Below are positions 1 to 64,000 of a DNA stretch of 64,000 bases, piece after piece (the first letter of the stretch is position 1; each line of letters begins with the position of its first letter). Below the pieces are notes generated by a model. That model saw nothing but the letters and a program-made list of their open reading frames with translations, was not told the origin of the DNA and did no database searches. The stretch comes from Methylomonas koyamae (lineage in GTDB: Bacteria; Pseudomonadota; Gammaproteobacteria; Methylococcales; Methylomonadaceae). Location of the stretch: positions 1-64,000 of the forward strand of contig NZ_PPPU01000018.1 of assembly GCF_006483455.1 (NCBI RefSeq). Direction: 5' to 3'. The translations under genes and the position numbers were made by a program.

Positions 1-503
1 CCGTAACCGCCGGTCGCCAACGCGCCGGCATTGCAATGGGTCAACACCGCTTTTGCGGTACCGATCAGGTCCGCGCCGCGCTCGCCCATGGCTTGGTTGG
101 CAGCATAATCGTCGGCGTGGATGGTTTGTGCCAGCTCGGTCAGCGCGGCGACCGGATCGGCCGGATTATTCGCGATCAAGCTGCGCATCCGGTCCAGCGC
201 CCAGAACAGATTGACGGCGGTCGGCCGCGAGGCGGCCAATTGTTCGATGTCGCGGTCGACCGCGGCTTGCCAATCGGCTTGCGGATAATGGCGCATGGCC
301 GACAACACCACGCCGTAGGCGGCGGCGATGCCGATCGCCGGCGCGCCGCGCACCCGCATCGAGGCGATGGCTGTAGCGACGCCGGCGGCGTCGCGGTATT
401 CGTCGTAAGCGATGGTTTGCGGCAGGACGCGCTGGTCCAGTACTTTCAGGCTGTGTCCGGTCCATTGCAGGGCTTGGACCGATAATTGCGATGTTTGGCT
501 CAT
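1..503 (-). CDS. mtnA: S-methyl-5-thioribose-1-phosphate isomerase, 3' end cut by window edge
   Basis: Reading the minus strand from the ATG at 503-501 gives an open frame of about 167 codons with no stop up to base 1, so only the N-terminal part is present. MtnA isomerises methylthioribose-1-phosphate to methylthioribulose-1-phosphate in the cytoplasmic methionine salvage pathway. The translation begins MSQTSQLSVQALQW and contains the family motifs MRVRGAPAIGIAAAYG, RPTAVNLFWAL and THCNAGALATGGYG. The gene is divergent from mtaD, which handles methylthioadenosine, so the two form a salvage locus. Two overlapping open frames (36-485 plus and 166-699 minus) are shadows of this gene. Confidence 0.93.
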   Translation of the reverse strand, partial: MSQTSQLSVQALQWTGHSLKVLDQRVLPQTIAYDEYRDAAGVATAIASMRVRGAPAIGIAAAYGVVLSAMRHYPQADWQAAVDRDIEQLAASRPTAVNLFWALDRMRSLIANNPADPVAALTELAQTIHADDYAANQAMGERGADLIGTAKAVLTHCNAGALATGGY

Positions 504-820
504 GTTGTTCGGTTGATGAGGTTATCGGGGTGCGGGCCGTCCAGGGCAAAAGTCGTGGGTGCCGGGCTTTTCTTGCTTTAGAGACTACGGACCGCCGTGG
601 CTTAATTTTAAGCTGGTTCTTAGCGTGGCGGGTAGTTTCCAGGCGTGAGAGCTTGCCGATGCACCTACTAACGGACCAGTCTTGATCGGCATGCCACAAG
701 CCGACCCCGGGGGATTTTTCCGCTGCGTCTTCGATAATCGGGCGGGGAAGGTTAGCTAAGTTATCGGACTGGGGCGGCTTAACGGTTATAATCGCCCATA
801 TTTCATACCCGGAGGCTTAT
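504..820. other. Divergent mtnA/mtaD intergenic region
   Basis: About 317 bases without a convincing gene. It must hold the promoters for mtnA (leftward) and mtaD (rightward). A TATAAT box lies at 787-792, and a 6-bp inverted repeat (CGATAA at 732-737 and TTATCG at 761-766) lies just upstream of it and could be an operator. I looked for a SAM- or SAH-type riboswitch and recognised none. The short frame 491-685 has no protein-like character. Confidence 0.5.
787..792 (+). promoter_or_regulatory. Sigma-70 -10 box for mtaD
   Basis: A perfect TATAAT lies 28 bases before the mtaD start codon. No good -35 hexamer is present at the right distance, so an activator may be needed. The ribosome-binding site GGAGG is at 811-815. 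Confidence 0.55.
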
Positions 821-2131
821 ATGCAGGTCGATCTCGTGATTCAGGCGCGCTGGATAATTCCGGTCGAACCCGCGGGTCAAATCTTCGAGCACTCCAGCCT
901 GGTGATCAACGACGGCAAGATCGTCGACCTGTTACCCTCTGCCGAAATTGGGGGAAAATACCAGCCGCGTAAGTTGGAAATGCTGGACCGCCACGCCTTG
1001 ATTCCGGGTTTGGTCAACTGCCATACCCACGCGGCAATGTCGTTATTGCGCGGTATTGCCGACGATTTGCAGTTGATGGATTGGCTGCAAAACCACATTT
1101 GGCCGGCGGAACAGAAATGGGTCGGCGAGGCCTTCGTTCGCGACGGCGTCGATCTGGCGATTGCCGAAATGCTGCGCTGCGGCACCACTTGCTTCAATGA
1201 CATGTATTTCTTTCCCGAAATTGCCGCGCAACAAGCCGTGCAACATGGTATCCGCGCCAATATCGGCTTGATCGTATTCGATTTTCCGACCGTGTGGGCC
1301 GAAAACGCCGACGCCTATCTGACCAAGGGTCTGGCTCTGCACGAGAAGTTGCGCCACGAAAATTTGCTGAGCCTGTCGTTCGCGCCGCATGCGCCGTATA
1401 CCGTGTCCGATGCGCCGTTACGCAGCGTGCTGATTTATGCCGACGAAATGAATCTGACGGTGCATATGCATTTGCACGAAACGGCGCACGAGGTCGAAGA
1501 ACAAAAACAAAAGACCGGGCAAACGCCGATACAACGCCTGCAACAACTGGGTTTGCTGAATCCGTCGTTCATTGGGGTGCATATGACGCAGTTGACGGCC
1601 GCCGACATGGCAGCGTATGCCGAAACCGGGGCCCACATCGTGCATTGTCCGGAGTCCAATCTGAAACTGGCCAGCGGTTTCTGCCCGGTTGCGGACTGCT
1701 TGGCGGCGGGTATCAACGTTGCACTGGGCACCGATGGTGCCGCCAGCAATAACGATCTGGACATGATCTCGGAAATGCGCACGGCGGCATTACTGGCCAA
1801 GGCAGTGGCCGGCGACGCCGGGGCGGTTTCGGCGGAAACGGCGTTGCGGATGGCTACCCTGAACGGTGCCAAAGCCTTGGGCTTGGAGGCGGAAATCGGT
1901 TCGCTCAGCGTCGGTAAGCAGGCCGACGTCGCGGCAATCGACTTGAGCGAACTGGAAACCCAGCCCTTGTTCAATCCGCTGGCGCAGATCGTCTATGCCG
2001 CCGACCGCCGCCAGATCAGCGATGTCTGGGTCGCCGGCCGGCAACTCTTGAAAAACCGGCAATTGACCACGATGGATCTGGCGGCGCTCAACGAGCGGGT
2101 TGCGGTTTGGCAGCAGCGTTTAAGCAGTTAA
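821..2131 (+). CDS. mtaD: 5-methylthioadenosine/S-adenosylhomocysteine deaminase (TRZ/ATZ family)
   Basis: A 436-residue amidohydrolase-superfamily enzyme expected to deaminate methylthioadenosine and/or S-adenosylhomocysteine to the inosyl forms in the cytosol. The metal-binding HTH motif is at residues 68-70 (VNCHTHAAMSLLRG), a second His-rich patch reads HMHLHETAHE, and the metal-ligand Asp lies in GTDGAASNNDLDM. Length is normal for the family. GGAGG at 811-815 sits 5 bases before the ATG and fixes the start. It is divergent from mtnA and followed by ubiG after 114 bases. The exact substrate cannot be read from sequence; related proteins are also annotated as chlorohydrolases. Confidence 0.9.
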   Translation: MQVDLVIQARWIIPVEPAGQIFEHSSLVINDGKIVDLLPSAEIGGKYQPRKLEMLDRHALIPGLVNCHTHAAMSLLRGIADDLQLMDWLQNHIWPAEQKWVGEAFVRDGVDLAIAEMLRCGTTCFNDMYFFPEIAAQQAVQHGIRANIGLIVFDFPTVWAENADAYLTKGLALHEKLRHENLLSLSFAPHAPYTVSDAPLRSVLIYADEMNLTVHMHLHETAHEVEEQKQKTGQTPIQRLQQLGLLNPSFIGVHMTQLTAADMAAYAETGAHIVHCPESNLKLASGFCPVADCLAAGINVALGTDGAASNNDLDMISEMRTAALLAKAVAGDAGAVSAETALRMATLNGAKALGLEAEIGSLSVGKQADVAAIDLSELETQPLFNPLAQIVYAADRRQISDVWVAGRQLLKNRQLTTMDLAALNERVAVWQQRLSS

Positions 2132-2245
2132 TTCCCCGGTTTCCTGTTATGAGGGGCGGCAAGGCGTTGCCGTCGGCGCGCAAAGCTCATGACTAATAAC
2201 CTAGTAATACAGTAAACTATAGGCACACAGAAAAGGTTTGGCATT

Positions 2246-2953
2246 ATGGCGACAGCAGATAACGTTCATCCGCACGAGATACACAAGTTCGGCTCTTTGG
2301 CCGAGCGGTGGTGGGATAGCGAAGGCGAATTCAAGACTTTGCATCAGGTTAACCCGTTACGGTTGCAGTTTGTTGGCGAATACGCCGATATCAGCGGTAA
2401 GCAGGTGGTCGACGTCGGCTGCGGCGGCGGCATCCTGACCGAAGGTCTGGCCCGGCTGGGCGCCAACGCTCTGGGTATCGATTTGAGCCAGGATTTGCTG
2501 GACGTCGCCGATCTGCACGGTTTGGAGTCGGGTGTCGCGGCGACCTACCGCAAAATCAGCGCCGAGCAGCTGGCCGAAGAGCAACCGGCCGGTTTCGACC
2601 ATGTCGCCTGCATGGAAATGCTGGAGCACGTCCCCGATCCGGCCTCTGTAGTTGCGGCTTGCGCCACCTTGGTCAAACCCGGCGGTACCGTGTTTTTTTC
2701 GACCTTGAACCGCGACCCGAAAGCCTGGTTGTTGGCGATCGTTGCCGCGGAACATCTTTTGAAAATGGTGCCGAAGGGTACCCACGATTACAAAACCTTC
2801 ATCAAGCCGTCGGAGCTGGGGCGGATGGCCCGCGCTGCCGGTCTGGAATTGCAGGGCATGGTCGGTATCGAATACAACCCGTTCAGCAAGGCGTTTTATC
2901 TGGGTAAAGATGTTTCGGTGAATTACATCGCCGCTTTCAAACGCGCCGATTGA
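2246..2953 (+). CDS. ubiG: Ubiquinone biosynthesis O-methyltransferase UbiG
   Basis: A 235-residue class I SAM methyltransferase that performs both O-methylation steps of ubiquinone synthesis at the inner face of the membrane. The UbiG N-terminal signature is clear (FGSLAERWWDSEGEFKTLHQ, then NPLR). The SAM-binding motif DVGCGGG is at residues 56-62, and CMEMLEHVPDP is the usual post-I motif. Its stop codon is followed two bases later by the next ATG, so it is probably translationally coupled to the phosphatase and SDR genes downstream. The order ubiG, phosphatase, yciK is the same as in Pseudomonas. Confidence 0.96.
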   Translation: MATADNVHPHEIHKFGSLAERWWDSEGEFKTLHQVNPLRLQFVGEYADISGKQVVDVGCGGGILTEGLARLGANALGIDLSQDLLDVADLHGLESGVAATYRKISAEQLAEEQPAGFDHVACMEMLEHVPDPASVVAACATLVKPGGTVFFSTLNRDPKAWLLAIVAAEHLLKMVPKGTHDYKTFIKPSELGRMARAAGLELQGMVGIEYNPFSKAFYLGKDVSVNYIAAFKRAD

Positions 2954-2955
2954 AC

Positions 2956-3627
2956 ATGACTGGATTCAAGCTCGATTGCGTGCTGTTCGATCTGGATGGC
3001 ACTTTGGTGGATACCGCACCGGATCTGATCGCGTGTTTGAACCGGACATTGTCCGCCCATGGTTTTCCGGAAACGGCTCCGGCTGCGGTGCGGCCGCTGA
3101 TTTCCCACGGGGCCTTGGCCATGATTCGGCATTGCGTCGAGGTGGATCAGGCCGAAGCGGAGCGGATGCTGGAATTTATGTTGAACCAATACGAAGATAA
3201 CGTTGCCGATTACAGTCGGCTGTTCGATGGGGTGGCAGACAGTCTCCAGGCAATCGAGGCCGAGGGTTTGAAGTGGGGTGTGGTGACCAACAAGAAAACC
3301 CGCTTCACAGAACCGTTGTTAACGGCATTGGGGTTGCGCCAACGCGCCGCCTGCGTGATCAGCGGCGATTCGACACCGAGCAGCAAGCCCGATCCGGAGC
3401 CGATGTTTGCCGCCTGCCGCGAGGCTGGAGTCGCACCGGAAAATTGCGTTTACCTGGGCGATGCCGCCCACGACATTACCGCCGGTAAGCGCGCGAATAT
3501 GAAAACCCTGGCCGCCGTCTACGGTTATCTGAAAGCCGACGACGTCCCCGAATCCTGGGGCGCAGACGGCTTGATCAAGCGGCCGCAACAACTGATGGAA
3601 TGGATACAGGCGCAGATATGCCGTTAA
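2956..3627 (+). CDS. mupP: HAD-IA phosphatase, MupP/Gph type
   Basis: A 223-residue haloacid-dehalogenase phosphatase. Motif I FDLDGT places the nucleophile and acid/base at Asp12 and Asp14; motif II lies near WGVVTNK and motif III/IV near GDAAHDI. Such proteins are often called phosphoglycolate phosphatase. However, the position between ubiG and yciK, and segments such as LFDG, WGVVTNK, SKPDPEP and the C-terminal WGAD, match the Pseudomonas enzyme MupP, which removes phosphate from N-acetylmuramate-6-phosphate in cell-wall recycling. A TTG at 2950 is an alternative start, but the ATG at 2956 is preferred. The choice between MupP and Gph is inference. Confidence 0.8.
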   Translation: MTGFKLDCVLFDLDGTLVDTAPDLIACLNRTLSAHGFPETAPAAVRPLISHGALAMIRHCVEVDQAEAERMLEFMLNQYEDNVADYSRLFDGVADSLQAIEAEGLKWGVVTNKKTRFTEPLLTALGLRQRAACVISGDSTPSSKPDPEPMFAACREAGVAPENCVYLGDAAHDITAGKRANMKTLAAVYGYLKADDVPESWGADGLIKRPQQLMEWIQAQICR

Positions 3628-4346
3628 CAGACCAAGTCATTTTAATCACCGGCGCCGGCGGCGGCTTGGGCGCGACTGCAGCCTTAGCGTTGGCGAAGCA
3701 CGGCGCTCAAATCATTCTGCTGGACAAGAATATTCCGAAGCTGGAGCAGGTCTACGATGCGATCGTCGAGGCCGGTGGGCCGGAACCGGTGATGTACCCG
3801 TTCGATCTGGCCGGTGCCAGCGAGGCCCAGTACCAGGAAATGGCCGATGCGATCGAACAGCGTTACGGCAGTTTGCAAGGCTTGCTGCATTCGGCGGTGG
3901 AATTCAGCGCCTTCAGTCCGATCGTCAATTACAAGACCAAGGATTGGGGCCATGCGCTGAACGTCAACCTCAACGCGCCGTTCATTCTGTGCCGGGTATT
4001 GTTGCCGTTGTTACAACTAAGCCGGCATGCCGCCATCGTCTTTACCAGCGATTCCGGCGCACGCAAGGCGCAGGCCTATTCCGGTGCCTACGGCGTCTCC
4101 AAAATTGCGCTGGAAGGCTTTGCCGCGATCCTGGCCGCCGAACTGGAAGCCGGCCAGAAGATTCGGGTCAATACCTTGTGCCCCGGCCCGATCGATTCGC
4201 CGTTGCGAAAACGCGCCTATCCGGCGGAAGACAAGGCCGCTATTCCGCCGATGTCCAGTTTGGAACCGCTTTACCTTTATTTATTCGGCGACGCCAGTAT
4301 CGGCGTTACCGGTCAAATTATTGACGCGCAGACTTTCAAACCTTAA
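3618..4346 (+). CDS. yciK: SDR-family oxidoreductase, YciK-like
   Basis: A 242-residue classical short-chain dehydrogenase with a Rossmann fold. The nucleotide-binding TGAGGGLG is at residues 11-18, a catalytic Ser lies near 144-146 (TSDSG), and the Tyr-Lys pair is Y158 and K162 (YGVSK). C-terminal CPGPIDSP is the usual PG motif. The ATG at 3618 overlaps the end of the phosphatase gene by 10 bases, indicating coupled translation. The E. coli homologue YciK has no firmly established substrate, so only NAD(P)-dependent oxidoreductase activity is claimed. Confidence 0.88.
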   Translation: MPLTDQVILITGAGGGLGATAALALAKHGAQIILLDKNIPKLEQVYDAIVEAGGPEPVMYPFDLAGASEAQYQEMADAIEQRYGSLQGLLHSAVEFSAFSPIVNYKTKDWGHALNVNLNAPFILCRVLLPLLQLSRHAAIVFTSDSGARKAQAYSGAYGVSKIALEGFAAILAAELEAGQKIRVNTLCPGPIDSPLRKRAYPAEDKAAIPPMSSLEPLYLYLFGDASIGVTGQIIDAQTFKP

Positions 4347-4354
4347 GTATCGCT

Positions 4355-4903
4355 ATGGCAGACAGAGAAGTTGTTTTTCTAACCCGGGATGTCAATATCG
4401 TCACAATCCCGGACGGCAATCACGGTACCTTGCAAAAGGGCCAGGAAGTGACGATTCACCAGTCTCTCGGCAGCAATTACACGGTCGTGACCGACTACGG
4501 CCACATGGTCCGGATTGCCGGCAGCGATGCCGATGCGCTGGGTAAGGAGTCTCAGCATCTGCAAACCCTGGTATCGGAAACCGACCGCCAGGCGGTGGAG
4601 CAGAATTGCTGGGAAGTGATGAAAACCGTCTACGACCCGGAAATTCCGGTCAATATCGTCGATTTGGGCCTGGTTTACGGTTGCGACGTCACCGGCAATG
4701 CCGAGGGCGGTAACGACGTGCATATCCGGATGACGCTGACCGCGCCCGGCTGCGGCATGGGGCCGGTAATTCAGAGTGACGTGGAAAAGTCGATCCGCGC
4801 TTTACCGGGCGTCAGTTCGGTGCAAGTGGAAGTGGTTTTGGACCCGCCCTGGTCGCGCGAGATGATGTCGGAAGTGGCGCAGGTACAATTGGGCCTGTTT
4901 TAA
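4355..4903 (+). CDS. sufT: Putative Fe-S assembly protein SufT (MIP18/DUF59 family)
   Basis: A 182-residue protein with an N-terminal extension of about 75 residues followed by a MIP18/DUF59 domain. The domain core is the YDPEIPVNIVDLGLVYG motif near residues 92-108, and the conserved Cys is in TAPGCGMGP. SufT-type proteins help mature iron-sulfur proteins in the cytoplasm. The extended N-terminus distinguishes it from the short PaaD-like members. It lies 8 bases behind the SDR gene and probably ends the ubiG operon. No other suf gene is nearby, which is common for stand-alone sufT. Confidence 0.88.
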   Translation: MADREVVFLTRDVNIVTIPDGNHGTLQKGQEVTIHQSLGSNYTVVTDYGHMVRIAGSDADALGKESQHLQTLVSETDRQAVEQNCWEVMKTVYDPEIPVNIVDLGLVYGCDVTGNAEGGNDVHIRMTLTAPGCGMGPVIQSDVEKSIRALPGVSSVQVEVVLDPPWSREMMSEVAQVQLGLF

Positions 4904-5000
4904 ACTGCCGTCCTTCCTGGCGGCGGAAAATTGCCGCTTCAGGTTGGCGTGGTGGGTTGTTTTTGGTTTAAGTGTTTGTTTTTTATTTATTAAATAAAAT

Positions 5001-5016
5001 TGGCACGGAGTTGGCT
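5001..5016 (+). promoter_or_regulatory. Sigma-54 (-24/-12) promoter for the diguanylate cyclase gene
   Basis: TGGCACG at 5001-5007 is identical to the consensus -24 half. The -12 half is TGGCT at 5012-5016, giving exact GG-N10-GC spacing with one mismatch in the TTGCW box. Transcription would start near 5027, 30 bases before the ATG. This is the best sigma-54 element seen in the window. Confidence 0.8.
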
Positions 5017-5056
5017 TTTCCTTCTTGAGCATTGATTCCAGACTCGAGGAAGCGTC

Positions 5057-5944
5057 ATGAAAGAAAAAGCCGCCGAATTAGCCATAGTCAGCAACAAAAC
5101 CTTCGCTGCGTCGACCGCCGTAAATCTGCATCACTACGATATCAGTAGCGCGTTGCAGACCACTTTGGAGTTCGACGAGCTGATCGCGATCTTCTGCAAC
5201 AAAATCCAAAACACCATACCGCATAACGGCGTCGAATATACCAATACCGATTTCGACCTGGAATACAAACGCGGCGTGCTGGCTCGCCATTCCTGTTCTT
5301 ACGCTTTGAAAGTCGAGGAACAACAGTTGGGCGAGTTGAAGTTGACCCGGAGCCAACGTTTCAGCAAGGACGAGCTGAAAATGCTGGAAAGTCTGCTGTG
5401 CTGTCTGATTTATCCGTTGCGCAATGCTACGCTGTTTCAGCAAGCGTTGAAAATGGCGTTCACCGACCCGTTGACCAAAGCCAACAACCGCACCGCGTTT
5501 AACGACAGCCTGATGCGCGAAATCAAACGGGCGCATCGTAGTGGCAGCCATTTATCGATGATCTTCGTCGATGTCGACCATTTCAAATCGATCAACGACC
5601 AATACGGTCACGAATGCGGCGATTTGGCCTTGGCCTCGGTGGCCGGTTGGTTGAAAGACAGCGTGCGCGGCAGCGACGCAGTCTATCGCTACGGCGGCGA
5701 GGAGTTTGTGATTCTACTCAGCGATACCGACATCGACGGCGCCCTGATAATAGGTGAACGGATTCGGGCCGATATCGAGTCGCATACGCTGGCTTACGGC
5801 ATGGATGTGTTGAATTTGACCGCCAGCCTGGGGGTTGCCACATTGCAAGGCGACGATACCGTCGATAGCTTGTTGAAACGGGCCGATGCGGCGATGTATC
5901 AAGCTAAAAAATTTGGCCGCAACCGGGTTGAGGCCGGTTTCTAG
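5057..5944 (+). CDS. Diguanylate cyclase (GGDEF domain)
   Basis: A 295-residue soluble protein predicted to make cyclic di-GMP. Residues 1-130 form an unassigned, possibly GAF-like sensory region with no membrane segment. Residues 135-295 are a complete GGDEF domain: Mg-binding FVDVDHFKSIND at about 170-181 and the active-site GGEEF at 213-217. An RxxD inhibitory-site motif (R204, D207) stands five residues before GGEEF, as required for product feedback. GAGGAAG precedes the ATG. The gene is monocistronic and driven by a near-perfect sigma-54 promoter, which points to co-regulation with flagella or surface polymer genes. Confidence 0.92.
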   Translation: MKEKAAELAIVSNKTFAASTAVNLHHYDISSALQTTLEFDELIAIFCNKIQNTIPHNGVEYTNTDFDLEYKRGVLARHSCSYALKVEEQQLGELKLTRSQRFSKDELKMLESLLCCLIYPLRNATLFQQALKMAFTDPLTKANNRTAFNDSLMREIKRAHRSGSHLSMIFVDVDHFKSINDQYGHECGDLALASVAGWLKDSVRGSDAVYRYGGEEFVILLSDTDIDGALIIGERIRADIESHTLAYGMDVLNLTASLGVATLQGDDTVDSLLKRADAAMYQAKKFGRNRVEAGF

Positions 5945-5954
5945 CCGGAGGTTG

Positions 5955-5982
5955 CCGATGCGGCAAATATTGGCCGCATCGG
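5955..5982. terminator. Hairpin between convergent genes
   Basis: A perfect 10-bp stem (5955-5964 with 5973-5982) and an 8-base loop lie between the diguanylate cyclase stop and the stop of the leftward NlpE-like gene. There is no long T run, so its strength as an intrinsic terminator is uncertain. Confidence 0.6.
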
Positions 5983-5992
5983 TTGTCGCCGT

Positions 5993-6469
5993 TTAGTGAG
6001 CGTGAGAGGGTTCTTTTTCGGTGATCTCGTTACGGCGCAATACGTAACGTTCGGCTAGCTTGCCGGTGTAAAGGTTACCGGCGCTGTCCAACTGCGTCAG
6101 AATGTTGTTGCCGATCAAATACCGGTTACCGATCGCGCCTTCTTTCTTCGGCATCAGGGTCACCGTATCTTTTTTTTCGTCCCAAGTAAATTTGCCTTTC
6201 TCGACAAACTCGCGCTCCGATCTGCCGGAGAATGTGGTCATCAAAATATAACTGCCGTTTTTGTTCAAGCCCAATTGGGTTTTGACACCGGCGCAATCGG
6301 CGCAGGGCAGAAATCCGTTATAGACGCCCAGCCAGTGATGTTCTTTCGCAGTGTGGTGGGCGTGGGCCGGATCGTGGCCGTCGGCTTCCGGTTCCGCCCA
6401 CGCCGGCTGTTGTACCGCGAAGGTTGCGGCCAACAAAAATAGACTCAGTTGCGGTTTGAATTTTTGCAT
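5993..6469 (-). CDS. NlpE-like periplasmic protein, His-rich
   Basis: A 158-residue protein with a signal peptide (hydrophobic residues 8-20, probable cleavage after AWA at residue 25) followed by an NlpE N-terminal-type domain with the signature Cys pair at C56 and C59 (LPCADC). E. coli NlpE is a lipoprotein that signals surface and copper stress. Here no lipobox Cys is present, so the product should be a soluble periplasmic protein. It is rich in His right after the signal peptide (HDPAHAHHTAKEHHW) and at the extreme C-terminus (SHAH), which suggests metal binding. GAGGAA lies 6 bases before the ATG at 6469 and supports this start over the one at 6487. Confidence 0.75.
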   Translation of the reverse strand: MQKFKPQLSLFLLAATFAVQQPAWAEPEADGHDPAHAHHTAKEHHWLGVYNGFLPCADCAGVKTQLGLNKNGSYILMTTFSGRSEREFVEKGKFTWDEKKDTVTLMPKKEGAIGNRYLIGNNILTQLDSAGNLYTGKLAERYVLRRNEITEKEPSHAH

Positions 6470-6543
6470 GTGGATTCCTCGATACAATGGCAGGTCTTGT
6501 TGTTATTGGTGGCCATGGTTCCGGCGGACCGGAGCGGCCGCAC

Positions 6544-7167
6544 TTAATTTTCGAACACGTCCGCACCTTTGGGCGGCTTGAAATTAAACAAACTGTCGTC
6601 CAGCTTTTGGTTGAGCTGAATATTGGAAAAATAGATCCGGGTCAGTTGGCCGAAATTATCGCTCAGTTCCATGCCGCCGAGCTGGTTGCCGTTCATGCCG
6701 ATCAGGATGTATTTGAAGCCGCTTTCCTCGTTTTTCGGCGATAGCTTGACCCAGTTCATGCCTTCGTCCTGGCCCTGTTCCTGCAGGACGAATTTTTCCT
6801 CGATATCGACCTGGCCGGTCAACAGCAGTGCCGGCGTGGAGCCGAGCGAGTCGTCCAGTTGCTTGACGGTGACCTGTTCCAGGTCGGCATCGTAAAACCA
6901 GACTTTGCCGCTGTTGGACACGATTTCCTGCTCGAACGGTTTTTGGTAGTTCCAGCGGAATTTACCCGGCCGGCTCAAATAAAATTTGCCGCTGCTGGAT
7001 TGGGCCGGTCGGCCGCTTTTATCGAAGCTGACCTGCTTGAAATCGGCCGCCAGCGACGCGCTGGCCGCCAGAAAACTTTTCAGACGGTTGATCGGCGCCT
7101 CGTCGGCATAACCGTTGGTGACGGCTGCGATCGATAAAACCAGAGCGGAGCTTAATTGACGTAGCAT
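6544..7167 (-). CDS. lolA: Outer-membrane lipoprotein carrier protein LolA
   Basis: A 207-residue periplasmic chaperone that ferries lipoproteins from the LolCDE complex to LolB. It has an N-terminal signal peptide (cleavage near GYA-DEA, residue 21) and the family core: SLAADFKQ, then GKFYLSRPGKFRWNYQKP and VWFYDADLEQV. Length is normal for LolA. The start codon is one base from the mrcB stop, so it is probably co-transcribed behind the penicillin-binding protein gene. Confidence 0.92.
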   Translation of the reverse strand: MLRQLSSALVLSIAAVTNGYADEAPINRLKSFLAASASLAADFKQVSFDKSGRPAQSSSGKFYLSRPGKFRWNYQKPFEQEIVSNSGKVWFYDADLEQVTVKQLDDSLGSTPALLLTGQVDIEEKFVLQEQGQDEGMNWVKLSPKNEESGFKYILIGMNGNQLGGMELSDNFGQLTRIYFSNIQLNQKLDDSLFNFKPPKGADVFEN

Positions 7168-7168
7168 A

Positions 7169-9496
7169 TTAAAAAGGGTTCAGGTTATTGAGCCAGCTTT
7201 CGCCGGATTCAGCATTGGCGCCGCATTCGGCGAACTGGGTCGGCGCCGAGCCCTCGACGAACGGCAGCAGTTTGGCGCCGGGGCAGCTCTCGCTGCTGAG
7301 CAGGCCGCTCTCGGGATCGATCCAAGTCATTTGGACATTATCCGGCGGTACCAGACTGACCGGCTTTTTCGAAACCTGCCGCATGGTCTCCGCCCAGATC
7401 TGTAGCGCGCCGCTACCGCCGGTCAGGCCGGACGGTTTGTTGTCGTCGCGGCCGATCCAGACCACCGACAGAAAGTCGCCGCTGAAACCGGCGAACCAGC
7501 TATCGCGCAATTGGTTGGTGGTGCCGGTTTTACCGACCAGCGCCATTTCCTTCGGCAGGTAATTATACGCAGAGTGGCCGGTGCCGGCGTACATCACTTC
7601 CTGCAGAATGGTGTTGGTGATGAAGGTGGCTGCCGGGTCCACTGCCTGCCGCACCGTCAACGGGTAACTTTGCAGGGCTTTGCCGTCCGCCGCGTTCACG
7701 GCGCGGATCGAGCGCAACGGTGTGGCGAAGCCGTCGCCGGCCAGGGTTTGGTAAAGTTGGGTCACTTCCAGTGGCGTCAGCGGTTGCGCGCCCAATAGAA
7801 ACGACGGGTACAAATCCACCGGCCGGCTGACACCCATGTTTTTCAAGGTGTTGGCGACTTTGGCCAAGCCAATGTCCATACCGATCCGCACCGTGGCCAT
7901 GTTGTAGGAATGGGTCAGGGCGGTATGTAGCGGGACGATGCCGTGCTCGCGGTTGTCGTAATTGTCCGGTGACCAGGACTTGCCGCGCTCGGCTTCGATG
8001 CTGATCTGGGTGTCGCTGACCGGTGTGGCGATGGTGTAACGCTCCGGATATTCCAGCGCCGTCAGATAGACCACGGGTTTGATCAGCGAGCCGATCGGCC
8101 TGACCGCGTCCAGCGCACGATTGAAGCCGGTGGATTCGCTATTGCGGCCGCCGCTCAGCGCGACGATCTCGCCGCTGTCGCGACGGGTGACGATGGCAGC
8201 GCTCTCCAGGTCGTTGCTTTTCGGACTCTTCTCCAATTGCTTGAGCTTGGTGGCCATCGAGCGTTCCAGAATGTCCTGGATCCGGGTGTCCAGCGTCGTG
8301 ACGATACGCAAGCCTTCGGAGGTCAGATCTTCCTCCTTGTATTCCTGCTTCAACTGGCGTTTGACCAGATCGATAAAATCCGGATAACGGTTGGCGGACC
8401 GATGGATCACCGCAGCGACGCCGAGCGGTTGTTTCTTGGCTTCCACGGCCTGTTGCTCGGTAATGTAGCCTTCGTTCAGCATCGAATCCAAGACCAAATT
8501 ACGCCGCTCCAGAGTATGTTCCGGCTTGCGGCGCGGATCGTATTCCGACGGGCCGCGCACCAAGGCGATCAGCGTCGCCACTTGGTGCAGCGACAATGTT
8601 TTCAGCGACTGGCCGAAGTAGAATTCGCTGGCCAGACCAAAGCCGTGGACGGCGCTGGCGCCGTCCTGGCCCAGGAAGATTTCGTTCAGATAGGCTTCCA
8701 GAATCTCGTCCTTGCTGTAGCGGTATTCCAGAATGAACGACATCAACGCTTCCTTGAGTTTGCGGCGCAAGGTGCGTTTCGGCGTCAAGAAGAAGTTTTT
8801 CACCAACTGCTGGGTGATGGTACTGCCGCCCTGGACCATGCCGCCGGCTTTCAGATTTGACCACATGGCGCGGGCGATACTTTTCGGCGATAGGCCGAAA
8901 TGGCTGTAAAAATCCCGGTCTTCGGTCGACAGTAGGCCCTGTACCAGCGTTGGCGGCGCTTCGTCCAGTTTGATCAGAATCCGGTCTTCCTTGCGAGTCG
9001 GGTAAAAGCTGCCGATTTGCACCGGGTCCATCCGCACGATCGCCAGATTTTCGCCGCTGCCGGCGTCGGTCAAACCGCTGATTGCCGCGCCGGAGAATGC
9101 AACGCTGATTTTGCGGCTTTCCTGCACCGTGTCGCCGAAATTGAAGGCACGGGTGCGGACGTTAACGACACTGCCCTTGGCGCTGTATGAGCCTTCGCCG
9201 ACCAGTTGCGGGTCTTGCCGGTAATGTAACTCCAGCAATAAGTCCTCAAAGTTCTTGGCGGAAATTTCGTAACCCGCATACAGCTCGACCGGACTGGCAT
9301 AGACCCGGGCCGGAATCGACCAGCGCTTGCCTTCGAATTGCTGGCGCACGGTGAAATCCAGATAGCCGACGTAAACCGCCAACACGAAACCGCCGATCAG
9401 AGCCAGCGGAACCAGTAAGCGTAACAACCAGGATGCCTGGGATTTGGTTTTTCTGCGTCGAACGGCTGATCTGCGGGGTCTGGGTGTTCTGGCCAT
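7169..9496 (-). CDS. mrcB: Bifunctional penicillin-binding protein 1B
   Basis: A 775-residue class A PBP that polymerises and cross-links peptidoglycan at the outer face of the inner membrane. Order of parts: basic cytoplasmic tail (1-22), one membrane anchor (about 23-46), a UB2H-like region (about 60-155), a glycosyltransferase 51 domain with catalytic Glu192 in TEDRDFYSHFG and the QGGSTITQQ motif near 222-230, and a transpeptidase domain with SxxK at S470-K473 (IGSLIKP), an SYN motif and KTGTT. The UB2H region, where LpoB binds in E. coli, identifies PBP1B rather than PBP1A. It heads the mrcB-lolA unit. Confidence 0.95.
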   Translation of the reverse strand: MARTPRPRRSAVRRRKTKSQASWLLRLLVPLALIGGFVLAVYVGYLDFTVRQQFEGKRWSIPARVYASPVELYAGYEISAKNFEDLLLELHYRQDPQLVGEGSYSAKGSVVNVRTRAFNFGDTVQESRKISVAFSGAAISGLTDAGSGENLAIVRMDPVQIGSFYPTRKEDRILIKLDEAPPTLVQGLLSTEDRDFYSHFGLSPKSIARAMWSNLKAGGMVQGGSTITQQLVKNFFLTPKRTLRRKLKEALMSFILEYRYSKDEILEAYLNEIFLGQDGASAVHGFGLASEFYFGQSLKTLSLHQVATLIALVRGPSEYDPRRKPEHTLERRNLVLDSMLNEGYITEQQAVEAKKQPLGVAAVIHRSANRYPDFIDLVKRQLKQEYKEEDLTSEGLRIVTTLDTRIQDILERSMATKLKQLEKSPKSNDLESAAIVTRRDSGEIVALSGGRNSESTGFNRALDAVRPIGSLIKPVVYLTALEYPERYTIATPVSDTQISIEAERGKSWSPDNYDNREHGIVPLHTALTHSYNMATVRIGMDIGLAKVANTLKNMGVSRPVDLYPSFLLGAQPLTPLEVTQLYQTLAGDGFATPLRSIRAVNAADGKALQSYPLTVRQAVDPAATFITNTILQEVMYAGTGHSAYNYLPKEMALVGKTGTTNQLRDSWFAGFSGDFLSVVWIGRDDNKPSGLTGGSGALQIWAETMRQVSKKPVSLVPPDNVQMTWIDPESGLLSSESCPGAKLLPFVEGSAPTQFAECGANAESGESWLNNLNPF

Positions 9497-9655
9497 CAGG
9501 TCGGTTTGCGGTTTGCGCTACGGCGATTGGCAGCGCGGATAAAGGGTGAGGCGGTCGCGGCGTTTTGTGCTGCGATGCGGTTGGCCTGATATTATCTAAC
9601 AAAATCGAGGTGGCTGCGACTTCGGCTGGCAGCTGTTGGTAGGGGAGAAACGGTT

Positions 9656-10882
9656 ATGGCCGCTGCAGTACTAGAGTTTCAAACGCAATCGTCCAGGCTA
9701 AGCTTGTGGTTCAGGCTTTGGCTATTGGCATTGGTTTGGGTCAATTCGGCGTATTCGGCGCCGATTGCCCAAGCCGATATCGAAGCTTTCGTGCGCGACG
9801 GTTGCCCGCATTGTGAACGCGCCGAAGTTTTTCTGGCCGAGTTGCAACGGGAACGACCGCAGTTGAACATCGTGATCCGCAATGTCAGCCGCGAGCCCGA
9901 CGCCTGGCAGCGCTTGCAAAACCTGGCCGCAGCCCAGAGTCCGCCAGCGCCGCTTAGGCTGCCGACCTTCCGGGTCGGCGGGAAGCTGGTTATAGGCTAT
10001 TCGGCCGAAACCGGCGACCTGTTGTTGCGTGAGGCGTTAGCCGAGACAGGTCCGCCGGCCGCCGTCGAGCAGGCAAGCGGTAGTTGCGAGGTGGAAACCG
10101 TGCAAACCTGCGAAGCCGGCAATGCCGCCAATCCGCCGGCGCAGCCTGAGCCGTTCGAACTGGCCGTGCTGGGGAAACGGGTGGCGCTGGACCGGGTAGG
10201 GCTGCCGGCGTTTACCGTGGCGATGGGACTGTTGGATGGATTCAATCCGTGTTCGATGTGGGTGTTGCTGTTGATGATATCGATGCTGGCGCCGATGCGG
10301 AACCGGCCGCGAATGCTGGCGGTCGCCGGGGCCTTCGTTTTGGTTGAAGGCGTGGCTTACTTCGTGTTTATGGCGGCATGGTTGAACCTGTTTTTATGGA
10401 TAGGTTTGTCGCGCGTCTCTGAAATTGCGATCGCAGCCATTGCCGTTGCCGCCGGTGCGCTGAATCTGAAGGATTTCTGGGCCCTGGGTGTCGGTCCGTC
10501 GTTATCGATCCCGCAAGCGGCCAAGCCTGACATTTATGCGCGGATCCGGCGGATTTTGCAGGCGGAAAACCTGTGGGGCGCGTTGGTCGGTGCAGTGCTG
10601 CTGGCGGTGTTGGTGCAAATCGTCGAATTATTCTGCACCTCCGGCTTTCCGGCTTTGTATACGCGAATATTGACCTTGCGCCAGTTACAAGGCTGGGACT
10701 ATTACGGCTATTTGCTGCTTTATAATCTGGCGTATATGCTAGACGATATTGTGGTGTTGGCGCTGGGCATCGTAACATTGAGCCAACAGCGCTTGCAGCG
10801 CAACCACGGCCGTTGGTTGAAATTGGTCAGCGGCGCAGTGATGGTTGGCTTGGGCATGTATTTGTTTGCCCGCGGCGGCTAA
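9656..10882 (+). CDS. Periplasmic thioredoxin-fold domain fused to CcdA/DsbD-like membrane domain
   Basis: A 408-residue protein. Residues 13-35 form a signal peptide or anchor. Residues 38-130 look like a glutaredoxin/thioredoxin domain with active-site CPHC (C50, C53) and a cis-Pro in LPTFRV (P103). A linker with two more Cys (C144, C152) leads to about six membrane segments (185-405). That part carries NPC at 198-199 and a second Cys at C327 (LFCTSG), the arrangement expected of a CcdA/DsbD electron conduit. The likely role is to pass electrons from cytoplasmic thioredoxin to the periplasm, with donor and acceptor in one chain. Family assignment comes from motifs only. GGGGAG precedes the ATG. 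Confidence 0.72.
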   Translation: MAAAVLEFQTQSSRLSLWFRLWLLALVWVNSAYSAPIAQADIEAFVRDGCPHCERAEVFLAELQRERPQLNIVIRNVSREPDAWQRLQNLAAAQSPPAPLRLPTFRVGGKLVIGYSAETGDLLLREALAETGPPAAVEQASGSCEVETVQTCEAGNAANPPAQPEPFELAVLGKRVALDRVGLPAFTVAMGLLDGFNPCSMWVLLLMISMLAPMRNRPRMLAVAGAFVLVEGVAYFVFMAAWLNLFLWIGLSRVSEIAIAAIAVAAGALNLKDFWALGVGPSLSIPQAAKPDIYARIRRILQAENLWGALVGAVLLAVLVQIVELFCTSGFPALYTRILTLRQLQGWDYYGYLLLYNLAYMLDDIVVLALGIVTLSQQRLQRNHGRWLKLVSGAVMVGLGMYLFARGG

Positions 10883-10944
10883 GCATAGCGGGCTCGTGGC
10901 CGGCTTGGACCGGCTTAAATTCTAAGCAGAATTCAGGAGAATTC

Positions 10945-11214
10945 GTGATTGACAATAAGCGCAGGCATCCGCGTTTAAAACACCGCGCCAAAATCAAATT
11001 GATCGTTCCCGAGTCGTTGGAGAATATCGTCGAAATGCGGGATTTTTCGGAAACCGGCTTGTTTTTGCAGTGCGATAAAGCGCTGATTCCGCCAATCGGT
11101 ACCGTACTGGAAGTCCAAACCACGGAATTTGACGACGCTCCGGTGCAGTTGGTCAGGGTGGTTCGTATCGATCCGGATTCCGGTTTTGCCGTCGAGTTTT
11201 GCAGCAGAGATTGA
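10945..11214 (+). CDS. PilZ-domain c-di-GMP receptor-like protein
   Basis: An 89-residue protein consisting of a single PilZ domain. The c-di-GMP-binding RxxxR motif is seen in RRHPR at residues 5-9, and the second motif (D/N)xSxxG is DFSETG. The start is a GTG at 10945, fixed by AGGAG five bases upstream; the longer frame from 10813 overlaps the preceding gene and lacks protein-like character. Small PilZ proteins act as c-di-GMP-dependent regulators of motility, pili or exopolysaccharide. The target cannot be read from the sequence. Confidence 0.85.
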   Translation: MIDNKRRHPRLKHRAKIKLIVPESLENIVEMRDFSETGLFLQCDKALIPPIGTVLEVQTTEFDDAPVQLVRVVRIDPDSGFAVEFCSRD

Positions 11215-11276
11215 TACCGTTCGCGCTTGCTCGATGGTCCCGGCCGTTCCGGCTAGCGTCCTCAGGCAGTTAGCAA

Positions 11277-11777
11277 TCAGGCGCTTAAATCGATTGTAGC
11301 CCCGCCGTTTGCAGAGCCTTGCAGGCTCAGCAACTCAGCCCGGGCTTTGTTCGCCATCGCCGTGGCTCTGGCGGCTACGCTCTGGTCCTGGGCCGACGGA
11401 TTCGCAGGCGCCAGTGCCGCCCGGCGGATGGTATCGGCCTTCAGCAGCGTCGCCTGCGGGTCACCGGCGACTGCCGATACGTCGATGCTGACGTCGCCGC
11501 CGCTGGCGTAGCGTTGGCCGTCCGGCCCCGTCACATAATCGTAATTGGCGCCGCTGACGGCGAGGTTGCCGGCCGCGCTCAGATGCGCCTGTTCGTGGGC
11601 GCGGACTTCGCGGTCGCGGGCTTTTAACTTTTCAACCAGCTGGCGTTGTTCTTGGCTCAATTCGCCGCTTGTCTCGGCGTTGGCGGAGGGTTGGGGTTTG
11701 TTCGACGCGGCAGCGGCCGGAGATCGGCTTTGCGGGGCGTAGACATGGTATGTATTCGACGCGGCGGTTACCTGCAT
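11277..11777 (-). CDS. SprA-related family protein, putative metalloprotease
   Basis: About 166 residues from the ATG at 11777 (a TTG at 11864 would add 29 residues and overlap queG). Residues 1-45 are low in complexity and rich in Ala, Ser and Pro. The conserved block begins at about residue 50 with VRAHEQAHLSAAG, whose HEQAH (H61, E62, H65) matches the HExxH zinc-protease motif, followed by YDYVTGPDGQRYASGG and VSIDVS. These are the hallmarks of the SprA-related family found in several proteobacteria; its function is unknown. There is no signal peptide. It follows queG on the same strand. Confidence 0.75.
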   Translation of the reverse strand: MQVTAASNTYHVYAPQSRSPAAAASNKPQPSANAETSGELSQEQRQLVEKLKARDREVRAHEQAHLSAAGNLAVSGANYDYVTGPDGQRYASGGDVSIDVSAVAGDPQATLLKADTIRRAALAPANPSAQDQSVAARATAMANKARAELLSLQGSANGGATIDLSA

Positions 11778-11833
11778 GCTCGTCACCGAAAAGCTTAAAC
11801 TGGTTCGCAAATATACGCTTTCTCCGCTAAAAC

Positions 11834-12901
11834 TCAAGCGCCAGTCAAACGGCTTAACGCCCAACGGACGTGCTCTGCGACCAGATCGGAGGCATCGTGC
11901 AGGCGTCGGTTCAATGCGGCCAGAACCTCAGGCGCCGGCCGGCCGTTACCCAGTGCGGTGGCGATGTTGCGCAGCCAGCGTTGATGGCCGATGCGGCGGA
12001 TCGCCGAGCCTTCGGTTTTTTGTAAAAATTCCGCTTCGCCCCAGGCAAATAACTCCAGTAACGTCGCACTGTCCAAACGCTGGCGCGGCCGAAAGTCGAC
12101 TTCCGCACTGAGTTTGGCAAACCGGTTCCAGGGGCAGACCAGCTGACAGTCGTCGCAACCGTAAATCCGATTCCCGATCAGCGGGCGCAAATCTTCCGGT
12201 ATTGGTCCATGCAGTTCGATCGTCAGATAGGATACGCAGCGGCGGGCATCGACCTGGTAGGGGGCGACGATGGCCTGGGTCGGGCAAATATCGAGGCAGG
12301 CCCGGCAGTCGCCGCAGTGGTTGCTTGCCGTCTGGTCCGCCGGCAGTTCCAAATCGGTATAGATTTCGCCCAGGAAAAACCAGGAACCGGCGCGGCGGTT
12401 GATCAGATTGCTATGTTTGCCGATCCAGCCCAAGCCTGCTTTCTCGGCGATGGCCTTTTCCAGCACCGGAGCGCTGTCGACGAAGGCGCGGTAGCCGAAC
12501 GGGCCGATGGCTGTCGCTATTTGATCGGCCAGTTTCTGCAGGCGGTTGCGTAAAATTTTGTGGTAATCGCGGCCCAGAGCGTAACGCGAGACGAAGGCGG
12601 CGGCCGGATCGGCCAATAGGCTGTGGCTTCGGGCCGAGGGTTCCGGCAGATAGTCCATTCGGGCTGAAATAATGCTGCGCGTGCCTTCCTGCAACAACGC
12701 CGGTCGGCTGCGCTTCAGCCCGTGCGCGGCCATGTACTGCATGTCGCCGTGGAAATCTCGATCCAACCAGTTTTGCAGATGGTCTTCGGCCTGATGCAGG
12801 CCGGTATCGCTGATGCCGATTTGCTGAAAACCCAGCTCCATACCCCATTGTTTGATCAGGCAAACTAATTGTTCGGTATCGACGGGAGCGGGTGCTGGCA
12901 T
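11834..12901 (-). CDS. queG: Epoxyqueuosine reductase
   Basis: A 355-residue cobalamin- and Fe-S-dependent enzyme for the last step of queuosine synthesis, reducing epoxyqueuosine in tRNA wobble position 34. Two ferredoxin-like 4Fe-4S sites are visible: C196, C199, C202 with C206 (CGDCRACLDICP) and C222 with C249, C252, C256 (GCDDCQLVCPW). The segment VDSAPVLEK (Asp142 on) contributes the catalytic Asp, and LGWIGKHSNL is the usual cobalamin-site motif. Length is typical. As in E. coli it is divergent from nnr. Confidence 0.95.
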   Translation of the reverse strand: MPAPAPVDTEQLVCLIKQWGMELGFQQIGISDTGLHQAEDHLQNWLDRDFHGDMQYMAAHGLKRSRPALLQEGTRSIISARMDYLPEPSARSHSLLADPAAAFVSRYALGRDYHKILRNRLQKLADQIATAIGPFGYRAFVDSAPVLEKAIAEKAGLGWIGKHSNLINRRAGSWFFLGEIYTDLELPADQTASNHCGDCRACLDICPTQAIVAPYQVDARRCVSYLTIELHGPIPEDLRPLIGNRIYGCDDCQLVCPWNRFAKLSAEVDFRPRQRLDSATLLELFAWGEAEFLQKTEGSAIRRIGHQRWLRNIATALGNGRPAPEVLAALNRRLHDASDLVAEHVRWALSRLTGA

Positions 12902-13088
12902 AGTTTATTCAACAAAGGTTGGAACAGTGCCGACCGCAGATTGTAACGGCAGTCCCGGCATTTTCTCGGGAGATCATTGTGGCATAACTTTAGCGATTTC
13001 CGCCGGTCATGGCCGGTTTGGCGATAGAATGACAACCAAATTTTCAACGGTTTGATTTCGCGGAACTCGCTTGCGCTCCGGACAAAAC

Positions 13089-14552
13089 ATGCAGATTTCG
13101 ACTGAAGCTCTTTATTCAACAGCGCAAATTCGTAGCGCCGAAAGCTGGGCTATCGAAGGCCTCGGCATTCCGGGACGGGAGTTGATGCAGCGGGCCGGCA
13201 GCGCTTTATTTCGGCAGATTCGGCAGCGTTGGCCCGACTGTGGGCAACTGACGGTGTTTTGCGGCGGCGGCAACAACGGCGGCGACGGTTACGAAGTGGC
13301 GCGTCTGGCTCATCAGGCCGGCTACCGGGTCGCGGTATACAGTCTGGCCGATCCGGACAAGTTACCCGCCGACGCTAGCGGCGCTTACCGGGATTTTTTG
13401 CAGGCCGGCGGCTGCGTTTCCGATTTTGAGCCCGGCCTTTCCGAGATAGAGGGTGTCGTCGTCGATGCCTTGTTCGGTATCGGTTTGAGCCGGGACGTAG
13501 CGGCAGCCTATTTGCCGGCGATAGCCGCCATCAATGCCGCCGGCGGTCCGGTGCTGGCGGTCGACGTACCGTCCGGTTTGCAGGCCGATACCGGGTGCAT
13601 CCTGGGGGCGGCGGTGGTTGCCGATCTGACTGTGACCTTTATCGGCCCTAAACAAGGTTTGTATACCGGTGCGGCGGCCGATTGCCGCGGTGAAGTGGTT
13701 TGTGCCGATTTGGAAATCGGCACATTGCTGGTCGGCGTCGAGCCGGCTTCGCTGTTGCTGAAAAATATCGGTATGCCCAAGCGTCAACGTAGTGCGCACA
13801 AAGGCCAGTTCGGCCACGTGTTGTTGATCGGCGGTAACCACGGCTATTCCGGAGCGATCCGCCTTGCCGCCGAATCGGCGCTGCGAGCCGGTGCCGGCTT
13901 GGTCAGCGTCGCCACCCGGGCCGCGCATAGCGCCTGGGTCAATATTGCCCGGCCGGAGTTGATGTGCCGGGCGGCGGAACAGGTCGGCGATTTGGAGCAA
14001 ATGCTGGACAAAGCCGATGTCGTGGTGGTCGGTCCGGGCTTGGGTCGCGATGCCTGGGCCCAGGCCATGTTCGATGGCGCCGTGGCGGCCGGTAAACCCT
14101 GCGTGGTCGACGCCGACGGCTTGAATCTATTGGCGCTTGGAAATTCCAGACGCGATAACTGGGTGCTGACGCCGCATCCCGGCGAAGCGGCGCGGCTATT
14201 GAACTGCGATACCCGGCAGGTCGGCTCGGATCGGTTTGCGGCGGTTTCCGCGCTGCAGCAACGTTATGGCGGCGTCGCGTTGTTAAAAGGCGCCGGGACT
14301 TTAATCGGCGATGGCTCTAAGCACTATGTCGTCGCTGCCGGGAATCCGGGCATGGCTAGCGGCGGTATGGGCGATGTCTTGGCCGGCTTGATTGGTGGCT
14401 TGATCGCCCAAGGTTTTTCGTTAGATAAAGCCGCGCTGGCCGGCGCCCAGATTCATGCCGCCGCGGCCGATAGTCTCGCCGCCGAATTCGGCGAACGCGG
14501 TTTGCTGGCCGGCGATTTGCCGCCACGTATCAGGGAGTTATTGAATAGATGA
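13089..14552 (+). CDS. nnr: Bifunctional NAD(P)H-hydrate epimerase / ADP-dependent dehydratase
   Basis: A 487-residue repair enzyme that converts damaged NADH and NADPH hydrates back to the active coenzymes. The N-terminal half (about 1-215) is the YjeF_N epimerase with GGGNNGGDGYEVAR. The C-terminal half (about 220-487) is the ribokinase-like dehydratase with VVGPGLGR, LTPHPGEAARL, LLKGAGTLI and the catalytic AGNPGMASGGMGDVLAG region. The ATG at 13089 is chosen over an upstream TTG at 13071. Its last codon overlaps the tsaE start (ATGA at 14549), so the two are translationally coupled. Confidence 0.95.
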   Translation: MQISTEALYSTAQIRSAESWAIEGLGIPGRELMQRAGSALFRQIRQRWPDCGQLTVFCGGGNNGGDGYEVARLAHQAGYRVAVYSLADPDKLPADASGAYRDFLQAGGCVSDFEPGLSEIEGVVVDALFGIGLSRDVAAAYLPAIAAINAAGGPVLAVDVPSGLQADTGCILGAAVVADLTVTFIGPKQGLYTGAAADCRGEVVCADLEIGTLLVGVEPASLLLKNIGMPKRQRSAHKGQFGHVLLIGGNHGYSGAIRLAAESALRAGAGLVSVATRAAHSAWVNIARPELMCRAAEQVGDLEQMLDKADVVVVGPGLGRDAWAQAMFDGAVAAGKPCVVDADGLNLLALGNSRRDNWVLTPHPGEAARLLNCDTRQVGSDRFAAVSALQQRYGGVALLKGAGTLIGDGSKHYVVAAGNPGMASGGMGDVLAGLIGGLIAQGFSLDKAALAGAQIHAAAADSLAAEFGERGLLAGDLPPRIRELLNR

Positions 14553-15019
14553 ACATCGATTTGGAAAGCAGCGAAGACACCGAAGCCTTGGGCGCTGCGC
14601 TCTGGCAGGCCTTGCCTGAAAAATGCCTGGTGTATTTGCGCGGCGAATTGGGAGCTGGCAAAACCACCTTGATGCGGGGCTTGCTGCGGGCGGCAGGCCA
14701 TCGCGGGGCGGTGAAAAGTCCGACTTATACCTTGGTCGAGGAATACGAAATCGACGGCCGGCGGTTGTTCCATTTTGATCTATATCGGCTCAAAGATCCG
14801 GAAGAGTTGGAGTGGATGGGTATCGACGATTATTTACAGCAAGATGCATTGTGCTGCATCGAGTGGCCGGAAATGGGGCAGGGGGTATTGCCGCCGGCGG
14901 ATATCGAGATCGGTTTGCAGTACGCGCGACAGCAACGTGTCGCGCAAATCAATGTGTTAGCGCAAAATCGCGCCGGAACAATTAAACTAAACTGGAAAAA
15001 CAAAGACCTACTGCTATAA
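14549..15019 (+). CDS. tsaE: tRNA threonylcarbamoyladenosine biosynthesis ATPase TsaE
   Basis: A 156-residue P-loop ATPase that works with TsaB and TsaD to place threonylcarbamoyl on A37 of ANN-decoding tRNAs. Walker A GELGAGKTT is at residues 32-40, and the family motif SPTYTLVEEY and FHFDLYRL follow. The C-terminal IEWPEMG is typical. It begins inside the nnr stop codon and is followed at 36 bases by amiC, preserving the E. coli order yjeF-yjeE-amiB-mutL. Confidence 0.95.
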   Translation: MNIDLESSEDTEALGAALWQALPEKCLVYLRGELGAGKTTLMRGLLRAAGHRGAVKSPTYTLVEEYEIDGRRLFHFDLYRLKDPEELEWMGIDDYLQQDALCCIEWPEMGQGVLPPADIEIGLQYARQQRVAQINVLAQNRAGTIKLNWKNKDLLL

Positions 15020-15020
15020 T
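15015..15020 (+). promoter_or_regulatory. Possible internal -10 box for amiC
   Basis: A TATAAT overlaps the tsaE stop codon, 35 bases before the amiC ATG at 15055. It may allow amiC, and perhaps mutL, to be expressed separately from nnr-tsaE. No clear -35 element accompanies it. Confidence 0.4.
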
Positions 15021-15054
15021 CTAAACAATCTTGTCATTAGCGGTCGCGTCGGTT

Positions 15055-16602
15055 ATGCAGCGAATTTATCGAATTTTCTGGATTTGGGGCTTGTTGTTGC
15101 CTGCCGTTTCGGCAGCGGCGACCCAGGCCGAGTTAGGCGCGGTCAGCTACACCTCGGCGGATCGTGTGGTGTTCAGCTTGTCCGGCCCGGCGCGTCATCA
15201 CGCTTTCGTGTTGAAAAGCCCGAGCCGCCTGGTAGTCGATTTTACCGGTGCAAAACTGGGGCAAGCCGTCAATCAGCCGCCGGCCGACCATCCGTTATTT
15301 GCCGGTGCCCGCAGTGCGATGCGCGGTAGCGGCGATTTACGGGTAGTGGTTGAGTTGAAAGCGGATGCCGATGCCAAAGTCGTGATGCAAGGCAATGCCT
15401 TGCAGGTCGATCTGGCAGCCAAGCCGCTGCCGACCGCGGGCGAACCAGTGGCTTTAATCCGCGAGAAAACCGCCACCGCCACTGCCGCGATGCCGCCGCT
15501 ACCGGCGCCGGAAAAATCGCCGAAAAGATCCGAAACGGCAGTCAAACCGGTGGCGATGAAGACAGCCAATAAAGCCAAAGGCCGTAACATCGTCGTGGCG
15601 ATCGATGCCGGTCATGGCGGTAAAGACGTCGGCGCCCAGGGGCCGAACGGCACCCAGGAAAAAGACGTGGTGTTCGCGATTGCCAGGAATCTGGAAAATC
15701 TGGTCAATGCCCAGCCGGGCATGAAAGCGGTGATGATCCGAAACGGCGATTATTTCGTCAAATTGGACGAACGCCGCCGGATCGCCCGCGCCGCCAAAGC
15801 CGATTTGTTCGTCTCGATCCACGCCGACGCCTTCAGCGATAGCCAGGCCCACGGCGCTTCGGTTTATACCTTGGCCACCAAAGGCGCTTCCAGTGCCGGT
15901 GCCGGTTGGTTGGCTGCCAGCGAAAACGCGGTCGACGGCGCGGCGGGAGCCGGCGACGACCGCAATGAAACGCTCGCCTCGGTCTTGATGGATTTATCCA
16001 GCAAGGCCGCGAAAGAGGCCAGCCAGAACGTCGGCAATAAAGTCTTGAGAAGCGTGAAAGGCGTGGGCCATTTGCACCGGAGCGCGGTGCAAAAAGCCGG
16101 CTTTGTCGTGTTGAAATCTCAGGAAATTCCGTCGATTCTGGTGGAAACCGCGTTTATCTCGAATCCGGAAGAAGAGCGGCGCCTGACCAGCAAAGCCTAC
16201 CAATACAAAATGGCGGCGGCGGTGTTCAACGGCATCGTCGGCCATTTCAAACAATATGCGCCGGCCGATACCTTGATGGCGCAATTGAACCGTTCCGCCA
16301 AGGCGCCGCGGATGGTGGCGCTCAATTCCGTACCGGACGAACGGCCGCTACCGGCCCCGGCGGCCAAGTCAAGAGTCGAGGCCAAAGCCTTGCTGGCTGA
16401 CAACGACGCGGCGCCGGCCGAAGCCATTTCGGTGCTTGCCAGTGGTGCCGGCCAAACCCAGCACGTGATTAACCGCGGCGAGACCTTGTCCGGCATCGCT
16501 CAACACTACGGCGTGTCGATGCGGGCGTTGCGTCTGGCCAATTCGATGAACGACGGTAACGTCCGCGTCGGTCAGGTGCTGCAAATCCCGCGCGATAGCT
16601 GA
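15055..16602 (+). CDS. amiC: N-acetylmuramoyl-L-alanine amidase, AmiC/AmiB type with LysM
   Basis: A 515-residue periplasmic zinc amidase that splits septal peptidoglycan during cell separation. It has a signal peptide (residues 1-22), an AMIN domain (about 25-120) that directs it to the septum, a Pro/Ala/Lys linker, an Amidase_3 domain (about 180-410) with zinc-binding AIDAGHGGKDVGAQGP, SIHADAF and VETAFISN, and a C-terminal LysM (about 470-513, RGETLSGIAQHYGVS). E. coli AmiC lacks LysM, whereas AmiB has one, so the symbol could equally be amiB. The ATG at 15055 opens a clean signal peptide, so the TTG at 15031 is not preferred. Confidence 0.92.
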   Translation: MQRIYRIFWIWGLLLPAVSAAATQAELGAVSYTSADRVVFSLSGPARHHAFVLKSPSRLVVDFTGAKLGQAVNQPPADHPLFAGARSAMRGSGDLRVVVELKADADAKVVMQGNALQVDLAAKPLPTAGEPVALIREKTATATAAMPPLPAPEKSPKRSETAVKPVAMKTANKAKGRNIVVAIDAGHGGKDVGAQGPNGTQEKDVVFAIARNLENLVNAQPGMKAVMIRNGDYFVKLDERRRIARAAKADLFVSIHADAFSDSQAHGASVYTLATKGASSAGAGWLAASENAVDGAAGAGDDRNETLASVLMDLSSKAAKEASQNVGNKVLRSVKGVGHLHRSAVQKAGFVVLKSQEIPSILVETAFISNPEEERRLTSKAYQYKMAAAVFNGIVGHFKQYAPADTLMAQLNRSAKAPRMVALNSVPDERPLPAPAAKSRVEAKALLADNDAAPAEAISVLASGAGQTQHVINRGETLSGIAQHYGVSMRALRLANSMNDGNVRVGQVLQIPRDS

Positions 16603-16632
16603 GGCATCCGTTGCCGATTGTCTGATCCGTTA

Positions 16633-16664
16633 CGGGGCGAATCATTTCGCCCCGTTTCGTTTTG
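16633..16664 (+). terminator. Intrinsic terminator between amiC and mutL
   Basis: A perfect 9-bp stem (16633-16641 with 16646-16654) with the loop TCAT is followed by TTTCGTTTT. It separates amiC from mutL even though the two are often co-transcribed elsewhere. Confidence 0.8.
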
Positions 16665-16670
16665 ATCCGC

Positions 16671-16676
16671 TAAAAT
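16671..16676 (+). promoter_or_regulatory. Probable -10 box for mutL-miaA
   Basis: TAAAAT lies directly behind the amiC terminator and 24 bases ahead of the mutL ATG, giving a short leader. No strong -35 is visible because the terminator stem occupies that position. Confidence 0.4.
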
Positions 16677-16700
16677 ACGCGCTTTTTTTCGGGCGCCTCG

Positions 16701-18578
16701 ATGCGGATTCACGCTTTACCCACGCAATTAGTCAATCAAATCGCTGCCGGCGAGGTGGTTGAGCGGCCGGCGTCGGTGGTCAAGGAATTGGTGGAAAATT
16801 GCTTCGACGCCGGCGCCACCCAGATTCAAATCGATGTCGAACAGGGCGGGATTCGTCAGATCAAAATTCGCGACAACGGCTGCGGCATCGTCAAGGACGA
16901 TCTGGCGCTGGCGCTGTCGCGGCACGCCACCAGCAAGATCGCTTCGCTGGAAGATCTGGAACACGTCGCCAGCATGGGCTTTCGCGGCGAGGCCTTGCCC
17001 AGCATCAGTTCGGTGGCGCGGCTGACCTTGATTTCCCGCACCGCCGACGCCGACTGCGCCTGGCAAGTCAGCGCCGACGGCAGCGAGCGCAATTTCGACC
17101 CGCAGCCCGACCCGCATCCGCCCGGCACCACCGTCGATGTCCGCGACCTGTTTTACAACACCCCGGCCCGGCGCAAGTTTTTAAAAGCCGAGAAAACCGA
17201 ATTTGGCCATATCGAGAGCCTGATCCAAAAATTGGCCCTGGCCCGGTTCGATGTCGGCTTTGTCCTGAACCACAATCAGCGCGAAGTGTTGAATCTGAAA
17301 TCGGCGGACAGCCAAGCCGCCCAGGAGAAACGTATCGCGGCGATTTGCGGGGCGGCCTTCGTCGACAATTGCGTCAAGATCGAGTACGCCGCGTCTGGCT
17401 TGCGTCTGCACGGTTGGGTGGGCTTGCCGACCTTTTCCCGCAGCCAGCAGGACATGCAGTTTTTCTACGTCAACGGTCGCTTGATCAAGGACCGGCTGGT
17501 CGCCCATGCCGTCAAGCAGGCTTATCAGGACGTGCTCTACCATGGCCGCCATCCGGTGTTTGTCTTGTATCTGGAATTGGACCCGGCGCTGGTCGATGTC
17601 AATGCCCATCCAACCAAGCTGGAAGTGCGGTTTCGGGAAGGGCGGATGGTGCACGACTTCCTGTTTCAGGCGTTGCATCGCAGTCTGGCCGAGCAGCGGC
17701 CCGGTTCTCAGCCGTTGCCGCAACGGATCGAAACCGTTGCCGAATTTTCGGAAAGCCCGCCCGCGTCAGCGCCGCAGCGGCCAACTTTGAACCAGCAAAC
17801 GGCGCTGCCGATGACGTTTCCGGCGCCAACCGCCGGCAATGCAAGTACTGCTGCGCCGCCGGCGTTTGGCGCTTACCGGCCGCAGCCGGAACGAACTACC
17901 GCGGCCGACGTTGCCGAGCAAATCCAGGCCTACGCCAAACTTTATCCAAAAAACGAGCCAGTGCCGGCGCCGCAGGCAGCGACGGATTCGGTCATGCCGC
18001 CATTGGGTTTTGCCTTGGCCCACATTCACAACATTTACATCCTGGCCGAAACCGCCAACGGCATCATTTTGGTCGATGCTCATGCGGCGCACGAGCGGGT
18101 GACTTACGAGCGCTTGAAGCAGCATTACCACAACCGGGCCATCGTCTCGCAACCGTTGTTGTTGCCGATCAAATTGCAAGTGACGGCCGCCGAGGCCGAT
18201 CTGGCCGAGCAAGAGCATGCGTTTTTCCTGACTCTGGGTTTTGAAATCAATCGTTCCGGCCCGGAAACGGTGGTATTGCGGGCAACGCCGGCCTTGCTGG
18301 CGAAAACCGACGTCGACCAACTGGTGCGCGATATGTTGGCCGACCTGGCAACCCATGGTGTCAGCCATAAAGCCGAAGAAAGTATCAACCAAGTCCTGGC
18401 GACGATGGCCTGCCACGGTTCAGTGCGGGCCAAGCGCAAGCTCAGCATCGAAGAGATGAACGCCTTGTTGCGCGATATGGAACAAACCGAGCGCATCGGC
18501 CAATGCAACCACGGTCGACCGACCTGGGTGGCGTTGAGCCACCAAGATTTGGACCGGTTTTTCATGCGCGGCCAATAA
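16701..18578 (+). CDS. mutL: DNA mismatch repair protein MutL
   Basis: A 625-residue GHKL ATPase that links MutS mismatch recognition to downstream repair. The N-terminal ATPase (about 1-330) shows QIAAGEVVERPASVVKELVE, the DNGCGI motif and FRGEALPSI. A Pro/Ala-rich linker (about 340-420) leads to the C-terminal dimerisation domain (about 435-625) with VDAHAAHERV and ACHGSVRAKRKLS. I do not see the DQHA(x)2E(x)4E metal motif of endonuclease-type MutL, so it is probably of the non-nicking kind used together with MutH. The stop codon abuts the miaA ATG. Confidence 0.96.
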   Translation: MRIHALPTQLVNQIAAGEVVERPASVVKELVENCFDAGATQIQIDVEQGGIRQIKIRDNGCGIVKDDLALALSRHATSKIASLEDLEHVASMGFRGEALPSISSVARLTLISRTADADCAWQVSADGSERNFDPQPDPHPPGTTVDVRDLFYNTPARRKFLKAEKTEFGHIESLIQKLALARFDVGFVLNHNQREVLNLKSADSQAAQEKRIAAICGAAFVDNCVKIEYAASGLRLHGWVGLPTFSRSQQDMQFFYVNGRLIKDRLVAHAVKQAYQDVLYHGRHPVFVLYLELDPALVDVNAHPTKLEVRFREGRMVHDFLFQALHRSLAEQRPGSQPLPQRIETVAEFSESPPASAPQRPTLNQQTALPMTFPAPTAGNASTAAPPAFGAYRPQPERTTAADVAEQIQAYAKLYPKNEPVPAPQAATDSVMPPLGFALAHIHNIYILAETANGIILVDAHAAHERVTYERLKQHYHNRAIVSQPLLLPIKLQVTAAEADLAEQEHAFFLTLGFEINRSGPETVVLRATPALLAKTDVDQLVRDMLADLATHGVSHKAEESINQVLATMACHGSVRAKRKLSIEEMNALLRDMEQTERIGQCNHGRPTWVALSHQDLDRFFMRGQ

Positions 18579-19517
18579 ATGAGCGAATTGCAAAAACCGG
18601 CCGCCATCTTGTTGATGGGGCCGACCGCTTCCGGCAAGACGGCGTTGGGCGTGGCCTTGGCCCAGACCCTCGATACCGAAATCATCAGCGTCGATTCGGC
18701 GTTGGTCTATCGCGGGATGGACATCGGCACCGCCAAGCCGACCCAGGCCGAGCGCGGCGGCGTGCCGCATCATTTGATCGATATCCTCGATCCCAGCGAA
18801 GCCTTTTCCACCGGCCAATTCCGCAATCGGGCTTTGGAGTTGATGGCCGACATCACCGCGCGCGGCAAACTGCCGTTACTGGTCGGCGGCACAATGCTGT
18901 ATTTTAGCGCCTTGACCCAGGGTTTGGCGCAGTTGCCGGAAGCCGATCCGGAAATTCGCCAGCGGCTGGACGCGGAGCTGGAATCACTGGGAAAGGAAGT
19001 GCTGCATGCCCGCTTGGCGCAAGTCGACCCGCAAGCGGCGGCGCGCATTCACGTCAACGATCCGCAGCGTGTGCAACGCGCCCTGGAAGTCTACGAAATC
19101 AGCGGCCGGCCGTTATCCAGTTTTTTCGGTGCCGAGCAACAAGATGAGCATCCTTACCGCTTTATTAAACTGATCGTCGCGCCGGAGCAGCGCAAAACCT
19201 TGCACGATAAGATCGCCGAGCGTTTCGATTCAATGCTGGAGCTGGGCTTTCTCGAAGAAGTCCGGGCATTATGGCAACGCGGCGATCTGGACGAAAGCAT
19301 GCCGTCGATCCGCTGCGTCGGTTACCGCCAAGCCTGGTCTTATTTAAACGGCGAATACGATCTGGCGACAATGCGCGACAAAGCCATCATTGCTACCCGG
19401 CAACTGGCCAAACGTCAATTTACTTGGCTACGCAAGGAGCAGGATGCCTGCCATTTGATCAGCGGCTCTACCGATCTGCTGCAACAAGCGTTACATCATT
19501 GCCGCGAACGTGGATAA
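18579..19517 (+). CDS. miaA: tRNA dimethylallyltransferase MiaA
   Basis: A 312-residue enzyme that adds the dimethylallyl group to A37 of tRNAs reading U-starting codons. The P-loop GPTASGKTAL is at residues 14-23, followed by SVDSALVYRGMDIGTAKP and the DILDPSEAFS segment. QRALEVYEISGRPLS and the C-terminal RQLAKRQFTWLR are also typical. It starts on the base after the mutL stop. In E. coli hfq comes next; here fau follows with an 8-base overlap and hfq lies 11 kb away. Confidence 0.96.
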   Translation: MSELQKPAAILLMGPTASGKTALGVALAQTLDTEIISVDSALVYRGMDIGTAKPTQAERGGVPHHLIDILDPSEAFSTGQFRNRALELMADITARGKLPLLVGGTMLYFSALTQGLAQLPEADPEIRQRLDAELESLGKEVLHARLAQVDPQAAARIHVNDPQRVQRALEVYEISGRPLSSFFGAEQQDEHPYRFIKLIVAPEQRKTLHDKIAERFDSMLELGFLEEVRALWQRGDLDESMPSIRCVGYRQAWSYLNGEYDLATMRDKAIIATRQLAKRQFTWLRKEQDACHLISGSTDLLQQALHHCRERG

Positions 19518-20109
19518 AGCTAACCAACGCCAAATCGCTTACGCCGCCCGCAATGCCCAGCCTGATAAGGAAATGCTGAGCATTGAAATCTGCAACCGGA
19601 TTATCGCGCAGTCCTGGTATCAGGCCGCCGATACCGTGATGTGGTATCTGCATTGCCGCTCGGAAGTGCGGACTTTGTCGACCGTTGCCGCCGAACTGGC
19701 CGGCGGCAAGCGTATCGTCGTGCCGTATTGCACGGTCGATGCTTCAGGCCAGAAGCAATTGGGCCTTTGGCGTTTGCAAGCGCTCGACGAGTTGCGGCCG
19801 GGCATGTGGAATATTCTCGAACCGCCGCGCGAGCGCTGGCAGGAGCCGGCAAAGCAGATTCGCGCCGAGGAACTGGATGCCGTCATCGTGCCCGGTGTGG
19901 CTTTCGATCGGCAGGGCGGACGGCTGGGTAACGGTGCCGGTTATTACGACCGGTTATTGGCATGCGTGCGGCCCGACGCGGTGTTGGCGGCAATCTGCTA
20001 CGAGGCGCAATTGTTACCCGCGGTTGCGATGGACCGGCACGATGTTTACATGGACTTTGTCGTCACCGAGCAGGTGGTTTATTCGGGCCGGGGCAGAGCC
20101 GGATGTTGA
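19510..20109 (+). CDS. fau: 5-formyltetrahydrofolate cyclo-ligase
   Basis: A 199-residue ATP-dependent enzyme that turns 5-formyl-THF into methenyl-THF, recovering folate one-carbon units. The family signatures VPYCTV, the VPGVAFDRQGGRLGNGAGYYDRLL block and the N-terminal basic helix are present. It begins with GTG at 19510, overlapping the miaA stop, and its own stop overlaps nspC, so miaA, fau and nspC appear coupled. Confidence 0.92.
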   Translation: MDKANQRQIAYAARNAQPDKEMLSIEICNRIIAQSWYQAADTVMWYLHCRSEVRTLSTVAAELAGGKRIVVPYCTVDASGQKQLGLWRLQALDELRPGMWNILEPPRERWQEPAKQIRAEELDAVIVPGVAFDRQGGRLGNGAGYYDRLLACVRPDAVLAAICYEAQLLPAVAMDRHDVYMDFVVTEQVVYSGRGRAGC

Positions 20110-21230
20110 ATGCTGCCGAACTGAAACGGCACGTCTCCAGCTCGCCGGCTTTTGTGTTGGATGAAGCGCAGGTGCTGGCCAATTTACAACCGTTATCGGC
20201 ATTGCGCGCGGCGGGCGGCTGCAAGGTGTTGTATGCGATCAAGGCCTTGCCTTTGGCGCATCTGTTGGGATTGATCAAACCGCAAGTCGACGGCTTCTCG
20301 GTCAGCTCCTTGTTCGAAGCCAAGCTGGCAAACGAAATTTTGGCTGATCAGGGAAGTATTCATTTGACCACGCCCGGTCTGCGTCCAGACGAATTCGCTG
20401 AACTGGCAGAGCTGTGCAGCCATATCAGTTTCAATTCCTTGTCGCAGCACCAGCGATTATCCGGTCTGAGCGCTCATTATTCGCCGGGCTTGCGGGTCAA
20501 TCCCAAATTGCCGTTTGCGGCGGATCGGCGGTTCGACCCTTGCCGGCCGCATTCCAAGCTCGGGGTTGATATCGAGTTGTTGCGGGATGGCGTGCCGGGC
20601 GGCGTCGCGGGTTTGCAGTTCCATACCGTGTTTTCTTGTCGCGATTTGGTGCCGCTGCAAACGACCGTGCAAGCCTTGCGGCCCATTCTGGAACGCAATC
20701 GACAACTGCGCTGGTTGAATCTGGGCGGCGGTTATCTGTACCACGATATCGCTGATCTTGACTCGCTGGCCGAGCTGATCGCCGGGCTGCGTTCGGAGTT
20801 TGCCATTGAGGTGTATTTGGAGCCGGGTAAGGCCATCGTCGGCAACGCCGGTTATTTGGTGGCGACGGTGCTGGACCGCTTTGTCAGCGACGGCAAGCAG
20901 GTGTTGATGCTGGATACTTCGATCAACCACCATCCGGAGGTGTTCGAGTACCAAATCAGGCCGCGTTTGTTGGACGAAGTTACCGAGGGTGGTCAGTCCG
21001 CGATTTTGGCCGGTTCGACTTGTCTGGCCGGCGACGTGTTCGGCGAATACCGTTTCGATCGCGTTCCGGAAGTCGGCGAAAAACTGGTGTTTGCCGATGT
21101 CGGTGCTTATACCCTGATCAAGGCCAACCGGTTCAACGGCTACAATTTGCCGGATGTTTATACCTGGAACCGGTCCGGGTTAACATTACAGAAACGTTAC
21201 GATTATGCCGATTATCGCCGGCAGTGGTAA
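20103..21230 (+). CDS. nspC: Carboxynorspermidine decarboxylase
   Basis: A 375-residue PLP enzyme of the alanine racemase/ornithine decarboxylase fold III group. It decarboxylates carboxynorspermidine or carboxyspermidine in the alternative spermidine pathway. The PLP lysine is K47 in YAIKALP; the PLP-phosphate glycines are in LNLGGGYLYHD; and AGSTCLAGDVFGEY carries the C-terminal catalytic Cys motif. The ATG at 20103 overlaps the fau stop by 7 bases. The partner carboxynorspermidine dehydrogenase is not in the window. A longer frame from 19962 only extends back into fau. Confidence 0.9.
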   Translation: MLNAAELKRHVSSSPAFVLDEAQVLANLQPLSALRAAGGCKVLYAIKALPLAHLLGLIKPQVDGFSVSSLFEAKLANEILADQGSIHLTTPGLRPDEFAELAELCSHISFNSLSQHQRLSGLSAHYSPGLRVNPKLPFAADRRFDPCRPHSKLGVDIELLRDGVPGGVAGLQFHTVFSCRDLVPLQTTVQALRPILERNRQLRWLNLGGGYLYHDIADLDSLAELIAGLRSEFAIEVYLEPGKAIVGNAGYLVATVLDRFVSDGKQVLMLDTSINHHPEVFEYQIRPRLLDEVTEGGQSAILAGSTCLAGDVFGEYRFDRVPEVGEKLVFADVGAYTLIKANRFNGYNLPDVYTWNRSGLTLQKRYDYADYRRQW

Positions 21231-21255
21231 GCCGGTTTTGGATCAAGCGTGGCGC

Positions 21256-21648
21256 TTAGCGTTGGCCGTGCGGCGGGACTGGCGATGGGTCGATATTGGA
21301 CAATAGTCCTTCCATTTTCTGTACGCTGGCGTCGCAGCCCTCGATACTGGATCGAACTTTGGCTTTGAATCTTAAGCCCATGCTCTCGCCGTCCGCCTCG
21401 TGTTCTGCGTATTCGTTCAATAGATGGCAGGCGTCGTGCATGGCCTGTTCGGTATCTTCGAAATTATCGCTATCCGGAAGTAGATCGGAATCGCTCAGCA
21501 TCATCAACCGGCTGATGATGGCGTTTTGATGGCGGAACACCGACTCGGCATAGTCGGCGAAACTGTCCATCCCGCTGTTGGTCGGCGCACTGGCGCAGCC
21601 GGCCAGGCACACCAGCAACGGTATCCAATTCAAACGCGGTAACAACAT
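21256..21648 (-). CDS. Small hypothetical lipoprotein
   Basis: A 130-residue protein with a clear lipoprotein signal peptide: hydrophobic residues 8-17 and lipobox LAGC with the lipidated Cys at 18. The mature part is acidic and predicted helical, with two further Cys (in HDACHLL and EGCDAS). Ser follows the lipidated Cys within CASAP, so outer-membrane sorting is expected. I do not recognise the family. It begins 11 bases behind the methyltransferase gene and is probably its operon partner. Confidence 0.7.
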   Translation of the reverse strand: MLLPRLNWIPLLVCLAGCASAPTNSGMDSFADYAESVFRHQNAIISRLMMLSDSDLLPDSDNFEDTEQAMHDACHLLNEYAEHEADGESMGLRFKAKVRSSIEGCDASVQKMEGLLSNIDPSPVPPHGQR

Positions 21649-21659
21649 GAACGGCTCTT

Positions 21660-22589
21660 TTAGTTTTTGTACGCGGTAAAAATGCAGTATTCGGTCAGTT
21701 TTTCAGTAAACAATTGGTACTGTGCTAAGCCGACCAAATAGTTGGCGGTTTGGGCCTTGGAACGCAACCCCAACCATTGGCTGATAGTTTGGACCGGTTT
21801 CAGGCGTTTGGCTACCTTGTACATATGCTCGACCGAAGCCTGGGTTTGCGCGGTGATGTCGTGGCAGACGATGTCGGCGAAACCTTGCTGTTGCAGTAGG
21901 CCGGTAAATTCGTCGCGGCCGCACAAATTGGGTACGGCCCAGCCGTTGAGGCAGGTGACGACGGCTTGCCATTGCTCGGGGCTGAACTGGCGTTGCAACA
22001 CAAAGCCGTCGCAGACCACAATGCGGCCGCCCGGTTTCAACAACCGCCAGGCTTCTTTTAAAAAATCGCCCTTGTGCAGGGCGTGACAGGAGCTTTCCAG
22101 CGCCCAGACCACATCGAACGAGGCATCGGCGAACGGCGTCGCGCAAAAATCCGCCACTTGAAAATCCACCAATTCGGCTACACCGTGGCGCTTGGCATGG
22201 TCGCGGGCATAGTCGGCCTGTTTGGCGCTGATGGTGATGCCGGTGACCCGGTTGCCGCGCTGTTTGGCCATCCAGATCGTACTGCCGCCGATGCCGCAGC
22301 CGGCGTCCAACACGTGGTCGCCCGGCTGTATCCCGGCTTTGTCGTACAGCACCTGGTTTTTATTCAGCAGGGCCTGATGCTGGTCGTAAGGTTTGGCGTC
22401 GTCCCAATAGCCGTAGTGCAAGGCCAGGTTGTCGCGGTTGCACCAGGCGAACAGATAATCGTGATAGCAGTCGTCGTAATGCTTGGCCGCGTCGGCTTGC
22501 AGTTCGGCGGTGGACAGCTCGGCGCCGTGGCGGAGGCTTTGGTCGCGGTAATCCTGGTTCGGTTCTAGGGTATAGATCGTAGCTGACAT
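21660..22589 (-). CDS. SAM-dependent methyltransferase, cyclopropane synthase/tocopherol MT-like
   Basis: A 309-residue class I methyltransferase. The SAM motif DAGCGIGGS lies near residues 97-105, motif II region is FDVVWALESSCH, and WRLLKPGGRIVVCDGF is the usual post-motif block. The N-terminal segment (YDDCYHDYLFAW, then LHYGYWDD) resembles the gamma-tocopherol and sterol methyltransferase-like group that modify small lipophilic molecules. The substrate is unknown. An upstream start at 22625 is possible, but MSATIY at 22589 gives the better N-terminus. It lies between a hypothetical gene and a lipoprotein on the same strand. Confidence 0.8.
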   Translation of the reverse strand: MSATIYTLEPNQDYRDQSLRHGAELSTAELQADAAKHYDDCYHDYLFAWCNRDNLALHYGYWDDAKPYDQHQALLNKNQVLYDKAGIQPGDHVLDAGCGIGGSTIWMAKQRGNRVTGITISAKQADYARDHAKRHGVAELVDFQVADFCATPFADASFDVVWALESSCHALHKGDFLKEAWRLLKPGGRIVVCDGFVLQRQFSPEQWQAVVTCLNGWAVPNLCGRDEFTGLLQQQGFADIVCHDITAQTQASVEHMYKVAKRLKPVQTISQWLGLRSKAQTANYLVGLAQYQLFTEKLTEYCIFTAYKN

Positions 22590-22640
22590 GAATGGCTGGA
22601 TGGCGTGAGAGCGGGCTAAAAGCAAAAGTGCGGCGCGGTA

Positions 22641-23045
22641 TTAGCCGCAAGATTGGCCATTATAATTCAGATCGCCGATGCGCTTCATGGCCGGCGACTG
22701 CGGCGGCAATTGCGGGTCGGCAATCTTCAGCTTGCCGAACACCTGCCGAATCGGCAACGCTTTGATTTGGCTGAGTTCCAGGCCGAAACGGATGCGGAAC
22801 AAACTGTTTTGCTTGCCGGGCGGCAAGGTTGCCAGCAACTCGGCCAGGCGTTGATCGATCAAGCGCCGGGCCAGGAGTAATTCCGGGCTGAGCTTGGCGT
22901 CGTCGGGGCTGGTTTCGGGCTTTGATGTTTGGGGAGCAGGCGAGGGCGCTGTGGCGCCTAACGCTTTTTCGCGCATTTCCCGCAGTCGGCTGCTTTGGGC
23001 AAAGCCGACCGTCATGCCGTTGCCGCTGGGTTTATGGTTGTTCAT
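22641..23045 (-). CDS. Hypothetical protein
   Basis: A 134-residue basic protein of unrecognised family. The N-terminal 50 residues are rich in Pro, Ser and Lys and are probably disordered. Residues 53-105 look like two or three amphipathic helices (LSPELLLARRLIDQRLAELL, then FRIRFGLELSQIKAL). It has no signal peptide or membrane segment. The start codon overlaps the tcdA stop by 4 bases (ATGA), so it is a real translationally coupled gene. A nearby Cys near the C-terminus (QSCG) is the only one. Confidence 0.7.
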   Translation of the reverse strand: MNNHKPSGNGMTVGFAQSSRLREMREKALGATAPSPAPQTSKPETSPDDAKLSPELLLARRLIDQRLAELLATLPPGKQNSLFRIRFGLELSQIKALPIRQVFGKLKIADPQLPPQSPAMKRIGDLNYNGQSCG

Positions 23046-23791
23046 ACTTGATGTTTATGGCTGTGGGCCGGATCGTGGATCAGGTTGCGGATCACCACCG
23101 AGGCGCACACCCCGCCGAACGCCGCCGGCAAATAGGAAATCGTACCGTAGGCCGACTTTTTGTAATTACTGCCGTCGGTGAACATCAACGAATCTTTATT
23201 CACCACTTCCGGCGAAAACACCACCTTTACGCCGCGGCTGATGCCGTGTTTGCGCAAGCGGACGCGGATGAACTGGGCGAACGGACAGTTATAGGTCTTG
23301 GAAATATCCACCACCTTGAGATGGGTCGGGTCCATCTTGCCGCCGGCGCCCATCGAGCTGACGATCTTCATCTTGCGGCTTTTGGCGGCACGGATTAAAT
23401 GGATTTTTGGCGTCAGACTGTCGATGGCGTCGACGATGTAATCGTAATGGGTGTTCAACAGTTCGGCGGCGGTGTCCGGGGTGATGAATTCGTGGCGGAT
23501 GTGCAGTTTCAAATCCGGATTGATCGCCAATAAACGCTCGCCCATGATGTCGGCCTTGGATTGGCCGTGGGTCGTTGCTAAGGCCGGTAACTGGCGGTTG
23601 CGGTTGCTGGGGTCGACCACATCGCCGTCGACGATGGTCATCTCGCCGACGCCGGCCCGGCAGATGAATTCGGCAGCAAATGAACCGACGCCGCCCATGC
23701 CCACTACCAATACATGGGATTGCTGGAGCTTATCCAGCTTGGGTTTGCCGATCAGCAATTCGGTACGGGACAGCCAGCTTAAATCAGTCAT
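23042..23791 (-). CDS. tcdA: tRNA threonylcarbamoyladenosine dehydratase TcdA
   Basis: A 249-residue E1-like enzyme that cyclises t6A37 of tRNA to ct6A using ATP. The nucleotide-binding VVGMGGVGSFAAE and the VDGDVVDPSNRNRQ block are diagnostic, as is YIVDAIDSLTPKIHLI. KTYNCPFAQFIRVRLRK is close to the TcdA consensus. The ATG at 23791 overlaps the TatD-family stop by a few bases. It modifies the same nucleotide that TsaE acts on elsewhere in the window, although the genes are not linked. Confidence 0.92.
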   Translation of the reverse strand: MTDLSWLSRTELLIGKPKLDKLQQSHVLVVGMGGVGSFAAEFICRAGVGEMTIVDGDVVDPSNRNRQLPALATTHGQSKADIMGERLLAINPDLKLHIRHEFITPDTAAELLNTHYDYIVDAIDSLTPKIHLIRAAKSRKMKIVSSMGAGGKMDPTHLKVVDISKTYNCPFAQFIRVRLRKHGISRGVKVVFSPEVVNKDSLMFTDGSNYKKSAYGTISYLPAAFGGVCASVVIRNLIHDPAHSHKHQV

Positions 23792-24479
23792 GCAAAAACA
23801 CGCGGGTAAAGTTACGGTGCAGTTCGGCGCTGAGCGCACCGACATCGAGGCCGAGTATTTTAGCCGCAGCCGCGTAGATTTGCGCGATGCTGATGTCATC
23901 GGCGGCATCGGTTTCCAGAAACAGCCGATCCAACGGGATGGTCGGCAGGGTTTGACTGGCCCGGCTGTCGGGTTTGAGCAGGGCTTTGCCGAAGGACAAA
24001 TAGCAGCCGGGTTTGATCAGCTGTTGCGCGAGTGCCGGCTTGCCGCTGAAGCCGTGGATAATCCAGGGCTGGGCCGGTTTAAACGCTTTGCGCAACCCCA
24101 ATAATTCGGCAAAGGCGCGGACGCAATGAACGATCAGCGGTTTGCCGAGGCGTTCCGAAAGTTCGATTTGCCAGCTAAATATTTTGCTTTGTGTCGTCAG
24201 TGGGGCGTCTGTGCAGCGATCCAGGCCGCATTCGCCGATGGCAATGACTTGCGGATCGATACATAGGGCTTGTAGCTTTTGCCATGACTGTTCAAGCGGT
24301 TGACGCGCTATGAACCAGGGGTGGATGCCGATGCTGACATAGCGATTTGGCTCCGCTGTTTCCGATTGCAAATAGAGGCCGTCGACAACGGTGCTGATAT
24401 CCAGGCTTGAAATCCGGCAGCCGGTTGCTGGACGGTCCGCGTGGCAGTGTATGTCAATCAGCGGATGTGGCATTAACAT
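23784..24479 (-). CDS. TatD-family metal-dependent hydrolase
   Basis: A 231-residue TIM-barrel hydrolase. Metal-binding motifs are LIDIHCHAD at the N-terminus, IGECGLDR, PLIVHCVRAF, IHGFSGKP and FLETDAAD near the end. E. coli TatD relatives are 3'-5' exonucleases or deacylases; the exact activity cannot be told. It is shorter than TatD (about 260). The MLMPHP start at 24479 is preferred; a longer frame to 24524 would nearly touch the NACHT gene. It is 60 bases downstream of the NACHT gene and overlaps tcdA. Confidence 0.85.
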   Translation of the reverse strand: MLMPHPLIDIHCHADRPATGCRISSLDISTVVDGLYLQSETAEPNRYVSIGIHPWFIARQPLEQSWQKLQALCIDPQVIAIGECGLDRCTDAPLTTQSKIFSWQIELSERLGKPLIVHCVRAFAELLGLRKAFKPAQPWIIHGFSGKPALAQQLIKPGCYLSFGKALLKPDSRASQTLPTIPLDRLFLETDAADDISIAQIYAAAAKILGLDVGALSAELHRNFTRVFLHD

Positions 24480-24539
24480 CGCTTTGTCGCTGCTACAAGT
24501 TTGCCGTATGGCGAGTAAGCTCAAATTCGATCAAGTCGG

Positions 24540-27104
24540 CTAGCCATTGCTTGGCATGCCAATTATTTTCAAGTCTTGGCGATGTGCCAAAGGAGAGAAA
24601 TCTGTAATTGGTGAGCCGGTTAGGTCCAGATATCTGAGATTCGGCAGGTTAATTAGCGGACTTAGGTCGGATACAAGGCTGTTGCTAATTTCGAGGCGGA
24701 AAAGCTCCTTTATTCCGCTCAAAGGCGCTAGGTCGGAAATTTTGGTATTCCTAATAATGACTGTTTTCAGTTTGGATAATTTGCTGAGAGGACTTAAATC
24801 CGTTATGGGTGTGCTTTCCAATATTAAAATCTGAAGATTGTTCAAGAGTTTCAGTGGTTCAAGATTTTGGATTCCATGGCAACTCAAAATGCTCAAACTA
24901 TCCAATTCGGTTAAGGCAGTTAGTGGACCTACATCGGTAACTGCCGGGCATCGGAGTAACATTAAATCTTTTAGCCGTTTAAGATGGGTGATAGGCTTTA
25001 GGTCGTAAATTCGATCGGAAGTTAGAGTTAAGCACTCTATGCCGGTCAAATGAAAGAAAGAGTCAAAATGCTGCGAATTAGGTTGCCATAGATGAAGTGT
25101 CTTCAATCGGGGTAAGCTTGCCAAAGGACTAAAGTCGCTGGCTTGTACCAAAATAAGAAACAGTTCTTCGATAGAATCTATGCCTGTAAGTAACGATAAG
25201 TCGTCAACAACTGGACCACTTAGGCTCAGGGTTCGGAGATGTTTTTGTTCTGATAGCCAGTTGCGAGCCCAATATGCTACTCGTCCAGGCAGGTCGCCTG
25301 AGTTGTTGGAGTTGCCGGCGTAGAGCAATGTGCTCGTGATGTCGCCAGCCTCGCCAGCTAGATCCAGACAACGGTAAACCGCATCTTTTCGCAACTCCTC
25401 GGACAATCCAGAGTGGAGATCGATAATAAGTTTGACCAGCAAACGGGGTGCCGAGAGCTGCTTACGCCTTTCGATCCAGCGACTCGGATTTGTAGGGCCT
25501 AGCAGTAGGCCGTCGAAATAAAAACAATCACGAAACAAAGTTTTGACCCAGCGTGGATATTTGCTGGCGCATATTTCAAATAGGAACACCAACGTTTCGG
25601 TCCATTGGGGTTGGTTCGCAATATTCCGTAAAAAATCGCGATCGATGCTCGGATTGATGTCGCTATGGCCCTCGGCAGTCCATTCCGGACTAATAATCAG
25701 CTCCGACAAATAAAGGGCGGCAAAATATTCCTGAAACGACAAGTGAATAAAAGCGTAGCGACCTTCGCCGCGCGGTAACAGCAGGCCGCTACGTTCGCCG
25801 ATCAATTTTAGGTAGGCAGTTGCAAAGGATTGGTCTGCGGCATAGCTGCTATCGGCCATCGCCGCGTTGATCCAGGCCAGTACCTCGTTTTCCTCGGCCA
25901 ATATCGCTTGGTCCGACGGTTCGTTCTGCTTGCTTTCGTTACGGCGTAGTTGTAACTGGAAGCCGACGTGCGCCAACCAACGCTTTTTTTGCTCTAGCGG
26001 GAAATCCAGGCTGGTGTTCAGGCGGCGATGCTCGTCTATCGATTGCAGATAGGCCTTGGCGATTTCCTCGTAAAGCAAGGCTTTGCCATGCGGCAAGTTG
26101 GCCAGTACGCGATAGATCAACGCCATCATCGTCAGCAAATTAGGGGTGCGGGCCAAGCGTTGGGTGTAAGGGTTTTCGCGTATGCGTGCAATAAGCTCGC
26201 GCGCTTTGCGCTCCGCCTCTAGCGTGCTGGTTTCGCGTAACACATACCAGTTGTAAGCAAACGCTTCGATTTGCGCGTCATTGAACGGAGATAAATACAG
26301 CAGTTTTGGGAACCCGTCGGCCTGGAAGCTGCCTTTTTCTCTGATCCGAGCAAGTATGTCGTCGCGAGCGACGAGTTTGCTGTCGAAGGGATCGCTGAAG
26401 TGGCTGAGGGTATTGATATCCCTCGATTCGACAATCCGATCGAAGGGCACTTCGTCGTAGCCAACCAGACGCGACGTCAACAACCAGACGCAGTCCGGGT
26501 AGCGTTGCATCCCTTCCCAGACTGCTTGGCGGAGGCGCTTGCGTAACGATTGGTCGACGATTTCGTCGATGCCGTCCAATAACATTAGAGCTTGTCCCGA
26601 TACCAAGAGGCTTTCCAATGCTTCTGGATGGTCGGACATCGGCGCAGAGACGCCGTGGCGTAACCAAGCCGACAGCAAATCGGCAAATGTGTTGACCGCG
26701 CTCAGATGCAGCTCGCGCAGAACCATAGGGATTGGGACCAAGGGCCCCATGCGTTGGCACCAGCGGTCGTCAATTTGGTTGGCAAAGCTCCAGGCCAGCC
26801 AGTTAATTAGCGTTGATTTGCCGCTACCTGGGTCGCCAAGTAGCACTAGTCGACGTTCGCGCTCCAAGGCTGCGAGGGCTGATTCGGTTTGTGGCCAATT
26901 TTCCAGGTTGGTGTCGGCGCTAATCGGGCTGGTGCAGACTTGCGGCTGCACATAGAGCCGGTCGATGGCGACGTCCGGGTTTTCTTGCAAATGGGGTAAG
27001 CCCAGAAAACGGACGTAGCCGTGCCATTTCAATACTTCGCTCAAGTAATTAATCAATACCGAGTTGCGTCTGGGCTCGGGGAAGGCGAACGATGTACTAC
27101 TCAT
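24540..27104 (-). CDS. NACHT-domain STAND NTPase with C-terminal leucine-rich repeats (bacterial NLR-like)
   Basis: An 854-residue protein. After a short N-terminal region (1-85) with no recognisable effector domain comes a NACHT NTPase: Walker A GDPGSGKST at about 90-98, Walker B LMLLDGIDEI at about 174-183, sensor 1 LLTSRLVGYDE near 207. The winged-helix signature FIHLSFQEYFAALYL follows near residue 450. Residues 628-850 are nine or ten leucine-rich repeats of 21-23 residues of internalin type (ITDLSPLxxLxxLxxLxL). This is the architecture of animal NLRs, and bacterial NACHT proteins include anti-phage members. The start is ATG at 27104, overlapping the KAP stop as ATGA. The LRR part is visibly richer in A/T than the neighbouring genes. 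Confidence 0.9.
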   Translation of the reverse strand: MSSTSFAFPEPRRNSVLINYLSEVLKWHGYVRFLGLPHLQENPDVAIDRLYVQPQVCTSPISADTNLENWPQTESALAALERERRLVLLGDPGSGKSTLINWLAWSFANQIDDRWCQRMGPLVPIPMVLRELHLSAVNTFADLLSAWLRHGVSAPMSDHPEALESLLVSGQALMLLDGIDEIVDQSLRKRLRQAVWEGMQRYPDCVWLLTSRLVGYDEVPFDRIVESRDINTLSHFSDPFDSKLVARDDILARIREKGSFQADGFPKLLYLSPFNDAQIEAFAYNWYVLRETSTLEAERKARELIARIRENPYTQRLARTPNLLTMMALIYRVLANLPHGKALLYEEIAKAYLQSIDEHRRLNTSLDFPLEQKKRWLAHVGFQLQLRRNESKQNEPSDQAILAEENEVLAWINAAMADSSYAADQSFATAYLKLIGERSGLLLPRGEGRYAFIHLSFQEYFAALYLSELIISPEWTAEGHSDINPSIDRDFLRNIANQPQWTETLVFLFEICASKYPRWVKTLFRDCFYFDGLLLGPTNPSRWIERRKQLSAPRLLVKLIIDLHSGLSEELRKDAVYRCLDLAGEAGDITSTLLYAGNSNNSGDLPGRVAYWARNWLSEQKHLRTLSLSGPVVDDLSLLTGIDSIEELFLILVQASDFSPLASLPRLKTLHLWQPNSQHFDSFFHLTGIECLTLTSDRIYDLKPITHLKRLKDLMLLRCPAVTDVGPLTALTELDSLSILSCHGIQNLEPLKLLNNLQILILESTPITDLSPLSKLSKLKTVIIRNTKISDLAPLSGIKELFRLEISNSLVSDLSPLINLPNLRYLDLTGSPITDFSPLAHRQDLKIIGMPSNG

Positions 27105-28519
27105 GATTGGCATTTCAGATAGGGAATAAAGTCGGCGGCAACATGCTGTTCCGCCATGTCGAGCAACAACGGGGCAATCCAGAACAGATTGGCTTCACCC
27201 GGATCCGGATAGTTGGGCTGGACATTGTAGGAGGGGGTGGGCGTACTGGCGTCGCGGATCAGGCTTTCGGGAAGTTGCAGCGCTTTTAGAAAAATGGGTT
27301 TGGTTTCGTCGGAAAGTTCGCTACGCAGCCAGCGCAATAACAGGTTGTACAGTTTGGGCTCGTATTGCCAGCGGACAAATAAATCGTGGTGAAACTGAAA
27401 CACATAAGCCACCAGCAAGAGGTTGCGAAAGTCGCGTTTTTGCAGATTTGGGTCAGTGGTTGCCGGGAGTAAGTCCAGGTGGCGCAGTAAAAAATTCGCC
27501 AAGCCTTTTAACCGGCGCGGATTGGGCGGCAGGCATTTGATCGGAGTACCGTTTTTGTCGATGAATGCCGTCGCAAACAACTGGTTCAGTTGATTGAGGT
27601 CGACAGGCGGATTGTTATGGTTGGCAATTTGACTGCCGATCCAGCCCTGAAGAATTTTTGCCGGATCTTCCGGTAGTGGCAGGCGCCAGACGTTTTGGCA
27701 GATTTTTTCCAGATAGGCCGCGGCGCGGATGCGGGTGATGTGGTCTTGGTTTTCCAGGCTCTTTGGCAGGCGTGACGCGATGGCGTCTTCGACAGCGCGT
27801 TGATTCATACCCAATATGAATACGCAGTTTTCCAAGTGCAGGTAAATTTTCAAGCCTTCCAAAAGTTTGTAGGCTGCTTCCGGCTCGCAGCGGTCCAGAT
27901 CGTCGATAAAAACCACGACTCGTCTTGTCGGCGATTGGTTGTTCTTGTTGCTTGATCCGCGCAGAAGAATATTGATCGCTTCTTGCAGAAATTCCAAAGC
28001 GGTGTCCGTGTTAAGTTTGTTGGCGAGATGGTCTTTTTCCCATTGCTCGCCGAATGCCTGAACTTTTGCCGCATCGGGCATGACCTCAAATTGGATGAAT
28101 TTACCGATGTCGGAGAGCATAGCCAGTAAACTTCTGATGGTGACGTCGCCAATCTTCTTCAGCCAGTTTGCGGTTTTGGCTATGCGGCCGAATTCTTCGC
28201 GAATCGCGGACAATAAGGCGACTACAGGAGCGGCTTCGTTTTGGTAGCGCCAGGCATCGAACCATACCGTGACTGGATTAAATAATTTGGGTACTTGCGG
28301 ATCGACGTTCAGCCGTTCTTCAGTGTGGTCTAGTAAATTTCGCAATTGCTTCAGAAAACTGGTCTTGCCTGCACCCCAGTCGCCATGAATGCCCAATACC
28401 AGCGGTGTTGGGCAGGTCAGTATCCGATAGGCCAGCTCTTCGACGATGTCTTGGCGATTAAGCGCGTCGTGCAGTGTGGGTTCGTCGTCAAGTAGGCCGA
28501 TATGGTTGAGTTCGGGCAT
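27101..28519 (-). CDS. KAP-family P-loop NTPase
   Basis: A 472-residue NTPase of the KAP family. Walker A GIHGDWGAGKTS spans about 43-54, the family motif FDAWRYQ is at 87-93, Walker B VVVFIDDLDRC is at 201-211 and GMNQRAVEDAI near 237-247 is sensor-like. KAP proteins often carry membrane helices inserted after the first strands; here the segment at 117-150 is only moderately hydrophobic, so the protein may be soluble. The phage-exclusion protein PifA is a KAP NTPase. The gene is coupled to the NACHT gene by a 4-base overlap, implying that the two products act together. A TATAAT lies upstream at 28591-28586 (minus). Confidence 0.88.
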   Translation of the reverse strand: MPELNHIGLLDDEPTLHDALNRQDIVEELAYRILTCPTPLVLGIHGDWGAGKTSFLKQLRNLLDHTEERLNVDPQVPKLFNPVTVWFDAWRYQNEAAPVVALLSAIREEFGRIAKTANWLKKIGDVTIRSLLAMLSDIGKFIQFEVMPDAAKVQAFGEQWEKDHLANKLNTDTALEFLQEAINILLRGSSNKNNQSPTRRVVVFIDDLDRCEPEAAYKLLEGLKIYLHLENCVFILGMNQRAVEDAIASRLPKSLENQDHITRIRAAAYLEKICQNVWRLPLPEDPAKILQGWIGSQIANHNNPPVDLNQLNQLFATAFIDKNGTPIKCLPPNPRRLKGLANFLLRHLDLLPATTDPNLQKRDFRNLLLVAYVFQFHHDLFVRWQYEPKLYNLLLRWLRSELSDETKPIFLKALQLPESLIRDASTPTPSYNVQPNYPDPGEANLFWIAPLLLDMAEQHVAADFIPYLKCQS

Positions 28520-28585
28520 GATTGTTTTTCCGTCAAAGCGCGATTAGTGGGGCGGTATAACAAACGGGCTAACATTGCTGGGGGG

Positions 28586-28591
28586 ATTATA
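28586..28591 (-). promoter_or_regulatory. -10 box for the KAP-NACHT operon
   Basis: TATAAT on the minus strand, about 67 bases before the KAP start codon. No good -35 hexamer was found 16-18 bases upstream. The region is shared with the divergent ettA promoter. Confidence 0.45.
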
Positions 28592-28682
28592 CGTCTATCG
28601 GATGCTTGGTGAGATTGCGATAGGGTGTGGCCGGTAATTGGGCTGGGCTTAAACGGAGGCATTCAAATCCGAGATGCCACGG

Positions 28683-28688
28683 TATAAT
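28683..28688 (+). promoter_or_regulatory. -10 box for ettA
   Basis: A TATAAT lies 28 bases before the ettA ATG, in the 197-base divergent region shared with the KAP gene. Confidence 0.5.
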
Positions 28689-28716
28689 GGCTTTTTTATT
28701 CGTTCTGTAGACTGCA

Positions 28717-30381
28717 ATGGCGCAATATATTTTCTCCATGAACCGGGTCGGCAAGGTGGTGCCGCCTAAAAAATACATCCTGAAGGACATCTCGCTGTCG
28801 TTTTTTCCGGGGGCGAAGATCGGTGTGTTGGGCTTGAACGGCTCCGGTAAATCGACGCTGCTGCGGATCATGGCCGGCGTTGACAAGGAAATCGAAGGCG
28901 AAGCGATTCCGCTGAAGGGCATCAACATCGGCTATTTGCCGCAAGAGCCGCAGCTGGATCCGACCAAAAACGTGCGCGGCATCATCGAAGAATCCGTGCG
29001 GCACATCAAGGATGCGCTGGCAAAACTGGATGCGGTTTACGCGGCCTATGCCGATCCGGATGCCGATTTCGATAAATTGGCCGCCGAACAGGCCAAATTG
29101 GAAGACATCATCAACGCTTGTGACGGCCATAACCTGGATCGGCAACTGGAAATTGCCGCCGATGCGCTGCGATTGCCGGATTGGGATGCCGACATCAACA
29201 AGCTGTCCGGTGGCGAAAAGCGTCGCGTCGCGTTGTGCCGCTTGTTGCTGTCCAAACCCGATATGCTGTTGCTGGACGAGCCGACCAACCACTTGGACGC
29301 CGAATCGGTTGCCTGGCTGGAGCGCTTCCTGCACGATTACACCGGTACCGTCGTTGCGGTAACCCACGACCGTTACTTTCTGGATAACGTCGCCGGCTGG
29401 ATTCTGGAACTGGACCGTGGCATGGGTATTCCTTGGGAAGGCAACTATTCGTCCTGGCTGGAACAGAAGGAAAAACGTCTGGAGCTGGAGGAGAAGCAGG
29501 AATCGTCTCGCCAGAAAGCCATGAAGGCCGAATTGGAATGGGTAAGGCAGAATCCGAAAGGTCGCCACGCCAAGAGCAAGGCGCGTCTGGCCCGCTTTGA
29601 AGAGTTGTCGTCGGTGGAAGTGCAACAGCGCAACGAAACTCAGGAAATTTATATTCCGCCCGGACCGCGCCTGGGCGACGTGGTGATTGAGGCAGACAAT
29701 ATCAGCAAAGGCTTCGGCGATCGCTTGTTGATCAACAACTTGAGCTTCAAATTGCCGCCGGGCGGCATCGTCGGGATTATCGGCCCGAACGGCGCCGGTA
29801 AAACCACGCTGTTTAAAATGATGGCCGGCATGGAGCAGCCGGATTCAGGTGCGTTTAATTTCGGCCAAACCGTGCAGTTGTCCTACGTCGAGCAGTTCCG
29901 CGACGATATGGATAACAACAAAACTGTTTGGGAAGAGATTTCCGACGGTCTGGACATGATTACGGTCGGCAAGTACGAAACGCCGTCGCGCGCTTACTGC
30001 GGGCGCTTCAACTTTAAGGGGGCGGATCAGCAAAAACGCATCGGCGACTTGTCCGGCGGCGAACGCAACCGCGTACATCTGGCCAAGCTGTTGAAAAGTG
30101 GCGGTAACGTCTTGCTGCTCGACGAGCCGACCAACGATTTGGACGTCGAAACTTTGCGAGCACTGGAAGAGGCGTTGCTGGGCTTTCCGGGTTGCGCTGT
30201 GGTGATCTCGCACGATCGCTGGTTCCTGGATCGGATTGCCACCCATATGCTGGCGTTCGAAGGCGACAGCGAGGTGGTCTGGTTCGAAGGCAATTACGCC
30301 GATTACGAAGCCGACCGTCATCGCCGGTTGGGAACCGACGCCGATAATCCGCGCCGGATCAAATACAAAAAAATCGGCTAA
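28717..30381 (+). CDS. ettA: Energy-dependent translational throttle protein EttA (ABC-F)
   Basis: A 554-residue ABC-F ATPase that binds the ribosomal E site and gates entry into elongation according to ATP/ADP level. It has two ABC cassettes in one chain with no membrane segment: first Walker [10 protein letters not shown] near residue 40 and signature LSGGEKRR, second Walker [10 protein letters not shown] near residue 357 and signature LSGGERNR. A long charged linker between them includes an arm-like [15 protein letters not shown] stretch. Length and sequence start [13 protein letters not shown] match EttA closely. Confidence 0.95.
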
Positions 30382-30392
30382 GTCCGAGTTAA

Positions 30393-30422
30393 GGGTTCGT
30401 TGCCGACAATGGCGGCGGACCC
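30393..30422 (+). other. Hairpin downstream of ettA
   Basis: A 12-bp stem containing several G-U pairs (30393-30404 with 30411-30422) lies 11 bases behind the ettA stop. No T run follows, so it may be a 3'-end stabiliser or a Rho-associated element rather than an intrinsic terminator. Confidence 0.35.
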
Positions 30423-30578
30423 GATAGCCAATTAATGTGGGCCTTGAACTTGAAATAGCGCTGGTTTGTCCCAAACTTGATTTTAGTTTTTTCTTAAGCC
30501 GCTGCCGTCCGGTTGAAATCGGTGGTTGTAGCGGTTAATGTATTAATAGCGCACCGAACAATAATAAGGAGAAATAGG

Positions 30579-30821
30579 ATGTCGAAAGCACAAAACTTGC
30601 AGGACAATTTTTTGAACGCCCTGAGAAAAGAGCATACCCCAGTGTCGATTTTCTTGGTGAATGGCATCAAGCTGCAAGGTCGCGTCGATTCTTTCGATCA
30701 GTATGTGGTGATGCTGAAAAACACCGTCAACCAAATGGTTTACAAACACGCCATTTCCACCATCGTCCCCGGCAAGAACGTCAATATGCACCGTGATGCC
30801 GAGCCTAGCGACGAGAGCTAA
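30579..30821 (+). CDS. hfq: RNA chaperone Hfq
   Basis: An 80-residue Sm-like protein that forms hexamers and pairs small RNAs with mRNAs. Both Sm motifs are present: [20 protein letters not shown] and the [10 protein letters not shown] block that forms the proximal RNA site. The disordered C-terminal tail is very short (about 10 residues) compared with E. coli. AAGGAG lies just upstream of the ATG at 30579, so the longer frame from 30513 is not used. hflX follows after 11 bases. Confidence 0.97.
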
Positions 30822-30832
30822 GAGGTTTATTT

Positions 30833-32098
30833 TTGTTTGAACGTCCCGATGCGGGCGAGCGGGCGATACTCGTTCACCTGAATTTGCAAGTCGGACAAGA
30901 AGATCTCGACGAGCTGAAAGAACTCACCAAATCCGCCGGTGCCCAACCGATTCATGTGGTCACCGGCAGCCGCCACCGGCCGGACCCCAAATATTTCGTC
31001 GGCATTGGCAAGCTCGACGAAATCAAGGTCGCCGTAGCCGAACTCCAGGCCGACATTATCATCGTCAATCATCCTTTGTCGCCCAGCCAGGAGCGCAATC
31101 TGGAAAAGGCGCTGGAAGTGCGGGTGGTCGACCGTAACGGCTTGATTCTGGATATTTTTGCGCAACGCGCGCAGACTTTCGAAGGCAAGTTGCAAGTCGA
31201 ACTGGCGCAGTTGAAGCATCTGTCTACTCGATTGATTCGCGGTTGGACCCACCTGGAGCGGCAAAAAGGCGGTATCGGCTTGCGCGGTCCCGGCGAAACC
31301 CAGTTGGAAACCGACCGGCGTTTGCTGGCGGTCAGGATCAAGCAAATCCAGCAGCGTCTGGAGAAAGTCGAAAAGCAGCGCCATCAAAGCCGCAGTAAGC
31401 GGAAAAAGGCGGAAATTCCCACTGTGTCGTTGGTTGGTTATACCAACGCCGGCAAATCGACCTTGTTCAACACATTGACCGGAGCCGGGATTTATGCGGC
31501 CGACCAGTTGTTCGCGACCTTGGATCCGACTCTGCGGCAGTTGCCGTTGGCAAACGGTAGCGAGATCATCCTGGCCGATACGGTAGGTTTCATCCGCCAT
31601 TTGCCGCACGAATTGGTTGCGGCGTTCCGTTCCACGCTGCAGGAGGCGGCCGAGGCCGATTTATTGCTACACGTGATCGATGCGGCTGCGGAAGATCGCG
31701 ACGACACCATTGTCCAGGTCAACCAGGTGTTGGAGGATATCGGTGCCGGTAAGATACCGCAGCTGAAAGTGTTCAATAAGATCGATTTACTCGACGATCT
31801 CGAACCGCATATCGATTACGACGCCGACGGTCGGCCGGTCAGCGTCTGGATATCGGCGCAGAGTGGTGTCGGCTGCGATTTACTGCAACAGGCATTGAGT
31901 GAACTGTTCGCCAGCAGCAAAGTGATCCGCAAATGCTATCTGCCGGCAGGGCAGGCCGGCTTGAAAGCCAAGCTGTTTGCGTTTGTCAGAATAATAAACG
32001 ATGTCACCGACGACCACGGCGACTGCGAGTTGACAATAGAAATCGATAAAAAGCATTTGGGCCTGTTGAAACATATCCGGGTCGAAGCGCTAGCCTGA
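30833..32098 (+). CDS. hflX: Ribosome-associated GTPase HflX
   Basis: A 421-residue GTPase that splits stalled or heat-damaged ribosomes. The N-terminal HflX domain includes GIGKLDEIK, HPLSPSQERNLEK and LILDIFAQRA. The GTPase domain has G1 GYTNAGKST, G3 DTVGFIRHLPHELV and G4 NKID. The start appears to be TTG at 30833, preceded by AGAGG. The hfq-hflX-hflK-hflC order is that of E. coli. Confidence 0.95.
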   Translation: MFERPDAGERAILVHLNLQVGQEDLDELKELTKSAGAQPIHVVTGSRHRPDPKYFVGIGKLDEIKVAVAELQADIIIVNHPLSPSQERNLEKALEVRVVDRNGLILDIFAQRAQTFEGKLQVELAQLKHLSTRLIRGWTHLERQKGGIGLRGPGETQLETDRRLLAVRIKQIQQRLEKVEKQRHQSRSKRKKAEIPTVSLVGYTNAGKSTLFNTLTGAGIYAADQLFATLDPTLRQLPLANGSEIILADTVGFIRHLPHELVAAFRSTLQEAAEADLLLHVIDAAAEDRDDTIVQVNQVLEDIGAGKIPQLKVFNKIDLLDDLEPHIDYDADGRPVSVWISAQSGVGCDLLQQALSELFASSKVIRKCYLPAGQAGLKAKLFAFVRIINDVTDDHGDCELTIEIDKKHLGLLKHIRVEALA

Positions 32099-32265
32099 TC
32101 CGGAAACCGTTTTCGATACCTAGTTATTTTCTCGGTTAATGGTAATTTGAGATAGAATGGCGCGCTTTCGGAAGCAGCGCGCTGTTCCTGAAACATAATT
32201 CCGGCTTTGCGGTACATGGCGAGTCGAATTTTGAGTTTGCAAATCCAATTATTGGAGCGTTTGGT

Positions 32266-33462
32266 ATGTCTTGGAATGAGCCCGGCGGTGATAAAAAAGA
32301 CCCCTGGAGTGGTCGCAACGAAAAGGATAATCCTCCCGATCTGGACGAAGTGATCCGGTCCCTGCAGGACAAACTGGGCGGTATATTCGGCGGCGGCAAA
32401 CGCGGCGACAGTTCTCCCAGTGGCCCGTCGATGCAAAGTATCGGCTTTTTGGCTGCTGGCGCGCTGGCATTATGGGGTTTGAGCGGACTTTATACCGTCG
32501 ATGAGGGTACTCGCGGTATCGTCACCCGTTTCGGTGCTTACGTTGCGACCACGCAGCCCGGTTTGAACTGGCATATCCCGTCACCGATCGAGCAAGTGCA
32601 AGTTATCAATGTCGAACAGCAACGCTTCATTGAGGTCGGTTACCGTTCCGGCGGCGGGCAGGCCATGGGCTCAGTGCCGAAAGAGGCGATGATGCTGACC
32701 AAAGACGAGAACATTGTCGATGTGCGTTTGGCTGTGCAATACCAAGTCAAAGACGCCAAGGATTATGCCTTTAACGTTCTCGATCCGGCTTCGACCTTGA
32801 AGCAAGTTACCGAAAGCGTGCAACGCGGCGTTATCGGCCGTAGCGATATGGATTTTGTGCTGACCGAAGGTCGTAGCGAAATCGTTGCCGCAATCAAAAC
32901 TGAAATTCAGTCGGTCATGGATGCCTACAAAACCGGCATACTGATCACCAGCGTAAACTTGCAGGATGCCCAACCGCCGGAACAGGTACAGGGTTCGTTC
33001 GAAGACGCTATCAAGGCGCGCGAAGACAAGCAACGCCTGATCAACGAAGCCGAAGCCTATTCCAATGACGTAGTGCCTAAGGCTCGGGGTGCCGCATCGC
33101 GTATCGTGCAGGAATCCGAAGCTTATAAGGAGAGGGTGATTGCTCAAGCCAACGGCGACGTCAGCCGCTTCTCGCAATTGCTCACCGAGTATAAAAAGGC
33201 GCCGGCGGTTACCAAACAGCGTATGTATATCGAAGCAATGGAACAAGTGCTTGGTAAATCGAATAATGTGTTGGTGGATGTTAAATCCGGCGGCAGCATC
33301 ATGTACTTACCGTTGGAAAAGCTGGTGACTAAGGGTGCTGATGACGTTGCGCCGGCACCGACACCGGTTCACGAACAGGTGACAGCGCCCGCGCCTCAAG
33401 TCAAAGAGAGTAGGAACGATATTCGTGCATCCAGCCGCGAACGCGATGTGAGAGGACGCTAA
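32266..33462 (+). CDS. hflK: FtsH protease modulator HflK
   Basis: A 398-residue SPFH/band-7 protein of the inner membrane that with HflC forms a cage around FtsH. Residues 1-55 are Gly-, Asp- and Lys-rich and cytoplasmic. One membrane segment (about 62-80, IGFLAAGALALWGLSGLY) precedes the SPFH domain (about 85-260), and a long helical coiled region (about 245-330) follows. The charged C-terminal tail (about 360-398) is variable. The ATG is preceded by GGAG at 32252. hflC starts one base after the hflK stop. Confidence 0.95.
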   Translation: MSWNEPGGDKKDPWSGRNEKDNPPDLDEVIRSLQDKLGGIFGGGKRGDSSPSGPSMQSIGFLAAGALALWGLSGLYTVDEGTRGIVTRFGAYVATTQPGLNWHIPSPIEQVQVINVEQQRFIEVGYRSGGGQAMGSVPKEAMMLTKDENIVDVRLAVQYQVKDAKDYAFNVLDPASTLKQVTESVQRGVIGRSDMDFVLTEGRSEIVAAIKTEIQSVMDAYKTGILITSVNLQDAQPPEQVQGSFEDAIKAREDKQRLINEAEAYSNDVVPKARGAASRIVQESEAYKERVIAQANGDVSRFSQLLTEYKKAPAVTKQRMYIEAMEQVLGKSNNVLVDVKSGGSIMYLPLEKLVTKGADDVAPAPTPVHEQVTAPAPQVKESRNDIRASSRERDVRGR

Positions 33463-33463
33463 C

Positions 33464-34318
33464 ATGGGAAACAAGATATTAGTTGCCGTCGGTGTGCTGG
33501 CGGTCGTATTGTCGATGTCGGTCTTCACCGTCGGCGAAACCGAAAGAGTCATTAAGTTCCAGTTGGGTGAAATCGTCGGTACCGACTTCCAGCCCGGCAT
33601 GCACCTGAAGATTCCGTTCATCAATAACGTCAAAAAATTCGACGCCCGTATTCTGACGATGGACGCGACGCCGGAACGGTTCCTGACTGCCGAGAAGAAA
33701 AACGTTATCGTCGATTCTTTCGTCAAATGGCGAATCGGCGACGTGAAAACCTTCTACACTACGGTGGGCGGTGACGTGGGCCAGGCCAATATCCGCCTGG
33801 ACCAGATTATAAAGGATGCCGCCCGGAGCGAGTTTAGCAAACGCGAGATCAGGCAACTGGTCTCCACTGACCGTAGCGCGATTCGGGATTCGCTGATCAC
33901 CAACGTATCGCCGCACGCCTCACGCTTGGGAATTAACATTGTCGACGTGCAAGTCAAGCGCATCGACTTGCCTAGCGAAGTCAGCACCTCCGTATACCAA
34001 CGGATGGAAGCGGAGCGGGCGCGGGTAGCGCGCGAGTTTCGTTCCCAAGGTTCCGAGGCTGCAGAGCGGATTCGTGCCGATGCCGACAAGCAACGCGAAA
34101 TCATACTGGCCAACGCTTATCGCGATTCAGAAGTGCTGCGCGGCGAGGGCGATGCTAGGGCTGCGGATATTTTCGCTAAGGCCTATGGCGAAGACAGCGA
34201 TTTTTTTGCTTTCTACCGCAGTTTGATCGCCTACAAAGAAGCGCTCGGTAAGTCCGGAAATATCATGGTGTTGGAACCGAACTCCGATTTCTTCAAGTAT
34301 TTCAAGAATCAGAAGTAA
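33464..34318 (+). CDS. hflC: FtsH protease modulator HflC
   Basis: A 284-residue partner of HflK with an N-terminal membrane anchor (about 4-20), an SPFH domain with VGETERVIKFQLGEIVG and FVKWRIGDV, and a C-terminal helical region (about 190-250). The final segment IMVLEPNSDFFKYF is typical of HflC. It is separated from hflK by one base and is followed by a strong hairpin terminator. Confidence 0.95.
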   Translation: MGNKILVAVGVLAVVLSMSVFTVGETERVIKFQLGEIVGTDFQPGMHLKIPFINNVKKFDARILTMDATPERFLTAEKKNVIVDSFVKWRIGDVKTFYTTVGGDVGQANIRLDQIIKDAARSEFSKREIRQLVSTDRSAIRDSLITNVSPHASRLGINIVDVQVKRIDLPSEVSTSVYQRMEAERARVAREFRSQGSEAAERIRADADKQREIILANAYRDSEVLRGEGDARAADIFAKAYGEDSDFFAFYRSLIAYKEALGKSGNIMVLEPNSDFFKYFKNQK

Positions 34319-34345
34319 ACCATCAATCTGACACTGCACGATCAG

Positions 34346-34369
34346 ACGCCCCGCTCTGCGGGGCGTTTG
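34346..34369 (+). terminator. Hairpin after hflC
   Basis: A perfect 9-bp GC-rich stem (34346-34354 with 34358-34366) has the loop TCT and a short T run. It ends the hfq-hflXKC operon, although the weak T tract may allow read-through to hisZ and purA. Confidence 0.7.
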
Positions 34370-34392
34370 CTGTGATTGGGATAGACAAAAAA

Positions 34393-35583
34393 ATGCAAAG
34401 AAAAGACAACTGGCTGTTGCCCGAAGGCATCGGAGAGGTACTGCCGGAGCAAGCGGCGCATTTGGAAAAATTGCGCAGAACCCTGCTCGATACTTTTGCC
34501 TGTTGGGGTTATCAGTTGGTAATACCGCCCTTCGTCGATTTCCTGGATTCGCTGCTGACCGGTTCCGGCCACGATCTGGATTTGCAGACCTTCAAGCTGA
34601 CCGACCAACTCAGCGGGGAAATGCTTGGGGTACGCGCGGACATGACCCCGCAAGTTGCCCGAATCGACGCCCACCATCTGCAGCACGACGGTCCTACCCG
34701 CTTGTGTTATGCCGGAACCGTGCTGCACGCCGTAGGCGACCCGTTGGAAAAAAGCCGCAGCCCGATGCAAATCGGCGCCGAACTATACGGCCACGCCGGA
34801 CTGGAAAGCGATTACGAAGTGATCCGCTTGATGCTGGAAATGTTGGCGATCAGCGGGCTGCAAAACGTACATTTGGATTTGGGCCACGTTGCCATCTACC
34901 GGGCGCTGGCCGAACAAGCCGGCTTGAACCAGCAACAGGAGTCGAAATTGTTCGACGTGTTGCAGCGTAAAGCCAGAACGGAATTGGTGGAATTGTTGGC
35001 CGGCTTTGCGCTCGACGAACGCTTCCAGGCCATTTTCAATGCGTTGCCTAAATTGAACGGCGGCAGAGAAGTATTGGACAAGGCCGACGGTTTGCTGGCC
35101 GGCTTGCCCTGTAGCGGCATCATTGGAGATGCCTTGACCGACTTGCGCGGCATAGCCGACAAACTGCGGCGCGATTTTCCCAGCTTGAGCGTCAGTTTCG
35201 ATCTGGCGGAATTACGCGGTTACCATTACCACACCGGTATGGTGTTCGCCGCCTTCGTGCCGGCTTTGGGTAAGGAGATTGCCCGCGGCGGCCGCTACGA
35301 CAATATCGGGGCACGTTTCGGCCGGGCTCGGGCCGCTACCGGGTTTAGTGCCGATCTTAAGGTATTGGCAGCCATGTTCCAGGATATCGATAGTGCCAGA
35401 CAAGTGGTTTATGCGCCGTTCGGCGAGGATGTCGATCTGCTGCAAACCATCAGAGATTTACGTGCTCAGGGCGAGGTCGTCATACAGCAATTGCCGGGGC
35501 AAACCGATGCGGCCCCTCAACTGGGCTGCAACGCAGTTTTACAAAATCAGAATCAACGCTGGGTCGTTAAACCATTAGTTTAA
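34393..35583 (+). CDS. hisZ: ATP phosphoribosyltransferase regulatory subunit HisZ
   Basis: A 396-residue paralogue of histidyl-tRNA synthetase that lacks aminoacylation activity and activates the short form of HisG in histidine synthesis. Visible class II synthetase remnants are WLLPEGIGEVLPEQA, VRADMTPQVARID and ARGGRYDN. The chain lacks the C-terminal anticodon-binding domain, as expected. The start is taken at the ATG at 34393; a GTG at 34372 is possible. Placement between hflC and purA is the usual one in many Proteobacteria. Confidence 0.93.
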   Translation: MQRKDNWLLPEGIGEVLPEQAAHLEKLRRTLLDTFACWGYQLVIPPFVDFLDSLLTGSGHDLDLQTFKLTDQLSGEMLGVRADMTPQVARIDAHHLQHDGPTRLCYAGTVLHAVGDPLEKSRSPMQIGAELYGHAGLESDYEVIRLMLEMLAISGLQNVHLDLGHVAIYRALAEQAGLNQQQESKLFDVLQRKARTELVELLAGFALDERFQAIFNALPKLNGGREVLDKADGLLAGLPCSGIIGDALTDLRGIADKLRRDFPSLSVSFDLAELRGYHYHTGMVFAAFVPALGKEIARGGRYDNIGARFGRARAATGFSADLKVLAAMFQDIDSARQVVYAPFGEDVDLLQTIRDLRAQGEVVIQQLPGQTDAAPQLGCNAVLQNQNQRWVVKPLV

Positions 35584-36891
<1,308 letters not shown>

Positions 36892-36921
36892 TCCTGGCGG
36901 ATACGACCCTGCTCCGAAAGT

Positions 36922-36960
36922 CGCCGGCTGGGCTGCTGCGAAGCCACGCCGGCGCGTTTC
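36922..36960. terminator. Hairpin between convergent purA and sulfurtransferase gene
   Basis: A 7-bp GC stem (36922-36928 with 36948-36954) continues through a 2x2 internal loop into a 4-bp helix, followed by CGTTTCTC. It can serve purA and, less well, the leftward gene. Confidence 0.55.
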
Positions 36961-37000
36961 TCAATACGAACTAACGCGGTAGCGTTGGTCCTGCCACTGC

Positions 37001-37852
37001 TTAACGGCTGGCAACACTCCGGTTCCGGTTACGGATCCAGTCGCTCCAAGAGCCGGCGTACAATTTCGATCCGCCGAGTCCGGCAATTTCCATCGCCAAC
37101 AGGTTATGGCAGGCGGTTACGCCGGAGCCGCACATATGCACCACTCGCTCTGCCGGAAAAGGCGAAATCAAATCGGTAAATTGTTGGCGTAATTGGTCAG
37201 GGGCCAGGAACAGGCCGTTTCGATCCAGATTGGATTGCAACGGCCGGTTAATCGCTCCCGGCACGTGGCCGGCCACCGGGTCGATCGGTTCAACTTTGCC
37301 GAGGAAGCGCTCCGGAGTTCTGGCGTCGACCAATATTATGCTGCGGCTCGCCAGGCCGGTTTCGACCTGGCTTGCGCCAAGCCATTGCCGGTTATCGAGA
37401 TAGGCGCGGAACGCGCTGGCGCTGATTTTCGGCAGCGCTGTCGCCGTTGGCAGACCTTGTTTGCGCCAGTGGCCGTAGCCACCGTCGAGCACTGCGACCT
37501 GAGTATGGCCCATGCTGCGCAGCAGCCACCACATGCGGCCGGCAAAGGCGCCGCCGGCATCGTCGTAGACCACGACTTGGCTGCGGTTGTTAACTCCCCA
37601 TTTGCCCAGTTTTTCGGCGAGCGAATCGAAGTTCGGTAGCGGGTGGCGGCCGGTGTAAGCTTGTACCGGGGACGACAAGTCTTGGTTCAAGTCGGCATAG
37701 ACTGCGCCGGGAATGTGGCCCGACCGGTAGAATTTAAAGCCGGCGGCGCTATCGGCCAGCGAGAAACGGCAATCGAATATCCGCCAATTCGGATTGTCGA
37801 GATTGGCCGCCAAAGTGGCGGCGGAAATCAGCGTGGTGTAAGTCATGCTCAT
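37001..37852 (-). CDS. sseA: Sulfurtransferase (3-mercaptopyruvate/thiosulfate type)
   Basis: A 283-residue protein of two rhodanese domains. The first (about 1-140) is inactive; the second (about 160-283) has the active-site loop CGSGVTA, which matches E. coli SseA and favours mercaptopyruvate as sulfur donor, although thiosulfate cannot be excluded. SGHIPGAVYADL and AGHVPGAINRPL are the paired rhodanese motifs. The start codon overlaps the stop of the upstream oxidoreductase gene as ATGA. Confidence 0.88.
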   Translation of the reverse strand: MSMTYTTLISAATLAANLDNPNWRIFDCRFSLADSAAGFKFYRSGHIPGAVYADLNQDLSSPVQAYTGRHPLPNFDSLAEKLGKWGVNNRSQVVVYDDAGGAFAGRMWWLLRSMGHTQVAVLDGGYGHWRKQGLPTATALPKISASAFRAYLDNRQWLGASQVETGLASRSIILVDARTPERFLGKVEPIDPVAGHVPGAINRPLQSNLDRNGLFLAPDQLRQQFTDLISPFPAERVVHMCGSGVTACHNLLAMEIAGLGGSKLYAGSWSDWIRNRNRSVASR

Positions 37853-38826
37853 AGCTCCAAAATGATTTTTCCGATGTGTTGGCTGCTTTCCATCAGCCGG
37901 TGGGCGCGGTCGGCCTCGGCTAGCGCAAAGACTGAATCTATCACGGGTTTGATTTGGCCGGATTCCAGCAATGGCCAGACTTTATCGCGCAATTGCCCGG
38001 TAATGTTGGCTTTGAACTCGTCGCTACGGGAGCGTAAGGTCGAACCGGCCAGCGTCAGACGTTTCATCAACAGCGCGGCCAAATTGATTTCAGCCTTGCC
38101 GCCGCGCTGAATTCCGATTTGCAACAAGCGGCCGTCAATCGCCAAGCTCTTTAAATTGCGCGGCAAATAATCGCCGCCCACCATGTCCAGAATCACGTCG
38201 ACGCCTTTACCTTCGGTGAAATCCAGCACGGCTTCGACGAAATCCTGTTGCCGGTAATTCACGGCAAGGTCGGCACCCAATTCCAGGCAGCGCCGGCATT
38301 TTTCGTCGCTGCCGGCTGTCGTGACGACGCGGCTACCGAAGGCTTTTGCCAGTTGGATTGCCGTGGTACCGATGCCGCTGGTGCCGCCATGTACCAATAG
38401 CGATTCGCCAGCTTGCAATCCGGCCCGGTCGAAAACGTTGCTCCAAACCGTGAAAAACGTCTCTGGCAGTGCGGCGGCCTCGATAAAGCTGAATCCGCGC
38501 GGTATCGGCAGGCTACAGCAGGCACTGGCCAGGCAATATTCGGCATAACCGCCGCCGGTGACCAGAGCGCAGACCGGATCGCCGACACTAAACCCGGTTA
38601 CCGCGCTGCCGATTTCGGCTACAGTGCCGGCAACTTCCAGACCCAGGATGGGGGAGGCGTCCGGTGGTGGCGGATATAGGCCCTGGCGCTGCACCAGGTC
38701 CGGCCGGTTGATGCCGGCGGCTTTGGTGTGGATCAGAATTTGATTCTCGCGCGGAGACGGTTGCGGCCAGTCCTTGACGACGAGTTCTGTGGTATCGGCG
38801 TTGGTTTGAAGCTGAACGGCGCGCAT
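37849..38826 (-). CDS. NAD(P)H quinone oxidoreductase, PIG3/zeta-crystallin type
   Basis: A 325-residue zinc-free medium-chain dehydrogenase. The N-terminal catalytic part has [20 protein letters not shown] and LGLEVAGTV; the Rossmann part carries [21 protein letters not shown] and a Tyr-containing GGGYAEY loop. Such enzymes reduce quinones with NADPH. It lacks the Cys and His ligands of structural zinc. It is divergent from argC and coupled to sseA. Confidence 0.88.
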
Positions 38827-38904
38827 GATGTTAAGGATTGCTGGAGTAGTGTCGTATTATATGCGGCCCAATTTAGCAGAAGTATAGTTTCCTCGAGAGA
38901 ACCC

Positions 38905-39936
38905 ATGGTACGAGCAGGTATTGTCGGCGGTACGGGATACACCGGCGTCGAGTTATTAAGAATTTTGGTGTTGCATCCGCAGGTGGATGTCACAGTCGTC
39001 ACCTCCCGCGCCGATGCCGGGTCGAGGGTGGATCAGTTGTATCCCAGTTTGCGAGGGTATTGCGATTTGCAATTCAGTCCGCCGGAACTGAAGTATTTGC
39101 AGGAATGCGACGTGGTATTCTTCGCGACCCCGAACGGCACGGCCATGTTGATGGCGGCAGCGTTGCTGGAACGGGGTGTCAAAGTCATCGATCTATCCGC
39201 CGATTTCCGGATTAAAGACCCGGCCGAATGGGAGAAATGGTACGGCATGCAACACGCCAGTCCGAGTTTGATCGATGAGGCCGTGTACGGTTTACCGGAG
39301 GTAAACCGGGAGCAGATCAAGCAGGCGCGCTTGATTGCCTGTCCCGGCTGTTACCCGACTGCTGTGCAATTGGGTTTTTTGCCCTTGCTGGAAGCTGGGA
39401 TTGTAGATGCGAATGGATTGGTGGCGGATGTCAAATCCGGCGTCAGCGGTGCCGGGCGCAAGGCGGAGATATCGTCGTTAATGAGTGAAGCCGGCGAAAG
39501 TTTCAAAGCCTATGCGGTTGCCGGCCATCGCCATTTGCCGGAAATCAGGCAAGGATTGGCGCGTGTCGCAGGCAATGCGGTGGGATTAACCTTCGTGCCG
39601 CATCTGACGCCGATGATCCGTGGGATTCACGCCACGCTTTATGCGCGTTTGCATGGTCGCGCTGCGGATTTACAGGCGCTATTCGAAGCACGTTATCGGG
39701 AAGAACGCTTCGTCGACGTGTTACCCGCCGGTAGCCATGCCGACACCCGTAATGTCCGCGGCAGCAACCGCTGCCAGATTGCAGTACATCAACCGCAGGG
39801 CGGAGATACGGTGGTGGTTTTGTCGGTGATCGACAATCTGGTGAAGGGCGCTTCGGGGCAGGCCGTGCAGAACATGAATCTGATGTTTGGTTTGGCTGAA
39901 GCAGCTGGTCTTGAAACGGTTGCGCTTTATCCTTGA
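38905..39936 (+). CDS. argC: N-acetyl-gamma-glutamyl-phosphate reductase
   Basis: A 343-residue dehydrogenase for the third step of arginine synthesis. The NADP-binding [17 protein letters not shown] starts at residue 5. The catalytic Cys is in [12 protein letters not shown], and the AGHRHLPEI segment carries a catalytic His. The longer frame from 38728 has an upstream region without protein character, and the ATG at 38905 gives the family's normal N-terminus. argG, of the same pathway, is 22 kb away in this window. Confidence 0.95.
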
Positions 39937-39960
39937 GATTTAGATAAATTTGAGCAATAA

Positions 39961-40002
39961 AAAACCGCCTGCCGGACAATCCGGACAGGCGGTTTGTTTT
40001 TA
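39961..40002. terminator. Bidirectional intrinsic terminator
   Basis: A long stem with AAACCGCCTG paired to CAGGCGGTTT and an inner CGGA/TCCG helix has a T run on both flanks. It lies between convergent argC and the PEP-CTERM gene and should stop transcription from both sides. Confidence 0.88.
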
Positions 40003-40021
40003 ATTGAGAGCCTGCAGCTGC

Positions 40022-40765
40022 TTAAGCGGTGAGGGTTCGCTTTTTGCTGTTGATCCGCCAGCCAAATATGCCGCTTGCCAACAGTAACAAGCTGGTAGGT
40101 TCCGGAACGCTGGCGCCAGGGCCTGGGGAGGTGCTGGCAGTAGTGCCGACCAAAGACGCTAATTTGAAATAGTCGTTGCTATTGGTGAGCTCGGTCGATG
40201 GATCGCCTTTGCCGGTACCCCAAGTGCTGCTATAAGCGCTAATCAACCAGAAACTGGATGACAGGTTGTTAGGGTTGATGTCTTCCACAACATTTTGAGC
40301 CGTATTGTAGCTACCGACAAATTCCCAGCCGCGAGCGAGCAAATCTGAAATTTTTTCGTTGCTAATGTCTCTATCGGTTGGCAGTGCATTGTTTGTCAGC
40401 GTTCCAGTGTATCTCAGGACCGAGATGTCTGAATCGTAGCCGGAAGTCACCGATGGCCAGCCTATCGTTAATTTATCTAAAATTGTGTCGGAGTCGAACC
40501 GAAAAAGCAGCGCTTCGATATTGCCTACGTTGTCGGTTGCGTGCTCAGGCGAGGTTGTGCTTTCGCCGCTGGTTGTTACACCTAGTCCACCGGAATATTT
40601 TCCCACGGTCGCGGAAGCAAAAGTCGAAGTCGCACTGGTTCCTACTGAATACGCGTTGATGCTTGTAATACCTGCGGGTGTCGCCCCCCCGAGGGTCCAT
40701 GTTGTGGCGTTTGCCGCAAACGGTGTCAACAGCAGTGTTGTGATAGCCAAATATTTCCGGATCAT
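40022..40765 (-). CDS. PEP-CTERM sorting-domain protein
   Basis: A 247-residue exported protein. The signal peptide is residues 1-20 (cleavage near ANA-TTW). The body (about 25-215) is rich in Ser, Thr, Asn and Gly, with no Cys, as usual for exosortase substrates. The C-terminus is a complete PEP-CTERM tag: VPEP at about 221-224, a hydrophobic stretch SLLLLASGIFGW and a final basic cluster (NSKKR). EpsH-type exosortase should cleave at PEP and anchor or release the protein at the cell surface or in the exopolysaccharide. GAGG lies ahead of the ATG at 40765. Function of the body is unknown. Confidence 0.92.
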   Translation of the reverse strand: MIRKYLAITTLLLTPFAANATTWTLGGATPAGITSINAYSVGTSATSTFASATVGKYSGGLGVTTSGESTTSPEHATDNVGNIEALLFRFDSDTILDKLTIGWPSVTSGYDSDISVLRYTGTLTNNALPTDRDISNEKISDLLARGWEFVGSYNTAQNVVEDINPNNLSSSFWLISAYSSTWGTGKGDPSTELTNSNDYFKLASLVGTTASTSPGPGASVPEPTSLLLLASGIFGWRINSKKRTLTA

Positions 40766-40877
40766 AGAGTCCTCGCAATTTTTTGAATTCATTTTCTTCC
40801 GTTATTGTCTGTGCCGGTCTGGAAATAACAATTGTACTATCGGCCATAGAGCAAAACGCTTTTGTCGAAATTTGATA

Positions 40878-40893
40878 AGCATTTATTGGGCCA
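40878..40893 (-). promoter_or_regulatory. Sigma-54 promoter for the PEP-CTERM gene
   Basis: On the minus strand TGGCCC lies at the -24 position and TGCT at -12, with exact GG-N10-GC spacing. Transcription would start near 40867, about 100 bases before the ATG. PEP-CTERM genes in several bacteria depend on RpoN and the PrsK/PrsR pair, which fits. Confidence 0.6.
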
Positions 40894-40991
40894 TTATTTA
40901 ATTTTGTTTAAATTCATATTGTTACGGTTAAGGCTCGCTGAGTGGGTATAGGTATTGTAAAAAAACACGACAGACCTTACCCGTCCGAATT

Positions 40992-43805
40992 TCAGCGCAG
41001 CTTGTCCAATAAAGCCTTGGCTTGCTCGTGCCCGTTGAACTCCGTATTGGCTTTCAGTGCTTCTTCCAGTTCTTGTCTGGCTTCTTCCCGACGTTGCATT
41101 TGATTTAACGCGACAGCGATGTGATAGCGGATCTCGGGGTCGTGCGATTGTAGCGAATGCGCGTTGCGCAGGTAGTGCAAGCCTTGTTCGGCTTGGCCTG
41201 CGTTGACTAGAATCCAACCCAAAGTATCGTTGGTCGCCGCTTGGTCGGGAGCCAGTTTATGGGCTTGTTCAGCTAAAGAAAGCGCTTTGTTGTTGCCGAC
41301 ATTCAAATAAACGTAGGCGAGGTTGTTTAAAAATTGCGGTTCGCTCGGGAACTGTTTGAGCAACAGATCGTAATATTTTTCGGCTTCTTTGAAATTCCCG
41401 TTTTTTAATAATTCGCTGGCCAAGGCTGCCATCGGTGGGTAGTCTTGGGGATGCTTTTTCACCCATTGTTCCAATAAATTGAAGGCTTTATCCGGCTGGT
41501 TGGTTTTCTGCATGCTTTCGAAAAGCTGCATCAACGACGTGGTATCAGGTTCCAGTTCGAACGCCGTTTGATAGTGGCTGTTGGCCAAGCTGAAATTACT
41601 GTCGTGGACTGCAATGTCACCTAATAATTGGTGTGGAAAGGCCCGTTTGGGGTAGCGTTTCAGTAGGCTCTCGGCCCGGCTTGCGGCAAATACCGGCTTG
41701 CCGTGGTTGAGTTCCATTTCGACCAGGGCAATCTGCGATGGAATATGATCTTCATCGACTAATACCGCTTTTTTTAAGGTCTTGATGGCTTCGAAATAGT
41801 CGCCGGCATCGATTTGGTAACGAGCCGCCTTGTAAAGCTGTTTGACGTTGAAGCGGGCTTGGTCGGCCATGCGGATAAAAACGCCCAAGGCCTTTTCTCG
41901 ATTGTTGTTGGCCAAGTAACTGCGCGCCAGCGCATCAATCACCTGCAGATTATTCTTATCGATCACTTCGGCTGCTTGAGCCGCGGCACTGGCTTCAGAG
42001 GTTTTGCCCATCTTCAAAAACAAATCGACCGATGCCAGCAGCACCGGGAGCGATTTTGAATCGAGCTTTTTGGCGCGTTCCAGCCAATCATTGGCAGCAT
42101 CGAGACGTCCGGCGCTTTGCTCGACTTTGGCCAGTTCCACCAAAATGTCCAGATTATTCGGGTCTTTTTGACTCAAGGCTTGCAGACGCTGTCTGGCTTG
42201 ATCGAATTTACGTTCGCCAACGTCGAGTTTGCTCAAGTTAATTTGAGCGTCGAGAAAATTCGGCTCCGAATCGATGGCCTTTTCGAAGCTCTGTCTGGCT
42301 TGTTTGTATTGGCCGTTGGCGACTTGGGTGGTGCCTAGCAAGTTCAGCAGTGTTAAATTTGTCGACGCTCGTTTGTAGAGTGTCTGTGCGATTTGTAAGG
42401 CGCTTTCAGAGTCCCCTTGGCTCATTTTCAGTGCCACCAGCGGAATGCCGGCATCTAAGGAGTCGGGATTGTGCTTATACGCCGTCTCCAAATCCTGGAT
42501 TGCCGCTTGCTCGTGGCCCATTGCCAGCCGGTTAAGACCGATTTCGGTTTGCAAGTCGTCGTTGCCGTCGCTCATCGCGGTGGCTTTGCCGAACATGATG
42601 TTAGCCATGTCGTGCTTGCCGGCCTGCATGAAGGCGTTCCCCAACAAGTATGCGAGTCGCTGGTCTTGCGGGTTGCGCATTTGGATCGGGCGGAGCAATT
42701 CAATAGCTTGTTCAGGCTCGTTTTTTTTCAGCAGAACGTTCGCTAGCAGTTTATACGGGCCGGATTGCTCGGGGAATTGTTTCACGTATAGTCGAAGGTA
42801 TTCCGCAGCCAGGTCGAAGCGCTGCAGGCTGTAGTTCACCAAGCCGGAGAGCATCAAAGTCGAGCTATGCGCCGACAGGTATTCCGGTTTGATCGATGAA
42901 AGGGTGTCGGCCGCGATGACTAACTCCTTAGCGGCTGCGTCTTTTTGGTTGTTCCGATCCAATAGTACCGCGTTCAGGTAGGCGGCTTTGGGTTCGAACG
43001 GGTACTTTTCGCGGACATACTGCAAATCCTGCTTGGCTGGTTCGTCGCGTTTTAAATCCATTAGCAGGCCGGCGCGGGCCAGGCGCGTGTCGATATGGTC
43101 CGGATTGAGTTCGACCGCTTTGTCGTAAAACTTGAGCGCCTCCTCCAACTCCATATTGGCGTGTTTGATCGAACCCTTCGCGAACCAGGCTCCGTGGTCG
43201 TTTGCCTGGATTTGCATGGCTTTATCCGCCGCCGCTTCGGCACCTTTCCGGTCGCCGCGTTTCAATAGCGCATTGGCACGGCCGACCGTCGCCGCCACGT
43301 AGTTCGGATCGATTTGCGCCGCACTGTCGAATTCGTTCAAGGCTTCGCTGATCTGATTGAGCTGCAAATAAGCGTTTCCGCGGAATACATGTAATGCGGG
43401 ACGCAACTCGGTGCTAAAGCGTACCGGATCGATTTCCCTAATTAAATCGTTGTAGCGGATTTGATAGGTGTAGAGTTTTGCCAGATTTTCGACGATTAAC
43501 GCCGGGTCGACGCCGTGTTGTTTGGCGAGATTCAGTTGCACTTCCGCAGCCGATAAGGATTTCTGCTGCAAATAGATATCGCCGAGCAGTATATGGGCCG
43601 CGACGTAGCGGTCGTTTTGCTGCAAGGCGTTCTTCAAATGGATTACCGCTTCGTCGTTTTTGTGTTCCCTGTAGGCCTGTAAGGCCTGCTCGTAATACTG
43701 TCCGGCCAGAATGTCGTCGGCCAGGGCAACTTTTTCCGGGGTCAATCCTGCAACCAGCAGCAATGTGCCCAGGGTAAGACGGTAAGGTAATTGGGATTTG
43801 CGCAT
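40992..43805 (-). CDS. prsT: PEP-CTERM system TPR-repeat protein PrsT
   Basis: A 937-residue periplasmic or outer-membrane-associated protein of more than twenty tetratricopeptide repeats, with a signal peptide (residues 1-28, cleavage near ALA-DDI). Repeats read like AxxxLxxAIxxNPxxxxA through the whole chain. Size and organisation match the PrsT family found with exosortase and exopolysaccharide loci. Members are usually lipoproteins, but no lipobox Cys is visible here. An ATG at 43826 is an alternative start. It lies upstream of the PEP-CTERM gene on the same strand with 226 bases between them. Confidence 0.85.
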   Translation of the reverse strand: MRKSQLPYRLTLGTLLLVAGLTPEKVALADDILAGQYYEQALQAYREHKNDEAVIHLKNALQQNDRYVAAHILLGDIYLQQKSLSAAEVQLNLAKQHGVDPALIVENLAKLYTYQIRYNDLIREIDPVRFSTELRPALHVFRGNAYLQLNQISEALNEFDSAAQIDPNYVAATVGRANALLKRGDRKGAEAAADKAMQIQANDHGAWFAKGSIKHANMELEEALKFYDKAVELNPDHIDTRLARAGLLMDLKRDEPAKQDLQYVREKYPFEPKAAYLNAVLLDRNNQKDAAAKELVIAADTLSSIKPEYLSAHSSTLMLSGLVNYSLQRFDLAAEYLRLYVKQFPEQSGPYKLLANVLLKKNEPEQAIELLRPIQMRNPQDQRLAYLLGNAFMQAGKHDMANIMFGKATAMSDGNDDLQTEIGLNRLAMGHEQAAIQDLETAYKHNPDSLDAGIPLVALKMSQGDSESALQIAQTLYKRASTNLTLLNLLGTTQVANGQYKQARQSFEKAIDSEPNFLDAQINLSKLDVGERKFDQARQRLQALSQKDPNNLDILVELAKVEQSAGRLDAANDWLERAKKLDSKSLPVLLASVDLFLKMGKTSEASAAAQAAEVIDKNNLQVIDALARSYLANNNREKALGVFIRMADQARFNVKQLYKAARYQIDAGDYFEAIKTLKKAVLVDEDHIPSQIALVEMELNHGKPVFAASRAESLLKRYPKRAFPHQLLGDIAVHDSNFSLANSHYQTAFELEPDTTSLMQLFESMQKTNQPDKAFNLLEQWVKKHPQDYPPMAALASELLKNGNFKEAEKYYDLLLKQFPSEPQFLNNLAYVYLNVGNNKALSLAEQAHKLAPDQAATNDTLGWILVNAGQAEQGLHYLRNAHSLQSHDPEIRYHIAVALNQMQRREEARQELEEALKANTEFNGHEQAKALLDKLR

Positions 43806-44012
43806 GAGAAGACCGTTTCCGTTCATTGAGTCCGCATAGAATAGCCGCAAAGCGGATTTGTCTCCAGTTGCGCCGGATTGTCGATTCGATTGCCTGCAGG
43901 CTTTGGGACTGGGGATGACCAAACCGGCGGGCGCTGGGCGCTTACTTGTGGTGGGGCCGTCAAAATCTTGGCTTGTGTCTGTAGTGCTTTGTTTTTAAAT
44001 TAATTTTTATTG

Positions 44013-44028
44013 TGGTCTGGTTTTTGCT
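44013..44028 (+). promoter_or_regulatory. Sigma-54 promoter for fleS-fleR
   Basis: TGG at 44013-44015 and TTTGCT at 44023-44028 have exact -24/-12 spacing and a perfect TTGCT half. Predicted start is near 44039, 23 bases before the fleS ATG. In Pseudomonas fleSR is transcribed by RpoN with FleQ. Confidence 0.7.
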
Positions 44029-44061
44029 TTTTGGCCGTTAGAGTAATCTGGCGGAATTGCA

Positions 44062-45264
44062 ATGGACACTTTAAGCTTTCAGCAACAACAAAAAGCCGAG
44101 CGTTTGACCGACGCTTTTCGGCTATTCAACGAACTTTCCGCGAATTTGACCCATTCTTACCAGGGGCTGGAAGAGCAGATAGCCCAGTTGAACCGGGAGT
44201 TGGCCGCCGCCCGCAACGAGCGGCTGCATACATTGATCGAGAAAGAGAAGTTGGCTAGCCGCTTGCAGCAAATTCTGGCGGCATTGCCGGCCGCGGTGGT
44301 CGTGTTGAACGCCCAGGGCATGGTGATCGACTGCAACAATCATGCAATCGATTTTCTCGGTGAACCGGTGATAGGCCAATTCTGGTCCGAGGTGGTCGGC
44401 AGAAGTTTGCAGCCGGTCTTCGAATCGCCACACGAGCGGCAATTGCGCGACGGCCGCAAAGTCAATATCACCCACAACGTGCTGGGGAACCACGCCGAGC
44501 AAGTCATCCTATTGTCCGACGTCAGTGAAATCCGCTCGTTGCAGGAGACCTTGGTTCAGCAGAAGCATCTCAGTGCGATGGGGGAAATGGTGGCCGGTCT
44601 GGCGCATCAGGTCCGTACCCCGTTGGCGACCGCGATCTTGTATGCCTCGCAAATGAGCCGGCCTGAAATCGCCGAGGACAAACGTCGGCAATTTTCGGCA
44701 AAGATCCTGGAACGTTTGCACTATCTGGAGCGGCAGGTCAACGACATGTTGATTTTCGCCAAACAGGGGCGGATGGCGATGCAGGGTTTCTCGTTAACCA
44801 CCTTGTTGGCGCATTTGAGGGAAGCGGGCGATGGCTATGCCGGCCAATTTGAGATCGCTAACATGGCCGGCGACCTGGAGTTGTTGGGAAATCAGGATGC
44901 CTTGCGCGGCGCGCTGTTGAATTTGATCAACAACGCTGCGGAGGCGGGCGCTCAAAAAATCCGGCTGCGGGCGATGGCCGGTGTCGGCGGCATCGACATC
45001 AGTGTCAGCGATGACGGCCCCGGTATTCCTCCCGACCAGCGCGCCAAATTATTCGAGCCTTTTTTTACCACCAAATCCAACGGCACCGGCCTGGGCCTGG
45101 CGGTCGTGGATAGTGTTGCCAGGGCCCACGGCGGAAGCGTGTGTTGCCGTTCCGAGCCGGGAAACGGCACCTGTTTCACGTTGACCTTGCCGTGTCACAA
45201 CCACTATGCGTTAAGCCTTTCAGCGGGCGCTAATAATATGGAGATCAACCATGAAGCAGTATGA
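44062..45264 (+). CDS. fleS: Flagellar sensor histidine kinase FleS/FlrB
   Basis: A 400-residue cytoplasmic kinase with no membrane segment. An N-terminal coiled coil (about 30-70) is followed by a PAS domain (about 70-160), the phosphoacceptor H-box GLAHQVRTPLA with His182, and an ATPase domain with NLINNAAEAGA, DDGPGIP and GTGLGLAVV. It would phosphorylate FleR to turn on class III flagellar genes. Its stop overlaps the fleR start by 14 bases. Confidence 0.92.
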   Translation: MDTLSFQQQQKAERLTDAFRLFNELSANLTHSYQGLEEQIAQLNRELAAARNERLHTLIEKEKLASRLQQILAALPAAVVVLNAQGMVIDCNNHAIDFLGEPVIGQFWSEVVGRSLQPVFESPHERQLRDGRKVNITHNVLGNHAEQVILLSDVSEIRSLQETLVQQKHLSAMGEMVAGLAHQVRTPLATAILYASQMSRPEIAEDKRRQFSAKILERLHYLERQVNDMLIFAKQGRMAMQGFSLTTLLAHLREAGDGYAGQFEIANMAGDLELLGNQDALRGALLNLINNAAEAGAQKIRLRAMAGVGGIDISVSDDGPGIPPDQRAKLFEPFFTTKSNGTGLGLAVVDSVARAHGGSVCCRSEPGNGTCFTLTLPCHNHYALSLSAGANNMEINHEAV

Positions 45265-46633
45265 TGTTCTGGTCGTAGAAGACGACGTCGCGCTCTGCGA
45301 AGCCTTGTGCGACACTCTGGAAATAGAAGGTTACCGCGTGGTTTCCGCCAAAAACGGCACTGAAGCGCTCAGCCAATTGGCTAAACATGCCGTGCGTTTG
45401 GTGGTTAGCGACGTGCAGATGCCGGTCATGGACGGTATTCAGTTGCTGCAGAATATTCAGCAAAAATTCGCTGAAACCCCGGTCTTGTTGATGACGGCTT
45501 ATGGCACCATCCCTAAAGCGGTCGAAGCCATGCAAGCCGGTGCGGCCGATTATTTGATCAAACCGTTCGAGGCCACGACCTTGGTCGACAAGGTTGCCGC
45601 CTTGGTTGCGCCGATGCCGCAAGTGCCGATTGAGCGTGTGGTCGCCGACGATGCGATGAAAAAGCTGTACGCGCTGGCCGGCAAGGTGGCGAAAACCAAC
45701 GTGACCATGCTGTTGGAAGGCGAGAGTGGCGTCGGTAAAGAGGTTTTGGCGCGCTACATCCATAAGAATTCCCACTACCATGCCGGGCCTTTCGACGCGA
45801 TCAACTGTGCGGCGATTCCGGAAAACATGCTGGAAGCAATGCTGTTCGGCTACGAGAAGGGGGCTTTCACCGGCGCTGTCCAATCCGCTCCAGGCAAGTT
45901 CGAACAGGCGCAGGGCGGTACGCTGTTACTGGACGAAATATCCGAAATGGATATCGCTCTGCAGGCCAAGTTATTGCGGGTGTTGCAGGAGAAAGAAGTG
46001 GAACGTCTGGGCGGCCAACGCAAGATTGCGCTGAACGTCAGAATTTTGGCGACGACCAACCGCAAATTGAAGGAATACGTGCGGGAGGGCCGGTTTCGCG
46101 AGGATTTGTATTTCCGTCTCAGCGTGTTTCCGTTGAAGATTCCCGCGCTGCGCGAACGCAGGCAAGATATCGTGCCGTTGGCGCAGCAATTGCTCCAAAA
46201 ACATACCGCACCGGGGCGGCCGCTGTGTCGTTTCGACGAGGCCGCGCTGGACAAGTTATGCCGATACGCTTGGCCCGGCAACGTGCGCGAATTGGAAAAC
46301 GTCGTGCAGCGCGCCTTGATTTTGCAAAATAACGGTGTCATCGGTGCCGATGAGCTAATTTTGGATGACGAGGCCGCAGTTTTGCCGGCCCAGCCTGCCG
46401 CCGGGCAAACTATTGCCATAGAATCCTGGCCCTACGATGCGGCTATCGATATCAACGAAGCCGGCAGTCTGAACGATGGCGTCCGCTCCGCCGAAGAAAA
46501 GATTATTTTGCAAATGTTGCGGGATGTCAGCGGCAGCCGGAAGGCCACGGCGGCCAAGCTCGGTATCAGTCCGCGCACCTTACGCTACAAAATTGCGCGA
46601 ATGAAAGAAGCCGGGGTGGCTGTGCCTGGTTAG
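45251..46633 (+). CDS. fleR: Sigma-54-dependent flagellar response regulator FleR/FlrC
   Basis: A 460-residue regulator. Receiver domain (1-120) with phosphoacceptor Asp54 in SDVQMP; AAA+ domain (about 130-360) with Walker A GESGVGKE and the sigma-54 contact loop GAFTGA; and a C-terminal Fis-type helix-turn-helix (about 415-455, SRKATAAKLGISPRTLRYKI). It should activate the fliE promoter just downstream and other late flagellar promoters. Confidence 0.95.
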   Translation: MKQYDVLVVEDDVALCEALCDTLEIEGYRVVSAKNGTEALSQLAKHAVRLVVSDVQMPVMDGIQLLQNIQQKFAETPVLLMTAYGTIPKAVEAMQAGAADYLIKPFEATTLVDKVAALVAPMPQVPIERVVADDAMKKLYALAGKVAKTNVTMLLEGESGVGKEVLARYIHKNSHYHAGPFDAINCAAIPENMLEAMLFGYEKGAFTGAVQSAPGKFEQAQGGTLLLDEISEMDIALQAKLLRVLQEKEVERLGGQRKIALNVRILATTNRKLKEYVREGRFREDLYFRLSVFPLKIPALRERRQDIVPLAQQLLQKHTAPGRPLCRFDEAALDKLCRYAWPGNVRELENVVQRALILQNNGVIGADELILDDEAAVLPAQPAAGQTIAIESWPYDAAIDINEAGSLNDGVRSAEEKIILQMLRDVSGSRKATAAKLGISPRTLRYKIARMKEAGVAVPG

Positions 46634-46639
46634 CCATGT

Positions 46640-46655
46640 TGGCCTGAAAAATGCT
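46640..46655 (+). promoter_or_regulatory. Sigma-54 promoter for fliE operon
   Basis: TGGCCTG at 46640-46646 and ATGCT at 46651-46655 give exact GG-N10-GC spacing. Transcription would start near 46666, 26 bases before the fliE ATG, immediately behind the gene for a sigma-54 activator. Confidence 0.7.
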
Positions 46656-46691
46656 TGCCAACCGGTAGGCAACTTATAAAGAGTCAATATC

Positions 46692-47003
46692 ATGTCAGAC
46701 ATCAACGTCAACCAAGTCCTGGCCCAAATGCGGGCCATGTCTATCGAGGCCGGCGGCAAAGCGCAACCGGCCGATACCAGCGGCGATTTCGCCGCGATGT
46801 TGAAACAATCCATCGATTCGGTAAGCCAGACCCAGCAGACCGCCAATAATTTGGCGAAGTCGTTCGAAATGGGCCAGAGCGATGTCAGCTTGGCCGAGGT
46901 GATGATTGCATCCCAAAAAGCCAGCGTCTCATTTCAAGCCATGTTGCAAGTCCGCAATAAGCTGGTCGACGCTTATAAAGACGTCATGGGCATGTCGATT
47001 TAG
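46692..47003 (+). CDS. fliE: Flagellar hook-basal body protein FliE
   Basis: A 103-residue export-gate and MS-ring/rod junction protein. The C-terminal block SLAEVMIASQKASVSFQAML and VRNKLVDAYKDVMGM matches the family; the N-terminal part is Gln- and Ala-rich. First gene of fliEFGHIJK, behind a sigma-54 promoter. Confidence 0.95.
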   Translation: MSDINVNQVLAQMRAMSIEAGGKAQPADTSGDFAAMLKQSIDSVSQTQQTANNLAKSFEMGQSDVSLAEVMIASQKASVSFQAMLQVRNKLVDAYKDVMGMSI

Positions 47004-47020
47004 GTTAACGGAAGTCGGCC

Positions 47021-48763
47021 ATGAGCGAGTTGGACAGAAATCTACCGATGGATTCGCGGTCTCAAGAGACCGCCGAGACCAGTAAAATGCAACAGGCGCT
47101 GACCGGCCTGAGCAAGTTGCCGGTATCGCGCCAAGTCGGTTTGATGCTGGGATTGGCTCTGAGCGTGGCCATCGGCGTTGCGGTGGTGCTGTGGTCGCAA
47201 GCGCCGGCTTACGATTTGCTGTTCGCCAGCGTTGCGGAGAAGGACTCGGCGGAAATACTCGATACGCTGACGAAGATGGGCGTCGACTACAAAGTCGAGA
47301 CCGGTTCCGGAGCCATCATGGTGCCGGCCGACAAAGTCAGGGAAATGAAATTGAAACTCGCGGCGCAAGGCCTGCCGCGCAGCGCCAGCCTGGGTTACGA
47401 ACTGCTGGACAAGGACAACGGTTTCGGCGCCAGCAAAAGCGTCGAACAAATGCGCTTTCAACGCGCCTTGGAAGGCGAGATTGCCCTGACCATTCAAACC
47501 ATTCAAAACGTCAAGGCCGCTAAAGTGTTATTGGCAATCCCGGTGCAATCGGTGTTTGTCCGCGAGCGGAAAAAACCCAGCGCATCGGTGGTCGTGGAAC
47601 TTTACCAAGGCCGGACGCTGGAAAAAGAACAGATCGAATCAATCATCCACTTGGTCGCGTCCAGCGTGCCGCTGATGGAAGCCAGTCAAGTCACGGTGGT
47701 GGATCAGAAGGGTCGCCTGCTGAACAGCAAAGAGGCCGGGGAAGATATCACGCTGTCCGGCAAGCAATTCGAGTACAAGAAAAATATCGAAGAACACTTG
47801 CGCGAACGCATCGAAAACATCCTGACGCCTTTGGTGGGCGGAGACGGCATGCGCGCGCAAATCTCGGCCGACGTGGATTTTACCGTCACCGAAAAAACCC
47901 AGGAAATGTTCAACCCCGATCTGCCGGCGTTGCGCAGCGAACAAACTCAGGAAGAAACCAATTCTTCGTCTAAAGTTCAAGGTGTGCCCGGCGCGCTTTC
48001 CAACCAGCCGCCGCCGACCGGCGTGGCTCCGGAGGTGGCGAGCGGCCAGGAAAAAACCGCAGCCGGCGAATCCGGTGCGGCCAGCAAGTCGGCTACACGG
48101 AATTACGAGCTGGATAAAACCATTACCCATACCCGTTTGGCGACCGGCGCGCTACGCCGGCTGTCGGTCGCGGTGGTGGTCGACGACAAAAAATTGGTAC
48201 AAACCGACGGCAAGGTCACGCAACAACCCTATTCGCAGGAAGATTTGAATCAGCTCCGCGATTTGGTCAAGCAGGCGGTGGGCTACGACAACAGCCGCGG
48301 CGACCAAGTCACCGTGACGAACGTGGCCTTTAAATTGCCGGACGCATTGGAAGAACTGCCTTCGGAGCCGATTTGGGATCAGCCTTGGTTCGCCAGCGCG
48401 ATGAAACAATTGGGAGCGGTGTTGGTGGTGTTACTGTTGATCATGGGCGTGTTGCGGCCGGTATTCAAAGGTTTGATCACCAAGGAAGAACAGTTGCTGG
48501 CCTTGGAAGAGGCGCGGGCGATTGCCGAAGCGACCGGTGGCGTGGTGCGCTTTGATGAAGAAGGGCGGCCGGTAGCGGTTCCGGTGGAAGTCGATCGGGA
48601 AACCGGCGAAATTCACGCCTTGCCGAGTGCGATGGAAGATTTGCTGCTGCTGGAAGCGCCGCAAAGCTACGAAAAACGTCTGGAGTATGTACAAAAAATG
48701 ATCGACGAAGACCCGAAACTGGTCGCGCAGGTCATCAAAACCTGGTTGAAAGACGATGGCTGA
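47021..48763 (+). CDS. fliF: Flagellar MS-ring protein FliF
   Basis: A 580-residue inner-membrane ring protein. Two membrane segments (about 38-58 and 466-486) enclose a large periplasmic part with YscJ/FliF domains (LLFASVAEKDSAEILDTL, ARVLLAIP-like AAKVLLAIPVQSVF). A Gly/Ser/Pro-rich stretch near 300-350 precedes the second domain. The cytoplasmic C-terminus ends in the FliG-binding helix (RLEYVQKMIDEDPKLVAQV). Its end overlaps fliG by 8 bases. Confidence 0.95.
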   Translation: MSELDRNLPMDSRSQETAETSKMQQALTGLSKLPVSRQVGLMLGLALSVAIGVAVVLWSQAPAYDLLFASVAEKDSAEILDTLTKMGVDYKVETGSGAIMVPADKVREMKLKLAAQGLPRSASLGYELLDKDNGFGASKSVEQMRFQRALEGEIALTIQTIQNVKAAKVLLAIPVQSVFVRERKKPSASVVVELYQGRTLEKEQIESIIHLVASSVPLMEASQVTVVDQKGRLLNSKEAGEDITLSGKQFEYKKNIEEHLRERIENILTPLVGGDGMRAQISADVDFTVTEKTQEMFNPDLPALRSEQTQEETNSSSKVQGVPGALSNQPPPTGVAPEVASGQEKTAAGESGAASKSATRNYELDKTITHTRLATGALRRLSVAVVVDDKKLVQTDGKVTQQPYSQEDLNQLRDLVKQAVGYDNSRGDQVTVTNVAFKLPDALEELPSEPIWDQPWFASAMKQLGAVLVVLLLIMGVLRPVFKGLITKEEQLLALEEARAIAEATGGVVRFDEEGRPVAVPVEVDRETGEIHALPSAMEDLLLLEAPQSYEKRLEYVQKMIDEDPKLVAQVIKTWLKDDG

Positions 48764-49766
48764 GGACGACAGATATAGCAAGGCGCAACGCGCTTCGTTG
48801 CTGCTACTGGCAGTCGGCCAGGACCGGGCAGCAGCGGTATTGCGCCACATGGGGCCGAAGGAAGTGCAGCTGGTCGGCTCGACCATGGCGCAACTGGGCT
48901 CGATTACCTCCGGCGTGATCGATCAAGTGCTGGAAGAATTCATTATCGAAATCAAGAACGAAACCGGTTTGGGCTTGGACTCAGACGAGTACATTCGCAA
49001 TATGCTGACCAATGCTTTGGGCGCGGACAAGGCCGGCAGTATCATCGATCGTATCCTGCTCGGCGCCAACAGCAAGGGTATCGAGCAGTTGAAGTGGATG
49101 GACACCCGGGCGATCGCCGATTTGATCCGGCTGGAGCATCCGCAGATCATTTCCATCATTCTGTCCTTATTGGATCCCGACCAGGCCGCCGACGTCTTGA
49201 CGCTGCTGCCGGAGAACATGCGGTCCGACCTGCTGATGCGGATCGCCACGCTGGAAGGCGTGCAGCCGGCCGCCTTGCGCGAGTTGGACGATATCATGGA
49301 AAAACAATTGACCGGCAGCGACGGCGTCAAGTCGTCGCAAATCGGCGGTATCGACGCTGCGGCCAATATCCTCAACTTCATCGAAAGCGCCATCAGCGAT
49401 CCGATGATGCAGAACATCAACGAAGTCAATGCCGACCTGGGGCAACGCATCCAAGACAAGATGTTCGTGTTCGGCGATCTGATCAACGTCGACGACCGCG
49501 GTATACAAACCTTGTTGCGCGAAGTCTCCACCGATCAACTGTTGTTGGCCTTGCGCGGTGTCGACGCCGCACTGCGCGACAAAGTATTCGCCAATATGTC
49601 GCGGCGCGCGGCGGAAATGTTGCGCGACGATTTGGAAGCTGCGCCGCCGGCTCGGCTCAGCGAAGTCGAAGCCGCCCAAAAAGATATTTTGGCTATCGCC
49701 AAACGTCTGTCGGATGCCGGCGAATTGAGTCTGGGCGGCGGTGGCGGCGGTGATGAATTCGTCTAA
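48756..49766 (+). CDS. fliG: Flagellar motor switch protein FliG
   Basis: A 336-residue rotor protein that receives torque from MotA. The N-terminal domain binds FliF, the middle has the conserved EHPQ motif (LEHPQIISIIL) and the C-terminal domain has the charged ridge (LLREVSTDQLLLALRG, MSRRAAEMLRDDLE). It ends in a Gly-rich tail (LGGGGGGDEFV) and overlaps fliH by 14 bases. Confidence 0.96.
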   Translation: MAEDDRYSKAQRASLLLLAVGQDRAAAVLRHMGPKEVQLVGSTMAQLGSITSGVIDQVLEEFIIEIKNETGLGLDSDEYIRNMLTNALGADKAGSIIDRILLGANSKGIEQLKWMDTRAIADLIRLEHPQIISIILSLLDPDQAADVLTLLPENMRSDLLMRIATLEGVQPAALRELDDIMEKQLTGSDGVKSSQIGGIDAAANILNFIESAISDPMMQNINEVNADLGQRIQDKMFVFGDLINVDDRGIQTLLREVSTDQLLLALRGVDAALRDKVFANMSRRAAEMLRDDLEAAPPARLSEVEAAQKDILAIAKRLSDAGELSLGGGGGGDEFV

Positions 49767-50460
49767 GACGCCGCGGTTTTCCGAAGACGAACTGCAGGCC
49801 TTGAATCCCTGGACCGGGCTGCAGGATTTTAAGGCGCCGCCTCATTCGGAACCGGTGGAACTGGAGCAGGCGACCGAAATCCTGACGGTGGAACAGATCG
49901 AGGAGATTCAGAAGCAGGCCTACGATGAAGCCTTCGAGCAAGGCCGGCAGCAAGGTTTTGCCGAGGGCAGGGCCGAAGGCCTGGAGATCGGCCGTAAGCA
50001 AGGTTATGAAGAAAGTTTGCACTTGCTGCAAAAACAGGCAGCCGAATTGGCCGGATTGCTGGATGCCTTGAGCGAACCGTTCAAACAGCTCGACGAGGCG
50101 ATAGAGCAAGAGTTGGTCAGACTGGCGATTGCGATCGCCAGCCAGCTGATCCGCCGTGAGTTGAAGTCAGAGCCGGGCGAAATCGTTGCCGTGGTCAGGG
50201 AGGCAATTAAGGTCTTGCCGTTGGCTTCGCAGAAGGTCACCGTCAATTTGCACCCGGAGGACGCGGCTTTGGTCCGTAGCGCCTTGAAACTCGACGAAAG
50301 CATGCCGCCCTGGCGGTTGCAGGAAGATCCCTTGCTGAGTCGGGGTGGCTGTGTCGTCGAAACCGAAGTCTCCAGGGTCGATGCCAGCGTCGAGAGCCGG
50401 ATGGCGGCCGTTATTGCGAATGTGCTGGGCGGGGACCGGCGCGAGGACGCCGAGAAATGA
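49753..50460 (+). CDS. fliH: Flagellar assembly protein FliH
   Basis: A 235-residue stator-like regulator of the FliI ATPase. After an acidic N-terminus come the Gly-rich helix repeats typical of FliH (EQGRQQGFAEGRAEGLEIGR near 60-85) and a C-terminal globular part (about 115-220). The ATG at 49753 lies inside the fliG end. The last codons overlap fliI (ATGA). Confidence 0.93.
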   Translation: MNSSKTPRFSEDELQALNPWTGLQDFKAPPHSEPVELEQATEILTVEQIEEIQKQAYDEAFEQGRQQGFAEGRAEGLEIGRKQGYEESLHLLQKQAAELAGLLDALSEPFKQLDEAIEQELVRLAIAIASQLIRRELKSEPGEIVAVVREAIKVLPLASQKVTVNLHPEDAALVRSALKLDESMPPWRLQEDPLLSRGGCVVETEVSRVDASVESRMAAVIANVLGGDRREDAEK

Positions 50461-51803
50461 TAGTCAGCGCCGACCGTGCCGAACTGTGGTTGGCCCGGCT
50501 GCGGCCTTACCGGCAACGTCTGCATGAGCCGCTGGAAATGGTGGTCGAGGGTAAATTGTCGCGCATGGTGGGTTTGACGCTGGAGGCCGAGGGTTGCCGT
50601 GCGGCGATAGGCTCGTTGTGTCAAGTCGTCACCAAGTCCGGCAAAATCATCGCTGCCGAGGTGGTCGGTTTCAGCGGCGCGCATATTTACCTGATGCCGA
50701 CCGGCGATACGCATGGCCTTGAGCCCGGTTGCCGGGTGATCCCAATGGGTAAAAATAGTCTGGCGCGGGTTGGTTTCGGTTTGCTGGGCCGGGTCTTGGA
50801 CGGGGCCGGCAATCCGCTGGACAGCAAAGGCGCGTTGGATACCGACGCCAAGGTATCTTTGGCCGGTACGCCGATTAATCCCTTAACCCGAAAACCGATT
50901 CGCGAAGCATTGGATGTCGGCGTCAGAGCCATCAATGCCGTTCTCAGCGTCGGTCGCGGCCAGCGCATGGGCTTGTTCGCCGGTACCGGGGTCGGTAAGA
51001 GCGTGTTGTTGGGGATGATGACCAAGTTTACCAACGCCGATGTCGTTGTGGTCGGCCTGATCGGTGAACGCGGTCGCGAGGTCAACGAATTCGTCCTGAA
51101 AATTCTGGGCGAGGAAGGGCTGCGCAGGGCTGTGGTGGTGGCGTCGCCGGCCGACGATTCGCCATTGATGCGGATGCACGGCGCGATGCTGGCCACCAGT
51201 ATTGCGGAGTATTTTCGCGACCAGGGTCTGGACGTCTTGCTGTTGATGGATTCTCTGACCCGGTACGCTCAAGCGTATCGGGAAATCGCATTGGCAATCA
51301 ACGAGCCGCCGGCCACCAAGGGTTATCCGCCGTCGGTATTTGCCAAATTACCGCAATTGGTGGAACGGGCCGGTAACGGTGACGTGGGCGGCGGCTCTAT
51401 TACCGCCTTTTACACGGTACTGGCCGAGGGCGACGATACCAACGACCCGATCTCCGACGCCGCGCGCGGCGTTCTCGACGGCCACGTGGTGTTGTCGCGT
51501 AGTTTGGCGGAGTCCGGCCATTATCCGGCCATCGATATCGAAGCCTCGATCAGCCGGGTAATGCCGGACATCGTCGAGGCAGAACATATGCAGATGGCGC
51601 GGGATTTGCGACGCCTGTATTCCATCTATCAGCAGAACAAGGATTTGATCAGCGTCGGCGCTTACCGTTCCGGTTCCGACCCGCGGATCGATCAGGCGGT
51701 GGCGAAGAACGCGGCGATCATGGATTTTCTGCAACAAAGCATGGACGAATCGGTCGACCTAAGCCGCAGCATCAGCGAGCTGGCGCAATTGTTGGCAAGC
51801 TGA
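50457..51803 (+). CDS. fliI: Flagellum-specific ATPase FliI
   Basis: A 448-residue F1-beta-like ATPase that energises export of flagellar subunits. Walker A GLFAGTGVGKSVLLG lies near 170-184, Walker B VLLLMDSLTR near 260-270, and the GHYPAIDIEASISRVMP block is typical. It overlaps both neighbours: ATGA with fliH and TGATG with fliJ. Confidence 0.96.
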   Translation: MIVSADRAELWLARLRPYRQRLHEPLEMVVEGKLSRMVGLTLEAEGCRAAIGSLCQVVTKSGKIIAAEVVGFSGAHIYLMPTGDTHGLEPGCRVIPMGKNSLARVGFGLLGRVLDGAGNPLDSKGALDTDAKVSLAGTPINPLTRKPIREALDVGVRAINAVLSVGRGQRMGLFAGTGVGKSVLLGMMTKFTNADVVVVGLIGERGREVNEFVLKILGEEGLRRAVVVASPADDSPLMRMHGAMLATSIAEYFRDQGLDVLLLMDSLTRYAQAYREIALAINEPPATKGYPPSVFAKLPQLVERAGNGDVGGGSITAFYTVLAEGDDTNDPISDAARGVLDGHVVLSRSLAESGHYPAIDIEASISRVMPDIVEAEHMQMARDLRRLYSIYQQNKDLISVGAYRSGSDPRIDQAVAKNAAIMDFLQQSMDESVDLSRSISELAQLLAS

Positions 51804-52255
51804 TGAAAAAGTCGCAGCGCTTGAATGTGGTGATCGAATTGCACGCCCGTCAGGAGCAGGATGCGTTGGCGGCATTGGGGGATGTTCAACAACGTTTGCG
51901 CGAGCAGCAAGCCCAGCTGGACAGCCTGCTAAATTATCGGGTGGAGTATTTGCACAATTTCGCCGCCCGTCAACAAAGTGGAATACCCGTCAGCCAACTC
52001 ATGGAATTCAGAGCCTTTTCGGAAAAATTGGACAGTGCAATCGATAGCCAAAGGCAAGCGGTTGCGCAGCAAGAACGTGAAGTCCAGCGCGCGCGCAAAC
52101 ACTGGGAGGATTCCCGGCAGCGAACCAAAAGTTTGCGAAAAGTTAGCGAGCTGGCCTTGGCGGAAGAGATAAAAAACGAACAAAAACGCGAACAGGCCGA
52201 GCAAGACGATCGGGCTGCGCGCACGGTAAACGGTAATGGCACGGGAACTGCATAA
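51803..52255 (+). CDS. fliJ: Flagellar export protein FliJ
   Basis: A 150-residue, almost wholly helical protein predicted to form a long antiparallel coiled coil that sits in the FliI hexamer. Very rich in Gln, Glu, Lys and Arg (REVQRARKHWEDSRQRTKSL). Size, charge and place after fliI identify it better than any single motif. Confidence 0.88.
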   Translation: MKKSQRLNVVIELHARQEQDALAALGDVQQRLREQQAQLDSLLNYRVEYLHNFAARQQSGIPVSQLMEFRAFSEKLDSAIDSQRQAVAQQEREVQRARKHWEDSRQRTKSLRKVSELALAEEIKNEQKREQAEQDDRAARTVNGNGTGTA

Positions 52256-52282
52256 CCGTAACAAACTGACAGGAGAATGGTT

Positions 52283-53647
52283 ATGAATATACAAAGCTCG
52301 AATCCGCTGTCTTTGTTGTCCGGTTCCGACCCGACGGCCGGTCTTGGTGCTGGAATGCTGGGCGACGGCGTCAACGCAGGGCTGTTTTCCGCGACATTCC
52401 TGGAACAATTGGCCCAGTTGCAGACTAGTCTGGCGAATAGTGCGGGCGGCAGCGGCGGAGAATTGGCGAATTTGCAGCAACTCAGCGGTATAAATGCCGA
52501 GAATTTGACCGGCCGCGACCTGCAAAAAGTTGCCGCTATGTTCGGCAATAGCGTGCCGACGGCGGCCAAACTTGACCAGGATATCGATCTGGACGATACG
52601 ATGGCGGCGTTAGCCGACGTGCTACAGTATTTACAGAGCCTGGACAGCGTGCCGGCAACCCCGCCTCCCACTCCGGCAATAGCTGGCGCCGTTCAAGACG
52701 ATCAGAATGCGGAAGAAGCCGATGCCGTTCTGGCGGCAGCGCAGGCCGCGGCGGCGCTGGCTCAGATACAGGCCAATTCTGCGAGCGCCAGCGACACCTC
52801 GGCCACGCAAGTTTCCGGAGCGAGCGATCTGTTAAGCAGTGCCGATCCGGTAGGTCAGGCACTGGCGATAGTCGGCAACAACTCGGCCGAAACCGGTGTG
52901 AAGACCAAACTGGATGCGGCGTCAGTCTCGGCAAAAAGCGAGTCGCCGGGTCAGCCGGCCGATGCCGGCTTGGCGAAGGCGCTGTCCGGCCAGGACCAAG
53001 CCGATCTGCGGCAAGATAGCCCGGAAGATTCCGCTAACGCTTTCGGCAACGAGGCGGACGCGATTGCCGCAAAAAACCAAACGGGTTCGGTTGACAATGG
53101 CAAACATTTTGCGGCGATGGCGGCCGATATTGCCCAATTGTCGAAGTCGGTCAACTCTGCCGGTCATAGTCCGGCAACGGCTGAAATATCCAAGCATTTG
53201 GCTCAGCCGGGCTGGAACGTGGAGCTTGGCGAAAAATTGCTTTGGATGCACAAACAGGATATTCCGTCCGCCGAAATTCGGTTGAACCCCGAACACATGG
53301 GGCCTATTTCGATTAAGATCGACGTCAATCAAGACCAAACCAGTGTCTCTTTCACAACGCAGCATGCGGGAGTCAAAGAAGCAATAGAAGCCGCGTTACC
53401 GAAGCTGCGGGAAATGTTGGGCGAGCAAAAGCTGGATTTGGCGGACGTTAATGTGTCCCAGCAACATTCCGAACAAAAACAAGGCCGAGAATCCTATCAA
53501 ATGGCTGGAGACCAGCGCCGGAGCGGCAATCAAGACCCTGATTTCAGCGACGGCGGTGCAAACAACACCTCCGCAACCAATATCCTTGATGAAATCGAAG
53601 CCGGGCGTGCTATCGCCAGCAACGGCTTGCTCAGTCTGTTCGCCTAG
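52283..53647 (+). CDS. fliK: Flagellar hook-length control protein FliK
   Basis: A 454-residue secreted ruler protein. Residues 1-300 are low-complexity, rich in Ala, Ser, Gln and Asp, as expected for the ruler region. The C-terminal Flg_hook domain (about 310-400) has LNPEHMGPISIKIDVNQDQ and FTTQHAGVKEAIEAALPKL. The ATG at 52283 is preferred to the one at 52277 because AGGAG at 52271-52275 is then 7 bases away. It is the last flagellar gene here; fliL onward are not present. Confidence 0.92.
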   Translation: MNIQSSNPLSLLSGSDPTAGLGAGMLGDGVNAGLFSATFLEQLAQLQTSLANSAGGSGGELANLQQLSGINAENLTGRDLQKVAAMFGNSVPTAAKLDQDIDLDDTMAALADVLQYLQSLDSVPATPPPTPAIAGAVQDDQNAEEADAVLAAAQAAAALAQIQANSASASDTSATQVSGASDLLSSADPVGQALAIVGNNSAETGVKTKLDAASVSAKSESPGQPADAGLAKALSGQDQADLRQDSPEDSANAFGNEADAIAAKNQTGSVDNGKHFAAMAADIAQLSKSVNSAGHSPATAEISKHLAQPGWNVELGEKLLWMHKQDIPSAEIRLNPEHMGPISIKIDVNQDQTSVSFTTQHAGVKEAIEAALPKLREMLGEQKLDLADVNVSQQHSEQKQGRESYQMAGDQRRSGNQDPDFSDGGANNTSATNILDEIEAGRAIASNGLLSLFA

Positions 53648-53677
53648 TCCCCGAGCCGGCGTTGTAACAAAAATTGC

Positions 53678-53706
53678 TTTGCAAAAACAACGCCGGTTTC
53701 TATAAT
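53678..53706 (+). promoter_or_regulatory. Sigma-70 promoter for rpsF operon
   Basis: TTTGCA at 53678-53683 and TATAAT at 53701-53706 are separated by 17 bases. The leader to rpsF is about 75 bases and ends in AAGGAG at 53779-53784. The leader contains CCG-rich inverted segments that could be the S6:S18 autoregulatory structure known in bacterial rpsF leaders; this part is a guess. Confidence 0.7.
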
Positions 53707-53789
53707 GCCCAGCTTTTTGGAGTCTTCCGGCTCCGAATCCTTGCTTCACTGCCTGCCGGCGGGAAGCTTTCAACCCGTAAGGAGAAATC

Positions 53790-54215
53790 ATGCGACATTA
53801 TGAAATCGTCTTCTTAGTCCATCCTGACCAAAGTGCTCAGGTGCCGGCTATGATTGAACGTTACAAATCCACCGTTGAAGAAGCCTCAGGCAAAATTCAC
53901 CGTCTGGAAGACTGGGGCCGTAGACATCTGGCCTATCCGATCAAAAAAATTCACAAAGCGCATTACGTGCTGATGAATATCGAATGCGACCAAGCCACTC
54001 TGGAAGAACTGGAAGCCGGTTTTCGCTTTAACGACGCCATTTTGCGCAGCCAGACCCTGGCGAAAAAAGAAGCCATCACCGGTCCTTCCGTGATTGCAAC
54101 CAGCGGCAGCGACGGCCAAAAATCCGCCAGCCGTGCCAAAGGTGACGCCGAAGAAGAAGTCGAAGCCGAAGTCGAAACCAGCGACGAAGCTGAAGTAGCT
54201 GCCGATTCAGAGTAA
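53790..54215 (+). CDS. rpsF: 30S ribosomal protein S6
   Basis: A 141-residue protein of the small-subunit platform. The ferredoxin-like core (1-95) begins [15 protein letters not shown] and contains [17 protein letters not shown]. The C-terminal tail (about 105-141) is unusually long and acidic, with runs of Glu and Ala ([16 protein letters not shown]), like the tail to which RimK adds glutamates in E. coli. Confidence 0.97.
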
Positions 54216-54239
54216 CCCAAATTAACGTAGAGAATTTTC

Positions 54240-54470
54240 ATGGCACGTAACAATATCAGACGTAAAAAAGGTTGCCGTTTCAGCGGCGAAGACGCGATCG
54301 TGATCGACTACAAAGATCTGGATCTGCTCAGCGAATACATCACCGAAACCGGCAAAATCATTCCGAGCCGGATTACCGGGACTAGCGCGAAATACCAAAG
54401 ACAGTTGACTGCGGCGATCAAACAAGCCCGTTTCCTGGCTTTGTTGCCGTTTTGCGACGCGCATAAGTAA
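54240..54470 (+). CDS. rpsR: 30S ribosomal protein S18
   Basis: A 76-residue ribosomal protein that pairs with S6. [10 protein letters not shown] near the N-terminus and the [20 protein letters not shown] block are diagnostic. It follows rpsF after 24 bases; priB, which lies between them in E. coli, is absent. Confidence 0.97.
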
Positions 54471-54498
54471 CTGATTCGCAATCCGGAGGAAGGCAGGC

Positions 54499-55407
54499 GT
54501 GCAATTTCTGGCCGCTTTCATCATGAAGGGGAGGGTGCAAGCGATGACCGTTGCATCCAGCTTGGCGTTGCTTTCCCTGTTGTTTCCTCCGATTAGTATC
54601 GTAAGTTCGGCCTCGCTAGCGCTGGTCACTTTGCGGCGCGGAGCCGGCGAGGGCATGTACGTCCTGCTGTGTTCCTGCTTGGCGGCCGCGGTGTTGAGCC
54701 TGATGTTGCTGGGCAATTATCAGTACGCATTGATGTACGGTCTGGCGTTCTGGCTGCCGGTCTGGTTGATCTCGATCGTCTTGCGCGAGGGCAGACACTT
54801 GGTTGTGGCGATCGAAATCGCCGTGTTGCTAGGTTTGGCTGCGGTATTCAGCATTTATGTATTCCAGGAGCAGCCGGCGTTGTTTTGGCGGCAAATCCTG
54901 GAGTTCATGATTCAGCCGATGTTGAGCGGGCAAACCGATGTTGCCGTCGAACAGATTCGCCAATCGGCGGATACGTTGGCGCATTACATGACTGGTGTCG
55001 CCGCGGCGGGTAGTGTTTGCGGCTTGTTGCTGGGCCTGTTTTTGGCCCGGTTTTGGCAGGCCGCGCTCTACAATCCCGGCGGTTTCAGAAGCGAGTTTCT
55101 AGCGTTGCGGGCGCATTTGCCGTTCACATTGGCGACACTGGCGCTGGTTGCAGTGGCTTGGTTGAGTCCTGCTGACATCGCGGAGTTCTGCTGGAACGTC
55201 TTGCTGGTCATGTTCGTGCTGTATGTCTTTGTCGGTACTGCAGTGCTGCACGCGGCCTTTGCCACCAGCAAGGGCGGTCGGTTCATGGTGCCTTTTCTGT
55301 ACATCACGTTGATGTTGGTGCCGCACGTGACCGCCGTGGTCATCCTTTGCGGGCTAAGCGATACTTGGCTGGACTTGCGAAACAAATTTAAACCCAATGG
55401 AGCCTAA
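54499..55407 (+). CDS. DUF2232 (YybS-like) integral membrane protein
   Basis: A 302-residue polytopic inner-membrane protein with about eight hydrophobic segments. It starts with GTG at 54499, placed 8 bases after a strong GGAGGA. Membrane proteins of this kind lie between rpsR and rplI in many gammaproteobacteria, yet their role is not established. The insertion within a ribosomal operon suggests constitutive expression. Confidence 0.8.
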   Translation: MQFLAAFIMKGRVQAMTVASSLALLSLLFPPISIVSSASLALVTLRRGAGEGMYVLLCSCLAAAVLSLMLLGNYQYALMYGLAFWLPVWLISIVLREGRHLVVAIEIAVLLGLAAVFSIYVFQEQPALFWRQILEFMIQPMLSGQTDVAVEQIRQSADTLAHYMTGVAAAGSVCGLLLGLFLARFWQAALYNPGGFRSEFLALRAHLPFTLATLALVAVAWLSPADIAEFCWNVLLVMFVLYVFVGTAVLHAAFATSKGGRFMVPFLYITLMLVPHVTAVVILCGLSDTWLDLRNKFKPNGA

Positions 55408-55453
55408 AGCTCCCGATTTTTCGACATACGAGTCGAACCAAGAGGTATAAACG

Positions 55454-55900
55454 ATGGAAGTCATTCTTCTGGAAAAAACCGCCAACCTGGGCAACCTGGG
55501 CGACAAAGTCACCATTAAACCGGGTTATGGCAGAAACTACCTGATCCCGCAAGGTAAAGCCGTTCAGGCGACCCCGGCTAAAATCAAGGAATTTGAAGAG
55601 CGTCGCGCCGAGCTGGAAAAGCAAGCGGCCGAAAAATTGGCGGCTGCCAACGCCCGTGCCGAAGCTCTGAGCAAACTGGCGATTACGATCGCTCATAAAA
55701 CCGGCGACGAAGGCCGTCTGTTCGGTTCGGTCGGTACGCTGAACATTGCCGACGCGATCAGCGCTGCCGGCGTCAAAGTTGAAAAGCACGAGGTACGTTT
55801 GCCGAACGGCGTGATCCGCAATATCGGCGATTACGACATCGCCATCAACCTGCACACCGACGTCGTCGCGACGCTGACGATTAAAGTCGTAGCGGAGTAA
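55454..55900 (+). CDS. rplI: 50S ribosomal protein L9
   Basis: A 148-residue ribosomal protein with the classic two-domain shape: N-terminal domain (1-50) with [20 protein letters not shown] and [14 protein letters not shown], a long central helix (about 45-75) and a C-terminal RNA-binding domain. AAGAGG precedes the ATG. hldD begins 4 bases after the stop. Confidence 0.97.
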
Positions 55901-55904
55901 GCGC

Positions 55905-56852
55905 TTGATCATCGTAACCGGTGGTGCCGGCTTCATCGGCAGTAATCTGGTGTCGGGGCTGAACGCCCGCGGTTACGATGATATTTTGGTGGTCGACCAT
56001 TTAAGCAACGGTATCAAATTTCGGAATCTGGTCGATTGCCGGATTGCCGATTATCTCGACCGAGCCACGTTTCTCGAACGCCTGCAACAAGGCCGATTCC
56101 AAGCCGAATCGATAGCCGCGATATTCCATCAGGGCGCCTGTTCCAGTACCACGGAATGGGACGGCCGTTACATGATGGACAACAATTATGAATACAGCAA
56201 AACCCTGTTTCATTATTGCCAAAGCCACAAAATTCCATTTATTTACGCATCCAGCGCAGCCACTTATGGCGCCGATCTGACTTTCAAGGAAGAATTGGCC
56301 TACGAAGGTCCGCTGAATGTTTACGGTTACTCCAAGTTTCAATTCGACCAGTATCTGCGCCGGCAAACCAAGTTGACGGCGCCAGTAGTCGGGCTGCGCT
56401 ACTTCAACGTCTACGGCCCGCGCGAGGCGCACAAGGGCAGCATGGCCAGCGTCGCGTTTCATTTGCATAAGCAGATGCAGCAATCCGACGAATTGAAATT
56501 ATTCGAAGGTTGCGACGGTTATGCCGACGGTGAGCAACGCCGGGATTTTGTTTACGTTGGCGATGTTGTCGACGTGAATTTATGGTTTTTGGACCATCCC
56601 GAAGTCAGCGGCATCTTCAACTGCGGTACCGGTCGCAGCCAGACCTTTAACGACGTTGCCAATGCGGTGATTCGTTATCACCAACGTGGTTATATCAAAT
56701 ACATCCCGTTTCCGGAGCATCTGAAAGGCTGTTATCAGAGTTTTACCGAAGCCAATCTGGAAAAACTGCGCGCCGTCGGTTGCCAGCATCGGTTTAAGTC
56801 GGTGGAAGAAGGTGTTCAGCTCTACATGGAGTGGCTTAACCGTCAGCGTTAA
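55905..56852 (+). CDS. hldD: ADP-L-glycero-D-manno-heptose 6-epimerase
   Basis: A 315-residue extended SDR that makes the heptose donor for LPS inner core. The Rossmann motif [11 protein letters not shown] starts at residue 6, [13 protein letters not shown] carries catalytic Ser-region residues, and [11 protein letters not shown] has the Tyr-Lys pair. It opens with TTG at 55905, four bases behind rplI, with GGAG within the rplI stop region. waaA, another LPS core gene, lies 2.8 kb further on. Confidence 0.95.
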
Positions 56853-56943
56853 CCGCGCTGATGCCGAAAATCCTGGTTACGGCCGCGTTTCAAGCGCGTA
56901 TGCTTATAACGATAAGCAGAATTACAGCCAAGGAGTTCCCCCA

Positions 56944-59337
56944 ATGTCCCAAGTCTACCGATACATCCGTTGGTTTAACCAACTCAGCATCCAGGATATT
57001 CCTTTAGTCGGCGGTAAGAATGCGTCGTTGGGCGAAATGTACCAAGCCTTGGCCGTAGAGGGTATCCGGGTGCCGAACGGTTTCGCGATCACCGCAGACG
57101 CCTATCGTTGTCTGTTGGATCAAGCCGACGCTTGGCCCCGCTTGCACGAATTATTGGACGATGTCGATGCCGACGACGTTGCCGATCTGGCCCGTCGCGC
57201 CCAGCAAGCCCGCGATTTGGTCTACGCCGCGCCGCTGCCCGCTGATTTGCAGGCCGAGATCCATGCCGCATTTGCCGAGTTGCAGCGCGAATACGGCGCT
57301 GACTTGACTGTCGCGGTACGCAGTTCCGCCACCGCGGAGGATCTGCCTAACGCCAGTTTTGCCGGTCAACAGGACAGCTATCTGAATATTCGCGGCGGTC
57401 ACAGCTTGCTGGATGCCTGCAAGCGCTGCTTTGCCAGTCTGTTCACCGACCGCGCCATCCATTACCGCATCGACCAGGGTTTCGACCATTTCAAGGTGGC
57501 GCTGTCGATTGGCGTAATGAAAATGGTACGCTCCGATTTGGCCGCCAGCGGCGTGATGTTCTCACTCGATACCGAGTCCGGCTTCCAGGATGCGGTGTTC
57601 ATTACCGGGGCTTACGGCCTGGGCGAAAACGTGGTGCAAGGTGCGGTCGATCCGGACGAGTTTTTTGTGCACAAGCCTACCTTCGCCCAAGGTTACCGCG
57701 CGGTGCTGCGCCGCAATCTGGGGGCGAAAAAGATCAAGATGGTCTATAGCGACGGCACTACCCGCGAGCCGGTACGCAACATCGCTACTGCCAACGACGA
57801 GCGGCGCCGCTTTTGCATTGCCGACGCCGAAGTGCTGGAACTGGCCGACTATGCGACCAAAATCGAACGCCATTATGGCCGGCCGATGGACATGGAATGG
57901 GCTAAGGACGGGCTGGACGGCAAACTTTACCTCGTGCAGGCCCGGCCGGAGACGGTGGCTTCGCAGCGTAGCGGCAACCTGTTGGAACAATACCGCTTGT
58001 TGGCGCAGGGTGTGGTCATCGCCCGCGGTCACGCGGTCGGCAGCAAAATAGCTGCCGGCAAGGCGCGGGTGATTGCCAGCGTGGCGCAGTTATCCAGTTT
58101 CAAGCCCGGCGAAGTGTTGGTCGCCGATATGACCACGCCGGACTGGGAGCCGGTCATGAAAACGGCTGCCGCCATCGTCACCAATCGCGGCGGCCGTACC
58201 TGCCATGCGGCGATCATCGCCCGCGAACTGGGCGTGCCGGCGGTGATCGGTTGCGAGAACGCGACGACGGCAATCGCCAGTGGTAGCGAGATTACGGTCA
58301 GTTGCGCCGAGGGCGACGTCGGCAAGGTTTATCAGGGGCAGGTCGGATTCGAGGTGCTGCGGACCGATCTGGCCCAAATGCAGCGGCCGAAGACCAAAAT
58401 CATGCTGAATCTGGGCAATCCGGAATTGGCCTTCAAGCACAGCTTTTTGCCGAACGACGGTGTCGGCTTGGCGCGGATGGAATTCATCATCACCGAATAC
58501 ATCAAGGCTCATCCGCTGGCCTTGATTCATCCGGATCGGGTTCAGGATGCCGCCGAGTTGGAACAACTCAAGCGTTTGACCGAGGGTTACGAAAGCCCGG
58601 AAGAGTTTTTTATCCAGCGCCTGGCCGAAGGCGTGGCGACGATTGCCGCCGCGTTTTATCCCAAGCCGGTGGTGGTGCGGATGTCGGACTTCAAGACCAA
58701 CGAATACGCCACTTTGTTGGGCGGGCGCTGGTTCGAGCAGGACGAGGCCAATCCGATGATCGGTTTTCGCGGCGCGTCGCGCTACGTGCATCCGGCTTAC
58801 GCCGAGGGCTTTGCCTTGGAATGCGCAGCGATGAAGCGGGTGCGCGAGACGATGGGTTTGACCAATCTGATATTGATGATCCCGTTTTGCCGGCGCATCG
58901 ACGAGGCGGAGCGGGTGTTGGCGGCGATGGCCGGCCACGGCTTGCAGCGCGGTGATAACGGCCTGGAAATCTACGTGATGTGCGAGATTCCGAATAACGT
59001 GATTCTGATCGACGAATTTGCCAAACTGTTCGACGGTTTTTCGATCGGCTCCAACGACTTGACCCAATTGACGCTGGGTGTCGATCGCGATTCGGAGATT
59101 GTTGCCAACGACTTCGACGAGCGCGATCCCGGCGTCAAAACCATGATTCGGCTGGCGGTGGAAGGCGCCCGGCGCAACGGCCGCCATTCCGGTTTGTGCG
59201 GCCAGGCGCCGTCGGATTATCCGGAAATGGCCGAATATCTAGTGGAAATCGGGATCGATTCGATGAGCTTGAATCCTGACACTGTGTTACCCACAACGCA
59301 GCGGGTGTTGGAATTGGAACAGTGCTTGGGGCGATAG
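56944..59337 (+). CDS. ppsA: Phosphoenolpyruvate synthase (pyruvate, water dikinase)
   Basis: A 797-residue enzyme that makes PEP from pyruvate and ATP. N-terminal ATP-grasp domain (about 1-350) with VGGKNASLGEM and AVRSSATAEDLPNASFAGQ; the phospho-histidine domain (about 380-460) with GGRTCHAAIIARELGVP; and the C-terminal PEP-binding TIM barrel (about 480-797) with GFRGASRY, EIPNNVILIDEFA and the catalytic CGQAPSDYPE. AAGGAG precedes the ATG at 56944; the frame upstream of it overlaps hldD and is not coding. In methanotrophs this enzyme links one-carbon assimilation to gluconeogenesis. Confidence 0.96.
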   Translation: MSQVYRYIRWFNQLSIQDIPLVGGKNASLGEMYQALAVEGIRVPNGFAITADAYRCLLDQADAWPRLHELLDDVDADDVADLARRAQQARDLVYAAPLPADLQAEIHAAFAELQREYGADLTVAVRSSATAEDLPNASFAGQQDSYLNIRGGHSLLDACKRCFASLFTDRAIHYRIDQGFDHFKVALSIGVMKMVRSDLAASGVMFSLDTESGFQDAVFITGAYGLGENVVQGAVDPDEFFVHKPTFAQGYRAVLRRNLGAKKIKMVYSDGTTREPVRNIATANDERRRFCIADAEVLELADYATKIERHYGRPMDMEWAKDGLDGKLYLVQARPETVASQRSGNLLEQYRLLAQGVVIARGHAVGSKIAAGKARVIASVAQLSSFKPGEVLVADMTTPDWEPVMKTAAAIVTNRGGRTCHAAIIARELGVPAVIGCENATTAIASGSEITVSCAEGDVGKVYQGQVGFEVLRTDLAQMQRPKTKIMLNLGNPELAFKHSFLPNDGVGLARMEFIITEYIKAHPLALIHPDRVQDAAELEQLKRLTEGYESPEEFFIQRLAEGVATIAAAFYPKPVVVRMSDFKTNEYATLLGGRWFEQDEANPMIGFRGASRYVHPAYAEGFALECAAMKRVRETMGLTNLILMIPFCRRIDEAERVLAAMAGHGLQRGDNGLEIYVMCEIPNNVILIDEFAKLFDGFSIGSNDLTQLTLGVDRDSEIVANDFDERDPGVKTMIRLAVEGARRNGRHSGLCGQAPSDYPEMAEYLVEIGIDSMSLNPDTVLPTTQRVLELEQCLGR

Positions 59338-59607
59338 CCAAGCGGAGATGTCCTGAACGATCATGACGTCGGACCGTTATTATGGGCTGGTTTTTTGCCG
59401 GGGCTTGCGGCTCAGTCAGTCTGTCAAGCACCGCTTTCGGCTAGTTGTCGGCGCCGAGCGCTGGCTTAAAGTTTTTCCAATACAGATGCTTTCCAACCGT
59501 GTTGTTCCAATTTTCGCTCATTCCCATGGAGAATTTCATGCCAGATTTGCGGCCTCGTTCTGCGAGTTCTGAATTTTGTTCGCCGTCGCGCGGTGGTTAA
59601 TCGGCTT

Positions 59608-60873
59608 ATGCGATTCGTCTACACCTTGCTGTTCCATTTGGCATTGCCGATGGTGTTGCTGCGCTTGTATTGGCGCGGGGCCAAAGCGCCGGAATACCGG
59701 CGACGCTGGCGCGAACGCTTGGGAGTTTACTCATTTCAATCCCGCCAAGGCGTGCTCTGGTTTCACGCGGTCTCGGTCGGCGAGGCCGAAGCGGCGTTTC
59801 CGCTAATAAAATGGATGCAATCTCAATATCCCGAATTGCCGGTGCTGGTGACGACGACCACGCCGACCGGTTCGGCCCGCGTGCGGGCAGTGTTGGCCGA
59901 TAGGGTCGAGCATGTGTACTTGCCTTATGATTTGCCACTGGTGGTGGGACGCTTTATCGCGCATTTTCGGCCCCGCCTGGCGGTAATCATGGAAAAAGAG
60001 ATCTGGCCGAACCTGTTTGCCGCCTGCGCCGAGGCTTCTCTACCGCTGTATATCGTCAATGCCCGGTTGTCGGCGCGTTCGGCGCAGTCTTATCAAAGAA
60101 TCCCGGCCTTGGTGCGGCCGGCACTGGCCGGTGTGGCGGCGATTGCAGTGCAAACCGTTGATGACCGGACTCGGTTTATCCAGATCGGAGCTCAACCCGA
60201 TCGCGTGCGGGTGCTCGGCAATATCAAATTCGACGTGACCATAGCGCCCGAGGTGCAGGGGCGAGGACAAACTCTAAAGGCCCAGGCATTTGCCGGGCGT
60301 TGGGTTCTGGTGCTTGCGAGTAGTCATCACGGTGAAGAAGAGGTGTTCCTCGCACTGTATCCGCAGCTAAAAGCCGCGCTGCCCGAATTGTTATTGCTGA
60401 TCGTGCCGCGGCATCCCGAGCGATTTCTAACGGTGAGAGCGCTCTGCGAGCAACGTGGGTTGCAAGTGGTGATGCGCAGCGAACAGCGGGCTTGCAGCGC
60501 ACAGACCGACGTTTATATCGGCGACAGCATGGGCGAATTGAAAATGCTGTATGCCGCGGCCGATGCTGCGTTCGTCGGCGGGAGTTTGGTTCCGGTTGGC
60601 GGCCACAATGTGTTGGAACCGGCGGCTGCCGGCGTACCGGTAATCTTCGGTCCGGAAATGTTTAATTTTCAGGAAATAGCCGAGCGCATGCTCGCCGCCG
60701 AAGCGGCCGTTCAGTGTGCCGGGGCTCAGGCCTTGCCGGGTGCGGTGTTACGCCTTTATCAAGATATCGGATTTAAAAATCGTCTGGTTGGCAACGCCCG
60801 GCAGTTTGTTGCCGACAATCAAGGAGCGGCTGAGCGGACTGCTGCATTATTGGCTGAAAGCTTGGATGTTTGA
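59608..60873 (+). CDS. waaA: 3-deoxy-D-manno-octulosonic acid (Kdo) transferase
   Basis: A 421-residue glycosyltransferase at the inner face of the inner membrane that adds Kdo to lipid IVA. One N-terminal anchor (about 3-22) is followed by KAPEYRRRWRERLG, FHAVSVGEAEA with the catalytic Glu, VTTTTPTGSAR, and the GT-B C-terminal half with SSHHGEEE and GGSLVPVGGHNVLEPAA. A GTG at 59593 would add five residues. The 270 bases between ppsA and waaA show no gene that I can support. Confidence 0.94.
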   Translation: MRFVYTLLFHLALPMVLLRLYWRGAKAPEYRRRWRERLGVYSFQSRQGVLWFHAVSVGEAEAAFPLIKWMQSQYPELPVLVTTTTPTGSARVRAVLADRVEHVYLPYDLPLVVGRFIAHFRPRLAVIMEKEIWPNLFAACAEASLPLYIVNARLSARSAQSYQRIPALVRPALAGVAAIAVQTVDDRTRFIQIGAQPDRVRVLGNIKFDVTIAPEVQGRGQTLKAQAFAGRWVLVLASSHHGEEEVFLALYPQLKAALPELLLLIVPRHPERFLTVRALCEQRGLQVVMRSEQRACSAQTDVYIGDSMGELKMLYAAADAAFVGGSLVPVGGHNVLEPAAAGVPVIFGPEMFNFQEIAERMLAAEAAVQCAGAQALPGAVLRLYQDIGFKNRLVGNARQFVADNQGAAERTAALLAESLDV

Positions 60874-60916
60874 AGCGGTCCTGACGGTTTGGCGGAAAGC
60901 GCTCGGTGTTTTCCGT

Positions 60917-60922
60917 TATAAT
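60917..60922 (+). promoter_or_regulatory. -10 box for argG
   Basis: TATAAT lies 36 bases upstream of the argG ATG, just behind waaA. A matching -35 is not obvious. Confidence 0.45.
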
Positions 60923-60958
60923 TCGTTGGTTTTTAATTTTTTAGGTTAATAGCGGATT

Positions 60959-62170
60959 ATGTCGGATATTAAAAAAGTGGTGCTGGCCTATTCGGGCGGT
61001 CTGGATACTTCAGTGATCTTGAAATGGCTGCAAGATGTTTACCAATGTGAGGTCGTAACATTTACCGCCGACATCGGCCAGGGCGAAGAGCTGGAGCCGG
61101 CACGGGCCAAGGCTAAGGCAGCCGGCATCAAGGAAATCTATATCGACGATTTGCGCGAGGAATTTGCCCGCGATTTCGTATTTCCGATGTTCCGCGCCAA
61201 TACCATTTACGAGGGCGAATATCTGCTGGGTACCTCCATCGCCCGGCCGCTGATCGCCAAGCGTCTGATCGAAATTGCCAACGAAACCGGCGCCGACGCG
61301 ATTTCCCACGGTGCTACCGGCAAGGGCAACGACCAAGTCCGCTTCGAGCTGGGTGCTTATGCGTTGCGGCCGGACATTAAGGTCATTGCGCCCTGGCGGG
61401 AATGGGATTTGAATTCACGGCAAAAACTGCTGGATTACGCCGAGCAGCATGGCATCTCGGTGGAGATGAAGAAAGGTAAAACCTCGCCCTACTCAATGGA
61501 TGCCAACTCGCTGCATATTTCCTACGAAGGCCGGATTCTGGAAAATCCGTGGACCGAGCCGGAAGAAGACATGTGGCGCTGGAGTGTGTCGCCGGAAAAT
61601 GCGCCGGACCAAGCCACTTATGTCGAATTGACCTATGAAAAAGGCGATATCGTCGCCATCGACGGCGAACCGCATACGCCGCATCAGGTCATGGAGAAAC
61701 TGAACAAAATCGCCGGCGCCAATGGTGTTGGTCGGTTGGATATCGTCGAGAACCGTTACGTGGGTATGAAATCGCGCGGTTGCTACGAAACGCCGGCCGG
61801 CACCGTGATGTTGAAGGCCCATCGCGCGATCGAATCTCTGACTCTGGACCGCGAGGTGGCGCATTTGAAAGACGAGTTGATGCCGCGTTACGCCTCTCTG
61901 ATTTACAACGGTTATTGGTGGAGTCCGGAACGCAAAATGCTGCAAACCATGATCGACGAGTCGCAAGTGAACGTGAACGGTAAAGTTCGCGTTAAGTTGT
62001 ACAAAGGCAACGTCATCGTCGTCGGCCGCCAATCCGAAACCAACAGTTTGTTCGACGAAAACATCGCGACCTTCGAAGAAGACGGCGGCGCCTACAACCA
62101 AAAAGACGCCGAAGGCTTTATTAAATTGAACGCCCTGCGGATGCGGATTGCGGCAAAAAAAGGCCGTTAA
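60959..62170 (+). CDS. argG: Argininosuccinate synthase
   Basis: A 403-residue enzyme that joins citrulline and aspartate in arginine synthesis. The PP-loop [15 protein letters not shown] begins at residue 9; [24 protein letters not shown] and the [16 protein letters not shown] block follow. Length is normal for the type I enzyme. It has its own promoter and is not linked to argH. Confidence 0.97.
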
Positions 62171-62209
62171 GCCCGAAAGCAGAAAACAGGACATTTTTCC
62201 GCAAGCTTG

Positions 62210-62215
62210 TATAAT
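62210..62215 (+). promoter_or_regulatory. -10 box for the 62299 gene
   Basis: TATAAT about 84 bases before the next ATG. The transcript would begin with the hairpin at 62226-62265. Confidence 0.5.
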
Positions 62216-62225
62216 GCGCCGATAA

Positions 62226-62265
62226 CTGTCCGTCGATCGTAGTACTTGGCTACGTCGGCGGGCAG
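62226..62265 (+). other. Long hairpin in the 5' leader of the 62299 gene
   Basis: A 17-base arm (62226-62242) pairs with a 16-base arm (62250-62265) with a single bulged T at 62237 and a 7-base loop. Three pairs are G-U if transcribed rightward. It begins about 11 bases after the -10 box, so it is at the very 5' end of the mRNA. No T run follows, so it is not a terminator. Confidence 0.6.
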
Positions 62266-62298
62266 AGACGCTTCCCGATTAGCAAGATTAAAACAATA

Positions 62299-62916
62299 AT
62301 GAGCGACATGCCTGAGATTAATCCGGATGAAGTCATAAGCGACACGCGCGAGATTGTCTATTTGCGGACCGCAAACCAGCATCAGGCATTGGTAAAAGCC
62401 AACCGCGTGCTGCTGCTGTTGGTGATGGGGTTGATGGCGGTTGTGTTTGTGTTGGGGTTTGTATTGTTGCCCAGACAAAATTTGCTGACCGAAATCCAAA
62501 AACATCAGACCTTGTCTGCGGTTTATGCGACTCAGAACCCGGCGCTATCTGCAGAAATTAGTGCTTTGAAAGGGCAGTTATTCGGTTTGTTGAGCGGTTC
62601 AATCGAAAGCAAATTGCGGACATTGGAAGAGAATATTAAAAAAGGCAGCGTTGCCGATTCCTTGGATACCATTCGCGATTTGAAAGGGGATGTAAAAATC
62701 CTGACGACCTATTCGATCGATTCGCCGGCCAGAGCCGATGGCGCGGCAGTGAATCAGGCCTTGATCAAGGAATTGAACGATGTAAAGGATTTGGTTTATC
62801 TGACCTTTGTCTCTTGCGGTTTGATGATCGCGGCGATTGCCGGGGTCTGGCTGCGTGGTCGTTACCGTCTAACGCATCAGCGAAGTCGCCAAGCCTATCT
62901 TGGCAGAGGCGATTAG
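62299..62916 (+). CDS. Hypothetical two-TM membrane protein
   Basis: A 205-residue protein of unrecognised family. The N-terminal 33 residues are cytoplasmic and acidic. One membrane segment spans about 35-57, a helical, charged periplasmic loop spans about 60-160, and a second segment spans about 165-186, with a basic tail (RGRYRLTHQRSRQ). The positive tail supports both ends being cytoplasmic. It has no Cys except near the second membrane segment. It lies between argG and a bidirectional terminator with its own promoter and a structured leader. Confidence 0.75.
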   Translation: MSDMPEINPDEVISDTREIVYLRTANQHQALVKANRVLLLLVMGLMAVVFVLGFVLLPRQNLLTEIQKHQTLSAVYATQNPALSAEISALKGQLFGLLSGSIESKLRTLEENIKKGSVADSLDTIRDLKGDVKILTTYSIDSPARADGAAVNQALIKELNDVKDLVYLTFVSCGLMIAAIAGVWLRGRYRLTHQRSRQAYLGRGD

Positions 62917-62937
62917 CCCGCCATTTTATTTAGCGAA

Positions 62938-62976
62938 TAAAAAAGCCGCTATCCGTTACGGATAGCGGCTTTTTAT
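62938..62976. terminator. Strong bidirectional terminator
   Basis: A perfect 12-bp stem (62944-62955 with 62959-62970), a 3-base loop TTA, and A and T runs on the two flanks. It ends both the rightward membrane-protein gene and the leftward cytochrome gene. Confidence 0.92.
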
Positions 62977-62994
62977 TTGCCTGTCGAACTGCGA

Positions 62995-63330
62995 TTATTT
63001 TTTCAAATATTCGTAGACTGCGTCGATGGCTTGGTCTTCGGTATAACCAGCTTTTTTGACAGGACCCACTTCCATGATCGCTGCGGTGGCTTTAGGCATG
63101 CCGTTTTTGCCGTTTTTCAGGACGCTGGCGAACTGGTCTTTCGGCAGTTTACCCGCTTTGATCAGTTCTTTCAGTTGTGGGTTAGAAGAGATGTCATGGC
63201 AAGCGCCGCAACCACGGCCGAAAGCACGCTCGTAAATTTTTGCGCCGATTTCTTCCGCTTCGTTAGCTGCAACTTGGCCGCTGATCGCGATAAGAGCTGC
63301 GCCTACTAATAAACCGAATGATTTTTTCAT
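62995..63330 (-). CDS. Small periplasmic c-type cytochrome
   Basis: A 111-residue protein with a signal peptide (residues 1-22, cleavage at VAA-NEA or just before) and a single class I heme site: CGACH at C41, C44, H45. The Met axial ligand is probably M78 in NGMPK. The mature protein of about 89 residues resembles small cytochromes c-555/c5 that carry electrons in methylotrophs. The specific partner is unknown. Strong RBS GAGAAG lies before the ATG. Confidence 0.85.
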   Translation of the reverse strand: MKKSFGLLVGAALIAISGQVAANEAEEIGAKIYERAFGRGCGACHDISSNPQLKELIKAGKLPKDQFASVLKNGKNGMPKATAAIMEVGPVKKAGYTEDQAIDAVYEYLKK

Positions 63331-63518
63331 TTTCTTCTCTCGTTGTGTTTAAAAAAAGAACTGCGTATTGTTGTTTTGAATAAGCAGCTCACAGGGAAGT
63401 TAAGCGGGTAAAGGATAGGGAACTTTGGCAAAAAATTCAATCGATTTTCTGTTGCACCACTGCCGTTAGCCCGCTTGCGGCCTGATTTTTCCAACCAAAG
63501 CTTAAATTTGGCTGAAAT

Positions 63519-63533
63519 CGGGAAATTGTCCCG
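63519..63533 (-). terminator. Possible weak terminator after the uroporphyrinogen methyltransferase gene
   Basis: A 5-bp stem CGGGA/TCCCG with a 5-base loop lies just behind the stop codon on the minus strand and is followed by ATTTC. It is short, so the call is tentative. Confidence 0.35.
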
Positions 63534-63540
63534 CAATCGC

Positions 63541-64000
63541 CTAGCAGATGGGTAGAAACCACTCCAGTTGTTCGCGTAAACGTACAACGGTACCGACAAT
63601 AATTAAGGTCGGCGGCTTGATATCGGCATTCTCCACTTTTTTCGGCATATCGCTCAAAGTCCCGGTAATCACCCGTTGGTGGCGGGTGGTACCTTGCTGA
63701 ATCAGCGCAATGGGTTGGTCGGCCGGGCAGCCGTGTTCGATCAGGGATTGGCAAATCGTTTCCAGTCCAACCAAGCCCATATAGATCACGATGGTTTGAT
63801 TGGGAGCCGCCAGTTGGCTCCAGTTCAGATTGATATTGCCGTCTTTCAAGTGGCCGGTGACAAAGGTGCAGGATTGGGCGTGGTCGCGATGGGTCAACGG
63901 GATGCCGGCATAGCTGGCACAGCCGGCCGCGGCGGTAATGCCCGGTGCCACTTGAAACTGAATGCCCTGTTGCATCAGCGTTTCGATTTCCTCGCCGCCG
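63541..64000 (-). CDS. cobA: Uroporphyrinogen-III C-methyltransferase, N-terminus beyond window
   Basis: The C-terminal 152 or so residues of a SAM-dependent tetrapyrrole methylase; the frame is open through base 64000. Diagnostic pieces are [22 protein letters not shown], here seen as [20 protein letters not shown], followed by [29 protein letters not shown] and the final [13 protein letters not shown]. This enzyme makes precorrin-2 for siroheme or cobalamin. The missing start prevents telling whether it is a stand-alone CobA or the end of a CysG fusion. Confidence 0.9.

What the first reader, a model, noticed from the sequence alone, without database searches (positions are those of the whole stretch)
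24540..28519. Two-gene KAP NTPase / NACHT-LRR NTPase unit: candidate undescribed defence system
Two P-loop NTPases of different families are translationally fused by a 4-base ATGA overlap and are surrounded only by housekeeping genes. The downstream protein has the full NLR plan (NACHT, winged helix with FQEYFAALYL, nine or ten LRRs). The upstream protein is a KAP NTPase. Established knowledge: bacterial NACHT proteins and the KAP protein PifA both include anti-phage members. I do not recognise the pair as a named system. Inference: the LRR protein senses an invader and acts through or with the KAP protein, since neither chain shows a known nuclease, TIR, protease or pore domain.
Basis: partly seen in the sequence, partly recalled or inferred. 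Interest (0 to 1): 0.85.

Follow-up and report, generated by a model that had tools for sequence, protein, structure and literature searches.

The report
Two-gene KAP plus NLR immune module
A methane-eating bacterium carries a pair of genes, one resembling the animal immune sensor NLRC4 and the other a ring-type ATPase, which travel together across many bacterial phyla and inside some bacterial viruses, and so look like a two-part virus-defence system that has not been tested in the laboratory.

Summary
In detail: a KAP NTPase (472 aa) and a NACHT-LRR protein (857 aa) overlap on the minus strand of a Methylomonas contig. The pairing is not chance. Of 80 genome loci fetched with the KAP profile, 51 have a NACHT directly downstream, 4 family members are cut by the contig end, and 25 other-type KAPs have none (5 of them also cut). 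In 398 evenly drawn Pseudomonadota genomes, window included, 8 of 8 informative KAP hits and 8 of 9 informative NACHT hits are paired. KAP and NACHT trees mirror each other (r = 0.92). A strain of the same species has an empty site. Four viral contigs carry the pair; in three it lies beside a phage integrase. The NACHT-LRR model resembles NLRC4/NLRP3, the KAP model RdrA of RADAR. PADLOC models fit the window's KAP over its ATPase domain only. Most likely a two-gene anti-phage module: NLR sensor-switch plus KAP partner. Defence activity, ligand and final step are inferred, not shown. Best filed as a new variant of a known kind (bacterial NLR immunity).

The parts
27101..28519 (-). KAP-family P-loop NTPase, 472 aa, first gene of the pair
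   Evidence: ORF; Pfam KAP_NTPase 3.4e-27; AlphaFold2 model pLDDT 86.5
27677..28453 (-). KAP NTPase domain (residues 23-281) with Walker A GDWGAGKTS and Walker B VVVFIDDLDRCEP
   Evidence: Pfam span; Walker residues invariant in the 45-row alignment, window included
27962..28228 (-). Four-helix region (residues 98-186) between strand 2 and the Walker B strand; partly low confidence; same place as the partner-binding crown of RdrA (proposed docking surface)
   Evidence: Model secondary structure; RdrA crown described in PMC9994260 passages; the equivalence is inference
24540..27113 (-). NACHT-LRR protein, 857 aa (or 854 aa from the second ATG at 27104), second gene of the pair
   Evidence: ORF; Pfam NACHT 1.1e-8, LRR_4 2.8e-18; model pLDDT 84.6, best matches NLRP3 and NLRC4
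26424..26855 (-). NACHT domain (residues 87-230)
   Evidence: Pfam span; Walker A GDPGSGKST, Walker B LLDGIDE; winged-helix FIHLSFQEYFAA with His457 invariant in the 49-row alignment, window included
24561..25232 (-). Leucine-rich repeats (residues 628-851), SDS22/internalin type, about ten units: proposed sensor
   Evidence: Model strands every 22-23 residues; phmmer matches to internalin A and Roco LRRs
27101..27113 (-). Gene overlap: 13 bases from the first ATG, 4 bases (ATGA) from the second
   Evidence: Sequence
23790..28727 (.). Segment absent or unlike in a strain of the same species (G061): the pair plus a divergent tatD allele
   Evidence: Identity in 100-base steps is 89-99% up to 23764, 54-71% over tatD, and 100% again from 28728; flanks 93.6% and 95.0%. 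Boundaries good to tens of bases
23787..24470 (-). TatD-family hydrolase of the acquired segment; present beside ettA in most of the genus, so probably not part of the system
   Evidence: 54% aa identity to the tatD of the same species; no tatD found in the fetched loci of other pairs

Best explanation
A two-gene anti-phage module. SHOWN: two P-loop NTPases, a KAP protein without transmembrane-like segments in its NTPase core and an NLR-type NACHT-LRR protein, inherited together as a unit, horizontally mobile, and carried in some temperate phages next to the integrase. INFERRED: the NACHT-LRR protein rests as an ADP-bound, closed monomer like NLRC4; a phage product or phage-altered host product bound by the LRRs (or by the other C-terminal regions found in relatives) opens it, ATP replaces ADP and it oligomerises. 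Having no effector domain of its own, it acts through the co-translated KAP protein, which forms an RdrA-like ring whose four-helix insertion docks on the NACHT assembly. Switching on the KAP ATPase then stops the infected cell or the phage. The chemical step of that last stage is unknown.
For: Pairing: of 80 fetched loci 51 paired, 4 family KAPs cut at the contig end, 25 other-type KAPs without NACHT, 5 of these also cut; window included, 8 of 8 informative KAP hits and 8 of 9 informative NACHT hits in 398 genomes; 4 of 4 family KAPs in viral contigs paired against 0 of 14 other KAPs there, one of them cut. Mirror-tree r = 0.92, permutation maximum 0.19. On the KAP tree the unpaired label needs 2 changes, shuffled mean 34. 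Empty site in the same species. Phage cargo: pair directly after an integrase in L159-L161 and in a Pseudomonas chromosome L050; two of the phage records match phage structural genes elsewhere. Conserved core with changing C-terminus: LRR_4 in 27 of 49, 3 changes of LRR state on the core tree. NLRC4/NLRP3-like fold, first 85 residues without a domain of effector size. KAP fold nearest to RdrA. Restriction, DISARM or type IV restriction neighbours in L035, L037, L042, L079.
Against: No experiment. Defence neighbours are a minority of loci; the window's own pair is among housekeeping genes. About 12 of 352 neighbours had PADLOC hits below 1e-100, some of them generic, against 0 of 51 control proteins from the window, whose best hit was 1.8e-98, so enrichment is suggestive only. 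No recurrent third gene that could serve as effector. Contact of the two proteins was not modelled. The best RdrA match has TM-score only 0.47. One NACHT relative has no KAP (G338), and one pair has a gutted KAP (G477). Of 4 plasmid records with a KAP match, the three opened hold one IS-broken pair and two KAPs with no NACHT annotated beside them.
Confidence: 0.66

Rival explanations
1. The NACHT-LRR protein is the whole defence device and the KAP protein is its regulator or chaperone, for instance keeping the NLR off or remodelling it after firing.
For: Strict pairing and overlapping genes also fit a regulator. KAP shows no enzymatic domain beyond the NTPase. G477 keeps an intact NACHT next to a KAP with a large internal deletion.
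Against: The NACHT protein has no effector domain that was recognised, and the one unpaired relative, G338, has an extra N-terminal region of about 170 residues instead of a KAP neighbour, as if the KAP filled the effector place. That region could not be identified.
Confidence: 0.2
2. A conflict system aimed at plasmids or at kin (an allorecognition or toxin-type pair) rather than at phages.
For: NACHT proteins serve in fungal hetero-incompatibility (PMC7159879 passage). Only a few loci were shown to lie by known anti-phage genes.
Against: Carriage beside the integrase of temperate phages fits superinfection exclusion best; among neighbours only one family recurs in as many as 3 loci.
Confidence: 0.1
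3. An ordinary cellular signalling or transcriptional regulator of STAND type, not a conflict system.
For: Surrounded by housekeeping genes in the window and in several relatives.
Against: Rare and patchy (8 of 398 genomes with the pair, window included, and 3 more cut by contig ends), acquired horizontally within a species, no DNA-binding domain among Pfam hits, found in phages.
Confidence: 0.04

Closest known systems
Bacterial NLRs / bNACHT proteins (antiviral NACHT proteins)
   Same: NACHT core with Walker A/B, winged-helix histidine, C-terminal LRRs; tripartite plan minus the effector. PMC12169576 passages say that bacterial NACHT proteins with LRRs are true NLRs and that clade 14 lacks a readily discernible effector domain.
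   Different: A KAP partner gene next to nearly every relative; no N-terminal effector domain recognised on the NACHT chain. Whether the family falls in a numbered bNACHT clade was not tested (the 2023 Cell paper is not held).
RADAR (RdrA/RdrB)
   Same: Two-gene module whose ATPase is the nearest solved structure to the KAP (1e-6); four helices sit where RdrA has its partner-binding crown.
   Different: Partner is an NLR, not a deaminase; RdrA score 11.2 bits against a cut-off of 600; 472 aa against chains of about 780-850.
PifA, QatA, Tmn and PADLOC candidate PDC-S20 (KAP-type defence proteins)
   Same: KAP NTPase domain; known or candidate anti-phage proteins.
   Different: For the window's KAP the match covers only the domain; QatA 94.3 bits against 600. 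Tmn is described as a KAP NTPase with two unusual transmembrane domains (PMC11846954 passage); no TM-like segment between Walker A and B in 48 of 48 paired KAPs. No Qat genes recognised besides the resident tatD.
Mammalian NLRC4 / NLRP3
   Same: Full-length fold match, NACHT to LRR (NLRP3 1.4e-15; NLRC4 7.3e-15, TM 0.48).
   Different: No CARD or pyrin domain found; partner is a KAP ATPase; LRRs are of the bacterial SDS22/internalin type.

Membership tests
Bacterial NLR (NACHT-LRR) protein | NACHT NTPase with intact Walker A and B | tested here: met
   Pfam NACHT over cut-off; Walker residues invariant in the 49-row alignment
Bacterial NLR (NACHT-LRR) protein | C-terminal leucine-rich repeats and NLR-like overall fold | tested here: met
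   LRR_4 2.8e-18; Foldseek NLRP3/NLRC4
Bacterial NLR (NACHT-LRR) protein | N-terminal effector domain on the same chain, as in many tested bNACHT proteins | tested here: not met
   Residues 1-85 hold short helices only; no Pfam domain there at 0.1 apart from P-loop overlaps
Bacterial NLR (NACHT-LRR) protein | Protection against phage | not testable with these tools
   needs experiment
KAP NTPase family | KAP P-loop domain above the curated cut-off | tested here: met
   95.9 bits against 20
KAP NTPase family | Transmembrane segments inserted in the P-loop domain (recalled as typical of many KAPs, not of all) | tested here: not met
   0 of 48 paired KAP rows against 12 of 46 unpaired rows (a few of the latter duplicate loci of one gene) have a TM-like segment between Walker A and B
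PADLOC PDC-S20 | Full-length match to the model | tested here: inconclusive
   103.9 bits but only positions 8-236 of 464; 45 of 45 rows match, best 2.7e-37; PADLOC's acceptance cut-offs not visible
Qat (QatABCD) | QatA above its equivalog cut-off, with QatB, QatC, QatD | tested here: not met
   94.3 bits against 600; one window protein matches QatD (4.1e-16), by its TatD-like sequence presumably the adjacent tatD, which is the gene normally at this site
RADAR | RdrA equivalog with an RdrB deaminase gene | tested here: not met
   11.2 bits against 600; the next gene is NACHT-LRR. RdrB was not searched for elsewhere in the genome
Avs / AVAST | Match to antiviral STAND models | tested here: not met
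   No such PADLOC model matched P0001 at 0.1 or any of the 33 rows at 0.001; that PADLOC holds Avs models is recalled

The most novel reading that the evidence does not exclude
A split, two-component bacterial inflammasome: an NLR with exchangeable C-terminal sensors and no effector of its own nucleates or docks onto an RdrA-like KAP ring, which is itself a new kind of immune executor. This would be the first NLR system known to me whose effector is a second, dedicated NTPase, and temperate phages use it against rivals.
Probability: 0.35. Interest if true: 0.82.

Novelty: new variant of a known kind. Interest (0 to 1): 0.62.

Why it matters
Bacterial NLRs usually carry their killing domain on the same chain (recalled, and passages of PMC10952713 and PMC10907252). 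A conserved pair in which the NLR shows none, and a KAP ATPase stands next to it, makes a direct test possible of how KAP proteins (PifA, QatA, Tmn, RdrA) take part in immunity, and links NLR-type sensing with RADAR-type rings. The phage-borne Pseudomonas copies are short, defined modules that can be cloned at once.

Tried and rejected
1. TatD as a third component (it would suggest Qat): rejected. tatD lies beside ettA within 1.1 kb in 23 of 36 other genomes of the genus, with no room for the pair, and no tatD or tcdA was found in the fetched loci of other pairs.

2. Membrane insertion by an amphipathic helix in the KAP insert: a first look picked the best window in each protein and seemed positive for 48 of 48, but against windows of equal size elsewhere in the same protein only 6 of 48 stood out at 5% (median 0.26). 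Dropped.

3. A conserved third gene: the only neighbour family shared by three or more loci is a hemerythrin/regulator-like group in 3 loci. None.

4. Plasmid and phage collections: 4 KAP-like records among 72,556 plasmids; H1, H2 and H4 were opened, H3 (annotated qatA) was not; one IS-interrupted pair. No P0001 match in plasmids at 1e-30. 2 KAP-like records among 50,697 phages; the one opened (H6) has no NACHT beside the KAP; H5 was not opened.

5. Promoter scan of the segment: 3 sites against 4.3 expected, none before the KAP. Helicase ResIII and Terminase_6N profiles found nothing in the four viral records.

6. The VIA-align library was not available.

7. The N-terminal region of the unpaired NACHT relative (G338) gave no solved-structure match better than E 1.5.

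Mended on checking against the calls: the 25 unpaired loci include 5 cut by the contig end, the whole-genome counts include the window's own genome, and the neighbour count is about 12, not 11. None of this changes the odds.
Full report
WHAT IS THERE. Window 24540-28519, minus strand, holds a KAP NTPase gene (27101-28519) followed by a NACHT-LRR gene (24540-27113). The genes overlap by 13 bases from the first possible start, or by ATGA from the second. Pfam places KAP_NTPase, NACHT and LRR_4 above their cut-offs. The NTPase motifs are intact, and His457 of the winged helix is invariant in an alignment of 49 rows, window included. The NACHT-LRR model (pLDDT 84.6) has no N-terminal domain of effector size and about ten LRR strands; its best full-length matches are NLRP3 and NLRC4. 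The KAP model (pLDDT 86.5) is nearest to RdrA of RADAR (E 1e-6, TM 0.47). Both proteins also match phage protein families of unknown function (phrog_8614 at 5.3e-26, phrog_18297 at 7.1e-13).

WHERE IT IS. The genome is a Methylomonas: G023, of the same genus, is the same contig as Methylomonas fluvii EbB (L032 and L057). G061, of the same species by the tool's label, lacks the pair at this site: flanks match at 93.6% and 95.0%, identity drops near 23790 and returns at 28728, and tatD and ettA stand about 165 bases apart. The exchanged segment, about 4.9 kb, includes a tatD only 54% identical in protein to that of G061. In 23 of 36 other genomes of the genus tatD and ettA lie within 1.1 kb of each other, so no pair fits there; in G009 the gap is 6.2 kb with other genes; in 9 the two lie apart or on different contigs and in 3 one was not found. 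Whether G061 has the pair elsewhere was not tested.

IS THE PAIR REAL. Five of 36 genomes of the genus carry a pair (G000, G002, G019, G023, G035), at four different sites between unrelated genes; G023 and G035 share one. Of them 51 have a NACHT ORF directly downstream on the same strand (L057 among them is a copy of L032); 4 (L043, L059, L077, L108) are cut at the contig edge; 25 have none, and 5 of these (L099, L100, L104, L107, L112) also run off their contigs. The 25 are other KAP types: on a KAP tree of 102 rows the unpaired label needs 2 changes (shuffled mean 34; the paired label needs 6 because cut and broken rows count as not paired; quick tree with some long branches), and the one row labelled unpaired that lies nearest to paired ones is L108, whose contig ends inside the KAP. 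Distances: 17 of 54 pairs (50 of these loci plus L031-L034) are exactly -4 and 47 of 54 within 30 bases; most of the rest are long overlaps of mechanical ORFs, one is a gap of 264. By record titles the paired loci fall in about 13 phylum-level lineages; many are metagenome bins, so single placements may be wrong.

An even draw of 398 Pseudomonadota genomes, not chosen through the pair, was searched from both sides. The window's genome is one of them. KAP side: 9 hits, of which 7 (window included) have a NACHT within about 210 bases by profile coordinates, one (G477) has a KAP with a large internal deletion next to an intact NACHT, and one (G342) ends at the contig edge. NACHT side: 11 hits, of which 8 are next to a KAP, two (G431, G535) end 243 and 301 bases from the contig edge, and one (G338, the weakest) has no KAP but about 170 extra N-terminal residues. 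An earlier draw of 229 Gammaproteobacteria gave KAP hits in 11 genomes at 1e-15, but only the window and G135 at full length; G135 has the NACHT about 66 bases on. The unit is thus rare, patchy and tightly linked. Distances in the KAP and NACHT trees agree (r = 0.92 for 49 pairs, maximum of 2000 permutations 0.19).

MOBILE ELEMENTS. Of 18 KAP loci found in viral contigs, four (L159-L162) belong to this family and all four have the NACHT-LRR next to the KAP; the other 14 have none, one of these being cut. In L159-L161 the pair follows directly on a tyrosine integrase; that of L159 is 73% identical to those of Pseudomonas phages such as H66. In L160 and L161 a gene that reads, by eye, as a phage repressor follows a few kilobases on, on the other strand. 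A Pseudomonas pharyngis chromosome has the same integrase (92%) 37 bases from its pair. Inner stretches of two records match phage genes: tail and tape-measure genes (L177) and major capsid, baseplate and tail-fibre genes (L178), over a small part of the query at 65-78% identity. Terminase_6N found nothing in the four records. A hotspot between cI repressor and integrase of a P2-related phage is described as holding known defence systems (PMC9122126, passages only). This is the best single argument that the pair acts against other phages.

DEFENCE NEIGHBOURS. PADLOC was run on 352 neighbour ORFs (130 aa or more, within 6 kb of 54 pairs). Hits below 1e-100 belong to about 12 proteins by my reading of the listed families, one of them a generic RtcR-like regulator. 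Attributed ones (10 proteins given): type I restriction and methylase (L035, the window's nearest relative), type IIG (L037), DrmA 75 bases downstream (L042; distance), type IV restriction (L079, 9.6e-99), SNF2-type helicases (L098, L110); L079's second protein gave a weaker Mko-type hit, and two of the ten (L081, L075) none at 1e-40. A control of 51 other window proteins had none below 1e-100, its best an RtcR-like regulator at 1.8e-98. The control is small and from one genome, and helicase and regulator models are generic. Many pairs, the window's included, stand among housekeeping genes. Defence-island linkage is suggestive, not strong.

HOW IT MAY WORK. The conserved part is KAP plus the NACHT core; the C-terminus changes. 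LRR_4 matches 27 of 49 NACHT partners at 1e-5, and the LRR state needs 3 changes on the core tree for 47 scored pairs, 26 with and 21 without (that sequence test can miss LRRs). That is the pattern of a sensor being exchanged now and then. The paired KAPs lack transmembrane-like segments between Walker A and B (0 of 48 rows, against 12 of 46 unpaired rows), unlike Tmn (PMC11846954 passage). Four helices (98-118, 124-146, 150-164, 170-186) lie between strand 2 and the Walker B strand. In RdrA a four-helix bundle replacing helix alpha2 forms the crown that makes nearly all contacts with RdrB (PMC9994260 passages). I infer that a KAP ring docks its partner, here the NLR, through this region. That the NLR is the partner is supported by co-inheritance; the docking, the ring and the final act are inference.

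LITERATURE. Seven full-text searches listed no paper whose title or shown start of abstract describes a KAP-NACHT pair. Passages only were read in PMC7159879, PMC10907252, PMC13092281, PMC8195603, PMC12169576, PMC10952713, PMC11846954, PMC9994260 and PMC9122126. PMC8195603 says the KAP ATPase can displace the STAND NTPase in some conflict systems, which is replacement, not pairing. The main bNACHT paper (Cell 2023) is not held, so a mention there cannot be excluded.

VERDICT. Observation confirmed. A well-supported two-gene candidate defence module, unnamed as far as these searches go; a new variant of bacterial NLR immunity. Function and mechanism await experiment.

Noticed in passing
window 23787-24470: tatD is only 54% identical in protein to the tatD of a strain of the same species although ettA next door is about 100% identical: the pair came in with a foreign tatD allele, probably by recombination at flanking genes.
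   Followed up: partly
L118 (G009:C2:2100000-2116000): The same ettA-tatD interval in another Methylomonas is 6.2 kb long and holds other genes, by eye a GGDEF/hemerythrin-like protein, a TetR-like regulator and a transposase: the site takes up unrelated DNA.
   Followed up: no
L126 (Magnetococcus massalia plasmid MAGMO_p1): A KAP-NACHT pair with IS4 and IS1380 transposase genes between and beside its pieces; decayed copy.
   Followed up: no
L201 (G477:C47): Intact NACHT next to a KAP that has lost a large internal part.
   Followed up: partly
L200 4921-8310 (G338): The only unpaired NACHT relative in the phylum sample has about 170 extra N-terminal residues and no KAP; possibly an unrecognised effector domain in place of the KAP partner.
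   Followed up: partly
L065 and L073, ends of the NACHT ORFs: C-termini made of short near-perfect tandem repeats (DRALDR-like, RAMDMA-like), running off the contig ends; unusual sensor repeats.
   Followed up: no
G000:C65:224608-225039 (L132): The window's genome has a second NACHT protein (open frame of 599 aa), far from this family on the tree, with a close relative in G014.
   Followed up: no
L125 (Butyrivibrio plasmid pCY186): A KAP without an annotated NACHT neighbour lies three genes from an mcrC restriction gene.
   Followed up: no
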